From positions 372,001 through 436,000 of the forward strand of contig PADC01000006.1 in the NCBI GenBank assembly GCA_002700385.1: a stretch of 64,000 bases of DNA, given 5' to 3'. This document shows positions 1 to 64,000 of this stretch, piece by piece. The notes under the pieces are model-generated. The model did no database searches, was not told the origin of the DNA, and saw nothing but the letters and a program-made list of their open reading frames with translations. The position numbers and the translations under genes are program-made. Source of the DNA: Cycloclasticus sp. (GTDB lineage: Bacteria > Pseudomonadota > Gammaproteobacteria > Methylococcales > Cycloclasticaceae). Within the stretch, counting starts at the first letter, position 1. Each line of letters opens with the position of its first letter.

Positions 1-382
1 CACCACTAACATACAACGTTTTGATGTGCTGGCTCATGCTTGCCAGCGATTGCAACAATAACGTCGACTTACCTATGCCAGGGTCACCACCAATTAAAAT
101 AGCTGAACCCGGCACAATCCCGCCACCCAGCACACGGTCTAATTCTTCTAAACCACTTTGACTCCGTTCAAGACGTTGCGCTTTAACGTCCGACAAAACC
201 TGTACTTCCGTCGAACTGGCTTGATCTGCATAGCCACTGAACCGATTCTCTTTCGACGAACGGCTCATTATTGATTCTTCGAGAGTATTCCATCCGCCAC
301 AATCCTGACACTGACCCGCCCACTTAGAGGTACTGGCACCACAGTCTCGACAGGTATAAACAGCTTTAGTTTTGCTCACCAT
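1..382 (-). CDS. radA: DNA repair protein RadA, N-terminal part (cut by window edge)
   Basis: The first 127 residues of a RadA/Sms-type branch-migration ATPase of recombinational repair are visible; the gene continues beyond base 1. The N-terminus carries the RadA C4 zinc finger (CRDCG followed 12 residues later by CQDCG), then the linker with LSDVKAQ and RLERS, and the Walker A loop GGDPGIGKST. Two adjacent ATG codons (385, 382) follow an AGAGG ribosome-binding site. I chose 382 for spacing. The start overlaps the 3' end of alr by about 17 bases, so the two are translationally coupled, probably downstream of dnaB-alr. Confidence 0.95.
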   Translation of the reverse strand, partial: MVSKTKAVYTCRDCGASTSKWAGQCQDCGGWNTLEESIMSRSSKENRFSGYADQASSTEVQVLSDVKAQRLERSQSGLEELDRVLGGGIVPGSAILIGGDPGIGKSTLLLQSLASMSQHIKTLYVSG

Positions 383-1466
383 CATCAACCTCTTTGATCA
401 CTCTTGTAACACGACTGGTTATACCGCACATCAAATCATAAGAAATGGTGTTGCTTTTTTCAGCCACTTCCTCAATCGGCAATCCAACTCCCCATAAAAC
501 CACTTCATCCCCTATTTGAATATTATGACACTGGCTCACATCAACACTAATCGAATCCATTGAGACACGCCCAACCAATGTTGCCTTCTGCCCTGCCACT
601 AAAACCGGCGTTCCTACCGAAGCATGGCGTGGATAACCATCCCCATAACCCACTCCAATTGTTGCGATCAAACGAGTTCTTTCAGCTTGCCAAGTGGCAC
701 CGTACCCAACAAAGCTTCCTTTCTTGATTGTCTTAAGTGAAATCACTTGGCTTTTAAAGGTCATCACCGCCTGCAAACCCTCATCACTGGCCTTAGCCCC
801 ATGAAATGGGCTTCCACCATAAAGCATGATGCCCGGCCGCACCCAATGTCGTTGTGCATTTTTCCAACCCAAAAGGCCTGCAGAATTTGCAATACTTTGC
901 TCACCGGATAAGCACGAAATACAATGATCAAAACAATTAATTTGTTGCTCGGTCGACACCGACGCCATATCATCTGCGCACGATAGATGCGTCATTAACT
1001 TCATCGGCAACCGCACCTTTCCCGATAATTGCAAGGCCTGGTAGACCCTCGTCACGGACGATGGGTCTACGCCTAAACGATTCATACCGGTATTAATCTT
1101 TAACCAGACTGAGACAGGTGTTGATAAATGACTTGAACTCAACAACCCCACCTGATATTCACTGTGAACAACCGCATCTAAGTCATATCGAGCAAACTGA
1201 TCAACTTGCTCCTGCGACATAAAACCACTCAAAACTAAAACCACCTTTTTAATGCCGGCTTTTCTTAGCATAATGGCTTCATCTAAGCGAGCGACAGCAA
1301 AGCCATCTACCATAGACAACGCCTGTGCAACGGCCAGCATCCCGTGGCCATATGCATCGGCCTTGATAACGGCCAGCCGTTTTGAATAAGGCGCCGCTTG
1401 CGCAACAAGTGAAGCATTATGCTTCAACGCAGCTAAATCAATTATAACTTCCGGGTTAAGCGACAT
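366..1466 (-). CDS. alr: alanine racemase
   Basis: PLP-dependent enzyme converting L-alanine to D-alanine for peptidoglycan. The protein has 366 residues, usual for the family. The PLP-lysine motif lies near residue 35 (AVIKADAYGHG). The C-terminal beta-domain carries the catalytic tyrosine region (VGYGATW) and the conserved SMDSISVD segment. It lies between dnaB and radA on the same strand, 49 bases after dnaB and overlapping radA. The dnaB-alr pairing is common in gammaproteobacteria. One copy is seen, so alr versus dadX cannot be separated by context beyond the dnaB linkage. Confidence 0.95.
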   Translation of the reverse strand: MSLNPEVIIDLAALKHNASLVAQAAPYSKRLAVIKADAYGHGMLAVAQALSMVDGFAVARLDEAIMLRKAGIKKVVLVLSGFMSQEQVDQFARYDLDAVVHSEYQVGLLSSSHLSTPVSVWLKINTGMNRLGVDPSSVTRVYQALQLSGKVRLPMKLMTHLSCADDMASVSTEQQINCFDHCISCLSGEQSIANSAGLLGWKNAQRHWVRPGIMLYGGSPFHGAKASDEGLQAVMTFKSQVISLKTIKKGSFVGYGATWQAERTRLIATIGVGYGDGYPRHASVGTPVLVAGQKATLVGRVSMDSISVDVSQCHNIQIGDEVVLWGVGLPIEEVAEKSNTISYDLMCGITSRVTRVIKEVDDGEQN

Positions 1467-1515
1467 AACCTATTTATTCATGGCTTATTTTGCCCTAGGG
1501 ACACCATACATTGAG

Positions 1516-2913
1516 TTAATATTCATCATCAATATAGGCGTCATTCATATGGTTTTCAAAGCGAGTGTATTGCCCCAAGAAAGTTAGTCGACAAGTCCCA
1601 ATCGGGCCATTACGTTGTTTACCAATAATAATTTCTGCCACGCCCTTCGCATCCGAGTCTTCGTTATACACCTCATCTCTATAAATGAAGATAATAACGT
1701 CAGCATCCTGCTCAATACTCCCAGACTCCCTGAGATCAGACATCACAGGCCGTTTATTAGGCCGCTGTTCCAAGTTACGATTCAACTGAGATAAAGCAAT
1801 GACGGGGACATCCAGCTCTTTGGCCAGTGCTTTCAAGGAACGTGAAATATCAGATATTTCTGCCACCCGACTTTCACTCTTCGAAGGGGACTGCATCAAC
1901 TGCAAGTAATCGAGTACGATTAACCCAAGTTGACCATGTTCTTTCATCAGCCGTCGTGCACGAGCACGCACCTCCATTGGGCTTAAAGCGGGGGTATCAT
2001 CAATAAAAATTTTAGCTTCGGCCAATAAATTAATGGATGATTGCATGCGCGGCCATTCATCATCATCAAGCTGCCCTGTCCTTACTTTATGTTGGTCTAT
2101 ACGACCCAGAGATGACATCATCCTCATTGCCAAAGCGTCGCCCGGCATCTCCATACTAAAAACAGCGATCGGCAAACCACTTTGGATACCAACATTTTCA
2201 GCCAAATTCATCGCAAAACTGGTTTTCCCCATTGAAGGACGTCCAGCGACAATAATTAAATCTGCAGGCTGTAACCCTGACGTCATTTCGTCTAAATCTG
2301 TAAACCCGGTACTGACGCCTGTTATTGCCTCTTGGTTTTCGTGTAACTCCGTTATCTTATCAACCGCCACACTGAGCAAATCTTTAATCGATTCAAAGCC
2401 TTTTTGCCCTTTTGCGCCTTGCTCAGCTATTTTAAAAACTTTACTTTCGGCTTCATCTAGCAGTTCGTTTATATCTCGGCCTTCCGTATCAAAACCAGAA
2501 TCAGAAATTTCATTCCCAATATGAATTAACTGACGACGAACCGAACGCTGTCTAACAATAGAAGCGTAACTGACTATATTCGCCGCACTGGGGGTGTCTT
2601 TAGCCAGCGCCCCTAAATACGCCAGACCTCCTACCTGCTCTAACTCCCCTGCTTGACCCAATATTTCAGAAATAGTCACCACATCAAACGGTTGATCTTT
2701 CTTCGCCAGATCAGCAATCGACTCGAAAATAAGACGGTGATCTTTTCGGTAAAAGTCTTCGGGGGCAACTTTGTCTGCTACGGTATCCCAGCATTGATTA
2801 TCCAACATCAACCCACCTAAAACGGCTTGTTCTGCTTGTAAAGAATGCGGAGGAACACGGAGAAACTCCGTTTCATCCGGCATATCGTAGTCAAATATAG
2901 GTTCTTCAGGCAT
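1516..2913 (-). CDS. dnaB: replicative DNA helicase DnaB
   Basis: Hexameric 5'-3' helicase of the replication fork. Residues ~20-120 form the N-terminal helical domain that binds primase (PPHSLQAEQAVLGGLMLD start). The RecA-like C-terminal domain has Walker A GRPSMGKT near residue 225, Walker B region LIVLDYLQLM, and the QLNRNLEQRPNKRP and SDLRESGSIEQDADVI motifs. Length (465) is typical and no intein is present. It is preceded by rplI, from which it is separated by an intrinsic terminator, so it probably has its own promoter in the 113-base gap. Confidence 0.97.
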   Translation of the reverse strand: MPEEPIFDYDMPDETEFLRVPPHSLQAEQAVLGGLMLDNQCWDTVADKVAPEDFYRKDHRLIFESIADLAKKDQPFDVVTISEILGQAGELEQVGGLAYLGALAKDTPSAANIVSYASIVRQRSVRRQLIHIGNEISDSGFDTEGRDINELLDEAESKVFKIAEQGAKGQKGFESIKDLLSVAVDKITELHENQEAITGVSTGFTDLDEMTSGLQPADLIIVAGRPSMGKTSFAMNLAENVGIQSGLPIAVFSMEMPGDALAMRMMSSLGRIDQHKVRTGQLDDDEWPRMQSSINLLAEAKIFIDDTPALSPMEVRARARRLMKEHGQLGLIVLDYLQLMQSPSKSESRVAEISDISRSLKALAKELDVPVIALSQLNRNLEQRPNKRPVMSDLRESGSIEQDADVIIFIYRDEVYNEDSDAKGVAEIIIGKQRNGPIGTCRLTFLGQYTRFENHMNDAYIDDEY

Positions 2914-2973
2914 GAATGGACTTAGAAAAATTAGCGTTTTTTATGATTGTACAGGAAGGCGAAATCTCTTCGC

Positions 2974-3007
2974 AAAAAAAAGCCGGTGCCACAATGACAC
3001 CGGCTTT
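2974..3007 (-). terminator. intrinsic terminator after rplI
   Basis: On the minus strand, 20 bases after the rplI stop, an AAGCCGGTG / CACCGGCTT stem with a short loop is followed by a run of eight or nine T residues. It should end the rpsF-rpsR-DUF2232-rplI transcript before dnaB. Confidence 0.9.
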
Positions 3008-3026
3008 ATTTATTAAATGCAATATT

Positions 3027-3476
3027 TTAGTCTTCAGCCACAACTGATAATTTAAGTGACGCAACAACATCAGAATGCAAATGAATCGCCACTTCAAACT
3101 CACCTGTTTGTCTAATTGAGCCTTCAGGCAGTTTAATTTCTTGCTTCTCAACTTCAACACCAGCTTCAGCACAGGCTTTCATAATGTCGGGCAACCCCAC
3201 TGAACCAAACAGCTTACCTTCTTCACCCGCTTGATGAGTGATCGTTAAGTTCAATGTCGAAATAATGTCAGCTCTTTCTTGAGCCTTTGTTAAACGTTCT
3301 GCTTCTGCTTTTTCAAGCTCAGCCCTGCGCGCTTCAAATTCTTTAATTCTCTCTGGTGTTGCCAATACAGCTTTTCCACATGGAATTAAAAAGTTACGTC
3401 CAAAACCTGGCTTGACAGAAACCTTGTCACCCAAGTTACCCAAATTTGCTACTTTTTCAAGAAGAATAATGTTCAT
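3027..3476 (-). CDS. rplI: 50S ribosomal protein L9
   Basis: L9 binds 23S rRNA at the base of the L1 stalk. It has 149 residues and the canonical N-terminal domain (MNIILLEKVANLGNLGD, then VKPGFGRNFLIP), the long connecting helix (EFEARRAELEKAEAERL) and the C-terminal domain with GKLFGSVG. It is the last gene of the S6-S18-DUF2232-L9 cluster and is followed by a strong terminator. Confidence 0.97.
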   Translation of the reverse strand: MNIILLEKVANLGNLGDKVSVKPGFGRNFLIPCGKAVLATPERIKEFEARRAELEKAEAERLTKAQERADIISTLNLTITHQAGEEGKLFGSVGLPDIMKACAEAGVEVEKQEIKLPEGSIRQTGEFEVAIHLHSDVVASLKLSVVAED

Positions 3477-3515
3477 CTTTACTAAATCCTATTTATTTTA
3501 AAATTCAATTCAGCG

Positions 3516-4421
3516 CTACGTTTTAATAAACCGTTGTCGCCAATCCACCCAAACATCCGATAACCCTATTAACACTAAAGGCAACATCAAATGTGGCACA
3601 AAAAACACCGCAAGATAAAACACAGCGAGCAGGTACCGCCCACCTCCTCGGTTTTTTATCACCACATGAATCACCGATATACCAACGATAAAAAATAATA
3701 ACAAAATCGGTATATCAAGATTCCATATGAATTCTGCAAATTGCCCATCTAACAAACTCGCTATAACAATCAACAGAGCAAATACTAATCCATCACGGGG
3801 CAATAAACGAAGGTGACTAAATTCTTTATCGAAGCCGCCTTCGTAAAATAAAAGGCCTTGCCACCATCTACCCAACAACAAACTTACTAACAAGCTAACC
3901 AAGGTGCCCGCAACGACTATTCCCGTTATATATTGTGACCAAAATTCCAGCCCTTCTTGTAATTCTGCTTGAGTGACGGGCAATTCTTGTTGTTCCGTCA
4001 AACTGGTGACAACGTCTTGAATGCCTGACGCCCAAAGTTGAGCCGGATCACCTACCGTTAGGTATACGGCCGTCACTGCCAACATCCCAAGAACAACCAA
4101 AGTTTCTAAGGCTTTATTTAACTCGCCTGTTTGACGCAACACCATGGACACAAAAAACGCTGGCAGCCACATAATAAACAAATATGTTAAAGAAACCAGT
4201 GACGTCCCTAATAATATATAACCGATTAACGCGGTTGCGACAGTCGACCCTATCAAAACCCTTAAGCCATCAATGGGGCCATTTCTTAATGTCACTAAAC
4301 AAACAGCTGCCACACTCACGATCAATAACGGCGGCATCAGCAATGATAAAATGGCCATTGTAGCCACAACCACCGTCGCTTGCCGTCCACCTTGCATGAT
4401 AAATGTTGCCAGTGCTTTCAT
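3516..4421 (-). CDS. DUF2232 (YybS-like) integral membrane protein
   Basis: A 301-residue hydrophobic protein with about eight predicted membrane segments, beginning just after a short N-terminal GGRQAT stretch and ending with a basic WRQRFIKT tail. Proteins of the DUF2232/YybS family occupy exactly this place, between rpsR and rplI, in many gammaproteobacteria. The molecular function is unknown, and the overall architecture (ECF-transporter S-component-like helices) is only a family-level suggestion. It lies 39 bases from rplI and 38 from rpsR, so it is co-transcribed with the ribosomal genes. Confidence 0.8.
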   Translation of the reverse strand: MKALATFIMQGGRQATVVVATMAILSLLMPPLLIVSVAAVCLVTLRNGPIDGLRVLIGSTVATALIGYILLGTSLVSLTYLFIMWLPAFFVSMVLRQTGELNKALETLVVLGMLAVTAVYLTVGDPAQLWASGIQDVVTSLTEQQELPVTQAELQEGLEFWSQYITGIVVAGTLVSLLVSLLLGRWWQGLLFYEGGFDKEFSHLRLLPRDGLVFALLIVIASLLDGQFAEFIWNLDIPILLLFFIVGISVIHVVIKNRGGGRYLLAVFYLAVFFVPHLMLPLVLIGLSDVWVDWRQRFIKT

Positions 4422-4459
4422 AATGCAGGGTTAAAAACGCGATTTTTCGCGTAAAAACT

Positions 4460-4696
4460 CTAACGATCGTGTGCGTCGCAATACGGGATCAATGACAAAA
4501 AGCGTGCTTTTTTGATAGCTGCTGTCAATTGACGCTGATACTTTGCTTTTACACCGGTAACACGTGCAGGAATAATCTTTCCTGTTTCCGTCATGTACTC
4601 TTTTAGTGTATCTAAATCTTTATAATCGATTTCTTTTACATTTTCCGCCGTAAAACGACAATAACGCGGACGTCTAAAACCTTTATCAAATGCCAT
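4460..4696 (-). CDS. rpsR: 30S ribosomal protein S18
   Basis: A 78-residue basic protein with the S18 core: RPRYCRF near the N-terminus, [12 protein letters not shown], and the C-terminal [19 protein letters not shown]18 forms a heterodimer with S6 on the 30S platform; the S6 gene is immediately upstream. The ribosome-binding site AAGGAAAA is well placed before the ATG. Confidence 0.97.
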
Positions 4697-4728
4697 GTCT
4701 TTTCCTTAAATATTGGTTATACAGTGTC

Positions 4729-5157
4729 TTATTCTTCAGCTGCTGTTTCTGCTACAGAATCAGCCGCTTTGATTTCTTCTACTGGTGCGTCAGCGCTTTC
4801 TTCTACTGGCTTTACATCGGCTTTAGTGACCTCTTTTTCATTTGATTTAGCCAGTGGCGTTGTACCTGTCACTGCTTCATCACGACGCATAATCATGTTT
4901 CTAATCACGGCATCGTTAAATTTAAATGATTTTTCTAACTCATCAAGAGCCTCTTGATCACATTCAATATTCATTAATGTGTAATGGGCTTTATGAATTT
5001 TATTAATTGGATAGGCAAGCTGCCTTCTACCCCAGTCTTCCACGCGGTGAACATTTCCACCCCGCTCAGTAATAGAAGCACTATAACGTTCAATCATTGC
5101 AGGAACCTGCGCACTTTGGTCTGGGTGAACCAAAAAGACCACTTCGTAATGTCTCAT
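4729..5157 (-). CDS. rpsF: 30S ribosomal protein S6
   Basis: The protein has 142 residues. The S6 fold is recognisable from [26 protein letters not shown] and [10 protein letters not shown]. The last ~40 residues are an Ala/Glu-rich acidic tail, as in other proteobacterial S6 proteins, where RimK adds glutamates. Whether rimK exists here is not visible. It is the first gene of the S6-S18-DUF2232-L9 operon. Confidence 0.97.
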
Positions 5158-5274
5158 TTTCTTTCCTTATGGATTAAAAGCCTCTCTGATAGCCAGATGA
5201 GGCAAGGATTGAGGCCTATCACAGACCACAATTTCGAACGCGCGATTTTACAGGGGTTGAGTGTTTAAATCAAG

Positions 5275-6048
5275 TTAACGACTTAATCCTCTGACCGGCT
5301 TTAATATCTGTTTATTTTGTCGATGTGTTTCATACAAAATAATGCCTGTCGCTACAGAAACATTTAAACTCTCTACTTTGTCAGACATCGGTATTTTAAT
5401 TAACTGATCACATTGCTGTTGAGTTAATTGCCTTAAGCCTTTTCCTTCTGCTCCCATCACGATGGCCACAGAACCCGTCAGTTCAGCGTCAAACACATCA
5501 AGCGTCGCTTCACCCGCTGCTCCACTTAACCAGATACCTTGAGCTTTAAGGTATTTAAGCGTTCTGACCAAATTGGTGACTCGATAAACTGGAAGTACTT
5601 CAGCTGCACCACTGGCTACTTTACAAACCGTTGCGTTTAAGCGGCACGCATTATCCTTAGGGACAATAACGCCCTGCACCCCAACTGCAAGAGCGGTTCT
5701 TAAACACGCACCCAAATTATGTGGATCGGTCACTTGATCTAATACCAAATAAAAAGCATCCTCTTCTTGCTCTTTAATTGCCTTTTTGAGGGCTTCTTCT
5801 GTGCGTTCTTGCGGTAATTTAGCGGTTAGCACAATGCCTTGGTGATTACCGTTGCTAGATAGTTTTTCAAGCATTTTTTTATCTGTAAACTCAAGACGAA
5901 TACCCATGTTTTCCAATAGTCTTATTATCGCTCGTAGCTTACTATCTTTTCTTTCACGATCGACCCAAGCTCCAACTATTTGATCCGGCCTTGCGTTAAT
6001 GAGCGCCTGCGCAGCATGAAGGCCATATATTTTTTGAATATCCGCCAT
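5275..6048 (-). CDS. rlmB: 23S rRNA (Gm2251) 2'-O-methyltransferase
   Basis: SPOUT-family rRNA methyltransferase modifying G2251 in the peptidyl-transferase P-loop. It has 257 residues. The N-terminal substrate-binding domain starts IYGLHAAQALI. The C-terminal trefoil knot shows the SpoU motifs DQVTDPHNLGACLRTA, VMGAEGKGLR and IPMSDKVESLNVSVATGI. Its start codon directly abuts the rnr stop codon (TAA-ATG), an arrangement known as vacB-rlmB in gammaproteobacteria. Confidence 0.95.
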   Translation of the reverse strand: MADIQKIYGLHAAQALINARPDQIVGAWVDRERKDSKLRAIIRLLENMGIRLEFTDKKMLEKLSSNGNHQGIVLTAKLPQERTEEALKKAIKEQEEDAFYLVLDQVTDPHNLGACLRTALAVGVQGVIVPKDNACRLNATVCKVASGAAEVLPVYRVTNLVRTLKYLKAQGIWLSGAAGEATLDVFDAELTGSVAIVMGAEGKGLRQLTQQQCDQLIKIPMSDKVESLNVSVATGIILYETHRQNKQILKPVRGLSR

Positions 6049-8271
6049 TTATCGCCTTGGTTTCTTATCGCGCTTAACCATTCTTTTCTTCTTTTGCTTG
6101 GCACCTGCTAACGCTAAATCAATTTTTTTATCATCAAGATTAACCTTAACGACCTTGACCTTCACTCTATCCCCCAAACGATAAGATTGATTGGATCGCT
6201 CACCTAATAAACGGTGTTTACTCGCGTCAAAGTGATAGTAATCATCACCCAAGGCAGTCACGTGGACTAAACCATCGATATAGACCTTACTCAGCTCAAC
6301 AAACAAACCAAATGAGGTGACAGATGAAACAACACCCTCAAATTCCTGACCAATTTTATCCATCATAAATTCACATTTCAGCCAGCTCTCTACATCACGT
6401 GTAGCTTCATCTGCTCGACGACTACAATGCGAACAATGTTCACCAAACAAGGCCATATCTTCATCAGAATAAATAAAACCCGTTGCTTTTTTCTTGGCTA
6501 GGATATGCTTAATAGCACGATGCGTTAACAGGTCTGGATATCGGCGGATTGGAGAAGTGAAATGTGCATACAATTCTAATGCTAAACCAAAGTGCCCTTG
6601 CTGTTCTGGACCGTACATCGCTTGTGACATTGAACGCAACATAACCGTTTCAATTAAATGGGCATCGGGTCTATTTTGTATACTGGCCATCAATTGCTTG
6701 TAATGATGAGGTTTTGGCTCCTCGCCTCCATCTAACGTTAACCCCAACTCAGACAAAAAGCCCCTTAATTTTAACAGCCTGTCGACACTCGGGCCTTCGT
6801 GAATACGCAATAAATTCGGCATGTTATGTTCTGCTAAAAAACGTGCCGTTGATGCATTCGCCGCTATCATGAATACTTCGATCAGTCGATGCGCATCATG
6901 CCGAACTCGTGGTTCAATCGTTTTAATTTTACGTTGATTATCAAAAATGAACCGCGTTTCAAAGGTATCAAATTCAAGCGCACCACGTTTGTCTGCTGCC
7001 TGTTTCATAACACCATAGAGTGCCCTTAACGCCTTTAAATGTGGCAAAAGTTTTTTATGCTTTTCTAATAATTCAGGGCTCGTTTCATTAAATATTAAAC
7101 CCACTTCATCATAAGTCAGCCTTGCATGAGAATGCATCACCGCTTGATAAAATGTCGCCTTGGTGACCTCTCCTTGCTCATCTAAACGCATTTCGCAAAC
7201 CATACACAAGCGATCTACCTGAGGGTTTAAACTGCATAAGCCATTCGACAAAACTTCGGGCAGCATCGGAATGACTTTTTCAGGAAAATAAACGGATGTT
7301 CCACGCTCATAGGCTTCAATATCAATGGCGCTATTCGGTTGGACATAATGCGCAACGTCTGCAATTGCAACGCAAAGCTTCCAGCCCTTTGCCATTTTTT
7401 TACAGAACACAGCATCATCAAAGTCTCGAGCATCCTCTCCATCTATCGTTACAAAAGGCAACTTTCGAATATCTTTCCGATCATCAAGGTCTGCATCAAG
7501 AACCTCTTCGGTAAAATCTTGCGCTTCGCTTAGCACGGTTTGAGGCCAAATATTTGGCAACTCATGTGAGCGAATTGCCATGTCGATTTCCATACCAGGC
7601 GCCATGTGGTCACCCATCACTTCGATCACTTTGCCAATCGCTTGCGTTCTTGAAGATGGATAATGCATGATCTGAGCCAGCACGATTTGACCATCTTTTG
7701 CACCTAAGGTGGCCTTCCCTGGAACAAAAATATGTTGAAAGATTCGCTTATTCTCTGCTTCGATATGGAAAATACCCATCACGTCAAAAAATCGCCCAAC
7801 AACTGTTTTAACTTTTCGATCCAACACTTCCACAACACGTGCTTCAAGCTTCCCTTGGCGGTTTAATTTTCCACGACTGACGACCACACGATCACCATGC
7901 ATTATCGCCCTCATTTCATGAGGAGGGATAAACATATCTTCACCACCGGCATCACGTTTCAAAAAACCAAACCCATCGGCATGTCCAATCACCGTGCCAG
8001 TCTCAAGATCACTTTGTTGCACCAGACAGTACTGTTCTTTTCGATTAAACAGCAATTCACCCGACTTCAACATCGCTGACAAATGGCGTGAGAGCGATTT
8101 CTTTTCACGCTTTAAATGCACACCCAAACCCTCAGCAATATCAACCCAATTTTGGGGCCGTTTTTGATTGGCCAAATAACTCACCACATCGGTTTTACTG
8201 ATAAGCTCATTATCTTTTAGGGAAACGGTCTCTTTCTTAGACGGTTTATTGCTTGGCTTCATTTTAGACAC
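6049..8271 (-). CDS. rnr: ribonuclease R
   Basis: Processive 3'-5' exoribonuclease that degrades structured RNA, active in rRNA and tmRNA quality control. It has 740 residues: an N-terminal winged helix (residues ~25-90), cold-shock domains, the RNB catalytic domain with the metal-binding signature DGEDARDFDDAVF near residue 277, a C-terminal S1 domain and a Lys/Arg-rich tail. The listed start is a GTG at 8271. An in-frame ATG lies at 8262. Neither has a clear Shine-Dalgarno sequence, so the start is uncertain by three codons. Confidence 0.95.
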   Translation of the reverse strand: MSKMKPSNKPSKKETVSLKDNELISKTDVVSYLANQKRPQNWVDIAEGLGVHLKREKKSLSRHLSAMLKSGELLFNRKEQYCLVQQSDLETGTVIGHADGFGFLKRDAGGEDMFIPPHEMRAIMHGDRVVVSRGKLNRQGKLEARVVEVLDRKVKTVVGRFFDVMGIFHIEAENKRIFQHIFVPGKATLGAKDGQIVLAQIMHYPSSRTQAIGKVIEVMGDHMAPGMEIDMAIRSHELPNIWPQTVLSEAQDFTEEVLDADLDDRKDIRKLPFVTIDGEDARDFDDAVFCKKMAKGWKLCVAIADVAHYVQPNSAIDIEAYERGTSVYFPEKVIPMLPEVLSNGLCSLNPQVDRLCMVCEMRLDEQGEVTKATFYQAVMHSHARLTYDEVGLIFNETSPELLEKHKKLLPHLKALRALYGVMKQAADKRGALEFDTFETRFIFDNQRKIKTIEPRVRHDAHRLIEVFMIAANASTARFLAEHNMPNLLRIHEGPSVDRLLKLRGFLSELGLTLDGGEEPKPHHYKQLMASIQNRPDAHLIETVMLRSMSQAMYGPEQQGHFGLALELYAHFTSPIRRYPDLLTHRAIKHILAKKKATGFIYSDEDMALFGEHCSHCSRRADEATRDVESWLKCEFMMDKIGQEFEGVVSSVTSFGLFVELSKVYIDGLVHVTALGDDYYHFDASKHRLLGERSNQSYRLGDRVKVKVVKVNLDDKKIDLALAGAKQKKKRMVKRDKKPRR

Positions 8272-8449
8272 AATAGCTGAGGTTTGATATAAGGAGGGCT
8301 ACTAAGCGTAATACCCCTTAGCCGAGTTTGCAACCTATTGTTCCACCTCTCCAAGTCAATAATATCATCATGATAAAGACGCTTTAACTCCCTTAAAAAC
8401 ACCTTTCAACGTTAATTAAAGAAAAGATATTTTCTCTTTCAACACCTAG
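8272..8449. other. intergenic stretch upstream of rnr and of the sRNA candidate
   Basis: No ORF or RNA gene is recognisable here. The minus-strand rnr promoter must lie in this AT-rich segment, but I could not single out a convincing -35/-10 pair. The rest of the gap, up to 8641, holds the CRP-type palindrome, the small RNA candidate and its terminator described separately. Confidence 0.5.
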
Positions 8450-8465
8450 AGTGACGAATGTCACA
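8450..8465 (+). promoter_or_regulatory. CRP/FNR-family type operator upstream of sRNA candidate
   Basis: AGTGACGAATGTCACA fits the CRP half-site layout GTGA-N6-TCAC, with a perfect GTGAC/GTCAC inverted repeat. Its centre (8457.5) lies about 41 bases upstream of the start expected from the TAAAAT box at 8487-8492. That is the position of a class II activator site, and it fits the absence of a good -35 hexamer. Which CRP-family protein would bind is inference. Confidence 0.5.
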
Positions 8466-8497
8466 ATGCAACAGCTTTTGCTTATATAAAATTCTTC

Positions 8498-8581
8498 TCA
8501 GTTGGAATGTTCTCAGGATGTACCAACCTCCTCAGGTTCAATAGAACCTCTTAACCCGCGATTTTATCGCGGGTTTTTTTT
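8498..8581 (+). ncRNA. candidate small regulatory RNA (~84 nt) with terminator
   Basis: A plus-strand transcript is suggested by a -10-like TAAAAT box (8487-8492), an upstream CRP-type site and an intrinsic terminator at the end. Internally it can form GTTGG/CCAAC (8501-8505 with 8523-8527) and AGGTTC-AATA-GAACCT (8534-8549). The first loop shows AGGATGT, the core of a CsrA-binding site, and a second GGA follows GTTG at 8504-8506. No ORF is present. I do not recognise a known family; with only two GGA motifs it is not a classical CsrB/RsmY. Spot 42-like CRP control is an analogy only. Confidence 0.5.
8553..8581 (+). terminator. intrinsic terminator of sRNA candidate
   Basis: AACCCGCGAT / ATCGCGGGTT stem with a TTT-type short loop followed by eight T residues on the plus strand. 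No protein gene precedes it on this strand. That is the main argument for a small non-coding transcript upstream. Confidence 0.85.
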
Positions 8582-8641
8582 ATTATTTCTCCTGATAAAA
8601 ACCGTCCCTAATTAGATTGCCCGTTATCATGGCCTGTATCC

Positions 8642-9433
8642 TTATTTGAATTTTGCAGGACGTTTTTCGCAAAAAGAGGTGACACCTTCGGCAAAATCTT
8701 CTTTTAACATACTCGAATAGAAGTTTTCAGCCTCCTCATCTAGCCGTTGCTTCAGACTGAGATCATACGTTTCATTTAACATGCGTTTCGTTCTTGCTAA
8801 AACATCAGTTGGTCCATTGCATAAGGTGTTAGCCAGCTTTTCCACCTCTTCTTCTAATGAATCGATAGCTACAATCTGATTGATCATTCCCCATCGCTCT
8901 GCTTCTTCAGCTGAGAACCGTTGTCCTGTTAGCATTAACTCCATCGCTCTCTTTTGCCCAACAGCACGCGGCAAGAAGTAGGTCATGCCTCCATCCGGTG
9001 TTGTCCCAATTTTACAATAAGCCACCGATAAAACGGCATTGTCAGATGCCAGCACCATATCACAAGCTAACATTAAACTTAGTCCAAACCCGGCAACTGC
9101 GCCTTTTACACAGGCTACTACAGGTTTTTCCATCGTTACGATATTGAGAATGGCTTGATGCAAATTATCGAAAAGGTCGTTTGGTAATGCAGACTCGCCT
9201 TCTTCTGCATACGCATCGACGAGGGACTTAAAATAATCAATATCCCCACCGGCCATAAAGTGATCGCCCGCTCCTTTGATGATAACGCATTTAATCTTTT
9301 CATCATTTTTAAGCTCTTCTGTGCAGCGTCTTAAATCTTCCGGCATCTCCAGACCCAATACATTTAACTTCTCGGGCCGATTTAAAATGAGCCTGGCAAT
9401 TTCACCTTTCTTTTCTATGACAACCGTTGACAT
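8642..9433 (-). CDS. enoyl-CoA hydratase/isomerase family protein (PaaG-like)
   Basis: Crotonase-fold enzyme of 263 residues. The oxyanion-hole segments are visible (GDHFMAGGDIDYF and VKGAVAGFGLSLMLACD). At the second catalytic position the sequence is IGTTPDGGMTYFLPR: an aspartate (PDGG) rather than the hydratase glutamate, as in PaaG-type Delta3-Delta2 / epoxyphenylacetyl-CoA isomerases. The start at 9433 is chosen because GGAGGGG lies four bases upstream of the ATG; a longer reading would start at GTG 9445 inside that site. It is divergent from fadD, pointing to acyl-CoA catabolism. The exact substrate is not determinable. Confidence 0.85.
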   Translation of the reverse strand: MSTVVIEKKGEIARLILNRPEKLNVLGLEMPEDLRRCTEELKNDEKIKCVIIKGAGDHFMAGGDIDYFKSLVDAYAEEGESALPNDLFDNLHQAILNIVTMEKPVVACVKGAVAGFGLSLMLACDMVLASDNAVLSVAYCKIGTTPDGGMTYFLPRAVGQKRAMELMLTGQRFSAEEAERWGMINQIVAIDSLEEEVEKLANTLCNGPTDVLARTKRMLNETYDLSLKQRLDEEAENFYSSMLKEDFAEGVTSFCEKRPAKFK

Positions 9434-9625
9434 AAACCCCTCCACTGTATTTTTCTATGCAGACATAGTGTCCTTGATTATATTGTTTTGCAACAAGATT
9501 TGACCTCATTCAGGTATCAGCCTAACCTGTGCTTTTAATCTAAGCGTTAGAAAGCACCTGCCTTTAAAATTGTTCAATTCCAATCCCTGTTAATAATAAG
9601 TAAATAAAGCAAAAGAGGAGAATAC

Positions 9626-11287
9626 ATGCATAGACCCTGGCTAAGCAGTTACCCAAAGGGAATCAGCGCTGACATTGAGATTGAGAAATATGCGTCTGTC
9701 GTAGAGATTTTTGAACAAAGCGTCAAAGAATTTGCCAACCGACCCGCTTTTAGTAATCTTGGCACGAGCCTGACCTATTCACAATTTAACGAAGCCACCA
9801 AAGCTGTCGCGGCCTATTTACAAAAAACACTCAACCTTAAAAAAGGTGATCGTATTGCGATCATGATGCCAAATTTATTACAAAACCCTGTGTCGATATT
9901 TGGCTCTCTACGAGCAGGTTTAACGGTTGTAAATACTAACCCACTTTATACCGCTCGTGAACTACGTCACCAACTCATTGATTCTGGGGCAACGACTATC
10001 ATTGTACTGGAAAACTATGCGCAAACAGTTCAGGAAATTGTAGCCGATACCGATGTTAAACATATCATTATCACCAAAATGGGTGACATGCTCAATTTCC
10101 CTAAATCACTGCTCATTAACTTAGCTGTTAAATACATAAAGAAAATAGTACCTGCCTTCTCTTTGCCTGGTGCTATCTCATTCCAAACTGTTGTCTCTGA
10201 AGGGTCAAAACAGGATCTTGGACCTGTACATTTAACGCACAATGACCTTGCTTTTATACAATACACGGGCGGAACAACCGGCCTTGCAAAAGGCGCCATG
10301 CTGTCTCATAAAAACATGGTCGCTAACATGCTACAAGCTTCTGAGTGGATAAAAAATGACATTAAACCGGGTCAGGAAACTATTATCACGGCCTTACCGC
10401 TTTATCATATTTTTTCTCTGACGGCTAACTGCATGGTTTTTATTGAAGCTGGGGGGCACAATGTGTTAATTACCAATCCAAGAGACTTCAAGGGGTTTGT
10501 AAAAGAGCTCAGTAAAACTTCATTTACCGTGATCACCGGAGTCAATACTTTATTTAATGCGCTCATCAACACCAAAGGTTTCCATGATATTGATTTTTCA
10601 AATCTTAAAATAACCTTAGGGGGTGGCATGTCGGTACAAGCTGCCGTTGCCGCTCAGTGGCAACAAATCACAGGTTGTGCGCTAGTTGAGGCATTTGGGT
10701 TGACAGAAACCTCACCCGCGGTGTGCATCAATCCTTTGAATATAAAGAATTATAACGGCAGTATAGGACTCCCAATCCCGTCAACTTATTGCAAATTGAT
10801 TGATAGCGAAGGTAATGACATTATCAACAATGAAGCCGGCGAATTATGCGTTAAAGGGCCTCAAGTCATGCAAGGATATTGGAAACGCCCTGAAGAAACT
10901 GCCTGTGCCTTATCGAAAGATGGCTGGCTTAAAACAGGCGACATGGCCAAAATGGATGGCCATGGCTTTTTCTATATCGTTGACCGCCTTAAAGAGATGA
11001 TTCTTGTCTCGGGGTTTAATGTTTTCCCAAACGAGATAGAGAATGTTATTGTCGATCACCCTGGTGTACTTGAATGCGGTGTCATCGGCATACCTGATGA
11101 ACAACGTGGTGAAGCTATCAAGGCATTTGTTGTGAAAAAAGACATATCCCTGACCGAAGCTGAGCTTATCGCTCATTGTAAAAAAAACTTAACGCCCTAC
11201 AAAATACCCAGCAGCATTACTTTTATCCAAAGTCTACCTAAAACCAATATAGGCAAAGTATTAAGACGAGCTCTGAAGCATCTATAA
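9626..11287 (+). CDS. fadD: long-chain fatty acid-CoA ligase
   Basis: Acyl-adenylate-forming enzyme of 553 residues that activates fatty acids with ATP and CoA. The AMP-binding P-loop is YTGGTTGLAKGAMLSH near residue 215. The A5 motif (GGGMSVQ... LVEAFGLTETSP), the A7/A8 region (GWLKTGDMAKMD ... VDRLKEMI) and the catalytic C-terminal lysine (KTNIGKVLRR) are present. AGAGGAG precedes the ATG at good spacing. It is followed by a bidirectional hairpin terminator and divergent from the enoyl-CoA hydratase. FadD is the best match, though medium-chain or aromatic acids cannot be excluded. Confidence 0.9.
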   Translation: MHRPWLSSYPKGISADIEIEKYASVVEIFEQSVKEFANRPAFSNLGTSLTYSQFNEATKAVAAYLQKTLNLKKGDRIAIMMPNLLQNPVSIFGSLRAGLTVVNTNPLYTARELRHQLIDSGATTIIVLENYAQTVQEIVADTDVKHIIITKMGDMLNFPKSLLINLAVKYIKKIVPAFSLPGAISFQTVVSEGSKQDLGPVHLTHNDLAFIQYTGGTTGLAKGAMLSHKNMVANMLQASEWIKNDIKPGQETIITALPLYHIFSLTANCMVFIEAGGHNVLITNPRDFKGFVKELSKTSFTVITGVNTLFNALINTKGFHDIDFSNLKITLGGGMSVQAAVAAQWQQITGCALVEAFGLTETSPAVCINPLNIKNYNGSIGLPIPSTYCKLIDSEGNDIINNEAGELCVKGPQVMQGYWKRPEETACALSKDGWLKTGDMAKMDGHGFFYIVDRLKEMILVSGFNVFPNEIENVIVDHPGVLECGVIGIPDEQRGEAIKAFVVKKDISLTEAELIAHCKKNLTPYKIPSSITFIQSLPKTNIGKVLRRALKHL

Positions 11288-11326
11288 AAGTATTCTCAGG
11301 TAAAAAGTGTAACCAGTTAAATATAA

Positions 11327-11352
11327 AAGCCCTGATGAATCAGGGCTTATTT
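11327..11352. terminator. bidirectional terminator between fadD and the comEA-like gene
   Basis: AAGCCCTGAT / ATCAGGGCTT stem with a two-base loop lies between the convergent genes. It is followed by ATTTT on the plus strand and TTTTAT on the minus strand, so it can serve both. Confidence 0.8.
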
Positions 11353-11371
11353 TAAAGATCAAATCTGATCG

Positions 11372-11635
11372 TTATTCAACATCAAGCTGAATATTTTCTC
11401 TATTCTTATCAACGGTTGCTGCGCCAATTCCTTTTACTTTAGTTAATTCTTTTAAATCTTTAAATGGACCGTGTTGTTTACGATAAAGAACAATCGCCCC
11501 CGCTTTAGCTGGGCCAACACCCTTTAACTCTTTGCTGATTTCCTCAGCAGTCGCTGTGTTCACATTAACCGCTAAAGTCATTGATGAAAAACAAACACAA
11601 CCCAACACAATAACTAATACTATAAATTTTTTCAT
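11372..11635 (-). CDS. ComEA-like secreted helix-hairpin-helix protein
   Basis: A small protein of 87 residues with a Sec signal peptide (KKFIVLVIVLGCVCFSSMTLA, cleavage near residue 22) and two helix-hairpin-helix DNA-binding motifs (KGVGPAKAGAIV and VKGIGAATVDK). It matches the short ComEA/YbaV proteins of gammaproteobacteria, which bind incoming DNA in the periplasm during natural transformation. AAGGGAAG is a good ribosome-binding site. No other competence gene adjoins it (a CinA homologue is far away at 51.2 kb), so a competence role is family-level inference. Confidence 0.85.
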   Translation of the reverse strand: MKKFIVLVIVLGCVCFSSMTLAVNVNTATAEEISKELKGVGPAKAGAIVLYRKQHGPFKDLKELTKVKGIGAATVDKNRENIQLDVE

Positions 11636-11761
11636 AAACTTCCCTTTTAAGTTGATTAAACTTCCTTGCTTAAAGCAGCTAAGACACTATGAACAGATAA
11701 GTCGTTTAAGTACATACGAATATGCTTAAATCTCTATCAGTCAAGGCTTACAAAAAAACTT

Positions 11762-12898
11762 CTAGACTGTTACGGGTTCAATGCCGCCCCATTCTTTACA
11801 GCTTGGACAGCACCAATTTAAGTCTATCGATGTAAAACCACAATGTTTGCATTGAAAAGTCAACGGTTCATCTTCTAGCTTATTAATCACCGTTCTTAAG
11901 AAGTCAAATTCCTCATGTTCGATCTTATGATCAACCTGAGCGTATAATTTTAACAAACTTTTACTCGGGTGTTTTAACAGCTTGTTTTTCATAAAAGCGG
12001 AGGCTTCCTCTACACCTTTTTTCTCAACCAATACCTTTATAAATCGACTTAAAACAGCCGTTGAATTTGTATCCGATTGTAAGTTGGCTAAGAAGTGAAA
12101 TTTTTGTTTATCCCTTCCTAAATCATCAAAACAAGTTACAATCAAATCAATATAAAGCGGCGCAAATCGTTTATCCAGCTCTGCCATTTTTAAGAGAATG
12201 TTTAACGCTTGTTTATACTGAGCCTTTTCCATTAATATTTCGGCATCTATCAGGTGAGCTCTGATGCACATAGCATCGATTTTAAGTGCTTTTTTTAAAT
12301 GTGTTTGGGTCAGAGTTGACTCACCCATATTTTTATAAAATAAGGCTGCTTCACAATGTAGATGTGACAACAATAAAGGTTGTTTCTGGGTGGCTAGCTC
12401 GAGTTTAGACGCATAATCAATCGCTTTTAACCATTCGCTTTCTTGCTGGAAAATGGATAACAACTGATGTATAGCCTTTACTTGATGAGACGATTTTTTT
12501 TCAAGTTCAAGAAAAATACTTTCTGCCCGATCAAGTAAGCCCGCTCTCATATAATCCAGACCCAGCTCATTTAGGACATTAGCCCTTGTTTCATGAGAGA
12601 TTTGGGGGCGTGCAATTAGGTTTTGATGTAAGCGTATCGCCTTTTCAACTTCTCCACGCTGACGAAATAACGTACCCAGCGCAAGATGAGTTTCAATGGT
12701 TTCATCATCGACGTTTAATAGATCAATAAAGACATTGATCGCCTTGTCGGGCTGTTCATTGAGTAAATAGTTCAGGCCTTTGAAATACCCTTCATATTCG
12801 TTAGAAGGTTTTTTAGCTTTGCCCGTATAATGTTTAGATGCAACAAACCAACCACTAGCTGCTGCAACGGGTAACAGCAATATGGCTATTTCAAACAT
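11762..12898 (-). CDS. lapB: lipopolysaccharide assembly protein LapB (YciM)
   Basis: A 378-residue protein with an N-terminal membrane anchor (FEIAILLLPVAAASGWFV), a series of TPR repeats (~35-330) and a C-terminal rubredoxin-like metal site CKHCG...CCPSCKEWG. LapB regulates LPS synthesis through FtsH-dependent LpxC turnover. It directly abuts lapA (TAA-ATG) and belongs to the rpsA-ihfB-lapA-lapB tail of the aromatic supraoperon, as in other gammaproteobacteria. Confidence 0.93.
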   Translation of the reverse strand: MFEIAILLLPVAAASGWFVASKHYTGKAKKPSNEYEGYFKGLNYLLNEQPDKAINVFIDLLNVDDETIETHLALGTLFRQRGEVEKAIRLHQNLIARPQISHETRANVLNELGLDYMRAGLLDRAESIFLELEKKSSHQVKAIHQLLSIFQQESEWLKAIDYASKLELATQKQPLLLSHLHCEAALFYKNMGESTLTQTHLKKALKIDAMCIRAHLIDAEILMEKAQYKQALNILLKMAELDKRFAPLYIDLIVTCFDDLGRDKQKFHFLANLQSDTNSTAVLSRFIKVLVEKKGVEEASAFMKNKLLKHPSKSLLKLYAQVDHKIEHEEFDFLRTVINKLEDEPLTFQCKHCGFTSIDLNWCCPSCKEWGGIEPVTV

Positions 12899-13189
12899 TT
12901 AATTTATATGTTTAGCAGGATAGGTTCGTAAACTGGACACTTCCCTTTTGGTAATGTCAGCTTCTTTTGATAATTTTGAGTAACGGCGACGTAAAACTAA
13001 ATTGCTCCAAATCTTCGAACTCAACCCAATTAAAGTACCTAAAATGAAAGCCGCAAGGAGCGCGAAAGACAAAGGCATTTCAAGCCAGCCATAATAAAAA
13101 TTTATCTTGACGGGTGCTGAATTTAAAATCGACAGAACAAAACCAAATACCAACACTATCAAAAATAATAATAAATATAAAAATTTCAT
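12899..13189 (-). CDS. lapA: LapA (YciS) inner-membrane protein
   Basis: A 96-residue protein with two membrane helices (residues ~2-20 and ~40-62) and a short basic cytoplasmic tail, the LapA/DUF1049 pattern. I place the start at ATG 13189, preceded by AAGGTGGCT. A GTG two codons upstream would sit inside that ribosome-binding site. It is coupled to lapB, its known partner in LPS assembly control. Confidence 0.88.
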   Translation of the reverse strand: MKFLYLLLFLIVLVFGFVLSILNSAPVKINFYYGWLEMPLSFALLAAFILGTLIGLSSKIWSNLVLRRRYSKLSKEADITKREVSSLRTYPAKHIN

Positions 13190-13280
13190 AGCCACCTTAT
13201 GCGTTTTAACACCGTGTTATACAGACCTTCCCTGATTTATAGTCAGTCTTCCTTATGATAAAGGCTTTTCCAACCATAAC

Positions 13281-13307
13281 AAAAAGCCCACAATAAGGGG
13301 CTTTTTT
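13281..13307 (-). terminator. terminator after ihfB
   Basis: AAAAAGCCC(C) / GGGCTTTTT hairpin on the minus strand begins at the ihfB stop codon and ends in a T-run. It separates rpsA-ihfB from lapA-lapB, though read-through is possible. Confidence 0.75.
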
Positions 13308-13608
13308 ATTTAATCCTGTAATTTTGCTTCGATTCATCTACCCGGGATCTTAGCTCCTTACCGGGCTTAAAGTGCGGCACAAACTTCCCCGACAAGGCCA
13401 CAGATTCTCCATTCTTTGGGTTTCTACCAATGCGTGGCTGCCTGTAATGAAGTGAAAAACTACCAAACCCTCTGATTTCAATTCTCTCGCCAGAAGACAA
13501 GGCTCTACTCATTTTTTCTAGAATACATTTAACCGCCAGTTCTACGTCCTTATAAGGCAAATGGATCTGCTGTTCTGCTAATTTTTCAATTAATTCTGAT
13601 TTTGTCAC
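13306..13608 (-). CDS. ihfB: integration host factor beta subunit
   Basis: A DNA-bending HU/IHF-family protein of 100 residues with the signature [21 protein letters not shown] and the intercalating-proline beta-arm. The start codon is GTG, supported by AGGGTGA five bases upstream. It lies just after rpsA, the standard rpsA-ihfB pair. IHF works as a heterodimer; the alpha gene is not in this window. Confidence 0.95.
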
Positions 13609-13676
13609 GTAATCACCCTAAATTTGAAATTGGGCGAGAAACCATTATCCCGCCCTCTTTCAAACTGATTTCCTTT

Positions 13677-15344
13677 TTATTTATCTTCCATTGAGCTTTT
13701 AAAAATATCACCCAATGTTGGCGTGCTTGAATTTTGCGCAGAATAATCGCTCAACACTGCTTTTTCTTCATCATCATCTTTCGCTTTTACAGATAAATTT
13801 ATGGTTTTATTTTTACGATCAATGCCAATAAACTTGGCTTCAACTTCGTCCCCTTCGGCTAACATATTTCTAGCATCGTCAACCCGTTCACGGTTTAATT
13901 CAGAGGCACGTAGATAGCCTTCAATTCCTTCAGCAAGCTGGATCACAGCGCCTTTAGCATCCACTTCTTTTACTGTGCCTTTTACTAAACTGTTTTTCTC
14001 GTTAGAGGCTAAGAATTCTTGGAACGGATCTTGTTCTAGCTGTTTAATGCCGAGTGAAATTCTTTCACGTTCAGGATCGATAGCTAAAATGACCGTCTCT
14101 AGCTCCATACCTTTTTTGAAACTTTGTAAGTCATCTTCACCTTTTTCATCCCATGAAATATCAGACAAATGCACCAAACCGTCGATCTCTCCTTCCAAAC
14201 CAATAAATATGCCAAAATCAGTGATTGATTTAATAAGGCCTTTGATTTTATCGCCTTTTTTATGGATAGCTGAGAAGTCTTCCCATGGATTTCCTTTACA
14301 TTGTTTCATCCCTAATGAAATACGACGGCGTGTATCGTCAATTTCAAGAACCATCACTTCAACTTCATCGCCTAGAGAGACAATTTTAGCTGGGTTTACA
14401 TTCTTGTTTGTCCAGTCCATTTCAGAAACATGAACCAATCCTTCAATACCGTCTTCAATTTCAATAAAGCACCCATAATCGGTCAGATTGGTAACTTTAC
14501 CGATAAGGCGAGAATTAACAGGGTAACGGTCTAGAATGTTGACCCAAGGATCTTCGCCGAGTTGTTTCATACCTAAAGAAACACGTTTCTTCTCTTCATC
14601 GTAGCGCAGAACAATCACTTCGATTTCCTGACCAATTTCAATAACTTCTGACGGATGTTTAACACGCTTCCAAGCCATATCTGTAATATGAAGAAGGCCA
14701 TCCACACCTCCTAAATCAATAAAGGCACCATAATCGGTGAGATTTTTGACCATGCCTTTTAGGATAGCGCCCTCTTTTAAGTTCTTCAGCAATTCTTCAC
14801 GTTCCGCGCTGTATTCTGTTTCTAGAACAGCTCGGCGAGACACAACAACATTATTGCGTTTCTCATCTAGTTTAATCACTTTAAATTCTAAGTCTTTACC
14901 TTCTAAAAAGGTCGTGTCTCTTAGTGGACGAACATCAACAAGAGAACCAGGTAAGAAACCACTTAAACCACCCACATCAACAGTAAAACCACCGCGAACT
15001 TTACCTGTAATCACACCGGTAACGGTTTCTTTTTCTTCTGCTGCTTTTTCCAGGAATTTCCAGGCTGCTGCTTTCTTTGCTTTATCTCTCGATAGAAGTG
15101 TTGAGCCTAAGCCATCTTCCACCATATCCAATACAACTTCAACTTCGTCGCCAATAGCCACTTCTAATTCACCCGAAGCGTTTACAAACTGCCAACGGGG
15201 CACATTACCTTCTGATTTCAGGTTAGCATTAACAATCACGGAGTCGTTCGTTATATCAACTACTAGACCGGTAATTAAAGTGCCTGGTGTCAGCTCAGCG
15301 GATCTGATGCTTTCTTCAAATAATTCTGCGAAATTTTCGCTCAT
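13677..15344 (-). CDS. rpsA: 30S ribosomal protein S1
   Basis: Six S1 OB-fold repeats in 555 residues, recognisable from the repeated [24 protein letters not shown]-type segments and the [10 protein letters not shown] linkers. S1 captures mRNA on the 30S subunit. The ATG at 15344 begins [12 protein letters not shown] as in homologues; a 10-codon upstream extension is unlikely. It is preceded by a 167-base leader with several hairpins and lies downstream of cmk, as in most gammaproteobacteria. Confidence 0.97.
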
Positions 15345-15511
15345 GATGTTCTCTTTATAAATTTTTAAAAGCAAAAAGCCTTTAAAAAAGGTTAAGTTAA
15401 AAAAAGGCCTGAGTTATTAAACTCAAACCACCTTGGTTTCTCGCTAACGAGAGTTACCCCATTTTTGGGATTGCTGTAATCACTAAAAGGTTATGCACCC
15501 TTTAAATGAAT
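15345..15511 (-). promoter_or_regulatory. structured rpsA leader
   Basis: The cmk-rpsA gap can fold on the minus strand into a row of small hairpins: CCC/GGG around 15458-15469, TCTCG-TTAG-CGAGA (15439-15452), AAACC-AAGGT-GGTTT (15425-15439) and TGAGTT-TAAT-AACTCA (15410-15425). They are followed by an A/T-rich stretch and a weak AAGAGAA ribosome-binding site. In enterobacteria, S1 represses its own translation by binding a leader made of successive hairpins. The arrangement here suggests the same control. Confidence 0.55.
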
Positions 15512-16186
15512 CTACGTGTTTTTCAAAACATTTAAAACGTGATGCACGACCTCATCGACTGTATCGTTCGATGAATCAATATAATCAGCGCCTTCTGGAA
15601 TAACTAATGGCGAGAATGCGCGATTTTGATCCCTCTCATCTCGCTGCTCTATATCTTGAATAACATCTTTCAGATTAGCATTAATTCCTTTTTCAATCAA
15701 CTGCTTATAACGCCTTTTTCCACGTTCTTCTGCACTGGCTGTCAGATATACCTTGTATTGCGCATCCGGAAACACAACACTCCCCATATCTCGGCCGTCG
15801 GCCACTAAGCCTGGTTTTTTCCGAAACGATTGCTGCTTAGCCAATAAACTCTGCCTGACTTCCTTGAAAACGGCTATTTTTGAAGCAATTTCGCCCACCT
15901 CTTCAGTTTGCAATTGATCTTGAATGGCCTCGCCATTAAGCAAAACGGCCCAATAACCTTGTTCAGTTTTTTTAAATTCTAAATCTATTTGCCTGACAAG
16001 TGTCACCAAAGCTTTTTCATCTTTAATATCAATATGGTTTTTAATGGCTGCCAAACCAAGTGCCCTATAAAGCGCACCACTGTCTAAATAGTGCCACCCA
16101 AGCCTTTCTGCAACGCGCTTCGAAATAGACCCTTTACCAGAACCACTTGGCCCATCAATTGTTAACACCGGTGTTGAATAGTTCAT
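15512..16186 (-). CDS. cmk: cytidylate kinase
   Basis: CMP/dCMP kinase of 224 residues. The P-loop GPSGSGKGS lies at residues ~12-20, followed by YLDSGALYRALGL and the conserved VADGRDMGSVVFPDA and YLTASAEERGKRRY segments. Its ATG overlaps the aroA stop by four bases (ATGA), so it is translated by coupling. It is followed by rpsA. Confidence 0.96.
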   Translation of the reverse strand: MNYSTPVLTIDGPSGSGKGSISKRVAERLGWHYLDSGALYRALGLAAIKNHIDIKDEKALVTLVRQIDLEFKKTEQGYWAVLLNGEAIQDQLQTEEVGEIASKIAVFKEVRQSLLAKQQSFRKKPGLVADGRDMGSVVFPDAQYKVYLTASAEERGKRRYKQLIEKGINANLKDVIQDIEQRDERDQNRAFSPLVIPEGADYIDSSNDTVDEVVHHVLNVLKNT

Positions 16187-17484
16187 TTTGCGTTTAAATT
16201 AAATCCACACTGAGAAGCCAAGGCAACAAAATTCGGAAAAGAAGTCCCTACATTTTCACAGTTATTAATTTTGATAACGCCTTCAGCCTGCAAACCCGCA
16301 ACTGCAAACGCCATAGCAATCCGGTGATCATCAACACTTTCCACCTCGCCACCGTATACGGGACCGCCATTGATGATCATTCCATCTATTGTTGCCTGCG
16401 CATCAACACCTAATCTTTGGAGGCCATCCGCCATCGCCTGAATTCGATCACTTTCTTTCACCCTTAATTCTTCTGCCCCGGTGACTCTTGTTTTTCCTTT
16501 AGCATATGCAGCCGCTATAAAAATGACCGGGAACTCATCAATGGCTAAGGCCACCAAATTTTCTGGCACATCTATCCCGTTGAGCTGGCTACTTCTGACC
16601 CGTATATCTGCCACTTTTTCGCCGCCAACCGTGCGTTCATTTTGTAGCTGAATATCGGCCCCCATTTTCAGGAGTATATCAATCACACCCGTACGCGTTC
16701 TATTAACCCCAACGTGCTCAAGTGTTATATCGGAATTTGGTGTAATGGACGCCGCAACCAAAAAAAATGCCGCTGAAGAAATATCAGCCGGCACATCGAT
16801 TGACATGGCTTCCAGCTTCCCGCCGCCCCTTAAAGACACCACATTCCCTTCCGTTTTAACTGCATAGCCAAACCCTCTAAGCATTCGTTCGGTATGGTCT
16901 CTTGTGACTGCTGGCTCTGAGATTTCCGTGGTACCGTTTGCATACAACCCTGCCAATAGTAAACAGGATTTCACTTGGGCACTGCCCATTGGCATTTGAT
17001 ATTGGATCCCCTCCAAAGACTGACCACCTTTGATTTCTAATGGCGACGTCCCCTTGTCCGAACTGTTAACCACAGCACCCATGAGAGTCAGCGGGTCTAT
17101 GACTCTGCGCATAGGGCGTTTTGTCAACGAATTATCACCGGTCAGCACACTGTCAAATGGTTGACCGGCAAGAATGCCCGATAATAAACGCATCGACGTC
17201 CCAGAGTTACCAACATACAGTGCATTTTCCGACGCTTTAAGACCATGGAGACCCACCCCATAAATTCGCAAACGCCCTTCGCTTAATCGGTCTATTTTTA
17301 CACCCATGGCTTGGAAACAAGCCAAGGTAGCCAAAGCATCTTCTGCTTCTAAAAACCCTGTCACCTCTGTCACGCCTTCCGCCAAACTGCCTAACATAAC
17401 GGCGCGGTGCGAGATGGATTTGTCACCGGGAACACGAAATTTTCCGCTTAAGCCCTGAGTTGGGCTTGATAATATTGTATTCAT
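16183..17484 (-). CDS. aroA: 3-phosphoshikimate 1-carboxyvinyltransferase (EPSP synthase)
   Basis: Sixth step of the shikimate pathway. It has 433 residues with the two-lobed EPSP synthase motifs: PGDKSISHRAVMLGSLA at the N-terminus, GNSGTSMRLLSG near residue 93, RPMRRVIDPL, and DEFPVIFIAAA with KESDRI in the C-terminal lobe. It stands alone here and is not fused to tyrA as in Pseudomonas. It follows tyrA by seven bases and overlaps cmk. Confidence 0.96.
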   Translation of the reverse strand: MNTILSSPTQGLSGKFRVPGDKSISHRAVMLGSLAEGVTEVTGFLEAEDALATLACFQAMGVKIDRLSEGRLRIYGVGLHGLKASENALYVGNSGTSMRLLSGILAGQPFDSVLTGDNSLTKRPMRRVIDPLTLMGAVVNSSDKGTSPLEIKGGQSLEGIQYQMPMGSAQVKSCLLLAGLYANGTTEISEPAVTRDHTERMLRGFGYAVKTEGNVVSLRGGGKLEAMSIDVPADISSAAFFLVAASITPNSDITLEHVGVNRTRTGVIDILLKMGADIQLQNERTVGGEKVADIRVRSSQLNGIDVPENLVALAIDEFPVIFIAAAYAKGKTRVTGAEELRVKESDRIQAMADGLQRLGVDAQATIDGMIINGGPVYGGEVESVDDHRIAMAFAVAGLQAEGVIKINNCENVGTSFPNFVALASQCGFNLNAK

Positions 17485-17491
17485 GTAATGT

Positions 17492-18361
17492 TTACTTTGT
17501 TTGAAGACTTAAAAAATATTCGCGTGCACCCTGTGCAGATTTGAATATTTCCAATAAGCCTTGTTTGTCTTTTCCATCAATGAGTAACGAAATTTTCTGG
17601 TTAATCTGCTCAAGTTCTTTCATGACATTGAGCAATTCTGACCCATTAGCCAGACAAATATCAGCCCACATTTCAGGATCACTCGACGCGATTCTTGTAA
17701 AATCTTTGAACCCACCTGCAGCATATTCAAAAATTTCGCGCTTATCTTGTTTGTTTCTTAATACTTCAACTAACGAAAATGCCAACACATGAGGCAAATG
17801 ACTGGTGGCTGCAAAGACTTCATCATGATGCTGGGGAGTCATACTCGACACTCTGGCACCCATGCCTTCCCACCATTCTCTACACAACTGAAGAGAACGA
17901 TCATCCGTCCCTTCAATCGGGGTCAAAATACTTCGCTTCCCGTCAAATAAGAAATCATTAGAGGCTTCAACACCATTATTTTCAGAACCGGCTATTGGGT
18001 GCGCTGGTACAAAATTAGCCGGCACCTTTCCGAAAACAGATTCCAAGGCCTGCAACACGCTTTGTTTTGTACTGCCCACATCAGTATATAAACAGTTTTT
18101 AGACCACGTCGTTTTAAGCTGCCTAAAAATGGCTTCAAACGACCCTACAGGGGAACAAACAACCACCGCATCAGCATGTTCAGTCGCTTTTGGAATAGAT
18201 AATTCATAGCGATCAATCACGCCAAGCTGTACCGCCTTTTGCAGATGCTTTTCGCTTCGTCCAACCCCAACGATCTCATCACATAGGTTATTTTTTCTTG
18301 AGGCTCTTGCCATCGAGCCGCCAATTAGTCCAACACCAATAATGCAAACTTTTTTAAACAT
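17492..18361 (-). CDS. tyrA: prephenate dehydrogenase
   Basis: NAD(P)-dependent conversion of prephenate to 4-hydroxyphenylpyruvate (or of arogenate to tyrosine). It has 289 residues with the Rossmann motif GVGLIGGSMARASR at the N-terminus and the catalytic-histidine region PAHPIAGSENNG near residue 120. The length corresponds to a monofunctional TyrA. Its start overlaps the 3' end of hisC by eight bases. The cofactor and prephenate/arogenate specificity cannot be read from sequence alone. Confidence 0.93.
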   Translation of the reverse strand: MFKKVCIIGVGLIGGSMARASRKNNLCDEIVGVGRSEKHLQKAVQLGVIDRYELSIPKATEHADAVVVCSPVGSFEAIFRQLKTTWSKNCLYTDVGSTKQSVLQALESVFGKVPANFVPAHPIAGSENNGVEASNDFLFDGKRSILTPIEGTDDRSLQLCREWWEGMGARVSSMTPQHHDEVFAATSHLPHVLAFSLVEVLRNKQDKREIFEYAAGGFKDFTRIASSDPEMWADICLANGSELLNVMKELEQINQKISLLIDGKDKQGLLEIFKSAQGAREYFLSLQTK

Positions 18362-19484
18362 GCGCTAAAACCTTCTTAAGTGCACTTAACAGTTTTTCAT
18401 TCTCTAGCGGTAACCCAACGGAAACGCGGAGGTGTTGCGGCATTTTATATGCTGCTATTGGACGGACAATGACCCCTTCATGCAATAAGCGCGTATAAAT
18501 TTCGGCTGATTTTTCACCTACTTTTACTGTAATAAAATTTCCAGCCGATGGGATATAATCCAGATCTAACTGTTTAAACCCTTTGGATAATTGCTTTAAG
18601 CCCTGTTTGTTCATCTCACGGCTTTTACGGATATATTCCTCATCTTGTAATGCTGTTTCTGCAGCCACTAACCCCAAAGAATTTACATTAAAGGGGTGTC
18701 TTACCCGGTTGAGTAAATTAGCAATATCAGGGTGACTGACCGAATACCCAATTCTTAATCCCGCTAATCCATATGCCTTTGAGAACGTTCTGGTGATTAT
18801 TAGATTCGGACAACTCTGTAACCATTTCGTCGTATCAACCTGGTTTTGCTCATCTAAATATTCACCATACGCCTCATCAATTACAATGATAATATGCTGA
18901 GGGAGTTTAGTAATGAATTGTTTTAATGCCTCTGGCTCAATCCAGGTGCCTGTCGGGTTATTTGGGTTCGCTATAAAAATAACGGATGTTTTCTCTGTGA
19001 CCAAAGCCTCCATCGCCGCTAAATCATGGCCATAAGGGCTTTGCTGATCGGGTTGATACGCTTTTGATACGCGAGCCGTTGCGCCCACCGATTGTGTGGC
19101 GATTGCGTACACAACAAAAGCATATTCAGAATAAATGCACTCTCGACCACTGCTTAAAAATACACGAGCAATAGCGTCCAGCACGTCATTTGATCCATTC
19201 CCTAAGGTAATCATATCCGCTGGCACGCCCAGCTTATCGGACAATGCTTTTTTTAAATAGAAACCGTTTCCATCGGGATAAAGAGACAGGTCATCTAACG
19301 ACTGCTGTATCCTTTTTTTTACCGATTCACTTGGGCCTAATGGATTTTCATTTGAGGCCAGTTTAACAACGTCCTTCAGCCCCAGCTCCCTTTGTAATTC
19401 ATCAATGGGTTTGCCTGGCTGGTAAGGAAATAATCCGTTAATTGGCTCGAATGCCAAATCACAAAATAGATTTTTTGATGCCAT
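18354..19484 (-). CDS. hisC: histidinol-phosphate/aromatic aminotransferase
   Basis: PLP-dependent class I/II aminotransferase of 376 residues. Recognised by LASNENPLGPS, NPNNPTGTW, the PLP-lysine segment TRTFSKAYGLAGLRIGYS, and the C-terminal LRVSVGLPLEN. Its place between pheA and tyrA matches the HisC2/HisHb copy that supplies aromatic transamination in the gammaproteobacterial supraoperon, so it probably acts on phenylpyruvate/hydroxyphenylpyruvate as well as histidinol phosphate (inference). Confidence 0.9.
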   Translation of the reverse strand: MASKNLFCDLAFEPINGLFPYQPGKPIDELQRELGLKDVVKLASNENPLGPSESVKKRIQQSLDDLSLYPDGNGFYLKKALSDKLGVPADMITLGNGSNDVLDAIARVFLSSGRECIYSEYAFVVYAIATQSVGATARVSKAYQPDQQSPYGHDLAAMEALVTEKTSVIFIANPNNPTGTWIEPEALKQFITKLPQHIIIVIDEAYGEYLDEQNQVDTTKWLQSCPNLIITRTFSKAYGLAGLRIGYSVSHPDIANLLNRVRHPFNVNSLGLVAAETALQDEEYIRKSREMNKQGLKQLSKGFKQLDLDYIPSAGNFITVKVGEKSAEIYTRLLHEGVIVRPIAAYKMPQHLRVSVGLPLENEKLLSALKKVLAHV

Positions 19485-19524
19485 ATTAATTAATATTTCG
19501 CGGGGAAAGCCTGCTGTCTTATTG

Positions 19525-20607
19525 TTATATTACTGCTTTAGGGTAGGAACCGAGCACTTTTAATAAATTCACATTGGGCAATAAATCTTGCAAGACGGCA
19601 GCGACTTTTTCATCATCTTGGTGACCATCAATATCTACAAAAAAAACATAATCCCAAGCGACTAACCTGGAGGGCCTGGATTCTATCTTGTTTAAGCTAA
19701 TTCCCGCATAAGCAAAAGGGGCTAAGACACTTTGCAAGGCACCGGCAATATTTTTGGTCGAAATCATCATGCTCGTTTTATCTACACCACTGGGTGGCAC
19801 TTTTTGCTGCCCAATAACCAAAAAACGTGTTGTATTGTTGGCTTCATCTTCGATATTAGCAGCCAATATCTTTAAATCATAAATCTCAGAGGCCACTTCT
19901 CCAGCAATAGCCGCTGCACCCTCCTCGCCCGCTAGTCTCGCTGCCTCTGCATTGCTGCTTACCGCAACAGTTTCAACATTCGGCAGATGCGACATAAGCC
20001 ATTGTCGACACTGCCCTAGCGATTGTTGATGCGAATAGATGACGTTTATCTCATCTAAGGAATTTGACTTTGTTAATAGATGATGATGTATCCTCAGTGC
20101 CACTTCACCACATATTTGCAAAGAGGAGTCCATAAACGTGTCTAGCGTATGATTGACAACACCTTCGGTCGAGTTCTCCACCGGAACAACACCATAATGG
20201 GCTTCTCCGTTTTCAACTGCACGAAAAATATCCGCGATGCTAATGGCCTCTATCGTCTTAACAGCATGACCAAAATGTTTAAGCGCCGCTTCTTGAGTAA
20301 ATGTTCCCGATGGCCCAAGGTAAGCAATTGTCAGGGGTTTTTCTAATGCCAAACAAGCGGACATCAGTTCACGGTAAATTCGTGCAACATGCTCGTCTTT
20401 TAGCGGGCCAGGGTTTTGCTCTTTTACTCGCCTTAAAACAGAGGCCTCACGATCAGGCCGATAAAAATCAACCGACTCGCCTTCTTGCATTTTTACAGTG
20501 GCGACTTCTTTAGCTAAGTTCGCCCGTTGATTAAAAAGTGTTAATAATTGGCTATCTAATGCATCGATAGCCTTCCGTAATTCAGATAATGGATCATTAA
20601 CACTCAT
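19525..20607 (-). CDS. pheA: bifunctional chorismate mutase / prephenate dehydratase
   Basis: A 360-residue P-protein. Residues ~5-90 form an AroQ-type chorismate mutase (LRKAIDALDSQLLTLFNQRANLA). Residues ~93-270 form the prephenate dehydratase (IAYLGPSGTFTQEAAL, VPVENSTEGVVNHTLD, NTTRFLVI). The C-terminal ACT domain has ESRPSR, where phenylalanine binds for feedback inhibition. AAGGAA precedes the ATG. Only nine bases separate it from serA, so no attenuator leader can be present. Confidence 0.95.
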   Translation of the reverse strand: MSVNDPLSELRKAIDALDSQLLTLFNQRANLAKEVATVKMQEGESVDFYRPDREASVLRRVKEQNPGPLKDEHVARIYRELMSACLALEKPLTIAYLGPSGTFTQEAALKHFGHAVKTIEAISIADIFRAVENGEAHYGVVPVENSTEGVVNHTLDTFMDSSLQICGEVALRIHHHLLTKSNSLDEINVIYSHQQSLGQCRQWLMSHLPNVETVAVSSNAEAARLAGEEGAAAIAGEVASEIYDLKILAANIEDEANNTTRFLVIGQQKVPPSGVDKTSMMISTKNIAGALQSVLAPFAYAGISLNKIESRPSRLVAWDYVFFVDIDGHQDDEKVAAVLQDLLPNVNLLKVLGSYPKAVI

Positions 20608-20616
20608 GAAAATTCC

Positions 20617-21780
20617 TTAAATTGTGCGAACAGATAAAACGCCATCAATCGCTTTAATCTGCTCTACTACATCCTCGGTAATTTCCGTATCAACATCCAG
20701 TAATGTATACGCCAAATCACCTCTGGATTTATTTATTAAATCCAATATGTTATGGCCTGTTTCCGCTAAAATACTTGAAATTTGCCCCACCATGTTTGGC
20801 ACATTTGAATTAGCAATAGCCATACGGTACCCACCCACTCTTGGCATTTTCACTTTAGGAAAATTAACTGAATTTTTTATATTTCCATTTTCCAGAAAAT
20901 CTTGTAATTGATCTGCAATCATGATCGCACAATTTTCTTCCGCTTCCGCCGTTGAGGCGCCTAAGTGCGGCAAGGTAATCACACGTGGGTGGTTTTTCAA
21001 CAAGTTACTAGGGAAATCACAAATATACGCGTAGAGTTTACCCTCATCTAACGCAGCGACTACATCCTCATCATTCACAATACCATTCCGCGAGAAGTTT
21101 AAAATAATCGCGTTGTCATTCATTGTATTGATACGGTGGGCGTTGATTAGATCTTTTGTTCCTTCATTAAACGGCACATGGATGGTTACAAAATCAGATT
21201 TAGCCAATAACTCATCAACCGTATTGGCTGATTCGATAGATGATGAGAGTTGCCATGCTCGTTCAACCGTAATAGCAGGATCAAAACCAACAACATTCAT
21301 GCCCAAATCTTGAGCCGTATTCGCCACGGAAGTCCCTATCGCACCAAGGCCGATGACGCCCAATGTTCGCCCTGGTAATTCAAAACCAACATAGTTTTTC
21401 TTAACTTGTTCGACTTCTTTACTGATAGACTCATCATCACCTTCAAGGTTTTTTGCACATTCCCAAGCCTGACAAATATTGCGGCAACCCAGCAGCATAC
21501 CGGTGACAACCAGCTCTTTTACCGCGTTAGCATTTGCACCAGGTGCATTAAAAACAGGCACGCCTAAGGCGCTCATTTTTTCGACGGGAATATTATTGAC
21601 ACCTGCGCCGGCTCGACCGATTGCTAAGACACTCTCTGGTATTTCTACGTCATGAAGTTTAAAAGAACGGAGCATATAAGCATCTGGATGCTGCATTTCC
21701 GACGCGACTTCATATTTCTCTCTTGAAAACTTATCAAGACCTTTCACGGAAATATTATTTAATGTTTGTATTTTATACAT
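20617..21780 (-). CDS. serA: D-3-phosphoglycerate dehydrogenase
   Basis: First step of serine synthesis. It has 387 residues: substrate/nucleotide-binding domains with GVIGLGAIGTSVA (~145-158), catalytic LNFSRNGIV and PHLGASTAEAEENCA, then a single C-terminal ACT domain (~320-387). It is the short form lacking the intervening domain of longer SerA proteins. I use ATG 21780 (MYKIQTLNN); an upstream TTG would add two residues. It sits between serC and pheA, linking serine synthesis to the aromatic cluster. Confidence 0.93.
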   Translation of the reverse strand: MYKIQTLNNISVKGLDKFSREKYEVASEMQHPDAYMLRSFKLHDVEIPESVLAIGRAGAGVNNIPVEKMSALGVPVFNAPGANANAVKELVVTGMLLGCRNICQAWECAKNLEGDDESISKEVEQVKKNYVGFELPGRTLGVIGLGAIGTSVANTAQDLGMNVVGFDPAITVERAWQLSSSIESANTVDELLAKSDFVTIHVPFNEGTKDLINAHRINTMNDNAIILNFSRNGIVNDEDVVAALDEGKLYAYICDFPSNLLKNHPRVITLPHLGASTAEAEENCAIMIADQLQDFLENGNIKNSVNFPKVKMPRVGGYRMAIANSNVPNMVGQISSILAETGHNILDLINKSRGDLAYTLLDVDTEITEDVVEQIKAIDGVLSVRTI

Positions 21781-21812
21781 GTTCAATACCCTATTAATTA
21801 TTAACTGCTTAT

Positions 21813-22895
21813 CTACGCTTTTGTTCTTTCAAATTCTGACATCATACTGATCAGCGCATCCACGCCTGCTTCCGGCATGGCATTATATATGCTCGCACGC
21901 ATGCCGCCGACAGAACGGTGGCCTTTCAGCGTTTCCAGGCCAGCTGCTTTTGCTTCACTCAAAAACAAAGCATCCAATTCCGGGTTAGCTAACGTAAACG
22001 GAATATTCATTCTAGAACGGGACGTCAATTCTACAGGGTTCGCATAAAAATCTGACGCATCAATCACGTTATATAATTTTTCGGCCTTGCGAATATTTCG
22101 CGCCTCGATGGCTGCCACACCGCCTTGTTCTTTAAGCCACTCAAACACGAGCCCCATTAAGTACCAACTGTACGTTGCGGGTGTATTAAACATAGAACCA
22201 GCATCTGCATGGTTCTTATAGTCCATCATCGACGGCGAGCCCTCTTTTGCATAACCAATCAAATCTTCTCGTACGATGGTTAGCGCGATACCTGATGGCC
22301 CCATGTTTTTTTGGCCACCCGCATAAATAACGCCAAATTTACTGACATCTATTGCTCTGGATAAGATATTTGATGACATATCTGCCACTAAATCCATATC
22401 GCCAACATCGGGAATAGACTGGAATTCAACACCGCCTATCGTTTCATTACTGGTGTAGTGTAAATAAGCTGCATTTTGATCAATATCCCAACTATCTATA
22501 GCAGGGATTGATGTAAACCCTGTGTCTTCGGCCGTTGCCGAAACCTGCACATTGCTGTGAATTTTCGCTTCTTTAATCGCTTTTTTAGACCAAGCCCCCG
22601 TATTAACGTAGCAAGTCTTCTCTTTGCCTCGCAGCAAATTCATGGGCACCATGGAAAATTGTGTCGTTGCACCACCTTGCAAAAACAACACTTTGTAATT
22701 ATCAGGAATATTCATTAATTCCCTGACATCAGCTTCGGCCTTTTCTGCTATAGAAATAAACTCTTTCCCACGATGACTCATTTCCATCACCGACATTCCT
22801 GAACCCTGCCATTCAAGCATTTCGTCTTGAGCTTTTTTCAATACCTCAACTGGCACCGCAGCCGGGCCAGCACTAAAATTAAATACGCGCGACAT
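21813..22895 (-). CDS. serC: phosphoserine aminotransferase
   Basis: PLP aminotransferase of 360 residues for serine and pyridoxine synthesis. The N-terminus is RVFNFSAGPAAVP. The PLP lysine lies in YAGGQKNMGPSG near residue 197, and the C-terminal GLKGH-like segment reads LETLKGHRSVGGMRASIYNA. AAGGAGAG gives a strong ribosome-binding site. It lies 19 bases after gyrA, the gyrA-serC order of Pseudomonas and relatives. Confidence 0.96.
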   Translation of the reverse strand: MSRVFNFSAGPAAVPVEVLKKAQDEMLEWQGSGMSVMEMSHRGKEFISIAEKAEADVRELMNIPDNYKVLFLQGGATTQFSMVPMNLLRGKEKTCYVNTGAWSKKAIKEAKIHSNVQVSATAEDTGFTSIPAIDSWDIDQNAAYLHYTSNETIGGVEFQSIPDVGDMDLVADMSSNILSRAIDVSKFGVIYAGGQKNMGPSGIALTIVREDLIGYAKEGSPSMMDYKNHADAGSMFNTPATYSWYLMGLVFEWLKEQGGVAAIEARNIRKAEKLYNVIDASDFYANPVELTSRSRMNIPFTLANPELDALFLSEAKAAGLETLKGHRSVGGMRASIYNAMPEAGVDALISMMSEFERTKA

Positions 22896-22914
22896 CTCGC
22901 TCTCCTTAAAACTA

Positions 22915-25497
22915 TTAATCAGTTATTTCTTCATCCGATGAGGCATCAATTTCATCCACTGATTCATCATCTAAATTTGCAATACGGTCTAAGCCAATCA
23001 CTTTTTCACCCTCAGCGGGGCGTATAACACGAACACCTTGCGTATTTCTTCCTAAAATTGATATTTCATGTGTTCGCGTTCTCACTAACGTACCGCCATC
23101 AGTGATCAACATCAGCTCATCGGTTTCGTCCACAAGTACCGCACCAACTAACGCACCGTTACGCTCACTGGTTTGCATCGCAATGACACCTTGTCCACCA
23201 CGTTTATGAATGGGGTATTCGTCAATTTTTGTCCGTTTGCCGTAGCCATTTTCCGTCAATGTCAGGACGGTACCGGGCTCAGCAATAATCAAAGAAATGA
23301 TCCGCTCATCTTCTTTTATACGCATACCACGCACACCTCCGGCGGTACGCCCCATCACTCTCACATCCGCTTCTTGAAAACTAGCAACTTTTCCTGAACT
23401 TGCAAACAACATAACGTCTTTCTGGCCATCTGTTACCGCAACACCAACCAACGTATCGTCATCTCGTAAATCGATAGCTATTTTGCCGTTTGCACGTGGC
23501 TTTTCAAACTCTTTTATACGTGTCTTTTTAACCGTTCCTGACTCTGTTGCCATAAAGATGAATTCATCGTCGTTAAACTCGCGAATTGGTAAAATAGCAT
23601 TTATTCGCTCATCACTTTCCAGTGGCAACAAGTTCACAATCGGCTTACCTCTGGCAATTCGACTGGCAACCGGCAGGTTAAACACCCGTAGCCAATACAC
23701 TTTTCCTTTGCTGGAAAAACATAAAACGGTGTCATGGGTATTTGCAATGAATAACTTATCAATGAAGTCTTCATTTTTTGTATTGGCCGCTGTTTTACCC
23801 TTACCACCTCTGCGTTGCGCCGTATACGATGTTAGGGGTTGTGATTTTACATAACCTTCGTGTGATAAGGTCACCACCATATCTTCTTCTGTAATTAAAT
23901 CTTCAGCCGTTAGATTTAAAAACTTATCAACTATTTCTGTCCGGCGATCTTCTTTATATTCCTCGATCAGTTGTTTTAATTCATCACTGATCACAGACAT
24001 TAAACGCTGATGGCTGGCTAAAATATCAAGCAAATCGTCTATAACAAACAAAAGCTCCTTGTATTCTTGCAGAATTTTATCTTGCTCCAACCCGGTCAAT
24101 CGGTGCAAACGAAGTTCAAGAATGGCTTGAGCTTGCGCCGGTGATAGATGATAAGCACCACTCACCAGACCGTATTTTTCTTCTAACTTATCTGGGCGAG
24201 AACGGCTTGAGTCTGCCTTAGAAAGTAACTCGGAAACCAAGCCAGGTTGCCATGAGGCCGCCAACAAATCGACTTTAGCGTCGGCAGGCGTTTTAGCCGC
24301 CTTAATCATGGCTATCATTTCATCAATATTAGACAAGGCTACCGCCAAGCCTTCCAATATGTGGGCCCTTTCGCGTGCTTTACGCAAGTCATACAGGGTT
24401 CTGCGTGTGACCACTTCCCTTCGGTGATCTATAAACGCATTAAGTACTTGTTTAAGGTTCAGACATTTGGGGCGGCCATCAATTAACGCCACCATATTAA
24501 TGCCAAACACGTTTTGCAACTGAGTATGCTGATACAGGTTATTAATAATGACTTCAGGCACTTCACCGCGCTTCAACTCAATCACCATGCGCATCCCTTC
24601 TTTATCAGACTCGTCACGCAACCCTGAAATACCTTCTAACTTACCTTCTTTAACCAAATGAGCAATTTTTTCCATCAACCGCGCTTTGTTAACCTGATAC
24701 GGCAGCTCTGTCACGACGATTGATAATTTACTGTTAGGGCTTTCATCACCTTCGACGTGATAACGGGCACGCAAATAGATCTTCCCCCGGCCTGTTTCAT
24801 AGGCTTCTCGAATGCCTGTCGCCCCGTTAATTAGGCCCGCTGTTGGAAAATCAGGCCCCGGAATACACTCCATCAGCTGCTCAATGGTGGTTTCAGGATC
24901 TTCAATTAAGCGCAGGCAAGCCGACGTCACCTCAGCCAGGTTATGCGGTGGAATATTAGTCGCCATGCCCACGGCTATACCCGAAGAGCCATTCACCAGC
25001 AACAAAGGCACTCGGGCAGGTAAGACGGTGGGCTCGTGTTCAGATTCATCATAGTTTGCACTAAAATCGACGGTTTCTTTATCCAGATCAGCCAACATTT
25101 CATGCGATAACTTTGACATTCTAATCTCGGTATAACGCATCGCCGCAGCCGAGTCACCATCAACTGATCCAAAGTTACCTTGACCATCTACCAGCATATG
25201 ACGCATAGAAAAAGGTTGCGCCATACGAACGATGGTATCGTAAACAGCCGTATCACCATGCGGGTGATATTTACCAATGACGTCACCCACAATACGCGCA
25301 GACTTTTTATACGGCTTATTCCAGTCATTATTGAGCACATTCATGGCAAATAGAACACGACGGTGAACCGGCTTCAAGCCATCTCTTACATCCGGCAACG
25401 CACGACCAACAATAACACTCATAGCGTAGTCTAAATAAGACTGCCGCATCTCATCTTCAATGTTGACAGGAATCGTTTCTTTTACCATTTCAGACAT
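22915..25497 (-). CDS. gyrA: DNA gyrase subunit A
   Basis: An 860-residue type II topoisomerase subunit. The catalytic tyrosine is Tyr122 in [10 protein letters not shown]. The GyrA box QRRGGKGK begins the C-terminal DNA-wrapping beta-pinwheel (~residues 530-840), and the tail is acidic. In the quinolone-resistance region the residue equivalent to E. coli Ser83 is Thr83 ([10 protein letters not shown]), with Asp87 retained. AGGAG lies ten bases before the ATG. It heads the long supraoperon. Confidence 0.97.
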
Positions 25498-25614
25498 ATA
25501 CTGGTATCTCCTAGGACGCCAAATAGTTCAAACAAATCATTAAGGTAAGCGAATAATAATCAAGCTTTAAGCCGCTATTTTCTCGCCTAAAAAATCATGG
25601 AAAACAAAGTGGAA

Positions 25615-25620
25615 ATTATA
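25615..25620 (-). promoter_or_regulatory. probable -10 element of the gyrA operon
   Basis: A consensus TATAAT (minus strand, within GGGTATAATTTCC) lies about 110 bases upstream of the gyrA ATG. The -35 region 17-18 bases further upstream is poor. The box is the best promoter candidate in this 259-base gap. Confidence 0.4.
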
Positions 25621-25756
25621 CCCGAAAATCACAGCCTCTGAGAACTTTGTTTCCTCTCACTCAACAAAGCACAGCTGTCGTAATACTTGACACAAGATAA
25701 ACACCGACAATGAAAATAAAAATTGGGGGAGAGCTGTTGAAGTAAGATTTCTGGCC

Positions 25757-26890
25757 CTAACCGGCCTTTTTTGAACGACTTGGCTGACTCCTGACTTTTC
25801 CGCCTCCTTTAACACAATTGCGTCCTGATTTTTTTGCCTGGTACAACGCCTTATCAGCTAACCCAATCAAGGCGGTACGATCCAGGGTATCAGAAGTATT
25901 TGACTCCTCAACAACAAAAGTCGACACGCCGATAGAGACTGTCAACTGCACCGGCTCTTTATCTACCACTTCAAGTTGGGCCGCTGCAACCGCCTGACGC
26001 ATCCTTTCAGCCACCTCGACACCCTTTTTTTCTTCAGCAGTAGGCAAAATCACGACAAATTCCTCGCCTCCATAACGCGCGAGAATATCATTACTTCTCA
26101 ACTGACTTCGTAATATTTCTGCCACATGGCGTAGGACCATATCACCCACTTGATGACCAAAGGTATCATTTACTTTTTTGAAAAAATCTATATCAATAAA
26201 CAAACACGACAAACAATCACCCGTTCTTATTGAACGCATAATTTCCTCATCTATCCTCTGTTCAAAAAACCGACGATTGTTAACGCCTGTTAACGTATCA
26301 AAAAGGCTGCTACGGCGAAGTTGTTCGTAATTCAACGTGTTTTCCACACACACGCTCAGCACTTTACCCAACCGCTCCAAAAAATACGTTGACAAATCAA
26401 ACTGAAAACGAGCTTCATCATCACTGCCGAAGACCATACAACCTAGATAAACACCACGCCGCACCAAAGGAATAAGGGCTACTGTTTTGGGTGTTTTTTG
26501 ATTCTCAGGCCAAAAGTTCTTTACCAAAACGCTTGAAGCTTCACCCAAATGAACTCGATGAGACAGACCGATTTTTTCTTTAAACAGCGACGTATTCGCT
26601 AATAACATCAAACTTTGATAACGCTTAAAGCGAAACCCATCTTCTACAAGAAATTGCCGTATCTCTGCCTTTTCATCGCCTAGCACCACCGACAAAGAAT
26701 CAAGATTAAAAACCCGCTTGGCATCGTCATTGATATGTTCAATTAATTCACGCAGAGAATTCAATGATAGCAAACGCATCTCCAGGTCTTGGAACTGCTG
26801 TAGCATCTCTTCGTTTTTTTGGGCTCGAGAAATCATGCCATCCAAGTGGCTTTGTAGCACGCAGACTTGTGTTTCTAGATCGTCATTCAT
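25757..26890 (-). CDS. diguanylate cyclase with N-terminal GAF/DUF484-like domain
   Basis: A 377-residue cytoplasmic protein: an N-terminal coiled coil (1-40), a GAF/DUF484-like sensory domain (~45-185) and a GGDEF domain (~200-360) with the active-site motif GGEEF. An RxxD motif (RSND) lies five residues before GGEEF, the usual product-inhibition I-site, so it should make c-di-GMP and be feedback-inhibited. It lies five bases downstream of ligA, on the same strand. The signal sensed is unknown. The C-terminal tail is basic. Confidence 0.9.
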   Translation of the reverse strand: MNDDLETQVCVLQSHLDGMISRAQKNEEMLQQFQDLEMRLLSLNSLRELIEHINDDAKRVFNLDSLSVVLGDEKAEIRQFLVEDGFRFKRYQSLMLLANTSLFKEKIGLSHRVHLGEASSVLVKNFWPENQKTPKTVALIPLVRRGVYLGCMVFGSDDEARFQFDLSTYFLERLGKVLSVCVENTLNYEQLRRSSLFDTLTGVNNRRFFEQRIDEEIMRSIRTGDCLSCLFIDIDFFKKVNDTFGHQVGDMVLRHVAEILRSQLRSNDILARYGGEEFVVILPTAEEKKGVEVAERMRQAVAAAQLEVVDKEPVQLTVSIGVSTFVVEESNTSDTLDRTALIGLADKALYQAKKSGRNCVKGGGKVRSQPSRSKKAG

Positions 26891-26895
26891 TCTGT

Positions 26896-29624
<2,729 letters not shown>

Positions 29625-29656
29625 TTCCTCTTCCTAACAGTCATATTAATCATGCA

Positions 29657-32600
29657 TCAACTTGCAGCCATTTTAGCAGCCTCATCCAGATCAACCGCCA
29701 CTAATCTGGACACACCCGGCTCTTTCATGGTGACACCCGCCAATTGACGTGATATTTCCATGGTCGCCTTGTTGTGCGTAATCAAAATCATTTGAACGTT
29801 TTCTGACATTTCTTTCACTAATTCGCCAAACCGTCCAACATTCGCCTCATCCAGCGGCGCATCCACTTCATCTAACATACAAAAAGGCGACGGATTAAGG
29901 TCGAATATTGAGAACACCAAGGCAACCGCGGTTAAGGCTTTTTCCCCACCCGACAACAAGTGAATTGAACTATTACGCTTTCCAGGAGGTCTTGCCATGA
30001 CGGTCACACCGGTTTCAAGCAAATCTTCCCCCGTTTGTTGCAAGTAGGCGTGCCCCCCGCCAAACAGCTTGGGAAACCGTTTTTCAAAACCGCTGTTTAC
30101 TTTATCAAACGTTTCTTTAAATAAGCTTCTACTTTCTTTATCGATTTTCTCTATTGCCGCCTCGAGCGTTTTTAAAGATTCGGTCAAATCCAGTTGCTGA
30201 CTCTCTAAATACCGCTTCCTTTCCGATTGTGTTTCATACTCTTCTATTGCTGTGAGATTGATCGGCCCTAGATGATGAATTTTTTCAGTCAGATTATTAA
30301 CTTGCTCTTGCCATTGAGCGTCTTGTGCATCATCAGGTAAATTGCTCAGCGTTTCGACTAACTCGACACCGGAATCCTGCAATTGCTCCACCAAGGTTTG
30401 CTTACGCACCGTCACCTCTTGATGTTCAATTTTCGCTTGTGAAGCATTTTCTCTTGCTTGCTGAACTTGCTGTTCAAGCTGATGTCGTTTTGTCTCTAAT
30501 GTCCTGATCTGTTGATCCGTCTTTTCTGTCGCCACCCTTTTTTCTGTCAGACTTTTTTCAATTTCCACGCGACTGTCGAGCAATCCCTCCAGGGTTTTTT
30601 TCTTCTCATCTAAAGGCTCATCACGGGTTCTTAATTGAGCCTCCAGTTCAAGAATTTTCGCCGATGCCTCTTCAATCTGCCCTTTTATAACCGTTAGATT
30701 TTGATTCTTTAACGCTTGTGACGAGCGTTGCGCTTCAACTTTCAACATTAAGCCGTGCATCGATTCACGAGTGCGATGACTATCACGTCTTGCTTCCTCA
30801 AGTGCCGTTTTTTTTGTCGAGCGTTCTTGTTGTAGGGCATCTCGCTGGGATTCGATAATCACTGATTGCTCTTTAGCCGTCGTCAGCGCCTGTTGACTGT
30901 CTTCCAAATTGGCTTCATTTGCCGCCTGATTTTTTATTATTTGCTTAATATCCACTTCTATTTGCAGTAACCGCTGTTGAGCTGCTTCACATTTTGAACG
31001 TTGATCATTTAATTGCATCGCTAATTGAGATACTTGCTTAACCGCTGCACTTTCTTGTTGTCGCAACTCAACCACCAACGTTTCCAATTGAGATAATTCG
31101 TCACGTGCTTTCTCTAATGCGTGTTCTTTTTGAGAGATTTTTAATGACGTTTGCTGCAATTTTTTCGTTAAATCCTTTTTCTCTTTTTCAAGCACTAAGG
31201 CACTGTCATTTTCCTCTTGGTGTTGGAAACCGATGCTATCCGCATGCAACCAAACCCCTGCTTTAGTAATCACTGACTCATGCTCTTCTAATGAAGCGAT
31301 CAAGTTTTTTGCCTGCTCTATCGTGTCGGCAAAGTGAACGTTTTTAAGCATGATCATGGTCGGTAAATCAGAAGATATCAGGCTGGCCAAAGAGGTTTTA
31401 GCAGGAGGCGTTCGAGAAGTATCAGCGGCGGAGAATAACGTCAAGTTACCAACAGGGTAGTCCTTGTCAGTGTTAACAATAGCGTCCATATCATCAATAC
31501 AAATTGCATGAAGCCTGGCACCTAAAACCGTTTCTACGGCTTTTTCCCAGCCAGGCGCCACCTCAATTTTCTCAATGAGTTTCGAGGCATTTGCCAACCC
31601 CATTTTATCAAGCCATTCAACAAGCGATGTATCGGCCTTCCCGGCGTTTGACTGCTGCAACACCATAACAGATTCAAGTCTGCCCGCTAATTGAGAATGC
31701 TCTGCACGCAGTTGAGCTAATTGATCATTCGCGTCATAAACCCGTTGTTGCGAACGTACTTTCTTTTGCTGATTTTCATTCAGTAACGCCTGATCTTTTT
31801 GTTGTTGCACCTCAAGCGAAGCGAGTTGTTTTTGAAGAGCCGATAAATCATTAGCTCTCAGTGTCTGTTGCAAGCTTTCTTGTTCATCTTTTGCCATCGC
31901 CAATCGTTTATTAGATTGCAACAACTGATTTTCTAACTGATCTATTTTTGTTTTCTCAACATCTATCTTTCGCTTGGGTTCGGCTACTTGGTAAGTAAAA
32001 TCATCCCAAGCGTTTTGCCATTGATTCATTGCTTGCTCTACATCAACAAGCACTTCAGCAGCTTTTTCTTCTTGTTGCTTTGCATCAGCAAGCAATCGTT
32101 CACTGCTGCTAATTGATTCAACAATTTCATTTATTTTTCTTTCTTCACTCGTCAACGCCTGTTCAGAGGTGCTAAGCGTTGATTTCAAATGGGTCAGCTC
32201 AGTCTGAAGCTGTTGTTTTAATTGTTGATCATGCTGAAGTTCTTGCTCCATCTTTGCTATGTCGGAACCGAGTTTGTAAAATTCGGCTTGGATTTCAGCT
32301 AATGAGCTCTGCTGCGCGTGCTGCTGAACACGCTGTCGTTCGATATTTTTTTCAAGATCACGTTGTTCAGCTATCGTTTCTTCTGCTTTTATTTCTAGTA
32401 CATTGATGGCGTTACGCTGCTTCTCGTCTTGATCATTTAATGCACGCCAGCGCAATGCTAATAACTGGGCCTTTAATTGTCGTTCTTCCTCTTTAAGTAA
32501 TTTATAACGTTCAGCGGTACTTGCTTGGCGCTTTAAGTGCCGACATTGTTTCTCAATTTCCTCACATAAATCAGCAATTCTTTCTAAATTCTCTCTTGTG

Positions 32601-33157
32601 CGACGCATCCGATTCTCAGTATCACGTCGGCGCTCTTTATACTTGGAAATACCCGCGGCTTCTTCAAGAAAAACACGCAGTTCATCAGGTTTTGCTTCAA
32701 TTAAGCGAGAGATGGTTCCTTGCTCAATAATCGCATAACTGCGTGGCCCAAGCCCCGTCCCAAGAAACAAATCGGTAATGTCTTTTCGTCGACATCGTGT
32801 GCCATTTAAGAAATAAACCGATTGCCCTTCTCTATTCACTTGTCGCTTTAACGATATTTGTCGGTAACTTGCAAATTCGCCGGTAATTGTTGCATCAGTG
32901 TTATCAAAAACAAGCTCCACAAAGGCTTGCCCAACTGGTTTTCGTGTCGTTGACCCATTAAAAATAACATCTGCCATTTGGTCGCCTCGCAAGTGTTTAG
33001 CCGAGCTTTCTCCCAGCACCCACCTGACCGCGTCAATCACATTGGATTTGCCACAACCATTTGGCCCAACAATACCGATCAAATCACTCGAAAAAGGTAT
33101 ACTTGTTGGGTCAACAAATGACTTAAAACCGGCTAATTTTATTTTTTCCAAACGCAT
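29657..33157 (-). CDS. smc: chromosome segregation protein SMC
   Basis: An 1166-residue SMC ATPase: N-terminal head with Walker A GPNGCGKSN (31-39), two long coiled coils separated by a hinge (~510-650), and a C-terminal head with the signature LLSGGEKALTA and Walker B FCMLDEVDAPLDEAN. It organises chromosomes with ScpA/ScpB. It is the first gene of smc-zipA-ligA-diguanylate cyclase and divergent from queF. SMC rather than MukB is present. Confidence 0.97.
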   Translation of the reverse strand: MRLEKIKLAGFKSFVDPTSIPFSSDLIGIVGPNGCGKSNVIDAVRWVLGESSAKHLRGDQMADVIFNGSTTRKPVGQAFVELVFDNTDATITGEFASYRQISLKRQVNREGQSVYFLNGTRCRRKDITDLFLGTGLGPRSYAIIEQGTISRLIEAKPDELRVFLEEAAGISKYKERRRDTENRMRRTRENLERIADLCEEIEKQCRHLKRQASTAERYKLLKEEERQLKAQLLALRWRALNDQDEKQRNAINVLEIKAEETIAEQRDLEKNIERQRVQQHAQQSSLAEIQAEFYKLGSDIAKMEQELQHDQQLKQQLQTELTHLKSTLSTSEQALTSEERKINEIVESISSSERLLADAKQQEEKAAEVLVDVEQAMNQWQNAWDDFTYQVAEPKRKIDVEKTKIDQLENQLLQSNKRLAMAKDEQESLQQTLRANDLSALQKQLASLEVQQQKDQALLNENQQKKVRSQQRVYDANDQLAQLRAEHSQLAGRLESVMVLQQSNAGKADTSLVEWLDKMGLANASKLIEKIEVAPGWEKAVETVLGARLHAICIDDMDAIVNTDKDYPVGNLTLFSAADTSRTPPAKTSLASLISSDLPTMIMLKNVHFADTIEQAKNLIASLEEHESVITKAGVWLHADSIGFQHQEENDSALVLEKEKKDLTKKLQQTSLKISQKEHALEKARDELSQLETLVVELRQQESAAVKQVSQLAMQLNDQRSKCEAAQQRLLQIEVDIKQIIKNQAANEANLEDSQQALTTAKEQSVIIESQRDALQQERSTKKTALEEARRDSHRTRESMHGLMLKVEAQRSSQALKNQNLTVIKGQIEEASAKILELEAQLRTRDEPLDEKKKTLEGLLDSRVEIEKSLTEKRVATEKTDQQIRTLETKRHQLEQQVQQARENASQAKIEHQEVTVRKQTLVEQLQDSGVELVETLSNLPDDAQDAQWQEQVNNLTEKIHHLGPINLTAIEEYETQSERKRYLESQQLDLTESLKTLEAAIEKIDKESRSLFKETFDKVNSGFEKRFPKLFGGGHAYLQQTGEDLLETGVTVMARPPGKRNSSIHLLSGGEKALTAVALVFSIFDLNPSPFCMLDEVDAPLDEANVGRFGELVKEMSENVQMILITHNKATMEISRQLAGVTMKEPGVSRLVAVDLDEAAKMAAS

Positions 33158-33218
33158 CCGCTAACAATACATGATTGTGCTTTTTTCACAAAGCCAACCA
33201 AGAAATTATCCGTTAAAA

Positions 33219-33245
33219 AAGGGGATTAAACCCCTTCTTTTTAGA
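33219..33245 (+). terminator. terminator-like hairpin in the queF leader
   Basis: AAGGGG-ATTAAA-CCCCTT followed by CTTTTT on the plus strand, between the divergent smc and queF starts. No complete gene precedes it on this strand, so it may attenuate a queF leader or stop a short antisense transcript. I see no preQ1 aptamer. Confidence 0.45.
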
Positions 33246-33290
33246 TTCATTGTAAAATGCCATTTTTAAAACAAACCAGTGATATTTTTA

Positions 33291-33680
33291 ATGAGCACAC
33301 AACCCAATACCGACTTAGAAACTTTCCCTAATCCCAACGTTGAACGGGACTACACGATTCGCATTGATACGCCTGAATTTACTTGTTTATGTCCAAAAAC
33401 AGGTCAACCTGATTTTGCAACATTGACACTTGAGTATGTGCCTAACGAAAGCTGTATCGAATTAAAATCGTTTAAACTTTATATTTGGTCTTACCGGGAT
33501 AAAGGGGCTTTTCATGAAGCCGTCACCAATTCCATACTAGACGATCTGGTTAAAGCCTGTCAACCAAGGTTTATGCGCCTATCGGCTGAATTTAATGTCA
33601 GGGGGGGCGTCTACACCACTGTTGTTGCTGAGCATAAAGCAGATCACTGGGCACCCAGCGTACCGGTTCAATTACCTTAA
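33291..33680 (+). CDS. queF: NADPH-dependent preQ0 reductase (7-cyano-7-deazaguanine reductase)
   Basis: A short (129-residue, YkvM-type) QueF of queuosine synthesis. The nucleophilic cysteine and catalytic aspartate are Cys34 and Asp41 in [11 protein letters not shown], followed by the substrate-binding [14 protein letters not shown]. The start is placed at ATG 33291 (MSTQPNTD); an ORF reading begins four codons earlier. No clear Shine-Dalgarno sequence is visible. It stands alone; queCDE are not in the window. Confidence 0.93.
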
Positions 33681-33742
33681 AAGGTCTTACACGCCCTTTT
33701 CAATTTTTATCAACGGCGTTCAGTTTAAATTCATCACTCTGT

Positions 33743-33794
33743 CTTATCCTTTAACTGCACTTTATAAAGAACTGCTAATGCAGTTAAGGATAAG
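33743..33794 (+). repeat. long inverted repeat enclosing the ribosome-binding site of the His-rich gene
   Basis: The left arm CTTATCCTTTAACTGCA (33743-33759) and right arm TGCAGTTAAGGATAAG (33779-33794) pair over 16 bases with one bulged T. The right arm ends at the base before the ATG and contains the AAGGAT ribosome-binding site. The loop holds CTTTATAAAG, with a TATAAA box (33763-33768). Two readings are possible: a DNA operator straddling a -10 box, or an mRNA hairpin that hides the ribosome-binding site in read-through transcripts only. Confidence 0.75.
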
Positions 33795-34220
33795 ATGATG
33801 AAAAGACTCAACATACTAACCAGCGTTGTTTTTTGTTCTCTCCTCATGATGAGCTCAGTCGCTTTTGCTGATGGCCGCCACTATCACCACTCTCATGGCT
33901 ATCAACATCACCCTCACTATTCATATCATCAGAGCCACCGGTCTGTTGGCTCAACGAAAAAGCGACATTCAAATCATCATGCCTCTCATCAAAAAGGGCA
34001 CATAAAGAAACATTTGAAAAAGCACCATTCTTCCGGTTATTCAACATATCACTACCAGCCCAAGCATCACTCTTATGGGTATAACCGTCCCCGGCATTCT
34101 TATTATAAAAACCACCATGCTCAACTGTTAAATGACATTTATTTAGCCCAACAAATTTACCGTTCGGCGAAGCGCCATCATTATCAAAACCCTGGGCTCA
34201 ACGTGTACTTAAGGTTTTAA
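33795..34220 (+). CDS. secreted histidine-rich small protein
   Basis: A 141-residue protein with a Sec signal peptide (MKRLNILTSVVFCSLLMMSS, cleavage after AFA near residue 25). About 25 of the ~116 mature residues are histidine, mixed with Tyr, Ser and Lys in HH and HxH patterns (~28-105). A distinct C-terminal segment (LLNDIYLAQQIYRSA ... GLNVYLRF) has few histidines and may be a folded or targeting part. I do not recognise a family. Metal binding in the periplasm is inferred from composition. Translation is probably governed by the inverted repeat touching its start codon. Confidence 0.75.
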   Translation: MMKRLNILTSVVFCSLLMMSSVAFADGRHYHHSHGYQHHPHYSYHQSHRSVGSTKKRHSNHHASHQKGHIKKHLKKHHSSGYSTYHYQPKHHSYGYNRPRHSYYKNHHAQLLNDIYLAQQIYRSAKRHHYQNPGLNVYLRF

Positions 34221-34254
34221 TTTTAATATCTTTATCAATCACCTCTTACACAAT

Positions 34255-34277
34255 AAAGGCGGCCATTGGCCGCCTTT
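34255..34277. terminator. hairpin between convergent His-rich gene and htpG
   Basis: AAAGGCGGCC-ATT-GGCCGCCTTT perfect stem of ten pairs between convergent genes. The T-tracts on each side come mainly from the stem end, so it probably acts as a modest bidirectional terminator. Confidence 0.65.
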
Positions 34278-34308
34278 ATAGGATTTGAATCGCGCTAAAA
34301 GTCCGCTG

Positions 34309-36225
34309 TTATAATAAAGACTGCAACAGTTTATTTAGGCGATGAACAAAGGTCGCCGGGTCTTCTAGCTGCCCACCTTCGCTCAATAAAGCCTGCTCAA
34401 ATAACAAGTGAGATAAATCAGCAAAACGATCATCATCTGTTTCATCTTTTAAACGTTGAATGAGCGCATGATCAGCATTTATTTCAAAAATAGGGGTGCT
34501 GGCCGGCATTTCCTGACCGGCGGCTTTCATTATCCGTTCCATATGTGCACCCATTTCGTGCTCATCTGCTACTAAACAAGCGGGGGAGTCTGTTAGCCTT
34601 GAACTGACACGAACCTCTTTAACTTTTTCATCTAGCGTTTTTTTAATCTGTTCAATCACGCTATTGAGTGACTCATCATCTTTCTTATCTTCAGCTTTTT
34701 TATCAACCTCACCCTTGTCGCCTGTATCCAAATCAAGATCGCCCTTAGCGACAGATTGTAAAGATTTACCATCAAACTCAGGCATATGCTGCACTAACCA
34801 TTCATCGACATGATCAGTTAATAACAACACTTCAATCCCTTTCTTTTTAAACACTTCAAGATGCGGACTGTTTTTAACAGTGGCATAAGCGCTACCGGTT
34901 AGATAATAGATTTTATCTTGCCCTTCTTGCATATTCTCAATATATGATGCCAACGTCACTGTTTGCTGACCATCGGTTTTGGTTGAGGCAAACCGTAACA
35001 GTTTTGCAATTCGATCTTTATTTTTGAAATCTTCGATGGGGCCTTCTTTTAAAACAGGCCCAAACTCGGCCCAAAAAGTGTCAAATTTTTCAGGGTCTTT
35101 TTTAGACAAGCCTTCAATTAGAGAGAGAATTTTTTTAACCGCTCCGGCCTTTAAAACATCGATTTGTTTGCTTTGTTGCAACAATTCACGTGATACGTTT
35201 AAAGGCAAGCTATCAGAGTCAATAATACCTTTAACAAAACGCAAATAACGTGGCATTAATTCACCACCTTCCATGATGAAAGTACGTTTTACGTAGAGCT
35301 TTACACCACTGGTTGCTTCTCTATCCCACATATCAAAGGGGGCTTTAGAAGGCACGTACAGCAATAAAGTGTATTCATTATTCCCTTCCACTTTGCTGTG
35401 CGTATAAGCCAGTGGATCTTGGTAATCATGCAGTGTTTGTTTATAAAAATCGTTATAGTCGTCTTCTGTTAATTCATTTTTTGCTTTTGTCCACAAAGCC
35501 GTCGCACTATTAACCGTAATTTCATCCGGCTCGTCTGCTTTTTCTTCACCCTCACTATCCACTTTATTTTCGTTTTTCATCACAATTGGAATATCCAAAT
35601 GCTCAGAAAACTTATGAATAATTCCTTGCAGACGATAACTCTCTAAGAACTCGTCTTCGCCTTCTTTTAAATGCAGAATAATGTCGGTGCCACGTGTTAG
35701 CTTTTCGATGGGCTCGATACTGTATTCACCTTCGCCTGCAGACTCCCATTTAACGCCTGATTCCTTCTCTTCTCCTGCTTTACGTGTCTGTACAGTCACT
35801 TTGTCGGCAACAATAAAACCGGAATAAAAACCCACACCAAATTGCCCAATCATTTGGCTGTCTTTACTTTCATCACCCGTTAGTGATTCAAAAAACTTTT
35901 TAGTACCCGAATGAGCAATCGTACCCAGGTTTTGCTTAACCTCATCCACAGTCATACCAATCCCATTATCCGAAATCGTCAAGGTACGCGCTTCTTTATC
36001 AACTGTCAGACGAACTTTCAGCTCACCATCCCCTTCGTACAAGGCTTCATCCGATAATGCGGCAAAGCGTAATTTATCTGCAGCATCTGAAGCATTTGAC
36101 ACTAACTCACGGACAAAAATTTCTTTATTGCTATACAGTGAGTTGATCACTAAATCTAAAACTTGTTTAGTTTCCGCCTCAAAACCCAGTGTTTGCTTTT
36201 CATTCTTTTCTATTGTTTCACTCAT
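34309..36225 (-). CDS. htpG: chaperone HtpG (bacterial Hsp90)
   Basis: A 638-residue Hsp90 homologue with an N-terminal GHKL ATPase (FVRELVSNASDAADKLR, ISDNGIGM, GQFGVGFYSGFIVAD), the middle domain with RGIID-like KGIIDSDSLPLNVSRE, and the C-terminal dimerisation domain. Middle-domain linker acidic stretches are normal. A near-consensus sigma-32 promoter lies upstream. The gene borders the defence island, which begins in the gap upstream of it. Confidence 0.97.
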   Translation of the reverse strand: MSETIEKNEKQTLGFEAETKQVLDLVINSLYSNKEIFVRELVSNASDAADKLRFAALSDEALYEGDGELKVRLTVDKEARTLTISDNGIGMTVDEVKQNLGTIAHSGTKKFFESLTGDESKDSQMIGQFGVGFYSGFIVADKVTVQTRKAGEEKESGVKWESAGEGEYSIEPIEKLTRGTDIILHLKEGEDEFLESYRLQGIIHKFSEHLDIPIVMKNENKVDSEGEEKADEPDEITVNSATALWTKAKNELTEDDYNDFYKQTLHDYQDPLAYTHSKVEGNNEYTLLLYVPSKAPFDMWDREATSGVKLYVKRTFIMEGGELMPRYLRFVKGIIDSDSLPLNVSRELLQQSKQIDVLKAGAVKKILSLIEGLSKKDPEKFDTFWAEFGPVLKEGPIEDFKNKDRIAKLLRFASTKTDGQQTVTLASYIENMQEGQDKIYYLTGSAYATVKNSPHLEVFKKKGIEVLLLTDHVDEWLVQHMPEFDGKSLQSVAKGDLDLDTGDKGEVDKKAEDKKDDESLNSVIEQIKKTLDEKVKEVRVSSRLTDSPACLVADEHEMGAHMERIMKAAGQEMPASTPIFEINADHALIQRLKDETDDDRFADLSHLLFEQALLSEGGQLEDPATFVHRLNKLLQSLL

Positions 36226-36266
36226 TTAAATACCTTTTTTTTAAATCAAAAAAATCGATAAAACGC

Positions 36267-36296
36267 TATATGGGGGCCTTATATAATATTTTCAAG
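36267..36296 (-). promoter_or_regulatory. sigma-32 (heat shock) promoter of htpG
   Basis: On the minus strand CTTGAAA (36290-36296) is followed, 14 bases later, by CCCCATATA (36267-36275). This matches the enterobacterial RpoH consensus CTTGAAA-N(11-16)-CCCCATNT in both boxes and spacing. It lies about 45-70 bases upstream of the htpG start. Confidence 0.9.
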
Positions 36297-36617
36297 CCCC
36301 AGGGCTCTTGCAACACATGCAAATCTTTTTGGAGAGAAACACCGCGAAAAAAAGCAGGAAATGCCACTTAATCTACCAAGCTGTAACAATAAAATTTAAA
36401 AACTTTAGATAAATGCAATGAGGGAGAAAACAGAAGAGAAAACCCTTTCAACTTATTGAATAATATTTGAAAGTTGGTGGTGGAAAGGCACCGCAAACCG
36501 AATAATGCTGACTATACACTACTGACCAGCCTCTATCACCCGTCAACAGCACTATTCACTTGATAACTGCGCAACAGGAAGCGTTCATGGCGAAAACAAC
36601 GCAGAGGAGCCAAAGCC
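36297..36617. other. intergenic left edge of the defence island
   Basis: AT-rich sequence up to about 36460 resembles the chromosomal background. From roughly 36480 the base composition shifts toward that of the island. No integrase remnant, tRNA, insertion-sequence end or copy of the tRNA-Ser 3' end is seen. GAGGAG at 36603 serves as ribosome-binding site of the first HTH gene. The exact junction cannot be placed from one sequence. Confidence 0.5.
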
Positions 36618-36842
36618 ATGAACCACCCGCAATTTACCTGTAACCACCTCAACCAGAAGCAACTCGCTGACTACTGGGGCATCTCGCAGCGGACTCTCGA
36701 GCGCTGGCGCTCCATTGGCTGGAGGCCAACCTTCCTGAAAATCGGTGGTCGTGTGGTCTACCGAATGGAGGATATCCTTGCCTACGAGGAGCAACACCTG
36801 GCCGATTCTACCCAATCACGGGTTTACAGCAGTCAGGCATAG
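36618..36842 (+). CDS. small helix-turn-helix (excisionase/MerR-like) protein
   Basis: A 74-residue protein whose residues ~10-58 form a winged-helix HTH of the HTH_17/excisionase type (LNQKQLADYWGISQRTLERW, then GRVVYRMEDILAYEEQ). Such proteins act as excisionases or transcriptional regulators. It opens the accessory island, 225 bases upstream of a second, unrelated-looking HTH gene of the same broad class. No integrase accompanies it, so a regulatory role for the downstream restriction genes is more likely (inference). Confidence 0.75.
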   Translation: MNHPQFTCNHLNQKQLADYWGISQRTLERWRSIGWRPTFLKIGGRVVYRMEDILAYEEQHLADSTQSRVYSSQA

Positions 36843-36855
36843 CTCCACGTTCCAG

Positions 36856-36881
36856 ACACCATATACATATATATGGTGTCG
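36856..36881. repeat. perfect 11-bp inverted repeat in the island control region
   Basis: GACACCATATA and TATATGGTGTC separated by CATA, just after the first HTH gene and about 185 bases before the second. There is no T-run, so it is not a typical terminator. Its symmetry suggests an operator, possibly for one of the two HTH proteins. Further on, TCGGT-TTTTT-ACCGA (36966-36980) forms another small inverted repeat. Confidence 0.6.
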
Positions 36882-37066
36882 CTGGCGGTGACCAGTAAGC
36901 CCGGCTTGAGTGGTTTTTGGCGATCCTCTCCCTTATTCGCCTTCCACCCAAAACCCCTTCTGAAATCGGTTTTTTACCGACATCCCCCGCCTTTCTTCTT
37001 GATTGATACCGATTTTTCCCGTATTTTCTCAAATTAGCATCACTGTCCCTATATTTAGAGAATGCC

Positions 37067-37255
37067 ATGACTAGCGAGATTATGACCATTAAAGAGGTCG
37101 CCAGTTATCTGAAATTAACAGAGAAAACGGCCTATCGTCTGGCAGCTGATGGAAAGATCCCGGGATTCAAGGTGGGTGCCTCGTGGCGGTTTCGCAAAAG
37201 TGAAATCGACCGCTGGATCATCCAACAAGAACAGAAGACGGATCAGGCTAAATAA
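37067..37255 (+). CDS. small excisionase-family HTH DNA-binding protein
   Basis: A 62-residue protein with the classic HTH_17 pattern: MTIKEVASYLKLTEKTAYRL, GKIPGFKVGASWRFRKSEIDRWI. ATG 37067 is chosen because AGAGAA lies upstream; an internal ATG at 37082 is the alternative. It lies 25 bases before hsdM on the same strand. Similar proteins often precede type I restriction operons and probably act as their regulators. The function here is inferred from position. Confidence 0.82.
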   Translation: MTSEIMTIKEVASYLKLTEKTAYRLAADGKIPGFKVGASWRFRKSEIDRWIIQQEQKTDQAK

Positions 37256-37280
37256 CTGACGAGCACACTGAGAAACTCCT

Positions 37281-39065
37281 ATGAAAACTGCTGAACAAGA
37301 ATTCCTAAAAGCCCTCGACGACAAGCTCTGGAAGGCTGCCGACAAGCTGCGCAATAACCTGGACGCGGCCAACTACAAGCACGTCGTGCTGGGTTTGATC
37401 TTCCTGAAGTATGTCTCGGATGCCTTTGAAGAGCGCCAAACCGAGTTGCGCCACTTGTTCACCGAAGATGCCCCCGATGCCAATGGCGACGACAACATCT
37501 ACTACATGCCACGTGATGACTACGATAACGACGAGGAGTACGAGGAAGCCGTCAATGCCGAGCTGGAGCTGCACGAATACTACCAAGAGAAGAACGTATT
37601 CTGGGTACCGGTTCGCTCCCGCTGGAACACCTTAAAGCAAGCCGCAGCGCTGCCCATCGGATCGGTTATCTGGCAAGACGATAATGACGACGACGTGAAG
37701 CTGCGCTCCATCTCATGGCTGATCGACCAGGCGCTGGAGCAGATCGAAAACTTCAAGATCGACGACAAATTGGTCAACCCCAAATTAAAAGGCATCTTAC
37801 CCCGTGTCAGTCAGTACCAAGTTGATAATCACAACTTATCGGAACTGATCAACAAATTCTCCGATACCAGCTTTAGTAAGCCCGAATACAACGGCCAAAC
37901 GCTAGATTTGCACAGTAAAGATATCTTGGGCCATGTCTACGAATACTTTCTTGGTCAATTCGCCCTAGCTGAAGGTAAACAGGGCGGCCAGTACTACACC
38001 CCTAAAAGCATCGTAACCCTGATTATCGAAATGCTCGCCCCCTACAACGGCCGCGTCTATGACCCGGCCATGGGTGCCGGTGGCTTCTTTGTCTCTAATG
38101 ACAAGTTCATTGAGAACCATGCCGGTGAGAAGCACTACAAGGCCAGCGATCAGAAAAAGCATATCTCCGTTTACGGCCAGGAGAGCAACCCCACCACCTG
38201 GAAGCTGGCCGCGATGAACATGGCCATCCGAGGCATCGACTTCAACTTCGGCAAAAAGAACGCCGACAGTTTCCTGGATGACCAGCACCCGGATCTTCGC
38301 GCCGACTATGTCATGGCCAATCCGCCGTTCAACATCAAGGACTGGTGGCACGCCAAGCTCGAAGGCGACGTGCGCTGGAAGTACGGCACGCCACCCCAAG
38401 GTAACGCCAACTTTGGCTGGATACAGCACATGCTCCACCACCTCAACGATCAGGGCTCCATGGCGCTGCTACTTGCCAACGGCTCGATGAGCTCCAATGC
38501 CAATAACGAGGGGGAAATCCGCAAGGCGTTGATTGAGAACGATCTGGTCGAGTGCATGGTGGCCTTGCCCGGGCAGCTGTTCACCAACACCCAAATACCC
38601 GCCTGCATCTGGTTCCTGACCAAGGACAAAGCCAATGGCCTGATGCTGGACAAAAAGAAAAGCGACCGGCGCGGCAAAACCCTGTTCATCGATGCCCGCA
38701 ACCTCGGCTATATGAAAGACCGCGTACTGCGTGACTTCACCCAGGAAGACATCGCCAAAATCGCCGACACCTTCCATGCCTGGCAAGAGAATCTCGAACG
38801 GGGTCAGACCAACGAAGGAGCTCTGACCCCTTATCAAGACATTCCCGGTTTTTGTTATTCAGCATCGCTCGATGACATAAAAAAACACGACTTCGTGCTA
38901 ACACCAGGGCGCTATGTGGGTGCTGCAGACCAGGAGGAAGACAGTGAGCCATTTGCCGAAAAGATGACACGCCTTACCGCTCAACTAAAAGCGCAGTTTG
39001 AAGAGTCGGATCGGTTGGAAGGTGAGATCAAGAAGAACTTGGCAGGAATCGGTTATGACGTTTGA
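37281..39065 (+). CDS. hsdM: type I restriction-modification methyltransferase subunit HsdM
   Basis: A 594-residue N6-adenine methyltransferase. The N-terminal helical HsdM_N domain has an acidic Asp/Tyr-rich insertion (~62-100). The AdoMet motif I is DPAMGAGGF (261-269), preceded by GQYYTP (236-241). The catalytic motif is NPPF (347-350). With HsdS it methylates host DNA; with HsdR it restricts unmodified DNA. Its last 11 bases overlap hsdS. Codon usage is clearly richer in G/C than that of the flanking chromosome. Confidence 0.95.
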   Translation: MKTAEQEFLKALDDKLWKAADKLRNNLDAANYKHVVLGLIFLKYVSDAFEERQTELRHLFTEDAPDANGDDNIYYMPRDDYDNDEEYEEAVNAELELHEYYQEKNVFWVPVRSRWNTLKQAAALPIGSVIWQDDNDDDVKLRSISWLIDQALEQIENFKIDDKLVNPKLKGILPRVSQYQVDNHNLSELINKFSDTSFSKPEYNGQTLDLHSKDILGHVYEYFLGQFALAEGKQGGQYYTPKSIVTLIIEMLAPYNGRVYDPAMGAGGFFVSNDKFIENHAGEKHYKASDQKKHISVYGQESNPTTWKLAAMNMAIRGIDFNFGKKNADSFLDDQHPDLRADYVMANPPFNIKDWWHAKLEGDVRWKYGTPPQGNANFGWIQHMLHHLNDQGSMALLLANGSMSSNANNEGEIRKALIENDLVECMVALPGQLFTNTQIPACIWFLTKDKANGLMLDKKKSDRRGKTLFIDARNLGYMKDRVLRDFTQEDIAKIADTFHAWQENLERGQTNEGALTPYQDIPGFCYSASLDDIKKHDFVLTPGRYVGAADQEEDSEPFAEKMTRLTAQLKAQFEESDRLEGEIKKNLAGIGYDV

Positions 39066-40428
39066 GAACACAAACGTAAAACTTGCGGACTTAAGTACTG
39101 ATGTTTCTTACGGATACACTGCCAGTGCTAATGCTCAGAAGGTTGGTCCAAAGTTTCTACGTATTACGGATATTCAAGGTGGTGTGGTTGATTGGGATGA
39201 AGTTCCCTACTGCGAAATTGATGCTAAGAAACTTTTGAAAAACAAGCTCAATGCAGGTGATGTCGTCGTAGCCAGGACGGGAAACAGTACCGGCGAAAAC
39301 TACTTATACTCTTACTCTGAAGAAGCCGTATTTGCCTCTTATTTGATTAGATTCCGAATTAATCCCGAATTAGCAAATCCATATTTTGTCTGGCTCCAAA
39401 TGCGAGGTCAAAGATGGTGGGATTATGTCGCTGGTTCAAAAAGCGGTTCTGCTCAAGCAGGTGCAAATGCCAAAGTATTAGGGCAGTTCGAGTTCTTTTT
39501 ACCAGAGCGTAAAGTACAGGACGATGTTGCCAAAATATTTTTTGAGATTAACGAAAAGATAAAGCTCAACAACCAAACCAACCAAACCCTCGAACAAATC
39601 GCCCAGGCCATTTTCAAAAGCTGGTTTGTGGATTTTGAACCGGTCAAGGCCAAGATGGCGGTATTGGAAGCAGGCGGCACAGCTGAACAGGCCGAGCTTG
39701 CCGCTATGTCGGCTATTTCCGCCAAAGACGAAGCCGCCCTTAAACAACTGCAAGCCGAACAACCAGACGCTTACGCTGAACTGGCCAAAACCACTGCGCT
39801 GTTTCCATCGGTGATGGTTGATTCGGAGTTGGGGGAAATTCCGGAGGGGTGGGATACCTTACCTTTAGACGAGATAGCTCACTACCAGAATGGTCTGGCT
39901 CTTCAAAAATTCAGACCAAAAAATGAGAATGAGTTTTTGCCTGTAGTCAAAATTGCTCAGCTTAAAAAAGGTTTTGCTGATGCTGAAGAGAAAGCATCAC
40001 CAGATATTAAGCCCGAGTGCATTATCGACGATGGGGATGTTGTTTTCTCTTGGTCAGGTTCTCTAGTTGTTGATATTTGGTGTGGAGGGAAAGCAGCGCT
40101 TAACCAGCATTTATTCAAAGTCACATCAGAAACGTACCCGAAATGGTTCTACCACCATTTCACTAAGCATCATCTTGCAGAGTTCCAGCGCATTGCTGCC
40201 GACAAAGCAGTAACAATGGGACATATAAAAAGAGAGCATTTGGCAAGTGCCAAGTGCGCAATTCCTACTGACGACATTTTATTGAAAGGTACTGAGTTAA
40301 TTGGTTCTCTGCTTGAGAAACAAACTCAACAACGATTGGAAACAAACACACTAGCAGAGACTCGCGATTCTCTCCTCCCTAAGCTCCTCTCCGGAGACCT
40401 ACCCATAACAAACACGGAAGTGGCTTAG
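39055..40428 (+). CDS. hsdS: type I restriction-modification specificity subunit HsdS
   Basis: A 457-residue two-TRD protein. TRD1 spans ~1-165, followed by the central conserved helix (NQTNQTLEQIAQAIFKSWFV) and spacer. TRD2 runs ~260-420, ending with the distal conserved helix (TLAETRDSLLPKLLSGDLPI). ATG 39055 (MTFENTNVKL) overlaps the hsdM stop; a longer reading would start inside hsdM. Both TRD segments are visibly more AT-rich than the conserved helices and hsdM, suggesting modular exchange. The target sequence cannot be predicted. Confidence 0.93.
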   Translation: MTFENTNVKLADLSTDVSYGYTASANAQKVGPKFLRITDIQGGVVDWDEVPYCEIDAKKLLKNKLNAGDVVVARTGNSTGENYLYSYSEEAVFASYLIRFRINPELANPYFVWLQMRGQRWWDYVAGSKSGSAQAGANAKVLGQFEFFLPERKVQDDVAKIFFEINEKIKLNNQTNQTLEQIAQAIFKSWFVDFEPVKAKMAVLEAGGTAEQAELAAMSAISAKDEAALKQLQAEQPDAYAELAKTTALFPSVMVDSELGEIPEGWDTLPLDEIAHYQNGLALQKFRPKNENEFLPVVKIAQLKKGFADAEEKASPDIKPECIIDDGDVVFSWSGSLVVDIWCGGKAALNQHLFKVTSETYPKWFYHHFTKHHLAEFQRIAADKAVTMGHIKREHLASAKCAIPTDDILLKGTELIGSLLEKQTQQRLETNTLAETRDSLLPKLLSGDLPITNTEVA

Positions 40429-40429
40429 T

Positions 40430-41281
40430 ATGCGGAGAAAATACCACCTCAATTCCCCGCTCTGGCCAAAGTTCGCAATCAATGGCGACAATGTGGATGG
40501 CAATATTCCCTCCACACGGGTCAAGAGCTGGTCGCATCTGGTGGAGATCATCAACGAGGATGCCTTGTTTGAACATACCGACCAGGTCTTGTTCAGAGGT
40601 CAGCGCCACTCTCATTGGGGGCTCACCCCCAGCATAGCCAGGCTATCGGGTACGGGAGTTTACGAGGATGAGTGGGCACAGGAGCATCTGGAGAGCTTCA
40701 AATATTCCATCCGGGGTCGTACCAAAATACCGGTTGCCCAGATGCCTAGCGATGAGGATGTCTGGTCTCTCGGTCAGCACTACGGCTTATGGACACCGCT
40801 GCTCGACTGGTCGCGCTCACCCTTTGTGGCGATGTTCTTTGCCTTCAATGAACCCGACCCGAAAGATGAAAGCCCGAAGAACTACAGCCGGGCGTTGTTT
40901 TATATCAATAAGAGCAAATTAGACGAGTTTCTCACCACCGATATTTTCGTCAATCCGCTCAGCAGCGACCATGACCGGCTGATTAGTCAGGATGGTTTGT
41001 TCACGCTTTCACCCAGTGGCCAAACCAGCCTGGAACTGGAAATTCTCAATGCGCTAGGTGAGAACGAAATCAATATCGATGATGCCGAGGTGCTGAAGGA
41101 GTACATCTTCAAGATTCATATTCCCATGGAAGATGAGCAGGATCGCTTGCGGTGCATTAATGCGCTTAAGCGGATGAATATCCACTATGCCAACCTGTAC
41201 CCGGATATCGCAGGCTCTTCTTTGCACTGCAACGACCTGTTAACCGAGCATGTACGAAGCACTCAACAGGCGGATGAATAA
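40430..41281 (+). CDS. FRG-domain protein
   Basis: A 283-residue protein with an FRG domain (PF08867-like): SWSHLVEIIN, then the defining FRGQ at 55-58 in LFRGQRHSHWGLTPSIARL, and LGQHYGLWTPLLDWSRSPFVAMFFAF further on. The domain's activity is not established. It is common in phage-defence neighbourhoods and between type I restriction genes. It begins one base after the hsdS stop and ends three bases before the hsdR start, so it is an integral member of this operon. An auxiliary or toxin-like role is inference. Confidence 0.88.
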   Translation: MRRKYHLNSPLWPKFAINGDNVDGNIPSTRVKSWSHLVEIINEDALFEHTDQVLFRGQRHSHWGLTPSIARLSGTGVYEDEWAQEHLESFKYSIRGRTKIPVAQMPSDEDVWSLGQHYGLWTPLLDWSRSPFVAMFFAFNEPDPKDESPKNYSRALFYINKSKLDEFLTTDIFVNPLSSDHDRLISQDGLFTLSPSGQTSLELEILNALGENEINIDDAEVLKEYIFKIHIPMEDEQDRLRCINALKRMNIHYANLYPDIAGSSLHCNDLLTEHVRSTQQADE

Positions 41282-41284
41282 AGA

Positions 41285-44200
41285 ATGAACGAAGAAGAAC
41301 TCGAAAACCTCTGCTTGGACTGGTTCCGTGAAGGCGGCTGGGATGTGCTGTACGGACCTGACATTGCACCGGATGGCACTGATCCTCAGCGAGATGACTA
41401 TGCCCAGGTGATGCTCAAGCACGATCTGGAAGTGGCGTTTACCCATATCAACCCGCACCTGCCGCATGAATGCTTCGATCAGGTGGTCTCCAAACTATCG
41501 CAGGTTGAAAGCCTGGATCTGGTCACCAACAACCGGGCCTTTCATCGCCTGCTACTGGAAGGCGTGCCTGTCGAATACAAGCAGGATGATGAGGTGCACA
41601 ACGACCATGCCTTCCTGGTCGATTTTGATCAGCTGACCAATAACCGCTTTGTCGCCATCAATCAGTTCACCATCAGCGGCACCAAACAACCGCGCCGCCC
41701 GGATGTGATCTGTTTTATCAATGGTCTGCCCTTTGCGGTATTGGAGCTAAAGAGCCCCAGTGACGAGAACGCCGACATCTGGGATGCCTTCAATCAGTTG
41801 CAGACCTATAAGGATGAGATCAGCGACCTGTTTATCTTCAATGAGGCGCTGGTGGTCAGTGATGGTTATACCGCTCGTGTCGGCTCGCTCACTGCCAACC
41901 AGGAGCGCTTCATGCCCTGGCGGACCATCAAGAATGAGGACGACAAGCCGCTGCTTGAGTGGCAGCTGGAAACACTGGTGCGTGGTTTCTTTGACCGGGA
42001 ACTGTTTCTGGATTACATCCGCTATTTTGTACTGTTTGAAACAGACGGTGAGGCGATTATCAAAAAGATCGCCGGTTACCATCAGTTCCACGCGGTACGC
42101 GAGGCGGTCAAGGCAACGGTGATTGCCGCACAAGAGATTGAAGGGGTCGCCGAAAAGCGGGCGACCTATGCCGATGAGGTGGTGCCTGGCAGCAAAAAGG
42201 CCGGTGTGGTCTGGCATACCCAGGGCTCCGGCAAAAGCATCTCCATGTGCTGCTATGCCGGTAAGCTGTTACAGCAACCGGCGATGAACAACCCAACCTT
42301 GATTGTGGTGACGGATCGCAATGATCTGGACGGCCAGTTGTTTGCCACCTTCAGCAATGCCGTGGAGTTATTGAAACAGACGCCGGTACAGGCCAATGAC
42401 CGCGATGAACTGCGCCAGCTGCTGGCCGAGCGCGAATCGGGCGGCATTATCTTTACCACGGTACAGAAGTTTGCGCTGATTACCGATGAAAACGGGGATG
42501 AAGAGAGCAGCCACCCGATACTCAATGACCGCCACAATATCGTGGTGATCTCCGATGAGGCCCACCGCAGCCAGTATGGCCTGAAGGCGGTGCTGACTGC
42601 TGAAGGCCAATATAAGTTTGGCTATGCCAAGCACATGCGCGATGCGCTGCCGTTTGCCTCTTTTATCGGCTTTACTGGCACGCCGATATCGCAGGAGGAC
42701 AAGGATACCCGTGCGGTATTCGGCGGTTATGTCTCCATCTACGATATTCAGGATGCCGTGGACGATGGTGCCACTGTACCCATTTACTATGAGTCCCGCC
42801 TGGCCAAGCTGGAGCTAAACAACGAGGAAATCGAGGCGTTATCCGATCAAGTCGATGAGGTGGTCGAGGATGAAGAGGACGTCGGCCAGCGGGAAAAAAC
42901 CAAGGGTGAATGGAGCCGATTGGAAAAGCTGGTGGGTGCGGCACCTCGTTTGCAGCAGGTGGCTGCAGATCTAATCGATCATTTCGAAGCACGGATAGCC
43001 AATATGGATGGCAAAGCGATGATCGTCGGCATGAGCCGGGACATCTGCGCCCAGCTATATAATGAGATCGTCGCCTTGCGCCCCGAGTGGCACGACCCCG
43101 ACCCGGAAAAAGGCGCAATCAAAATCGTGATGACCGGGTCTGCTTCTGACAAACCATTACTACAACCCCACATCTACAACAAGAAGACCAAGAAGCGACT
43201 GGAGAAGCGCTTTAAGGATGAAAACGACCCGCTAAAGCTGGTGATCGTACGGGATATGTGGCTGACCGGTTTTGATGCACCTTGCTGCCATACGATGTAT
43301 GTCGACAAGCCGATGAAGGGTCACAACCTGATGCAGGCCATTGCCCGGGTGAATCGGGTATTCAAGAACAAGCCAGGTGGACTGGTGGTGGACTACATCG
43401 GTATTGCCAATGAGCTGAAACAGGCACTCAAGACCTATACCGACTCCAAGGGCAAAGGTGAACCAACCCTCCGGGCTGAAGAGGCGTTCGCCATTTTGTT
43501 GGAGAAGCTGGATGCCATTCGCGGGATGTTTGCCAAGACACCGCAATCGGACGGTCTGGATATTTCCGGATTCGAGACCGACGCACACAAGCTGCTGGTG
43601 CCTGCCGCCAACTATGTGCTGGGACTGGACGATGGCAAGAAGCGATTTCTTGATCTGGTACTGGCCACCAGCAAGGCCTATTCACTATGCAGCACGCTGG
43701 ATGAGGCCAAGGGCCTGCGTAAAGAGATCGCCTTTTACTCTGCGGTGAAGGCGGCCATATCCAAGTTTACCTCGGTAGATAAGAAGCGTACCCAGGAAGA
43801 GAAGAATTCCGCGCTCAAGCAGATATTGGACAACGCCGTCATTGCCGAAGGTGTAGCGGATGTGTTCAGCCTATGTGGCTTGGATAAGCCCAATATCGGC
43901 CTGCTCTCCGATGAGTTTCTGGAAGATGTCCGGCAGATGCCACACCAGAACCTGGCCGTTGAGCTGCTGGAAAAACTACTCAAGGATGACATCAAGGCTA
44001 AGACCCACAACAATGTGGTTCAGGAGAAAAAGTACGCCGAGCGGTTGAAGGAGACCCTGCGCAAATATAACAACCGCGCCGTTGAAACAGCACAGGTCAT
44101 TGAAGAGCTGATCCAGATGGCCAAGGAGTTTCAGGCGGAGATGGCGCGTGAGGCCGAGTTGGGACTCAACCCCGATGAGATCGCCTTTTATGATGCCCTG

Positions 44201-44449
44201 GCCAATAATGAAAGCGCGGTTCGTGAGCTTGGCGATGAGATCCTGAAGAAGATCGCTATTGAGATTACCGACAAGCTGCGCAAATCCACCACTGTAGACT
44301 GGCAAGTACGCGATAGCGTGAGAGCTAAGCTGAAGATTCTGGTGCGGCGTACATTGCAGCGATACAAATATCCGCCCGACAAAGCAGCGGAAGCCGTTGA
44401 GCTTGTTCTTAAACAGGCGGAAACACTCTCGAATTCCTGGAGTAAATAA
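41285..44449 (+). CDS. hsdR: type I restriction enzyme subunit HsdR
   Basis: A 1054-residue translocase-nuclease. The N-terminal PD-(D/E)xK nuclease has Asp140 (RRPD), then Glu154 and Lys156 (LELK). SF2 motor motifs follow: HTQGSGKS (311-318), DEAH (424-427), the motif III-like GFTGTPI, and IARVNR. The C-terminal helical DUF3387 domain ends [14 protein letters not shown] and [12 protein letters not shown]. In EcoR124I-type enzymes this C-terminal region contacts the methyltransferase. Length and motifs look intact, so the system should be functional. Confidence 0.95.
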
Positions 44450-44468
44450 CCTTATTGATTAACTGAAT

Positions 44469-44483
44469 CAACCATGATGGTTG
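44469..44483. repeat. small inverted repeat upstream of mcrB
   Basis: CAACCA-TGA-TGGTTG lies in the 56-base hsdR-mcrB gap, the only real spacer within the main cluster. It is followed by TATAAA at 44489-44494. It may be an operator for separate control of the type IV module, or a minor RNA hairpin. Confidence 0.4.
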
Positions 44484-44505
44484 TTGCATATAAAAGTGAA
44501 CAATT

Positions 44506-46944
44506 ATGATTAATGAATCAAAACAGAGCAGCCTGGAACAGTTCCTGATGGATCAGGCCGCGAAAAAGGATATTGCTCTCGACAGCGATAAGGCGAAGAT
44601 TGTTGATTCAGAAATCAGTCAGGTAGTTAACGAGTCAAAAAAGTTTACCGACTGGCATAAAAAGAGCAGTACACAGGCTGAATTGAAAGTCCGACTCCGC
44701 CCTGTGCTTGAGAAACATGACCTTCCCATTCTTGATTCAGTATTTGACGAAATCTTAAGGCGTGCCGGCAGTTCGTCTACACCGAAGTCTTACTGGTTTG
44801 TTGGTGCATCCTACGGCAAGGGTAGCGAGGATCAAACCGAGCGCTTCCTGACCGAGGGTGTCTGGCAAAACGGCTACCAGGACAAATACCTGGACGTCGT
44901 ACGCTCCATGCAGCCAGGCGACAAGATTGCCATCAAATCGTCCTACACTCGCAAGCGTGACCTACCTTTCGACAGCAAGGGGCAGACCGTCTCTGTGATG
45001 GGTATCAAAGCGATTGGCGTGGTGACGAAAAACCAAGGTGATGGCCGGTTTGTCGACGTGGATTGGGAGCCTCGTTTAGACCCAGTGAAAGAGTGGTATT
45101 TCTACACGAACCGAAGCACAGTATGGCGTGTGCTGCCCGGGGAATGGATGACTGATGCCCTTATCGACTTCACCTTCAGCGAAGGTATTCAAGACATTGA
45201 TCGTTTCCGTAATGCTCCATACTGGAAAGAACGTTACGGTGACACCACTACTGACGACAAAAGATTCCTGTGGAGTCGTTTCTACGCAGCTATCGCTGAT
45301 GGACTGATTGCACACAGCGAGGATCGCAGCGACCTGATCACCTTTGTAACGCAGTTGGCTGACCGTTTCGACCTTTCCTATATAAAAGATAAACATCTTG
45401 ATGACATCGACCCATTTACAGTGATGGGCCTCTTTAATCGTGGAATAACGGACGAGAATAGAAAAGCGATTGCCAAGGAGCTGGCTGACTTTCTTGACGT
45501 TGATGAATCTGTACCAGACTCATTTGAAGGCATTCCCATCCTGAATAACCAGAAATCATGGTTTTTTGGCTTCGAGGAGAAGCGCGATCCAGACGACATC
45601 GCATCTCTCTGGGATTTCTTCGGCAAGGCATTAAGTTTTTCTGACAGCGACGACTCCGATGCCCGAACGAACTTTAGTGCTGCATATGACAAAGTTGCCG
45701 GTCAATACGGTGTTGGCTGGAACCTCACCATGGCGCTGTACTGGATACGACCTTGGAACTTTCTGACACTGGACGGGCAATCCCAGCTGTATATCACTAA
45801 GAAATTGGGGATAGATATCGGTAAGAATGGTCCCAAAGGCCGATGCAATACGCTTGATTATTTAAAGGCTCTTGATGAACTGGAACTGCGTTTTCAGGAA
45901 GAGGCTTACCCTGTTCACTCATTCCCGGAACTGTCATTGGCTGCGTGGCTATACAAGGATGGCGAAACATCAGCGCACCCTAATGCCACGGATCCTGACC
46001 AGGCAGGAGAAATACCTGAGGATGAGGGAGAATCCGAGGTTACAGCGGCTCCTATTGAGCCTTATCTCGTTGATGACATCATCGAGGATGGTGCCTTCCT
46101 TGATAAAGAAACACTGACGGATATTCTCGAACGCCTGCGCACTAAAAAGAACTTGATCCTTCAAGGCCCTCCCGGAACAGGGAAAACCTGGCTGGCAAAA
46201 CGCCTGGCCTATGCTTTGATGGGGCAAAGAAACGAAAGCAAGCTCCGCGCAGTACAGTTCCACCCGAATCTCACCTACGAAGATTTTGTGCGTGGCTGGC
46301 GTCCATCCGGCGACGGAAAGCTCACCCTTGTTGATGGTCCCTTTCTCGAAATGATTAATGATGCGAAAAAGGACGCAACAACCAAATATGTGGTTGTCAT
46401 CGAGGAGATAAACCGAGGCAACCCGGCTCAGATATTTGGTGAGATGCTGACGTTGATGGAGGCCGACAAGAGGACGCCGAATGAGGCCTTGGAACTGAGC
46501 TACCGCCGTAGTGATAGCGAGCGGGTATTTGTACCGGACAATTTGTACGTAATAGGCACAATGAATATTGCCGACCGTTCTCTAGCTCTGGTTGATCTCG
46601 CCTTACGTCGTCGATTCGCCTACATCGACCTCAAACCCACCTTTGGTGAACCGTGGCGTAACTGGGTACACACAAAAGCCGGTATTGATATGGCTGTTCT
46701 TGAACAGATCGAGCAACGGCTATTAAACCTGAATAACGAAATCGAAAACGACAAGAATCTCGGTGCCCAGTTCAGAATCGGTCACAGCTACGTCACCCCG
46801 GCTTTCAGCAATAAAATTAACGATGCCGTTAAATGGTACAAGAGTGTCGTGGAAACAGAGATTGGTCCATTACTGGATGAATATTGGTTTGACGATCTGG
46901 ATCGTGCACAGAAAGCTCGCGATGCCCTTACTGAAGGTATGTAA
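44506..46944 (+). CDS. mcrB: McrB-like AAA+ GTPase/ATPase with HsdR-C-terminus-like and EVE-like N-terminal regions
   Basis: An 812-residue motor of a modification-dependent restriction system. The AAA+ core (~545-720) has GPPGTGKT (554-561), VVVIEEINR (629-637), the McrB hallmark GTMNIADRS (684-692) and RRRF. Residues ~36-88 resemble the HsdR C-terminal helices. Residues ~94-240 look EVE/PUA-like (SYWFVGASYG, RSMQPGDKIAIK, GVVTKN), a fold that reads modified bases. Residues ~255-485 are a helical region with IDPFTVMGLFNRG, seen in other McrB-like proteins. E. coli McrB's DUF3578 is absent. It overlaps mcrC by one base (TAATG). Confidence 0.9.
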   Translation: MINESKQSSLEQFLMDQAAKKDIALDSDKAKIVDSEISQVVNESKKFTDWHKKSSTQAELKVRLRPVLEKHDLPILDSVFDEILRRAGSSSTPKSYWFVGASYGKGSEDQTERFLTEGVWQNGYQDKYLDVVRSMQPGDKIAIKSSYTRKRDLPFDSKGQTVSVMGIKAIGVVTKNQGDGRFVDVDWEPRLDPVKEWYFYTNRSTVWRVLPGEWMTDALIDFTFSEGIQDIDRFRNAPYWKERYGDTTTDDKRFLWSRFYAAIADGLIAHSEDRSDLITFVTQLADRFDLSYIKDKHLDDIDPFTVMGLFNRGITDENRKAIAKELADFLDVDESVPDSFEGIPILNNQKSWFFGFEEKRDPDDIASLWDFFGKALSFSDSDDSDARTNFSAAYDKVAGQYGVGWNLTMALYWIRPWNFLTLDGQSQLYITKKLGIDIGKNGPKGRCNTLDYLKALDELELRFQEEAYPVHSFPELSLAAWLYKDGETSAHPNATDPDQAGEIPEDEGESEVTAAPIEPYLVDDIIEDGAFLDKETLTDILERLRTKKNLILQGPPGTGKTWLAKRLAYALMGQRNESKLRAVQFHPNLTYEDFVRGWRPSGDGKLTLVDGPFLEMINDAKKDATTKYVVVIEEINRGNPAQIFGEMLTLMEADKRTPNEALELSYRRSDSERVFVPDNLYVIGTMNIADRSLALVDLALRRRFAYIDLKPTFGEPWRNWVHTKAGIDMAVLEQIEQRLLNLNNEIENDKNLGAQFRIGHSYVTPAFSNKINDAVKWYKSVVETEIGPLLDEYWFDDLDRAQKARDALTEGM

Positions 46945-48083
46945 TGAGCACCTCTGCCGCAATACAGTCAACACCGGAACTACCTATCCGATTAATCGGG
47001 AAAATACCTGTCCGGAATTTGTGGCTGTTGATGCTGTACGCATCGGATTTATACCGTCAGATCGGTACGGCAAAAATTGCTGTTGAAGATAACCCGGAAG
47101 AAATTGCTGATCTGGTTGCTGAAATACTGTGCCATCAAGTTGAACGACGGTTAATGCGTAACCTGAGCTATGGATACCAGCATAAAGTTGCGGTCATTGG
47201 AAGAGTTAGAGGAAGAATCGACACGCTTTACACGGAACGACACAGGCTCATGGATAAAGGCAAGGTGTGCTGCCGCTTCGAAGAGTTGACCGTTGATACG
47301 CCTAGAAACCGTTATGTGCGTGCTGCGTTGGAAAAGCTGCCTCAGCTAGTCAACAACAATCTTGGACATCGGTGTCGAACACTGGCAATCAGCCTGGAGC
47401 GACTGGGTGTGCGCAAGGAGAAACCCATCGGGTATAGCGGAAAAAGTGAACGCTTTGGCCGTCACGATGCTGAAGATCAAAAAATGGTAGCTGCTGCAGA
47501 CTTGGCATTTTCTTTGGCACTACCTACTGAGTTTTCGGGACAGCATCATCTCGCTCTACCAGATAAAAACAAGGAGTGGCTTAGAAAGCTGTTTGAAAAA
47601 GGCATCGCTGGGTTCTATGCCGTAGCGCTAGAAAAATCAGAATGGCGAGTCCTGGCTGGCAAACAGTTTAATTGGCAGATTGTAGCGAAGACAGCTGGCA
47701 TAGACTCAATTCTTCCCAGCATGAAAACTGACATCATTATTGACAACAAAAACACCGGTGATCGACTGGTCATTGATACCAAGTTTAATGCTGTAACCAC
47801 ATCAGGCTGGCACCGCGAGGAAACGTTGCGAAGTGGCTATATCTATCAGATGTACACCTATCTACGAAGTCAGGAAGACGATAGTGACCCGACTTCTTTA
47901 ACAACGAGCGGCATGCTACTTCACCCGTCAGTCGATAGAGAGGTTGACGAATCTGTAATGGTACAGGGCCATGCAATCCGGTTTTGCACAGTTAACCTTG
48001 GCGAAACAGCAACAAAAATAAGGGAGCAATTACTGCGATTGCTTTCAGACAGTTTTAAGGGGGAATCTCATGGTCACGTTTGA
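46944..48083 (+). CDS. mcrC: McrC-like nuclease subunit
   Basis: A 379-residue partner of McrB. The N-terminal region begins PIRLIGKIPVRNLWLLMLYASDLYR. The C-terminal PD-(D/E)xK nuclease has Asp263 (TDIIID) and Asp278/Lys280 in VIDTKF. McrC stimulates McrB nucleotide hydrolysis and cuts DNA between modified sites. It starts within the mcrB stop codon and its end overlaps mrr by 14 bases, so all three are translationally coupled. Confidence 0.93.
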   Translation: MSTSAAIQSTPELPIRLIGKIPVRNLWLLMLYASDLYRQIGTAKIAVEDNPEEIADLVAEILCHQVERRLMRNLSYGYQHKVAVIGRVRGRIDTLYTERHRLMDKGKVCCRFEELTVDTPRNRYVRAALEKLPQLVNNNLGHRCRTLAISLERLGVRKEKPIGYSGKSERFGRHDAEDQKMVAAADLAFSLALPTEFSGQHHLALPDKNKEWLRKLFEKGIAGFYAVALEKSEWRVLAGKQFNWQIVAKTAGIDSILPSMKTDIIIDNKNTGDRLVIDTKFNAVTTSGWHREETLRSGYIYQMYTYLRSQEDDSDPTSLTTSGMLLHPSVDREVDESVMVQGHAIRFCTVNLGETATKIREQLLRLLSDSFKGESHGHV

Positions 48084-48924
48084 TCAGCTTATGCTTCCAT
48101 TGATGAAGGCTCTTGTTAACCTCGGTGGATCTGGCAGCATTGATGAAATCTACGAAGAAGTTGTTGAGCTCGAAAACTTTGATGAAGAAACCCTTGCGGT
48201 CCTTCATAATCCTGAAAAAAGCAGTCAAACAGAAGTCGGCTATCGTTTGGCATGGGCAAGAACTTATTTGAAGAAAGCCGGGTATCTTGAAAACTCTTCC
48301 CGAGGGGTTTGGGCGCTAACTGATAAAGCCAAACAAGCGGACGAAATAGATAGTCGTGAAATTGTTTCTTACGTTCGTTCAATTGATCGGACACCTCGCG
48401 CAGGAGCTCAAGATCTATCTGATCCTGCTACAGCCATAGAAGAGTCACCTGAAGAAATGTTGGCCTGGCGCGAGCGTCTTCACCACATACTGATCGAAGA
48501 AATGAGCCCTGATGCATTTGAACGTCTTACTCAACGTTTGTTACGTGAATCAGGCTTCATTCATGTTGAGGTAACTGGGAGAACTGGTGATGGTGGAATC
48601 GATGGAAAAGGAATCGCTAGACTCAATGGACTAATGAGTTTCCATATTGCTTTTCAATGCAAAAAATATAAAGGCTCTGTCGGCGCACCTGAAATACGTG
48701 ACTTCCGTGGTGCAACTGTTGGTCGTGCTGATCGAGGTATGTTTATTACAACAGGTAGTTTTACAAAAGCTGCCATTGAAGAAGCGAACCGCGATGGTGC
48801 TGCACCAATTGACCTTGTCGATGGAGACCAACTTGCCGACAAACTGAAAGAACTGGCATTGGGGATAAATACCGAACTGGTTGAAAAAGTAACCGTTCAA
48901 CCAGATTGGTTTTTAAGTCTTTAG
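48070..48924 (+). CDS. mrr: Mrr-type modification-dependent restriction endonuclease
   Basis: A 284-residue protein with the N-terminal winged-helix Mrr_N domain (~1-95, TEVGYRLAWARTYLKKAGYLE) and a C-terminal Mrr catalytic domain (~140-280). The PD-(D/E)xK motifs are GDGGIDG (173-179) and QCKKY (196-200). Mrr cuts methylated DNA and, in E. coli, responds to some foreign type III methylases. Coexistence with the neighbouring type I methylase implies that its recognised modification differs from the HsdM mark (inference). Confidence 0.93.
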   Translation: MVTFDQLMLPLMKALVNLGGSGSIDEIYEEVVELENFDEETLAVLHNPEKSSQTEVGYRLAWARTYLKKAGYLENSSRGVWALTDKAKQADEIDSREIVSYVRSIDRTPRAGAQDLSDPATAIEESPEEMLAWRERLHHILIEEMSPDAFERLTQRLLRESGFIHVEVTGRTGDGGIDGKGIARLNGLMSFHIAFQCKKYKGSVGAPEIRDFRGATVGRADRGMFITTGSFTKAAIEEANRDGAAPIDLVDGDQLADKLKELALGINTELVEKVTVQPDWFLSL

Positions 48925-49147
48925 TGAATATGGCCATTATGAAGCACACATACATCTGACTTTAACCTATTGATATATTAAGATTAAGTAAGCGTAGCAA
49001 CAGCACTTGATGGGTACGTTTCGAATGAGCAGTTACAGAGAATATTGGCCGTGGAGAGAGCCAGTGAGGGTAAATGTCGGGATTGAATGAGAATAACCTA
49101 GTGCGCTTGTATGGGCTGGGAGGCTTGTAACCATGGGCATCAGGCAT
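48925..49147. other. gene-free right edge of the defence island
   Basis: No ORF, RNA or insertion-sequence end is recognised between mrr and the tRNA-Ser terminator. Composition returns toward the chromosomal background. No direct repeat shared with the left edge (36297-36617) was found by eye. Confidence 0.5.
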
Positions 49148-49180
49148 AAAAAAAACCGGCTACAGAGAACCGGTTTTTTT
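49148..49180. terminator. terminator of tRNA-Ser (and possibly of the island operon)
   Basis: AAAAAACCGG ... CCGGTTTTTTT with a ten-base loop lies seven bases after the tRNA CCA end. T-runs occur on both strands, so it can end the tRNA transcript from one side and the mrr transcript from the other. Confidence 0.88.
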
Positions 49181-49186
49181 ATTTAA

Positions 49187-49274
49187 TGGCGGAGAGAGAG
49201 GGATTCGAACCCTCGGTACCTTTCGGTACACACGCTTTCCAAGCGTGCTCATTCGGCCACTCTGACATCTCTCC
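49187..49274 (-). tRNA. tRNA-Ser (anticodon GGA)
   Basis: An 88-base class II tRNA. The acceptor stem GGAGAGA pairs with TCTCTCC, the anticodon loop CTTGGAAAG sits on an ACACGC-type stem, there is a long variable arm (GTACCGAAAGGTAC) and the T-loop is GGTTCGAATCC. The 3' CCA is encoded after discriminator G. Its 3' end faces the defence island but is intact and followed by its own terminator. Confidence 0.96.
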
Positions 49275-49354
49275 AAGACATATCCAAAAAGTAATGTGCC
49301 TACTTTTAAGGCGCTGAATTATATCAGTAAATGCATCTCTGTTTTATGCATTTA

Positions 49355-51226
49355 TTACAATTGCGATTCCAACTCATCCCAACGGTTATATTTTTCTTGT
49401 AACTGCTGATCTATTACAGCAAGTTCATCCAGCTTTCTTTTTATCTGTTCTCGGTCACCTGTATGGAAGTCTGCAGTACTGGTTAAGTGTTGCAGATCTG
49501 TTAATGTCGCCTCAAGCGCTTCTATTTCTTGTGGTAACTCTTCCAGCTCTTTTTTTAATTTAAAGCTTAACTGAGGCTTTTTCTGTTTTTTTTGCGGTAA
49601 TTTATTTTCTTTATTCTTTTTTATGGGGTCATCGGCTGGACTATTCTCCTTAATAATTTTTGTCCAATCCGGCATATCACCCACATAATCGGTGATGACG
49701 CCCTTTCCTTCAAAACACCAAAAGTTAGTGACGACATTTTCTAGAAACTTGCGATCATGACTTACCAGAATCAATGTTCCCTTATACTCGACCAATAATT
49801 CTTCGAGCAACTCTAATGTTTCAACATCCAAATCATTCGTTGGCTCATCCATCACAATAAAATTGGCGGGCTGACTGAATAACTTAGCCAGTAAGATTCG
49901 GTTTCGCTCACCGCCGGATAAAACCTTCGCAGGCGAACGCGCCCTTTCCGGTGCAAACAAGAAATCCCCAAGGTAGCTGATAATATGTCGATCACGTCCA
50001 TTGATGGTGATGGTGTCTCGGCCATCAGACACCAGGTCTATAACTGTTTTTTCTAAATCCAATACGTCTCGATGCTGATCAAAATAGGCCACTTTTAATT
50101 TAGTGCCATGTTTGACCGAACCTGAATCTAAAGCCACTTCTTTTAACAACGCTTTAATCAAGGTGCTTTTTCCAATTCCGTTGGGACCCACTAACCCGAT
50201 ACGATCACCACGCATTAACCGGCAAGAAAAATCATGAACCATTTTACGTCCATCGTAGGCAATGCAAATATTTTCAGCTTCAATCACCAATTTACCCGAT
50301 TTCTCGCCAGTTTCGACTTCAAGCTTGGCGGGCCCAGCTAAATTTCTGCGCGCTGCTCTTTCCCGCCTTAATTGTTGCAAGGCCCTAACGCGGCCTTCAT
50401 TTCGCGTGCGTCTCGCCTTAATGCCTTGCCGAATCCACACTTCTTCTCGGGCTAATTTTTTATCAAATTCCGCGTTGGTTTTTGCCTCAGATTCCAACGC
50501 GGCCGCTTTTCGTTCGAGATATTGCGCATAGCTACATGACCAACTGCTTAGCTGCCCTCTATCTATTTCTATAATTCGCTTGGCTATATTTTGCAAAAAA
50601 ACACGATCATGCGTAATACAAACGACTGCTCCGCGGTAGCTGGCTAATTGTTTTTCCAGCCAAACTATTGTTTCCATATCCAAATGATTTGTTGGCTCAT
50701 CCAGCAGCAATACATCCGGATTAACCACTAACGCGCGCGCTAGCCCTACTCGTCGTTTCCACCCCCCTGACAAGTCATTTATTTTTTTATCTGCGGGTAG
50801 GTTTAAACGACTGAGCACTGCATCAACACGTTGCTGTATCGTCCAGCCATCCAGGCTTTCTAATTGATGTTGCAAGGCCCCCAAGGCATCTAAATCCACG
50901 TCTGGATCATTCAACATGTCGTGATAACGAGCAATTAAATGCCCGACCTCTCCTAAACTATCGGCGACAGCCTCATAAACGTTAGACGCTTCGGGTAATA
51001 AAGGTGATTGCTCAAGTGTTGCAATCACTACGCCTGCCTGACGCCACACTTGACCAGCATCCGGCAGAACGTCGCCAGATAATACCTTTAGCAGGGTTGA
51101 TTTTCCTTCTCCATTACGGCCAATTAAACCCACTCGCTCTTGTTCATCAATTTGCAAATTGGCTTTATCCAGCACGGGGTTTAGACCAAACGCTACGCTA
51201 ACATCATCAAACTTAAGTAAGGGCAT
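49355..51226 (-). CDS. uup: ABC-F ATPase Uup
   Basis: A soluble protein of 623 residues with two ABC cassettes: Walker A GRNGEGKST and signature LSGGWKRR in the first, GPNGIGKST and LSGGERNR in the second, separated by a linker, with a C-terminal coiled coil (~540-620) typical of Uup. ABC-F proteins act on ribosomes; Uup also affects branched DNA intermediates and transposon excision. No membrane segments are present. It is followed closely upstream by the cinA-like gene (two-base gap). Confidence 0.92.
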   Translation of the reverse strand: MPLLKFDDVSVAFGLNPVLDKANLQIDEQERVGLIGRNGEGKSTLLKVLSGDVLPDAGQVWRQAGVVIATLEQSPLLPEASNVYEAVADSLGEVGHLIARYHDMLNDPDVDLDALGALQHQLESLDGWTIQQRVDAVLSRLNLPADKKINDLSGGWKRRVGLARALVVNPDVLLLDEPTNHLDMETIVWLEKQLASYRGAVVCITHDRVFLQNIAKRIIEIDRGQLSSWSCSYAQYLERKAAALESEAKTNAEFDKKLAREEVWIRQGIKARRTRNEGRVRALQQLRRERAARRNLAGPAKLEVETGEKSGKLVIEAENICIAYDGRKMVHDFSCRLMRGDRIGLVGPNGIGKSTLIKALLKEVALDSGSVKHGTKLKVAYFDQHRDVLDLEKTVIDLVSDGRDTITINGRDRHIISYLGDFLFAPERARSPAKVLSGGERNRILLAKLFSQPANFIVMDEPTNDLDVETLELLEELLVEYKGTLILVSHDRKFLENVVTNFWCFEGKGVITDYVGDMPDWTKIIKENSPADDPIKKNKENKLPQKKQKKPQLSFKLKKELEELPQEIEALEATLTDLQHLTSTADFHTGDREQIKRKLDELAVIDQQLQEKYNRWDELESQL

Positions 51227-51228
51227 TG

Positions 51229-52440
51229 TTATAAATCTTGTATCAATTGTCTAAGTAAATTAAGCGCCAGCGCAGAAGCGACTGTTTGCTGTCGTAACGG
51301 CCTTCCCCATACTTCTTTGGTACTAGATAACTCGCTGTGATGATTTGCAACGGCTGTATAGACTGCAACGGTACTGTCTGTTTTTCTTTCATACAATTGT
51401 ATCAGGCTGCAATTTGTAGCGTGCTGGGCTTGATGCGCTTTTACCAGATCCACGGCTAAGCCTTCTCCCACCTCTTTACCTTCTGCACCAAATTTCACCA
51501 TCAGATCGTCGACGTTTGGATAAACTTCCGCTTGTCGCAACCATGCAGGGTGACATTGCCGAGCAATATCGCCCTGCGACAAACTTTCGATAAGGGCCAG
51601 TGTCAGGTTATTTTTGGCCATTAATTGATCGACACAATCAGGTAAACTTTTCACCGATTGGCCAAAGCCATCTACCGCAAAAACACTGCCGAGCAAGGCA
51701 CCCTTAATGTCATCAATATAGGCTTGAATGTGTTGATGGCTGTAGTGCTTGGGAAAAAGCAGCTTCAGTTCATTTTCAGGCATGCCGGCTCGAAAGCTGA
51801 TCCGTATATCACTCGCGATATCTAATTCATCCACGGCTTGTTGTATGCTTGATTCCCCCATCCCCATGCTACGAAAGGTAATTAATTGGGGCTGGTCGAC
51901 ATTAAATTGGCGTTGTAAATCAGCTAATACAAAAGTCTCCATCATCTGTTGCATCTCGAACGGCACACCGGGCATAAAGTAAAAGCGGCACTGTTGACCG
52001 ACTGCTGTAAACCCGGGCGCTGTTCCCCAGCGATTATCTATACGTACCGATCCCGTTGGCAACAAAGCTTGTTTCTTATTCACATCAGCCATGGGCGCTT
52101 TTAATTTAGCAAAAAATTCACGCATCATCTCGAGCGCTTCAAGGTCCATTTCAAGTGTTTTTTGGAAGGCTTCCGAAAAAGCTTCTGTGGTTAAATCATC
52201 TTGTGTTGGCCCCAGCCCCCCCGTACACAGGCAAATATCAGCCATTGCATCAACCTCTTTCAATACCTGAATTAATTCGGCCATGTCATCCGCTACGGTT
52301 ACATGACGTACAATATCAAACCCTAGTAAACGACATTGTTCAGCTAAGTAAGCAGCGTTAGTATCGACCAACGCGCCTGTTATCACCTCATCACCCTGCG
52401 AGAAAATAACAACACGTGGTTTGTTCATTATGTCAGGCAT
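51229..52440 (-). CDS. CinA-like protein with divergent C-terminal domain
   Basis: A 403-residue protein. Residues ~8-170 form the MoCF/CinA N-terminal domain (VIFSQGDEVITGALVDTN, CTGGLGPTQDDLT, FMPGVPFEM). The C-terminal PncC-like NMN deamidase domain (~265-400) is divergent: the usual ESCTGG motif reads ESLSQG (285-290), and the following glycine-rich active-site segment is not recognisable. The start overlaps the DUF2797 gene by eight bases; a second in-frame ATG is 12 bases further in. Confidence 0.85.
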   Translation of the reverse strand: MPDIMNKPRVVIFSQGDEVITGALVDTNAAYLAEQCRLLGFDIVRHVTVADDMAELIQVLKEVDAMADICLCTGGLGPTQDDLTTEAFSEAFQKTLEMDLEALEMMREFFAKLKAPMADVNKKQALLPTGSVRIDNRWGTAPGFTAVGQQCRFYFMPGVPFEMQQMMETFVLADLQRQFNVDQPQLITFRSMGMGESSIQQAVDELDIASDIRISFRAGMPENELKLLFPKHYSHQHIQAYIDDIKGALLGSVFAVDGFGQSVKSLPDCVDQLMAKNNLTLALIESLSQGDIARQCHPAWLRQAEVYPNVDDLMVKFGAEGKEVGEGLAVDLVKAHQAQHATNCSLIQLYERKTDSTVAVYTAVANHHSELSSTKEVWGRPLRQQTVASALALNLLRQLIQDL

Positions 52441-53251
52441 CGAATTGAACCTTATAGCTGGTAAACTTCCGTATATTCAGTACGCCGCTATCTAGAATAA
52501 GGTATTGCCCTTTTATCCCCATTAACCGACCTTCAACTTCCGGGGTTTTATCAAAATTAAACGACGTGACTTTCTTTGGGTACTCAAGAACGGGGTATTT
52601 GATATCTATTTGATCCATCTCGTTGATGATGTCAATATCACCTGCTTTATTGGCCGCTTTTACCGCATTAATTTCGCTCTCAGCCGCTTTCATTAACCGT
52701 TCTCTTTCCTCATGAAGATTTTTTATATCCGCTTGCCCTTTCAACATTTTTCGCCAATCTGTTTTATCCGACACGTGCTGTTTGAGTGCCATTTCAATTT
52801 GCCCCGATTGCAAGCGGGTTTTAACTTTAAAAAGGGGCAGCGCTTGTGTTGCTCCTTGATCAATCCAGCGCGTGGGAATTTGTGTATGGCGAGTAATGCC
52901 TACCTTTAACCCGGAAGAATTAGCCAGATACACAATATGATCTTGAAAACAAAAACGCTCCCCCCACTCCGGTTCCCTGCAGGTACCTAAGTGATAATGG
53001 CAGGTTTCGGGCTTCATGATACATAAATCACATTGAGCTAATTGAGTCATACAAACGTAGCAAAAACCCTGACTGTAACTTTTCTTCGTGCGTTTTCCGC
53101 AGCTGGAACAATTTATTTCGCCTTCGTATTTCAATTTAATTGTTTTACCCAAAAGCGGGTTTAGCGGCACACACTGATCACCAACAGGCAGTTCATATTC
53201 AACGGGATCTGCCAATTTGCTGAGCATTTTTTTTAAATGGCCTTCAATCAT
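52433..53251 (-). CDS. DUF2797 family protein
   Basis: A 272-residue protein with clustered cysteines: CSSCGKRTKKSYSQGFCYVC (~48-67), then CDLC...ETCHYHLGTCREPEWG (~75-96), which probably bind metal. Further on are IVYLANSSGLKVGITRHTQIPTRWIDQGA and a C-terminal region ending FTSYKVQFDA. This is the DUF2797 pattern; the GIY-like VYLANSSGLKVGITR segment recalls GIY-YIG folds. The function is unknown. It is coupled to the cinA-like gene. Confidence 0.8.
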   Translation of the reverse strand: MIEGHLKKMLSKLADPVEYELPVGDQCVPLNPLLGKTIKLKYEGEINCSSCGKRTKKSYSQGFCYVCMTQLAQCDLCIMKPETCHYHLGTCREPEWGERFCFQDHIVYLANSSGLKVGITRHTQIPTRWIDQGATQALPLFKVKTRLQSGQIEMALKQHVSDKTDWRKMLKGQADIKNLHEERERLMKAAESEINAVKAANKAGDIDIINEMDQIDIKYPVLEYPKKVTSFNFDKTPEVEGRLMGIKGQYLILDSGVLNIRKFTSYKVQFDA

Positions 53252-53325
53252 TTTTATATCCTAATTAAATTCGCTGAGCCCCATATGCAAGAATGGGACT
53301 GTTTTTTTGATCAATGTTTCTTTAC

Positions 53326-53946
53326 TTAAGATAAGAAATCGAACGTTGTATCCAAGTAATTCTCGTAATCGGAAAACCCATGATCGCCACCCTCGATGAC
53401 AACCTGCTCGCTCCCTTGATAATAATCCACACCCTGTTGATAATCCAATACCTCATCGCCCGTTTGAGTCAATAACAAGAGGTTTTGCGGTTGTTTTAAA
53501 ACAGGCACATACAGGGCCTTCAATTCTTTTAAGTGCTGTTCTGTAAAATCAAAAACCTCCCCAGTATGGTAGTTTTTGTTTTTACCCAACAGCTTCTCAA
53601 GTAACCGCGGAGCATTAACTGCTGGATTAATAAGAACCCCTTTTCTGCCATATTTTTCGCTTAAATAAGTTGCATAAAACCCGCCCAGTGAACTACCGAT
53701 AACTGCCCAGTGCTGATGACCTAAAGAGTTAATATGCGACTCAATCAATGACATTGCTTCGGCCGGGGAGGGCGGCAAATCGCTTAAAAACAGCGTGAAA
53801 CCTTCTGTTTGCTCAATATAGTTTTTGACTAATTGCGCTTTAAATGAAGCCATTGAACTGCAAAATCCATGGAGATAAATAATATGCACGGGACGCTCGA
53901 TAGAAAATAAACCGTTAGGATAACTGACCCATTGGAGAGCTGCCAT
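53326..53946 (-). CDS. YqiA/UPF0227-like alpha/beta hydrolase
   Basis: A small esterase-like protein of 206 residues. It has the strand-loop IIYLHGFCSSMASFK, the nucleophile elbow GSSLGGFYATYL, an aspartate-containing LLLTQTGDEVLDYQQ and the C-terminal histidine VIEGGDHGFSDYENYL, giving a full Ser-Asp-His triad. It resembles YqiA/YcfP-family esterases. The substrate is unknown. The start is uncertain because AAGGATG places the ribosome-binding site very close to the ATG. Confidence 0.8.
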   Translation of the reverse strand: MAALQWVSYPNGLFSIERPVHIIYLHGFCSSMASFKAQLVKNYIEQTEGFTLFLSDLPPSPAEAMSLIESHINSLGHQHWAVIGSSLGGFYATYLSEKYGRKGVLINPAVNAPRLLEKLLGKNKNYHTGEVFDFTEQHLKELKALYVPVLKQPQNLLLLTQTGDEVLDYQQGVDYYQGSEQVVIEGGDHGFSDYENYLDTTFDFLS

Positions 53947-53994
53947 CCTTTACGATCAGTTAATCGTATTTATTTAGATTATCAGCTTATTTTG

Positions 53995-56900
53995 CTAAGG
54001 CGCATATTTTGCAATAAAGACCGGTTCAGGCAACGGCTTATTAATGAAATACCCTTGAACAAAATCACAATGACGCTCCGTTAAAAAATCGTATTGTTCT
54101 TTTGTTTCAACACCTTCTGCTACAACTTTCATGCCCAGGTTATGAGCTAGCACAATCATCCCATCAACCACCGCCATGTCCTCTTTTTTCGCGGGGATAT
54201 CTTTAATAAATTCCATGTCCAGTTTCAAAGTGCTTGCCGGCAATTGTTTGATATAACTAAATGATGAATACCCCGTACCAAAATCATCAATAGAAATCTT
54301 GATGCCCATTGTCGCAAGTTCATTAAGCTTTTCAAGCATAATATCAATATCGTTTAACACCATCGTCTCTGTCACTTCTAACTCCAGGTATTTCGGCGCC
54401 AATTCATACTTATCTAAGCAGGTACCGACTAACGTTACAAAATTCTCTTCTGCCATTTGCACGGCAGATACATTCACCGCAACTGTTCCATAATAATTAT
54501 CTTCTACTTGCCACTTTTTGGCCGTTGCGCAGGCCGTATCTAACACCCATAAACCAATTTCTTTGATAAGCCCCATTTCTTCGGCGATGGGGATAAACTC
54601 TGTTGGCGATACTGTGCCCCTCAAATGATGTTCCCATCTCACCAAGGCTTCAGAACCAATAATTTCACCGCTGGCTGTGTCTTGCTTAGGTTGGAAATAC
54701 AACGATAACTCATTCTCCTCCAATACCTTTCTTAACTCATTTTCTACGCGCATTCTTTGTTCAACTATCTCGCTCATTTCTTGCGTGTAGGCACGATAGG
54801 TATTTCTTCCTGCTGCCTTGGCTCTATACATGGCCGTATCAGCATTTTTTAACAACGTTTCTTTTGACAATCCATCCTCTGGATACAGGGCAATACCTAT
54901 ACTCACGCCAGCAAAGACCTCATTTCCTGCTAAGCTAAACGGCTCTTCTAATGCGCCCAACATAGATTTTGCGACTTGGTCCGGTGTTGAGTCGTCTTTC
55001 ATATCACTTAACACGACAACGAACTCATCCCCACCTATGCGCGCCAACATATCGCCCGATCGAATGCAGTTCTTTAATCGCCCAGACAACGCCTTTAGCA
55101 GGATATCACCGGCTTCGTGTCCCATACTGTCATTAATGTCTTTAAATCGATCAAGATCAATGAAAAAGAGAGCCACTCGTGAATCTTTTCTTTTTGCATG
55201 ATCCAGCTCTTGTTGAAATTGCTCTACGAAAGCTGTTCTATTCGGCAACCCGGTTACTGCATCTTTATAGGCCAACCTGTGTACGTGCTGGTCTGCAGAC
55301 TGTTTAGCCAACAATCTTTTTACCCGTTGCCTTAACACAGATAAATTGATTGGCTTAGGAACAAAATCAGCGGCGCCGCTCTCGAACGCCAAGTCCACCG
55401 ATTTTTCACTTTCCAATGCTGTTGTAATCAGTACAGGTACTTCCTCACCACCGGGAAGCTTTTTAATCTCTCTACAGGCTTCGAAACCGTCCTTAATCGG
55501 CATCATCGCATCCATAATAATGACGTTTGGCCTTAATACTTCAAACAACCTGACCGCGTCTCGACCATTAGCACCTAATTCAACCTGGTAACCTTCCCGC
55601 TCAAGAACATTTGCCACGGTCATTCGCGTACTTTGATCATCATCCACAATTAACACAACTTCTTTGGTGCGTTTTGTTTGACCGTCGGATGTTAATTTTA
55701 AAGTCGCTAATTTGCTATTCAGTGCTGCTTCAACTAATGAAAATTCAGATTCCAATCGCTCCGCTAACGGAGCAATTAAGAAATCCTCCACCGTTTTTTT
55801 AGACCAGATTTCTTCAATTTCCATACAGAGCGATACAAAATTTTCAGCCCCTAAATTACGTGAACTTCCTTTTAATTTATGCGCTAGATCTAAACATTTT
55901 GTCGTGTCGCCAGCTTCCATGGCCGCTATCAGCGTCATTAAATAAACAGGCGTATCTAATAAATAAGATTTAACAATTTGTTGAATACCACTACCCGTAT
56001 TGTCTACTAACTCTTGAAAAACAGAATCAACAAGAATTTGATTAGCCGATACTTCCAATTCTACGGCCGACGGAGTGATGTCTGCCAAGGGGAAACCCAG
56101 TTGTTTTTCAAGCTTCATCAAAAATGTTGGCAAATCAAAGGGCTTCAATAAATAATCATTCATGCCGCAGTCGATACAATGATCAAAATCCCCTTGTTGA
56201 TCTTTTGCCGTCAAAGCGATGATAATGGGTTGTTTAACCTCATCACCTAATGAGCGAATTGCCTTCGTGGCCTCATACCCATCCATAACAGGCATATTGC
56301 AATCCATCAATACGAGGTCATAAGTTGCCCCTTTAAATGCGTTTAAAGCTTCTTGACCATTATTAGCAACGTCAGAAACAACGCCGATACCATTTAGCAT
56401 TTCTGTTGCAACTAACTGATTTGTTGCATTATCGTCAACAATAAGAACATTTAACCCTTGCAAAAGATCTGAATTTTTGATGGCTGGCTGAATGATTTTT
56501 TGGGTAAAATCCTTATGCCCAGAAATTACATCAAGCAATGTCGCTCTTAGTTTCGCATATCGAACGGGTCGATCAACTGAACCTGCAAAAAGAAATTGCG
56601 AATCATCCACCGAACTGATTTTGCTTCCAAATCGAATCATCGGAATCAACTTAACATCGGCAAACATTTCGTGCGGTTTAAAATTCGCTAAAAACGCGCT
56701 CATATCGCCTGAGCAATAATCCACATTAAACAAACAGATATCCAGCCGGTTACTGGACTCTAATTCATCATTTAGTATATAGTTAGCTTCATCTAAGCTG
56801 GTCACTGTTTGGCATTCAACTCCCCACACTTTAAACATTCCACTGAGGTAATTTTGCGCTTCTTCAAATGGCTCAACCAGCAAGACTCTTGTGCCTTTTA

Positions 56901-58392
56901 ATAACGCCACTTCTTCGGCCGGTTCATTGAAAGCAATATGGTGTATTTTCATCGGCAAGAGTACTTTAAAACAGGAACCTTCTCCCAAGGTGCTTTGTAC
57001 TTTCACAGAGCCATCCATTAGCTCTGTCATCTGGCGAACGATGGTCAATCCAAGCCCCGTTCCACCATGCTGATTCGTAGTTTCCGCACTGACTTGACCA
57101 AACGGTGTGAAAATTCTTTCTAGCGCTTCTTCAGGAATACCTACCCCGGTGTCACTGACTGCGATTTCAATCATCGACCTGCCTCGTGATGAGGAAAGAA
57201 CGCTTGCCGATAATGTAATATGACCCTGAGTCGTGAACTTAATCGCATTATTTAACAAATTACTAATAACCTGACGAATTCTCGTGGCATCTCCCCGAAC
57301 AAACATCACATCATCTGTTGGCAGATCGAGGCAAAGTTCTAAATCCTTCGCCTGAGTTTTTTCTGCATACAATAAAGCCAGTTGTTCTAACAAGAGCCTC
57401 AGGTCTATATCTTGTAATTCCAGCTCAAACTTCCCCGATTCAATTTTACTATAATCCAATACATCATTAATCATTTGCAACAACGAGTCACCCGACTTGC
57501 TCGCCACCTCAAGGTATTCATGCTGATGCTGAGGAAGCCCCATTTCTTTGAGCAAATTCACCATGCCCAAAATACCGTTGAGTGGAGTTCTAATTTCATG
57601 GCTGACATTTGCCGCAAAATCAGACTTCACTTTTGCCAGTTGCACGGCTTGATCTCTCGATTGCTCCAAATCACCACTGCGCTCTTCGATCATGGCCATC
57701 ATTTGATTAAAGGCTTCTGACATTTCAGCTAATTCAGCAACACTCTCATTACCTGCCCTAAGGCTTGTTTCTCCAGAAGCCGCCTGGATCATAATCGATG
57801 AAAAATTTTCCAAGGATTTAGCACGGTATTTCATCAACAAGCTAAAAACTAATAACAGCAATAATGAAATAAATGCAATGATGCCCAAGCTAATAAAAAA
57901 AGCTTTTTGTGCCGATTCAACCAACCAAACTTTATCAAAAATAAGCATTAAATATGCTGGATCAGCATCACCACTTTTGCGAAATTGAGCCGTAAAATAA
58001 AGTGCCTCTCCGGTTTCTCGTTCTAGCTTGGCCGTTGAAGAATCAATGTCCTGCCACCCGTTAATGAGTTCATAGTCTTTATCTTTCTTAATGGCAAATA
58101 ATTCTTTAAAATCAGCATCAAAGACCACTATGTCTTGCGCACCTTTAAATTCAAAATAAGACCGGGTAGAAAAACTCAATAACTCTTCAAGACTCCCTGA
58201 GAAGGGAATAGATAGGTGATCAATGACAGCATCTGAAATAGCCTGGCTTTGTTCTATATAAGTCTTTTTTTCACGCTTATATGTCTCGTAGCTCAGTATT
58301 GTTGAAGATAAAATCGACAAAAACGAAAAACCTATCGTCAAAGCGATATTAAATTGTCGAACTAACTTAATTGGCTGCTTTTTTTTATCCAT
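53995..58392 (-). CDS. hybrid sensor histidine kinase with receivers, Hpt, GGDEF and EAL domains
   Basis: A 1465-residue inner-membrane protein: TM1 (~13-34), periplasmic sensor (~35-163), TM2 (~164-187), HAMP-like linker, HisKA with His265 (SHEIRTP), HATPase_c (~367-480), REC1 (~502-624), REC2 (648-765, Asp697), Hpt (~781-880, His838), REC3 (912-1030, Asp961), GGDEF (1120-1124, I-site RSGD 1111-1114), and EAL (1248-1250) with DDFGTGYS (1369-1376) and EGVET (1426-1430). REC1 has Asn556 at the phospho-acceptor position. Phosphorelay and c-di-GMP synthesis/breakdown are combined in one chain. The signal is unknown. Confidence 0.92.
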   Translation of the reverse strand: MDKKKQPIKLVRQFNIALTIGFSFLSILSSTILSYETYKREKKTYIEQSQAISDAVIDHLSIPFSGSLEELLSFSTRSYFEFKGAQDIVVFDADFKELFAIKKDKDYELINGWQDIDSSTAKLERETGEALYFTAQFRKSGDADPAYLMLIFDKVWLVESAQKAFFISLGIIAFISLLLLLVFSLLMKYRAKSLENFSSIMIQAASGETSLRAGNESVAELAEMSEAFNQMMAMIEERSGDLEQSRDQAVQLAKVKSDFAANVSHEIRTPLNGILGMVNLLKEMGLPQHQHEYLEVASKSGDSLLQMINDVLDYSKIESGKFELELQDIDLRLLLEQLALLYAEKTQAKDLELCLDLPTDDVMFVRGDATRIRQVISNLLNNAIKFTTQGHITLSASVLSSSRGRSMIEIAVSDTGVGIPEEALERIFTPFGQVSAETTNQHGGTGLGLTIVRQMTELMDGSVKVQSTLGEGSCFKVLLPMKIHHIAFNEPAEEVALLKGTRVLLVEPFEEAQNYLSGMFKVWGVECQTVTSLDEANYILNDELESSNRLDICLFNVDYCSGDMSAFLANFKPHEMFADVKLIPMIRFGSKISSVDDSQFLFAGSVDRPVRYAKLRATLLDVISGHKDFTQKIIQPAIKNSDLLQGLNVLIVDDNATNQLVATEMLNGIGVVSDVANNGQEALNAFKGATYDLVLMDCNMPVMDGYEATKAIRSLGDEVKQPIIIALTAKDQQGDFDHCIDCGMNDYLLKPFDLPTFLMKLEKQLGFPLADITPSAVELEVSANQILVDSVFQELVDNTGSGIQQIVKSYLLDTPVYLMTLIAAMEAGDTTKCLDLAHKLKGSSRNLGAENFVSLCMEIEEIWSKKTVEDFLIAPLAERLESEFSLVEAALNSKLATLKLTSDGQTKRTKEVVLIVDDDQSTRMTVANVLEREGYQVELGANGRDAVRLFEVLRPNVIIMDAMMPIKDGFEACREIKKLPGGEEVPVLITTALESEKSVDLAFESGAADFVPKPINLSVLRQRVKRLLAKQSADQHVHRLAYKDAVTGLPNRTAFVEQFQQELDHAKRKDSRVALFFIDLDRFKDINDSMGHEAGDILLKALSGRLKNCIRSGDMLARIGGDEFVVVLSDMKDDSTPDQVAKSMLGALEEPFSLAGNEVFAGVSIGIALYPEDGLSKETLLKNADTAMYRAKAAGRNTYRAYTQEMSEIVEQRMRVENELRKVLEENELSLYFQPKQDTASGEIIGSEALVRWEHHLRGTVSPTEFIPIAEEMGLIKEIGLWVLDTACATAKKWQVEDNYYGTVAVNVSAVQMAEENFVTLVGTCLDKYELAPKYLELEVTETMVLNDIDIMLEKLNELATMGIKISIDDFGTGYSSFSYIKQLPASTLKLDMEFIKDIPAKKEDMAVVDGMIVLAHNLGMKVVAEGVETKEQYDFLTERHCDFVQGYFINKPLPEPVFIAKYAP

Positions 58393-58597
58393 TAATCCAC
58401 CGAAAACTTATTTACTTCCTTTTAAACACCCTCAAAACCGATGTTTAGAACAGCCAGCTTCTAACTCACCATCCTTTCTATAAGAATAGCTCAAATTTTA
58501 TAAATTTCTTTATTATCATTTGCTCAAAATTTCGATCGGCAAGCTCCTAACACAGCGTTATAATGGGCATTCATTCAACATTATGGAGTGACGCGTC

Positions 58598-59323
58598 ATG
58601 TCATGGCTTTCAAATAAACCCATCCCAGTAAACGAACGACTCATTGTCGCCTTGGATGTTCCCGACATTCCAAGCGCCAAAGCCTTAGTCTCCTTACTGG
58701 GTGACAGCGTTACTTTTTACAAAATAGGACTCGAATTATTCATGTCGGGTGATTATTTTGAATTGATAGACTGGCTTAATGAACAAAACAAGCGAATTTT
58801 TGTTGATTTAAAGTTTTTTGATGTACCCGCCACGGTTGGGCGCGCCGTTAAACAGTTAAATAATAAAAAAGTTGATTTCGTCACCATCCACGGAAATAAC
58901 GCCATTATGCAAGCTGCCGCAGAGCAAAAAGGCGCCCTCAAAGTACTTGCTGTGACTGTATTGACCAGCCTTGATCGAGGTGATTTAGACGACTTAGGGT
59001 TTGATTGTGATGTTGAAAAACTCGTCGCTTCACGCGCTAAACGAGCTATTAAACTGGGGTGTGATGGCGTTATCTCATCTGGATTAGAAGCGCCTGAGCT
59101 ACGAGACTCCTTAGGCACGAACTTTTTAATCGTCTCACCCGGCATTCGCCCGGTGGACAATCGCCCTGAAGATGATCAAAAACGCGTCGTTAGTGTGGAA
59201 CAAGCCTTTTATAACGGTGCTGACCATATTGTCGTAGGGCGGCCTATACGAGATGCCGAAGACCCGAGAAAAGCCGCTTTAGCAATACAGAAAAGCATTT
59301 ATAATATTTTTAACCCTTCTTAA
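58598..59323 (+). CDS. pyrF: orotidine 5'-phosphate decarboxylase
   Basis: Last step of UMP synthesis. It has 241 residues: LIVALDVPD at the N-terminus, the catalytic DLKFFDVPATVGRAV (the Lys-Asp pair), TVLTSLD, and the phosphate-binding VSPGIRP and VVGRPIRDAEDP. GGAG lies nine bases before the ATG. It is divergent from the hybrid kinase and 18 bases before the first phasin gene, so they may be co-transcribed, though function is unrelated. Confidence 0.95.
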   Translation: MSWLSNKPIPVNERLIVALDVPDIPSAKALVSLLGDSVTFYKIGLELFMSGDYFELIDWLNEQNKRIFVDLKFFDVPATVGRAVKQLNNKKVDFVTIHGNNAIMQAAAEQKGALKVLAVTVLTSLDRGDLDDLGFDCDVEKLVASRAKRAIKLGCDGVISSGLEAPELRDSLGTNFLIVSPGIRPVDNRPEDDQKRVVSVEQAFYNGADHIVVGRPIRDAEDPRKAALAIQKSIYNIFNPS

Positions 59324-59341
59324 AATTCATAGGAGAGAATC

Positions 59342-59692
59342 ATGGTTAAAGACATCAAAGGGTTTACACAACCCATTTCAAAACTGGTTGAATTAAACAC
59401 CCAACATTTTGACACACTGATGAAGGCTCAAAAAAAAGCAGCTGAAGATTACAGAGCTCTCGTTAAACAACGAATGCAAACAGCCTCTGAAATCAAAGAT
59501 CCCGTCGCCTTAGCCAGTTTTGTCACCGACCAGATGGCCTTAGCTCAAAGCAGCTACGAAAAAATGGTCAGTAATAGTCGCTCAATGTTTGAAGCCATGA
59601 CGGGTTATAACGCCGAAGTCATCCAATTGTTTCAAGAAAGTACGGCGCAACTAAAAAAAGAAATAGAGAAAGAGACTCAAAAGATAAAATAA
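59342..59692 (+). CDS. phasin family protein (1)
   Basis: A 116-residue helical protein of the Phasin_2 type (GFTQPISKLVELNTQHFD, KAAEDYRALVKQR, QMALAQSSYEKMV, ETQKIK tail). Phasins coat polyhydroxyalkanoate granules. AGGAGAG precedes the ATG. It is paralogous to the next gene, sharing ...PI.KL.ELN...F..., AQ..AA..Y and LAQS..EK positions. PHA synthase genes are not in the window, so the granule role is family knowledge. Confidence 0.88.
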   Translation: MVKDIKGFTQPISKLVELNTQHFDTLMKAQKKAAEDYRALVKQRMQTASEIKDPVALASFVTDQMALAQSSYEKMVSNSRSMFEAMTGYNAEVIQLFQESTAQLKKEIEKETQKIK

Positions 59693-59820
59693 TGTCTTCC
59701 TGCTGAGCAGGCACCTTATTCACTGCTTTTGAAAAAATTCCATCATACGCTATATGTTGCGCCGCAATATTTTTTGCTTTATACTGCTAACACGCCAATA
59801 AACTTCTTGCGGGAGATAAC

Positions 59821-60141
59821 ATGAACAACTTTAACGCATTTGCCGAACCCATCACGAAATTAATTGAGTTAAACAAAACCCAATTTGAAAAAATGGCCGC
59901 GGCTCAACAAGAAGCTGCCAAAAATTACACTGAACTCACTGAAGCCCGCCTTAAAGCAGCCGCTAACATCAAAGACGCAAACGAGCTGAATGCTTTCGCG
60001 AAAGAACAAATTGAGCTTGCACAATCGGGCCTTGAAAAAATAGTTGCCGACAGCAAAGCCCTGTTCGAGGATACAAAAGCTTATAACGAACAAGTTTTAA
60101 CCATTGTGAAGGAAAGCACTGCTGCCTTATCGAGCAAATAG
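59821..60141 (+). CDS. phasin family protein (2)
   Basis: A 106-residue paralogue of the preceding phasin (NAFAEPITKLIELNKTQFEK, AAKNYTELTEARLKAAANIK, QIELAQSGLEKIVADS). GGGAGA is the ribosome-binding site. A 128-base gap with a TATACT box near 59779 suggests its own promoter. A strong terminator follows, so it is separated from fba. Confidence 0.88.
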   Translation: MNNFNAFAEPITKLIELNKTQFEKMAAAQQEAAKNYTELTEARLKAAANIKDANELNAFAKEQIELAQSGLEKIVADSKALFEDTKAYNEQVLTIVKESTAALSSK

Positions 60142-60162
60142 AAAACCTCTCTTATCATTTTT

Positions 60163-60190
60163 AACCACGATCCCTGGTCGTGGTTTTTTT
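60163..60190 (+). terminator. terminator after phasin 2
   Basis: AACCACGA-TCCCTGG-TCGTGGTT followed by seven T residues, 22 bases after the phasin stop. Confidence 0.92.
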
Positions 60191-60306
60191 ATGTCTAAAA
60201 TATTATTTAAAATAGTCATTAAGATTTTTAATAGTTAAACTAACCCCTTAAGGTGAGTGATATTCATTCGCCATCAAATAATTTAAATTTTTGAAGGGGA
60301 TTTCAA

Positions 60307-61371
60307 ATGGCTTTAATTTCTCTACGTCAACTGCTTGACCACGCAGCAGAAAATGACTACGGCGTACCCGCCTTTAATGCAAACAATATGGAACAGGTTC
60401 ACGCTGTTATGCAAGCGGCAGATGTAACGAATAGCCCGGTTATTATTCAAGGCTCTGCCGGAGCGAGAAAATACGCTGGCTCCTCTTTTTTAAAACATTT
60501 AATTCTGGCGGCGGTTGAGCAATACCCCCATATTCCCGTTGTCTTTCACCAAGATCACGGTACGACCCCTGCTATTTGCCAGCGCTCTATTCAGTTAGGC
60601 TTTACTTCCGTGATGATGGACGGCTCATTAGAAGCGGACGGAAAAACACCCAGCCGTTATGAATACAATGTCGAGGTAACGAAAAAAACTGTTGAAATGT
60701 CACATGCGTGTGGTGTCTCAGTGGAAGGTGAACTCGGTTGTCTAGGGTCATTGGAAACTGGGGAAGCCGGTGAAGAAGATGGTGTCGGCGCGGCTGGCGT
60801 ATTGACACATGAGCAAATGCTAACCGACCCTGAAGAAGCAGCAGATTTTGTTAAAAAAACCGGCGTTGATGCGCTGGCTATCGCCATTGGAACCAGCCAT
60901 GGTGCCTATAAATTCACCAAGCCGCCTACAGGTGATACCTTGGCCATAGAACGTATTAAAGAAATTCATGCCCGATTGCCAAACACGCACCTTGTGATGC
61001 ATGGTTCGTCCTCAGTCCCCCAGGATTGGTTAAAAATTGTTAATGATTATGGTGGGGACCTTGGCCAAACGTACGGTGTCCCCGTTGAAGAAATTCAGCA
61101 AGGCATTAAATATGGCGTACGAAAAGTGAACATCGATACAGATTTACGACTGGCGAGCACCGGCTCTATCCGCCGTCATTTAGCAGAAAGCCCTAAAAAC
61201 TTTGATCCTAGAAAATTTCTAGCCGTTTCAACTGATGCGATGCAAAGCATTTGTGAAGCACGTATGAACGCTTTTGGCACATCCGGTCAGGCTGACCGAA
61301 TTAAACCCATTAACCTTGAAGACATGGTGCTTCGTTATGAATCAGGAGAATTAAACCAAATTATCAATTAA
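60307..61371 (+). CDS. fba: class II fructose-bisphosphate aldolase (Calvin-cycle subtype)
   Basis: Zinc-dependent aldolase of 354 residues. Motifs include [13 protein letters not shown], the metal-binding [45 protein letters not shown] and [11 protein letters not shown]. Length and motifs fit the class IIA Calvin-cycle subtype (TIGR01521-like), which also serves glycolysis, gluconeogenesis and the ribulose-monophosphate pathway. GAAGGGG gives a strong ribosome-binding site. No other Calvin-cycle gene is nearby. Confidence 0.94.
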
Positions 61372-61425
61372 CGCTAAAGTTAGAGGCGTGATAGCTCGAT
61401 TTGAAACATGATATTGGTTTTTTAG

Positions 61426-62271
61426 ATGCGCTTAGCTCTTATCACGATCTTTGCTCTCGCTTTTGTTGCCATTGCTGTGTTTTTTCTCAACGCCAAACCG
61501 GCTGTTGATCCGCTTTTATTAAAACCAGCTGCTTTCTCATATCCTGAGTCAATAAAAGCAAGTTGCTCCAAGGCATTACCCGCCCCCTTTTCTGGCATCA
61601 TTGATGATAACAAAACAGTCTCGGGGGCTGGTTACAATTTACGCACACCCTCAAATTATCGGCCCACCATAGCCCACCCTTTGATTATTGTGTTTGCTCC
61701 TGCTGGCACCCATGCCAGCAGATCTGAGCGCCTTGTCCACCTGACAAAGGAGGCAACTGAAGCCGGTTTCATCATTGCTTACGCACATAATATTCGCCTC
61801 TCATTGAAAGCCATTGAACAATTATCGTCCATTCCTCTAGATATTCAGGAAAAATGGTGTATCGACCCCTCACGCATCTTTTACACCGGACATTCTGATG
61901 GCGGAACGATTTCAAACGCGCTGACTTTCCTGCCCGAATTCGAATTTAAACCAACTGCTATTGCGCCTAGTGCCGCCGGTATGGATGAAAAAAGCTTAAA
62001 AGAATATGCATGCCCTGCCCCTTTACCGGTGATGGTTTTTCACAACAAAGAGGACAAACATTTTGAAGGCTTTGGTAAACAAGCTGCCGATTGGTGGGCG
62101 AAGTGCAACCAATGTGAACAAACACTAGATCAGCCTGATGAAAATGGTTGCCGGCTTTATAAAAAATGTCCAGAATCTTCAAAAACGTATTATTGTGAAA
62201 ATTCTGGCTCACATGCAAAGTGGCCAGATAAAAATCAGGCCCTACTGCGTTTCTTTAACAACCGTTACTAA
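61426..62271 (+). CDS. PHB-depolymerase/feruloyl-esterase-like alpha/beta hydrolase
   Basis: A 281-residue protein with an N-terminal hydrophobic signal or anchor (ALITIFALAFVAIAVFFLNA). The fold of LpqC/PHB depolymerase-like esterases is indicated by LIIVFAPAGTH (oxyanion region), the lipase box GHSDGG near residue 154 and a C-terminal histidine in NSGSHAKWP. Paired cysteines (CDQCEQ-like CNQCEQ, CPESSKTYYC) suggest an exported, disulfide-bonded enzyme. Nearness to the phasins makes a polyester substrate tempting but unproven. Confidence 0.78.
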   Translation: MRLALITIFALAFVAIAVFFLNAKPAVDPLLLKPAAFSYPESIKASCSKALPAPFSGIIDDNKTVSGAGYNLRTPSNYRPTIAHPLIIVFAPAGTHASRSERLVHLTKEATEAGFIIAYAHNIRLSLKAIEQLSSIPLDIQEKWCIDPSRIFYTGHSDGGTISNALTFLPEFEFKPTAIAPSAAGMDEKSLKEYACPAPLPVMVFHNKEDKHFEGFGKQAADWWAKCNQCEQTLDQPDENGCRLYKKCPESSKTYYCENSGSHAKWPDKNQALLRFFNNRY

Positions 62272-62325
62272 AATAACGCTCTCCGCATTCACCCACTCAG
62301 CAAATCAAACGGTGTTTTATTCGCT

Positions 62326-63225
62326 TTATTTTCTAGCTGAAAACATCCCATAACATCCAATACCGTCATGCAAAACGCGATATTGTCCAAAACACGCCTT
62401 AAAATTTCCACTTTGTACGGCTGATCTCATGCGCAAGGTACTCATTATTTTTTCCATGGGATACGTTAATAATGCAGTGTAATAAAGCCTTTTTGAAGAC
62501 GGTAACGTATTTGTTGTTATATCGTCAAAGGCAATCTCCTTGAACCCGCTTGCTGTCATGTCACTTTCAAACTCGCTTGGAAGAGACAGGTTTGGCATCG
62601 CCCAACCATTTAAAACCTGTAAAACAGGTTGCCACTCTTTTTCCGTTAAATTTCGCTTACAGGCAAACCCGTCGGCGATTGCAAAACCACCCCCTTTTTT
62701 TAAAATTCGGTAGGCTTCCTTAATAAAATCAGATTTTTTAAGCGCGTAACAGATACTCTCTAAACCCCAAATATGATCGAAAGTTGCCTCTGCAAAGGAT
62801 GTTTGTGTGTAATCTTGCAAACTAAAATTCACAAGGTGCTCCACACCGCGTTTTTTTGCATTCTTTCTTGCTTGATCTATTTGTGTAGGCGAGATGGTAA
62901 TACCCGTGACCCTGACACCAAAATTTTCAGCTAACCAAATAGAACTGCCCCCAATGCCACAGCCCGCATCTAAAACATGATCTCCTGCCTTCAAGTCAAG
63001 TCGATCTGCCAGCCTTTCATTCATTTCTATTAAAGAATCGCTATGGGATTGCGTGTTATGAGACCAATACCCATAATGAATTGCTAAGTTATGGCTATTT
63101 AGCCAAGAGGTTCGATAGTCCCAATAACTTTGATCATAGTAATCCGCAATATCACTGTTTAAATCCTCACGGACATTTGTTCGATGATCAACATCTCTTT
63201 CGATATATCGTGTTTTTTTAGTCAT
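62326..63225 (-). CDS. SAM-dependent methyltransferase (tocopherol/sarcosine MT-like)
   Basis: A 299-residue class I methyltransferase. Motif I is VLDAGCGIGGSSIWLAE near residue 88, followed by VTGITISPTQIDQAR, and FDHIWGLESICYA with LKKGGGFAIADGF as post-motifs. The N-terminal IHYGYW segment (~50) and overall pattern resemble gamma-tocopherol and sarcosine/dimethylglycine methyltransferases. The substrate cannot be assigned. It follows the YqaA-like gene by six bases, so the two are likely co-transcribed. Confidence 0.82.
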   Translation of the reverse strand: MTKKTRYIERDVDHRTNVREDLNSDIADYYDQSYWDYRTSWLNSHNLAIHYGYWSHNTQSHSDSLIEMNERLADRLDLKAGDHVLDAGCGIGGSSIWLAENFGVRVTGITISPTQIDQARKNAKKRGVEHLVNFSLQDYTQTSFAEATFDHIWGLESICYALKKSDFIKEAYRILKKGGGFAIADGFACKRNLTEKEWQPVLQVLNGWAMPNLSLPSEFESDMTASGFKEIAFDDITTNTLPSSKRLYYTALLTYPMEKIMSTLRMRSAVQSGNFKACFGQYRVLHDGIGCYGMFSARK

Positions 63226-63231
63226 ATAGCA

Positions 63232-63663
63232 CTAGTCCAATAACAACGAGATTATGAAATAACGAGCAAATTTGCCGAGTGTAATGAAACATAGGGACGT
63301 TAAAAAATTGATTCTCAGCCAGCCGGCAACAAGGCACAACACATCACCAATAACTGGCAACCAACTCAACATAAGTGCCACACTGCCGTAGCGCTGAATC
63401 AACCCATTGGCCTTATCAAAATGCATTGGGTCTATGTTCCGTGGCGGGTATTTTGTAGATGCAAAATACCCAATATAAAAAGTGGTTATTGCCCCCAACG
63501 TATTGCCCAGAGTAGCCAACATCACCAAATAAATCGTCGGGTCTTCCCCCTCTATAATTAAATAGGTGAGTACCGCCTCAGAACCACCTGGGGCTAGTGT
63601 AGAGGATATAAATGCACTAATAAAAAGGCCCAAAGCACCGTATTCAATAACGAGCTCTTCCAT
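63232..63663 (-). CDS. YqaA-family (VTT/SNARE-associated) membrane protein
   Basis: A 143-residue inner-membrane protein with about four hydrophobic segments, and the motifs STLAPGGSEAVLTYLI, GNTLGAITTFYIGYF and SWLPVIGDVLCLVAGWLR typical of small YqaA/DedA-related proteins. I use ATG 63663 (MEELVIEYGALG), because the longer reading overlaps the upstream gene. The function in the family is poorly defined (membrane homeostasis or lipid transport). Confidence 0.82.
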   Translation of the reverse strand: MEELVIEYGALGLFISAFISSTLAPGGSEAVLTYLIIEGEDPTIYLVMLATLGNTLGAITTFYIGYFASTKYPPRNIDPMHFDKANGLIQRYGSVALMLSWLPVIGDVLCLVAGWLRINFLTSLCFITLGKFARYFIISLLLD

Positions 63664-63682
63664 TATTGACAGCTGCGATTCA

Positions 63683-64000
63683 TTATTTCTTATTCCAAAT
63701 AAAAAAGAAGATACTTGCTGCAAAGCCAATTAAAAACAAAATAGCAATGAGTGCGAGGTTTTGTATACTGGCATCAAGCGCATAATAATCTTTAATAAGC
63801 TGCCCTGAAATACCTGGAACAGAGGGCAAATTTCCATTGCCTCCACCCACTAAAATCTGCGCCTTCATTCCTTTTTCCATATGTTGTGCAACATCACAAT
63901 GCGCTAAATAGGTTTCTTCTGTGTTCGGGGTAATAAAAACACCCGTCGTTTCACCTCTCCCATACAGTTCAATATGAAACATACTCTGCGAATGGAGATA
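63683..64000 (-). CDS. C-terminal end of a membrane-anchored cupredoxin/multicopper-oxidase-like protein (cut by window edge)
   Basis: The visible 105 residues begin YLHSQSMFHIELYGR and contain the type 1 copper-like signature AHCDVAQHMEKGM (Cys, His, Met ligands in HC-x4-H-x4-M spacing), a short Gly/Pro linker and one C-terminal membrane helix (LALIAILFLIGFAASIFFFIW) ending NKK. In multicopper oxidases the motif usually reads HCHxxxH; here Asp replaces the middle His. The N-terminal part lies outside the window, so the family and reaction are open. It is followed 20 bases later by the YqaA-like gene. Confidence 0.75.
   Translation of the reverse strand, partial: YLHSQSMFHIELYGRGETTGVFITPNTEETYLAHCDVAQHMEKGMKAQILVGGGNGNLPSVPGISGQLIKDYYALDASIQNLALIAILFLIGFAASIFFFIWNKK

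Follow-up and report, generated by a model that had tools for sequence, protein, structure and literature searches.

In IS10/Tn10, the transposase is subject to fold-back inhibition, in which transcripts arriving from outside hide the transposase ribosome-binding site (RBS) and transcripts from pIN do not. The RBS of lacZ is occluded by operator sequence in read-through transcripts, by means of a promoter-proximal palindrome at a chromosomal gene. For the T4 late genes e (lysozyme), soc and 49, and for the homing endonuclease I-TevI, early read-through RNAs hide the RBS in a hairpin; at gene e and I-TevI the late promoter lies in or next to the DNA for the 5' strand of that hairpin, giving an RNA that lacks this strand and is well translated (PMC3014915, PMC2988022). 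A literature search for bacterial precedents returned little of use, the T4 reviews being the exception.

A locus that compares with these systems was analyzed in Cycloclasticus, an oil-degrading marine bacterium, within a stretch of 64,000 nt (the window). An inverted repeat covers the Shine-Dalgarno sequence (SD) of a gene for a His-rich protein downstream of queF, and we put the probability at roughly two in three that this repeat is a translational insulator within the gene's own promoter, leaving read-through mRNA silent and locally started mRNA open. As in the T4 gene e class, RNA started upstream is computed to hold the SD in a stable helix, and the upstream gene is co-directional without a convincing terminator. 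There is no homology to the T4 systems or to IS10, only the same logic. The T4 examples are phage genes under temporal control, with late promoters that depend on gp55, whereas here a chromosomal gene, an apparent activator-type box and 16 leaders of one genus are involved. Unlike IS10, the locus has no transposase, element ends or multiple insertion sites, and is a syntenic single-copy locus between queF and htpG; and whereas the lacZ palindrome is the LacI operator, the arms here are the -10 region and the SD region. The features are as follows (window positions).

33291-33680, + strand: queF (Pfam QueF, 5.7e-35), presumed source of read-through
33719-33735, + strand: conserved box TTCAGTTTAAATTCATC at the -35 position, half-sites [A/G]TTCAG and ATTCAT with an 11-bp period; candidate OmpR-family-type activator site
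33736-33743, + strand: 8-nt spacer from the box to TTATCCT, variable in sequence and fixed in length (8 nt in 15 of 15 box-bearing orthologs)
33741-33759, + strand: left arm (anti-SD) of the long hairpin, GTCTTATCCTTTAACTGCA; folds here, with pairing kept in orthologs
33745-33750, + strand: probable -10 hexamer TATCCT, read as TATTCT in two orthologs; it is part of the left arm, and its complement is AGGATA in the SD region
33757-33759, + strand: predicted local transcription start region, placed from the -10 position and the drop in SD opening cost
33760-33778: loop of the long hairpin, 19 nt
33770-33785, + strand: short hairpin AACTGC-TAAT-GCAGTT, adjoining the SD without covering it
33779-33796, + strand: right arm of the long hairpin, TGCAGTTAAGGATAAGAT, containing the SD
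33786-33790, + strand: Shine-Dalgarno sequence AAGGA, within the stem; 7 nt from AGGA to the ATG at 33798
33798-34220, + strand: His/Tyr/Lys-rich protein of 140 aa, fast-evolving, with an apparent signal peptide and the conserved C-terminus NPGLN.YLRF

The 140-aa protein had no Pfam match above the cut-off (best E 0.1). A protein profile search located the gene in 15/18 Cycloclasticus genomes, and the order smc-queF-His-rich gene-htpG is kept in the congeners; outside the genus, the profile gave one weak match across 201 genomes of the order, a low-complexity protein in G097 (E 2e-6). queF is co-directional with the His-rich gene and ends 117 nt upstream of its ATG, and htpG is convergent on the other side. 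Orthologs of the protein have a mean column identity of 34% and lengths of 105-167 aa, the leader being ~83% identical, and the conserved parts of the protein are the signal peptide and the C-terminal LN.YLRF. A preliminary description of this DNA had the repeat adjoining an ATG at 33795, which is probably not the start. As several orthologs have ATA, ACG, ACT, ATT or ATC in its place and retain ATG 33798 at a constant distance from the SD (AGGA to ATG, 7 nt in 15/16 leaders and 8 nt in one), the true start codon is most likely ATG 33798. The stem therefore ends one base before the likely start.

The inverted repeat itself was confirmed, with the SD inside a stem of 18 pairs (including an outermost G-U) and one bulged T. 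As RNA, the segment folds at -22.3 kcal/mol, compared with -13.6 +/- 2.8 for shuffled sequences (z = -3.07; 1 of 200 shuffles was as good). A short hairpin that was absent from the preliminary description competes with the long one for the strand GCAGTT, and is predicted by folding to be the structure remaining in local transcripts. A repeated element or MITE was considered for the repeat and rejected, since elsewhere in the genome there is no second copy of the arm with fewer than two mismatches, and the complete repeat occurs a single time.

Leaders were compared across 16 orthologous loci, taken from 15 genomes plus L045, a further contig from one bin. The long hairpin is able to form in all 16, weakly in G004 (SD pairing 3.3 vs 0.5-0.8 kcal/mol) and moderately in G009 and G017. 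The pairing conservation on which the preliminary description had staked its proposal is thus found among the orthologs. Between leaders the arms still pair despite changed spacing, inner arms and flanks: an inserted A restores a bulge-free stem in G006, and both G010 and G014/G008 retain pairing with altered flanks and inner arms. In four leaders (G005, G011, L045 and G009), ~50-60 extra nt form different hairpins, and the outer arms GTCTTATCC:GGATAAGAC, or variants close to them, are retained over 87-98 nt. The extra hairpins in the L026, L028, L045 and L036 leaders lie between the loop and the SD, some with a UUCG tetraloop. With L045 and G011:C18, one metagenome bin contains the locus a second time in diverged form, which probably reflects a strain mixture.

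The repeat could instead be a DNA operator, with a dimeric repressor bound to both arms around the -10 box. The arms do flank the predicted transcription start, and GTCTTATCC and GGATAAGAC are inverted copies of each other, but a dimeric repressor calls for inverted half-sites at constant spacing. Here the distance from TTATCCT to AGGA is 33-36 nt, or 87-98 nt in the four insert-bearing orthologs, a spread of more than 60 nt, the bulge positions shift, and the genome holds no second close copy of an arm. An operator of this kind, which the preliminary description had offered as its alternative, is accordingly disfavored and in our view improbable.

The core TTATCC:GGATAA is nearly invariant, and since its pairs hardly vary, little covariation can come from the core alone. 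The invariant core is also exactly the complement between -10 and SD, as it would be if the two elements were each conserved separately, queF read-through were negligible and the complementarity silenced nothing. Against this, pairing reaches well past both elements, and the flanks vary in a paired way, with several pair types among leaders at the stem positions flanking the core. When arms were re-dealt among leaders in a permutation, the swapped combinations were less stable than the native pairs (p = 0.0008 for 15 leaders and 0.016 for 7 diverse leaders, p values that ignore the relatedness of the sequences). Occlusion of the SD is, moreover, the most extreme in the window. Complementarity without silencing is therefore considered very unlikely.

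Conservation upstream of the repeat starts abruptly at the box TTCAGnTTnnATTCATC, which is near-invariant in 15/16 leaders and missing in G015; the box is also written TTCAGTTTnnATTCATC. The -10-like motif TTAT[C/T]CT is conserved in 16/16 leaders, including G004 despite the change in its partner strand. A fixed spacer length over variable sequence is what the geometry of a bound protein and polymerase would need, whereas an RNA bulge has no such need, and together the box and TTAT[C/T]CT look like an activator site and a -10 hexamer. No good -35 hexamer is present; as a -10, TATCCT is acceptable. OmpR-family regulators bind direct-repeat sites, which the box half-sites, 11 bp apart, resemble; a regulator of the OmpR-family type is a candidate. 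The pattern of box and -10 was found at one site per genome, at the His-rich locus, except in the one bin with two versions of the locus, and order-wide matches beyond the genus all had 2 mismatches. When the box was used to look for a regulon in the genome of the window, no other gene with a full box was found, and the near matches inspected had no -10 at the right distance.

The preliminary description had placed the promoter at a TATAAA within the loop (33763-33768), with transcripts starting near 33774. The TATAAA is present, but it is private to this genome, most orthologs having TTAACA there, and it was rejected as the promoter; the conserved signature of box and TTAT[C/T]CT puts the start near 33757-33759 instead. 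The box and the -10-like TTAT[C/T]CT in the left arm, at constant spacing, may be a counterpart of the local promoter of T4 gene e, with a predicted start.

Were the promoter upstream of this region, the hairpin would lie in a normal 5' UTR as a conditional riboregulator, toggled between long (closed) and short (open) forms by a ligand, a protein, a small RNA or cleavage. The competition of the two hairpins for GCAGTT is what an expression platform would show, and the loop is partly conserved. Conservation nevertheless ends abruptly upstream of the box, with no conserved promoter there, neither the box nor its fixed spacing is explained, and the loop is wholly different in the insert-bearing orthologs. 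Rfam searches of the window region and of six orthologous loci gave sub-threshold matches only, with no cis-regulatory family at or above its gathering score. On balance we regard a riboregulator as unlikely, though it is the first alternative to a local promoter that we would entertain.

Accessibility of the SD was computed as an opening cost. On read-through RNA, the His-rich gene ranked first of 44 window genes, at 12.9 kcal/mol; the median was 2.6 and the next-highest value 7.3. Local transcripts were modeled as RNA starting 7 nt after TATCCT, and across 15 leaders the mean cost was 9.9 kcal/mol for long transcripts, 2.6 for local ones and 3.0 when the left arm was shuffled. As the 5' end was moved along the sequence, the cost dropped across the -10 hexamer. 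In the modeled local RNA of most leaders, the short hairpin (AACTGC-nnnn-GCAGTT) adjoins the SD and leaves it open, and the insert-bearing leaders form other SD-adjoining hairpins, e.g. ATCCC-TTCG-GGGAT.

An SD and start codon held in a stem would also suit an RNA thermometer, a class (FourU, ROSE) in which the SD helix is marginally stable and opens at physiological temperatures. The helix here is instead long, almost perfect and very stable, with an SD opening cost falling from 16.0 kcal/mol at 4 C to 11.5 at 42 C, and a FourU match lay elsewhere and far below cut-off. The computation nearly excludes a thermometer, to which we give hardly any credence, and no link of the hairpin to temperature or metals was found.

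Across the 16 loci, 43-107 nt separate queF from the downstream, co-directional -10 motif, and no convincing intrinsic terminator was present between queF and the His-rich gene (one weak AT-rich match in G002); read-through is therefore expected. Together with the conserved pairing and the switch in accessibility at the local start, this supports the proposal of the preliminary description that the SD is hidden only in transcripts started upstream. Under the insulator reading, transcription of queF would run through into the His-rich gene. By computation, any RNA carrying the left arm, whether from queF read-through or from a start upstream of ~33745, can fold the long hairpin, which buries the SD. 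Read-through RNA may bury the start codon as well, as TTCATC in the box can pair with the start-codon region (TTCATC:GATGAA). RNA begun just after TATCCT lacks the anti-SD strand and is computed to form the short hairpin only, leaving the SD open. We infer that TATCCT is the native -10 and that an activator bound at the TTCAGnTTnnATTCATC box drives it, in which case the hexamer would do two jobs, as a promoter element in DNA and as an anti-SD in read-through RNA. We further infer that queF transcription does run through, and a purpose, namely that a conditional, secreted His-rich protein would be kept off unless its own promoter fires.

Whether the -10 has been selected both as promoter element and as anti-SD, so that a genus-wide read-through insulator replaces a terminator, with the intervening structures exchangeable and the -10:SD pairing constant, is evenly balanced in our judgment. 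Phages and transposons are known to use this strategy, which in Cycloclasticus would protect an ordinary chromosomal gene; if the reading is true, the T4/IS10 strategy also serves such genes. Packed bacterial genes are often without terminators, and the silence of a conditional gene behind a constitutive one is usually credited to repressors or terminators. Operon predictors and RNA-seq would wrongly call a gene of this kind expressed whenever queF is. Other genomes could be searched for this signature, in which an inverted repeat links a -10 hexamer and an SD and no terminator lies upstream.

Downstream of the His-rich gene, the 3' UTR of most congeners (L027-L031, L036-L040; L026:822-900, - strand) contains a conserved CCTCCC..GTGAGA-n-TCTCAC stem-loop and, beyond it, a terminator (GGCGG...CCGCC) with a T-run. 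The window's own genome has a degraded CCTCCC motif (34221-34283). In the congeners, the CCUCCC motif is unpaired and the region gave a sub-threshold match to suhB/mmgR (RF00519, E 0.0015), and the element is possibly a 3'-UTR-derived small RNA.
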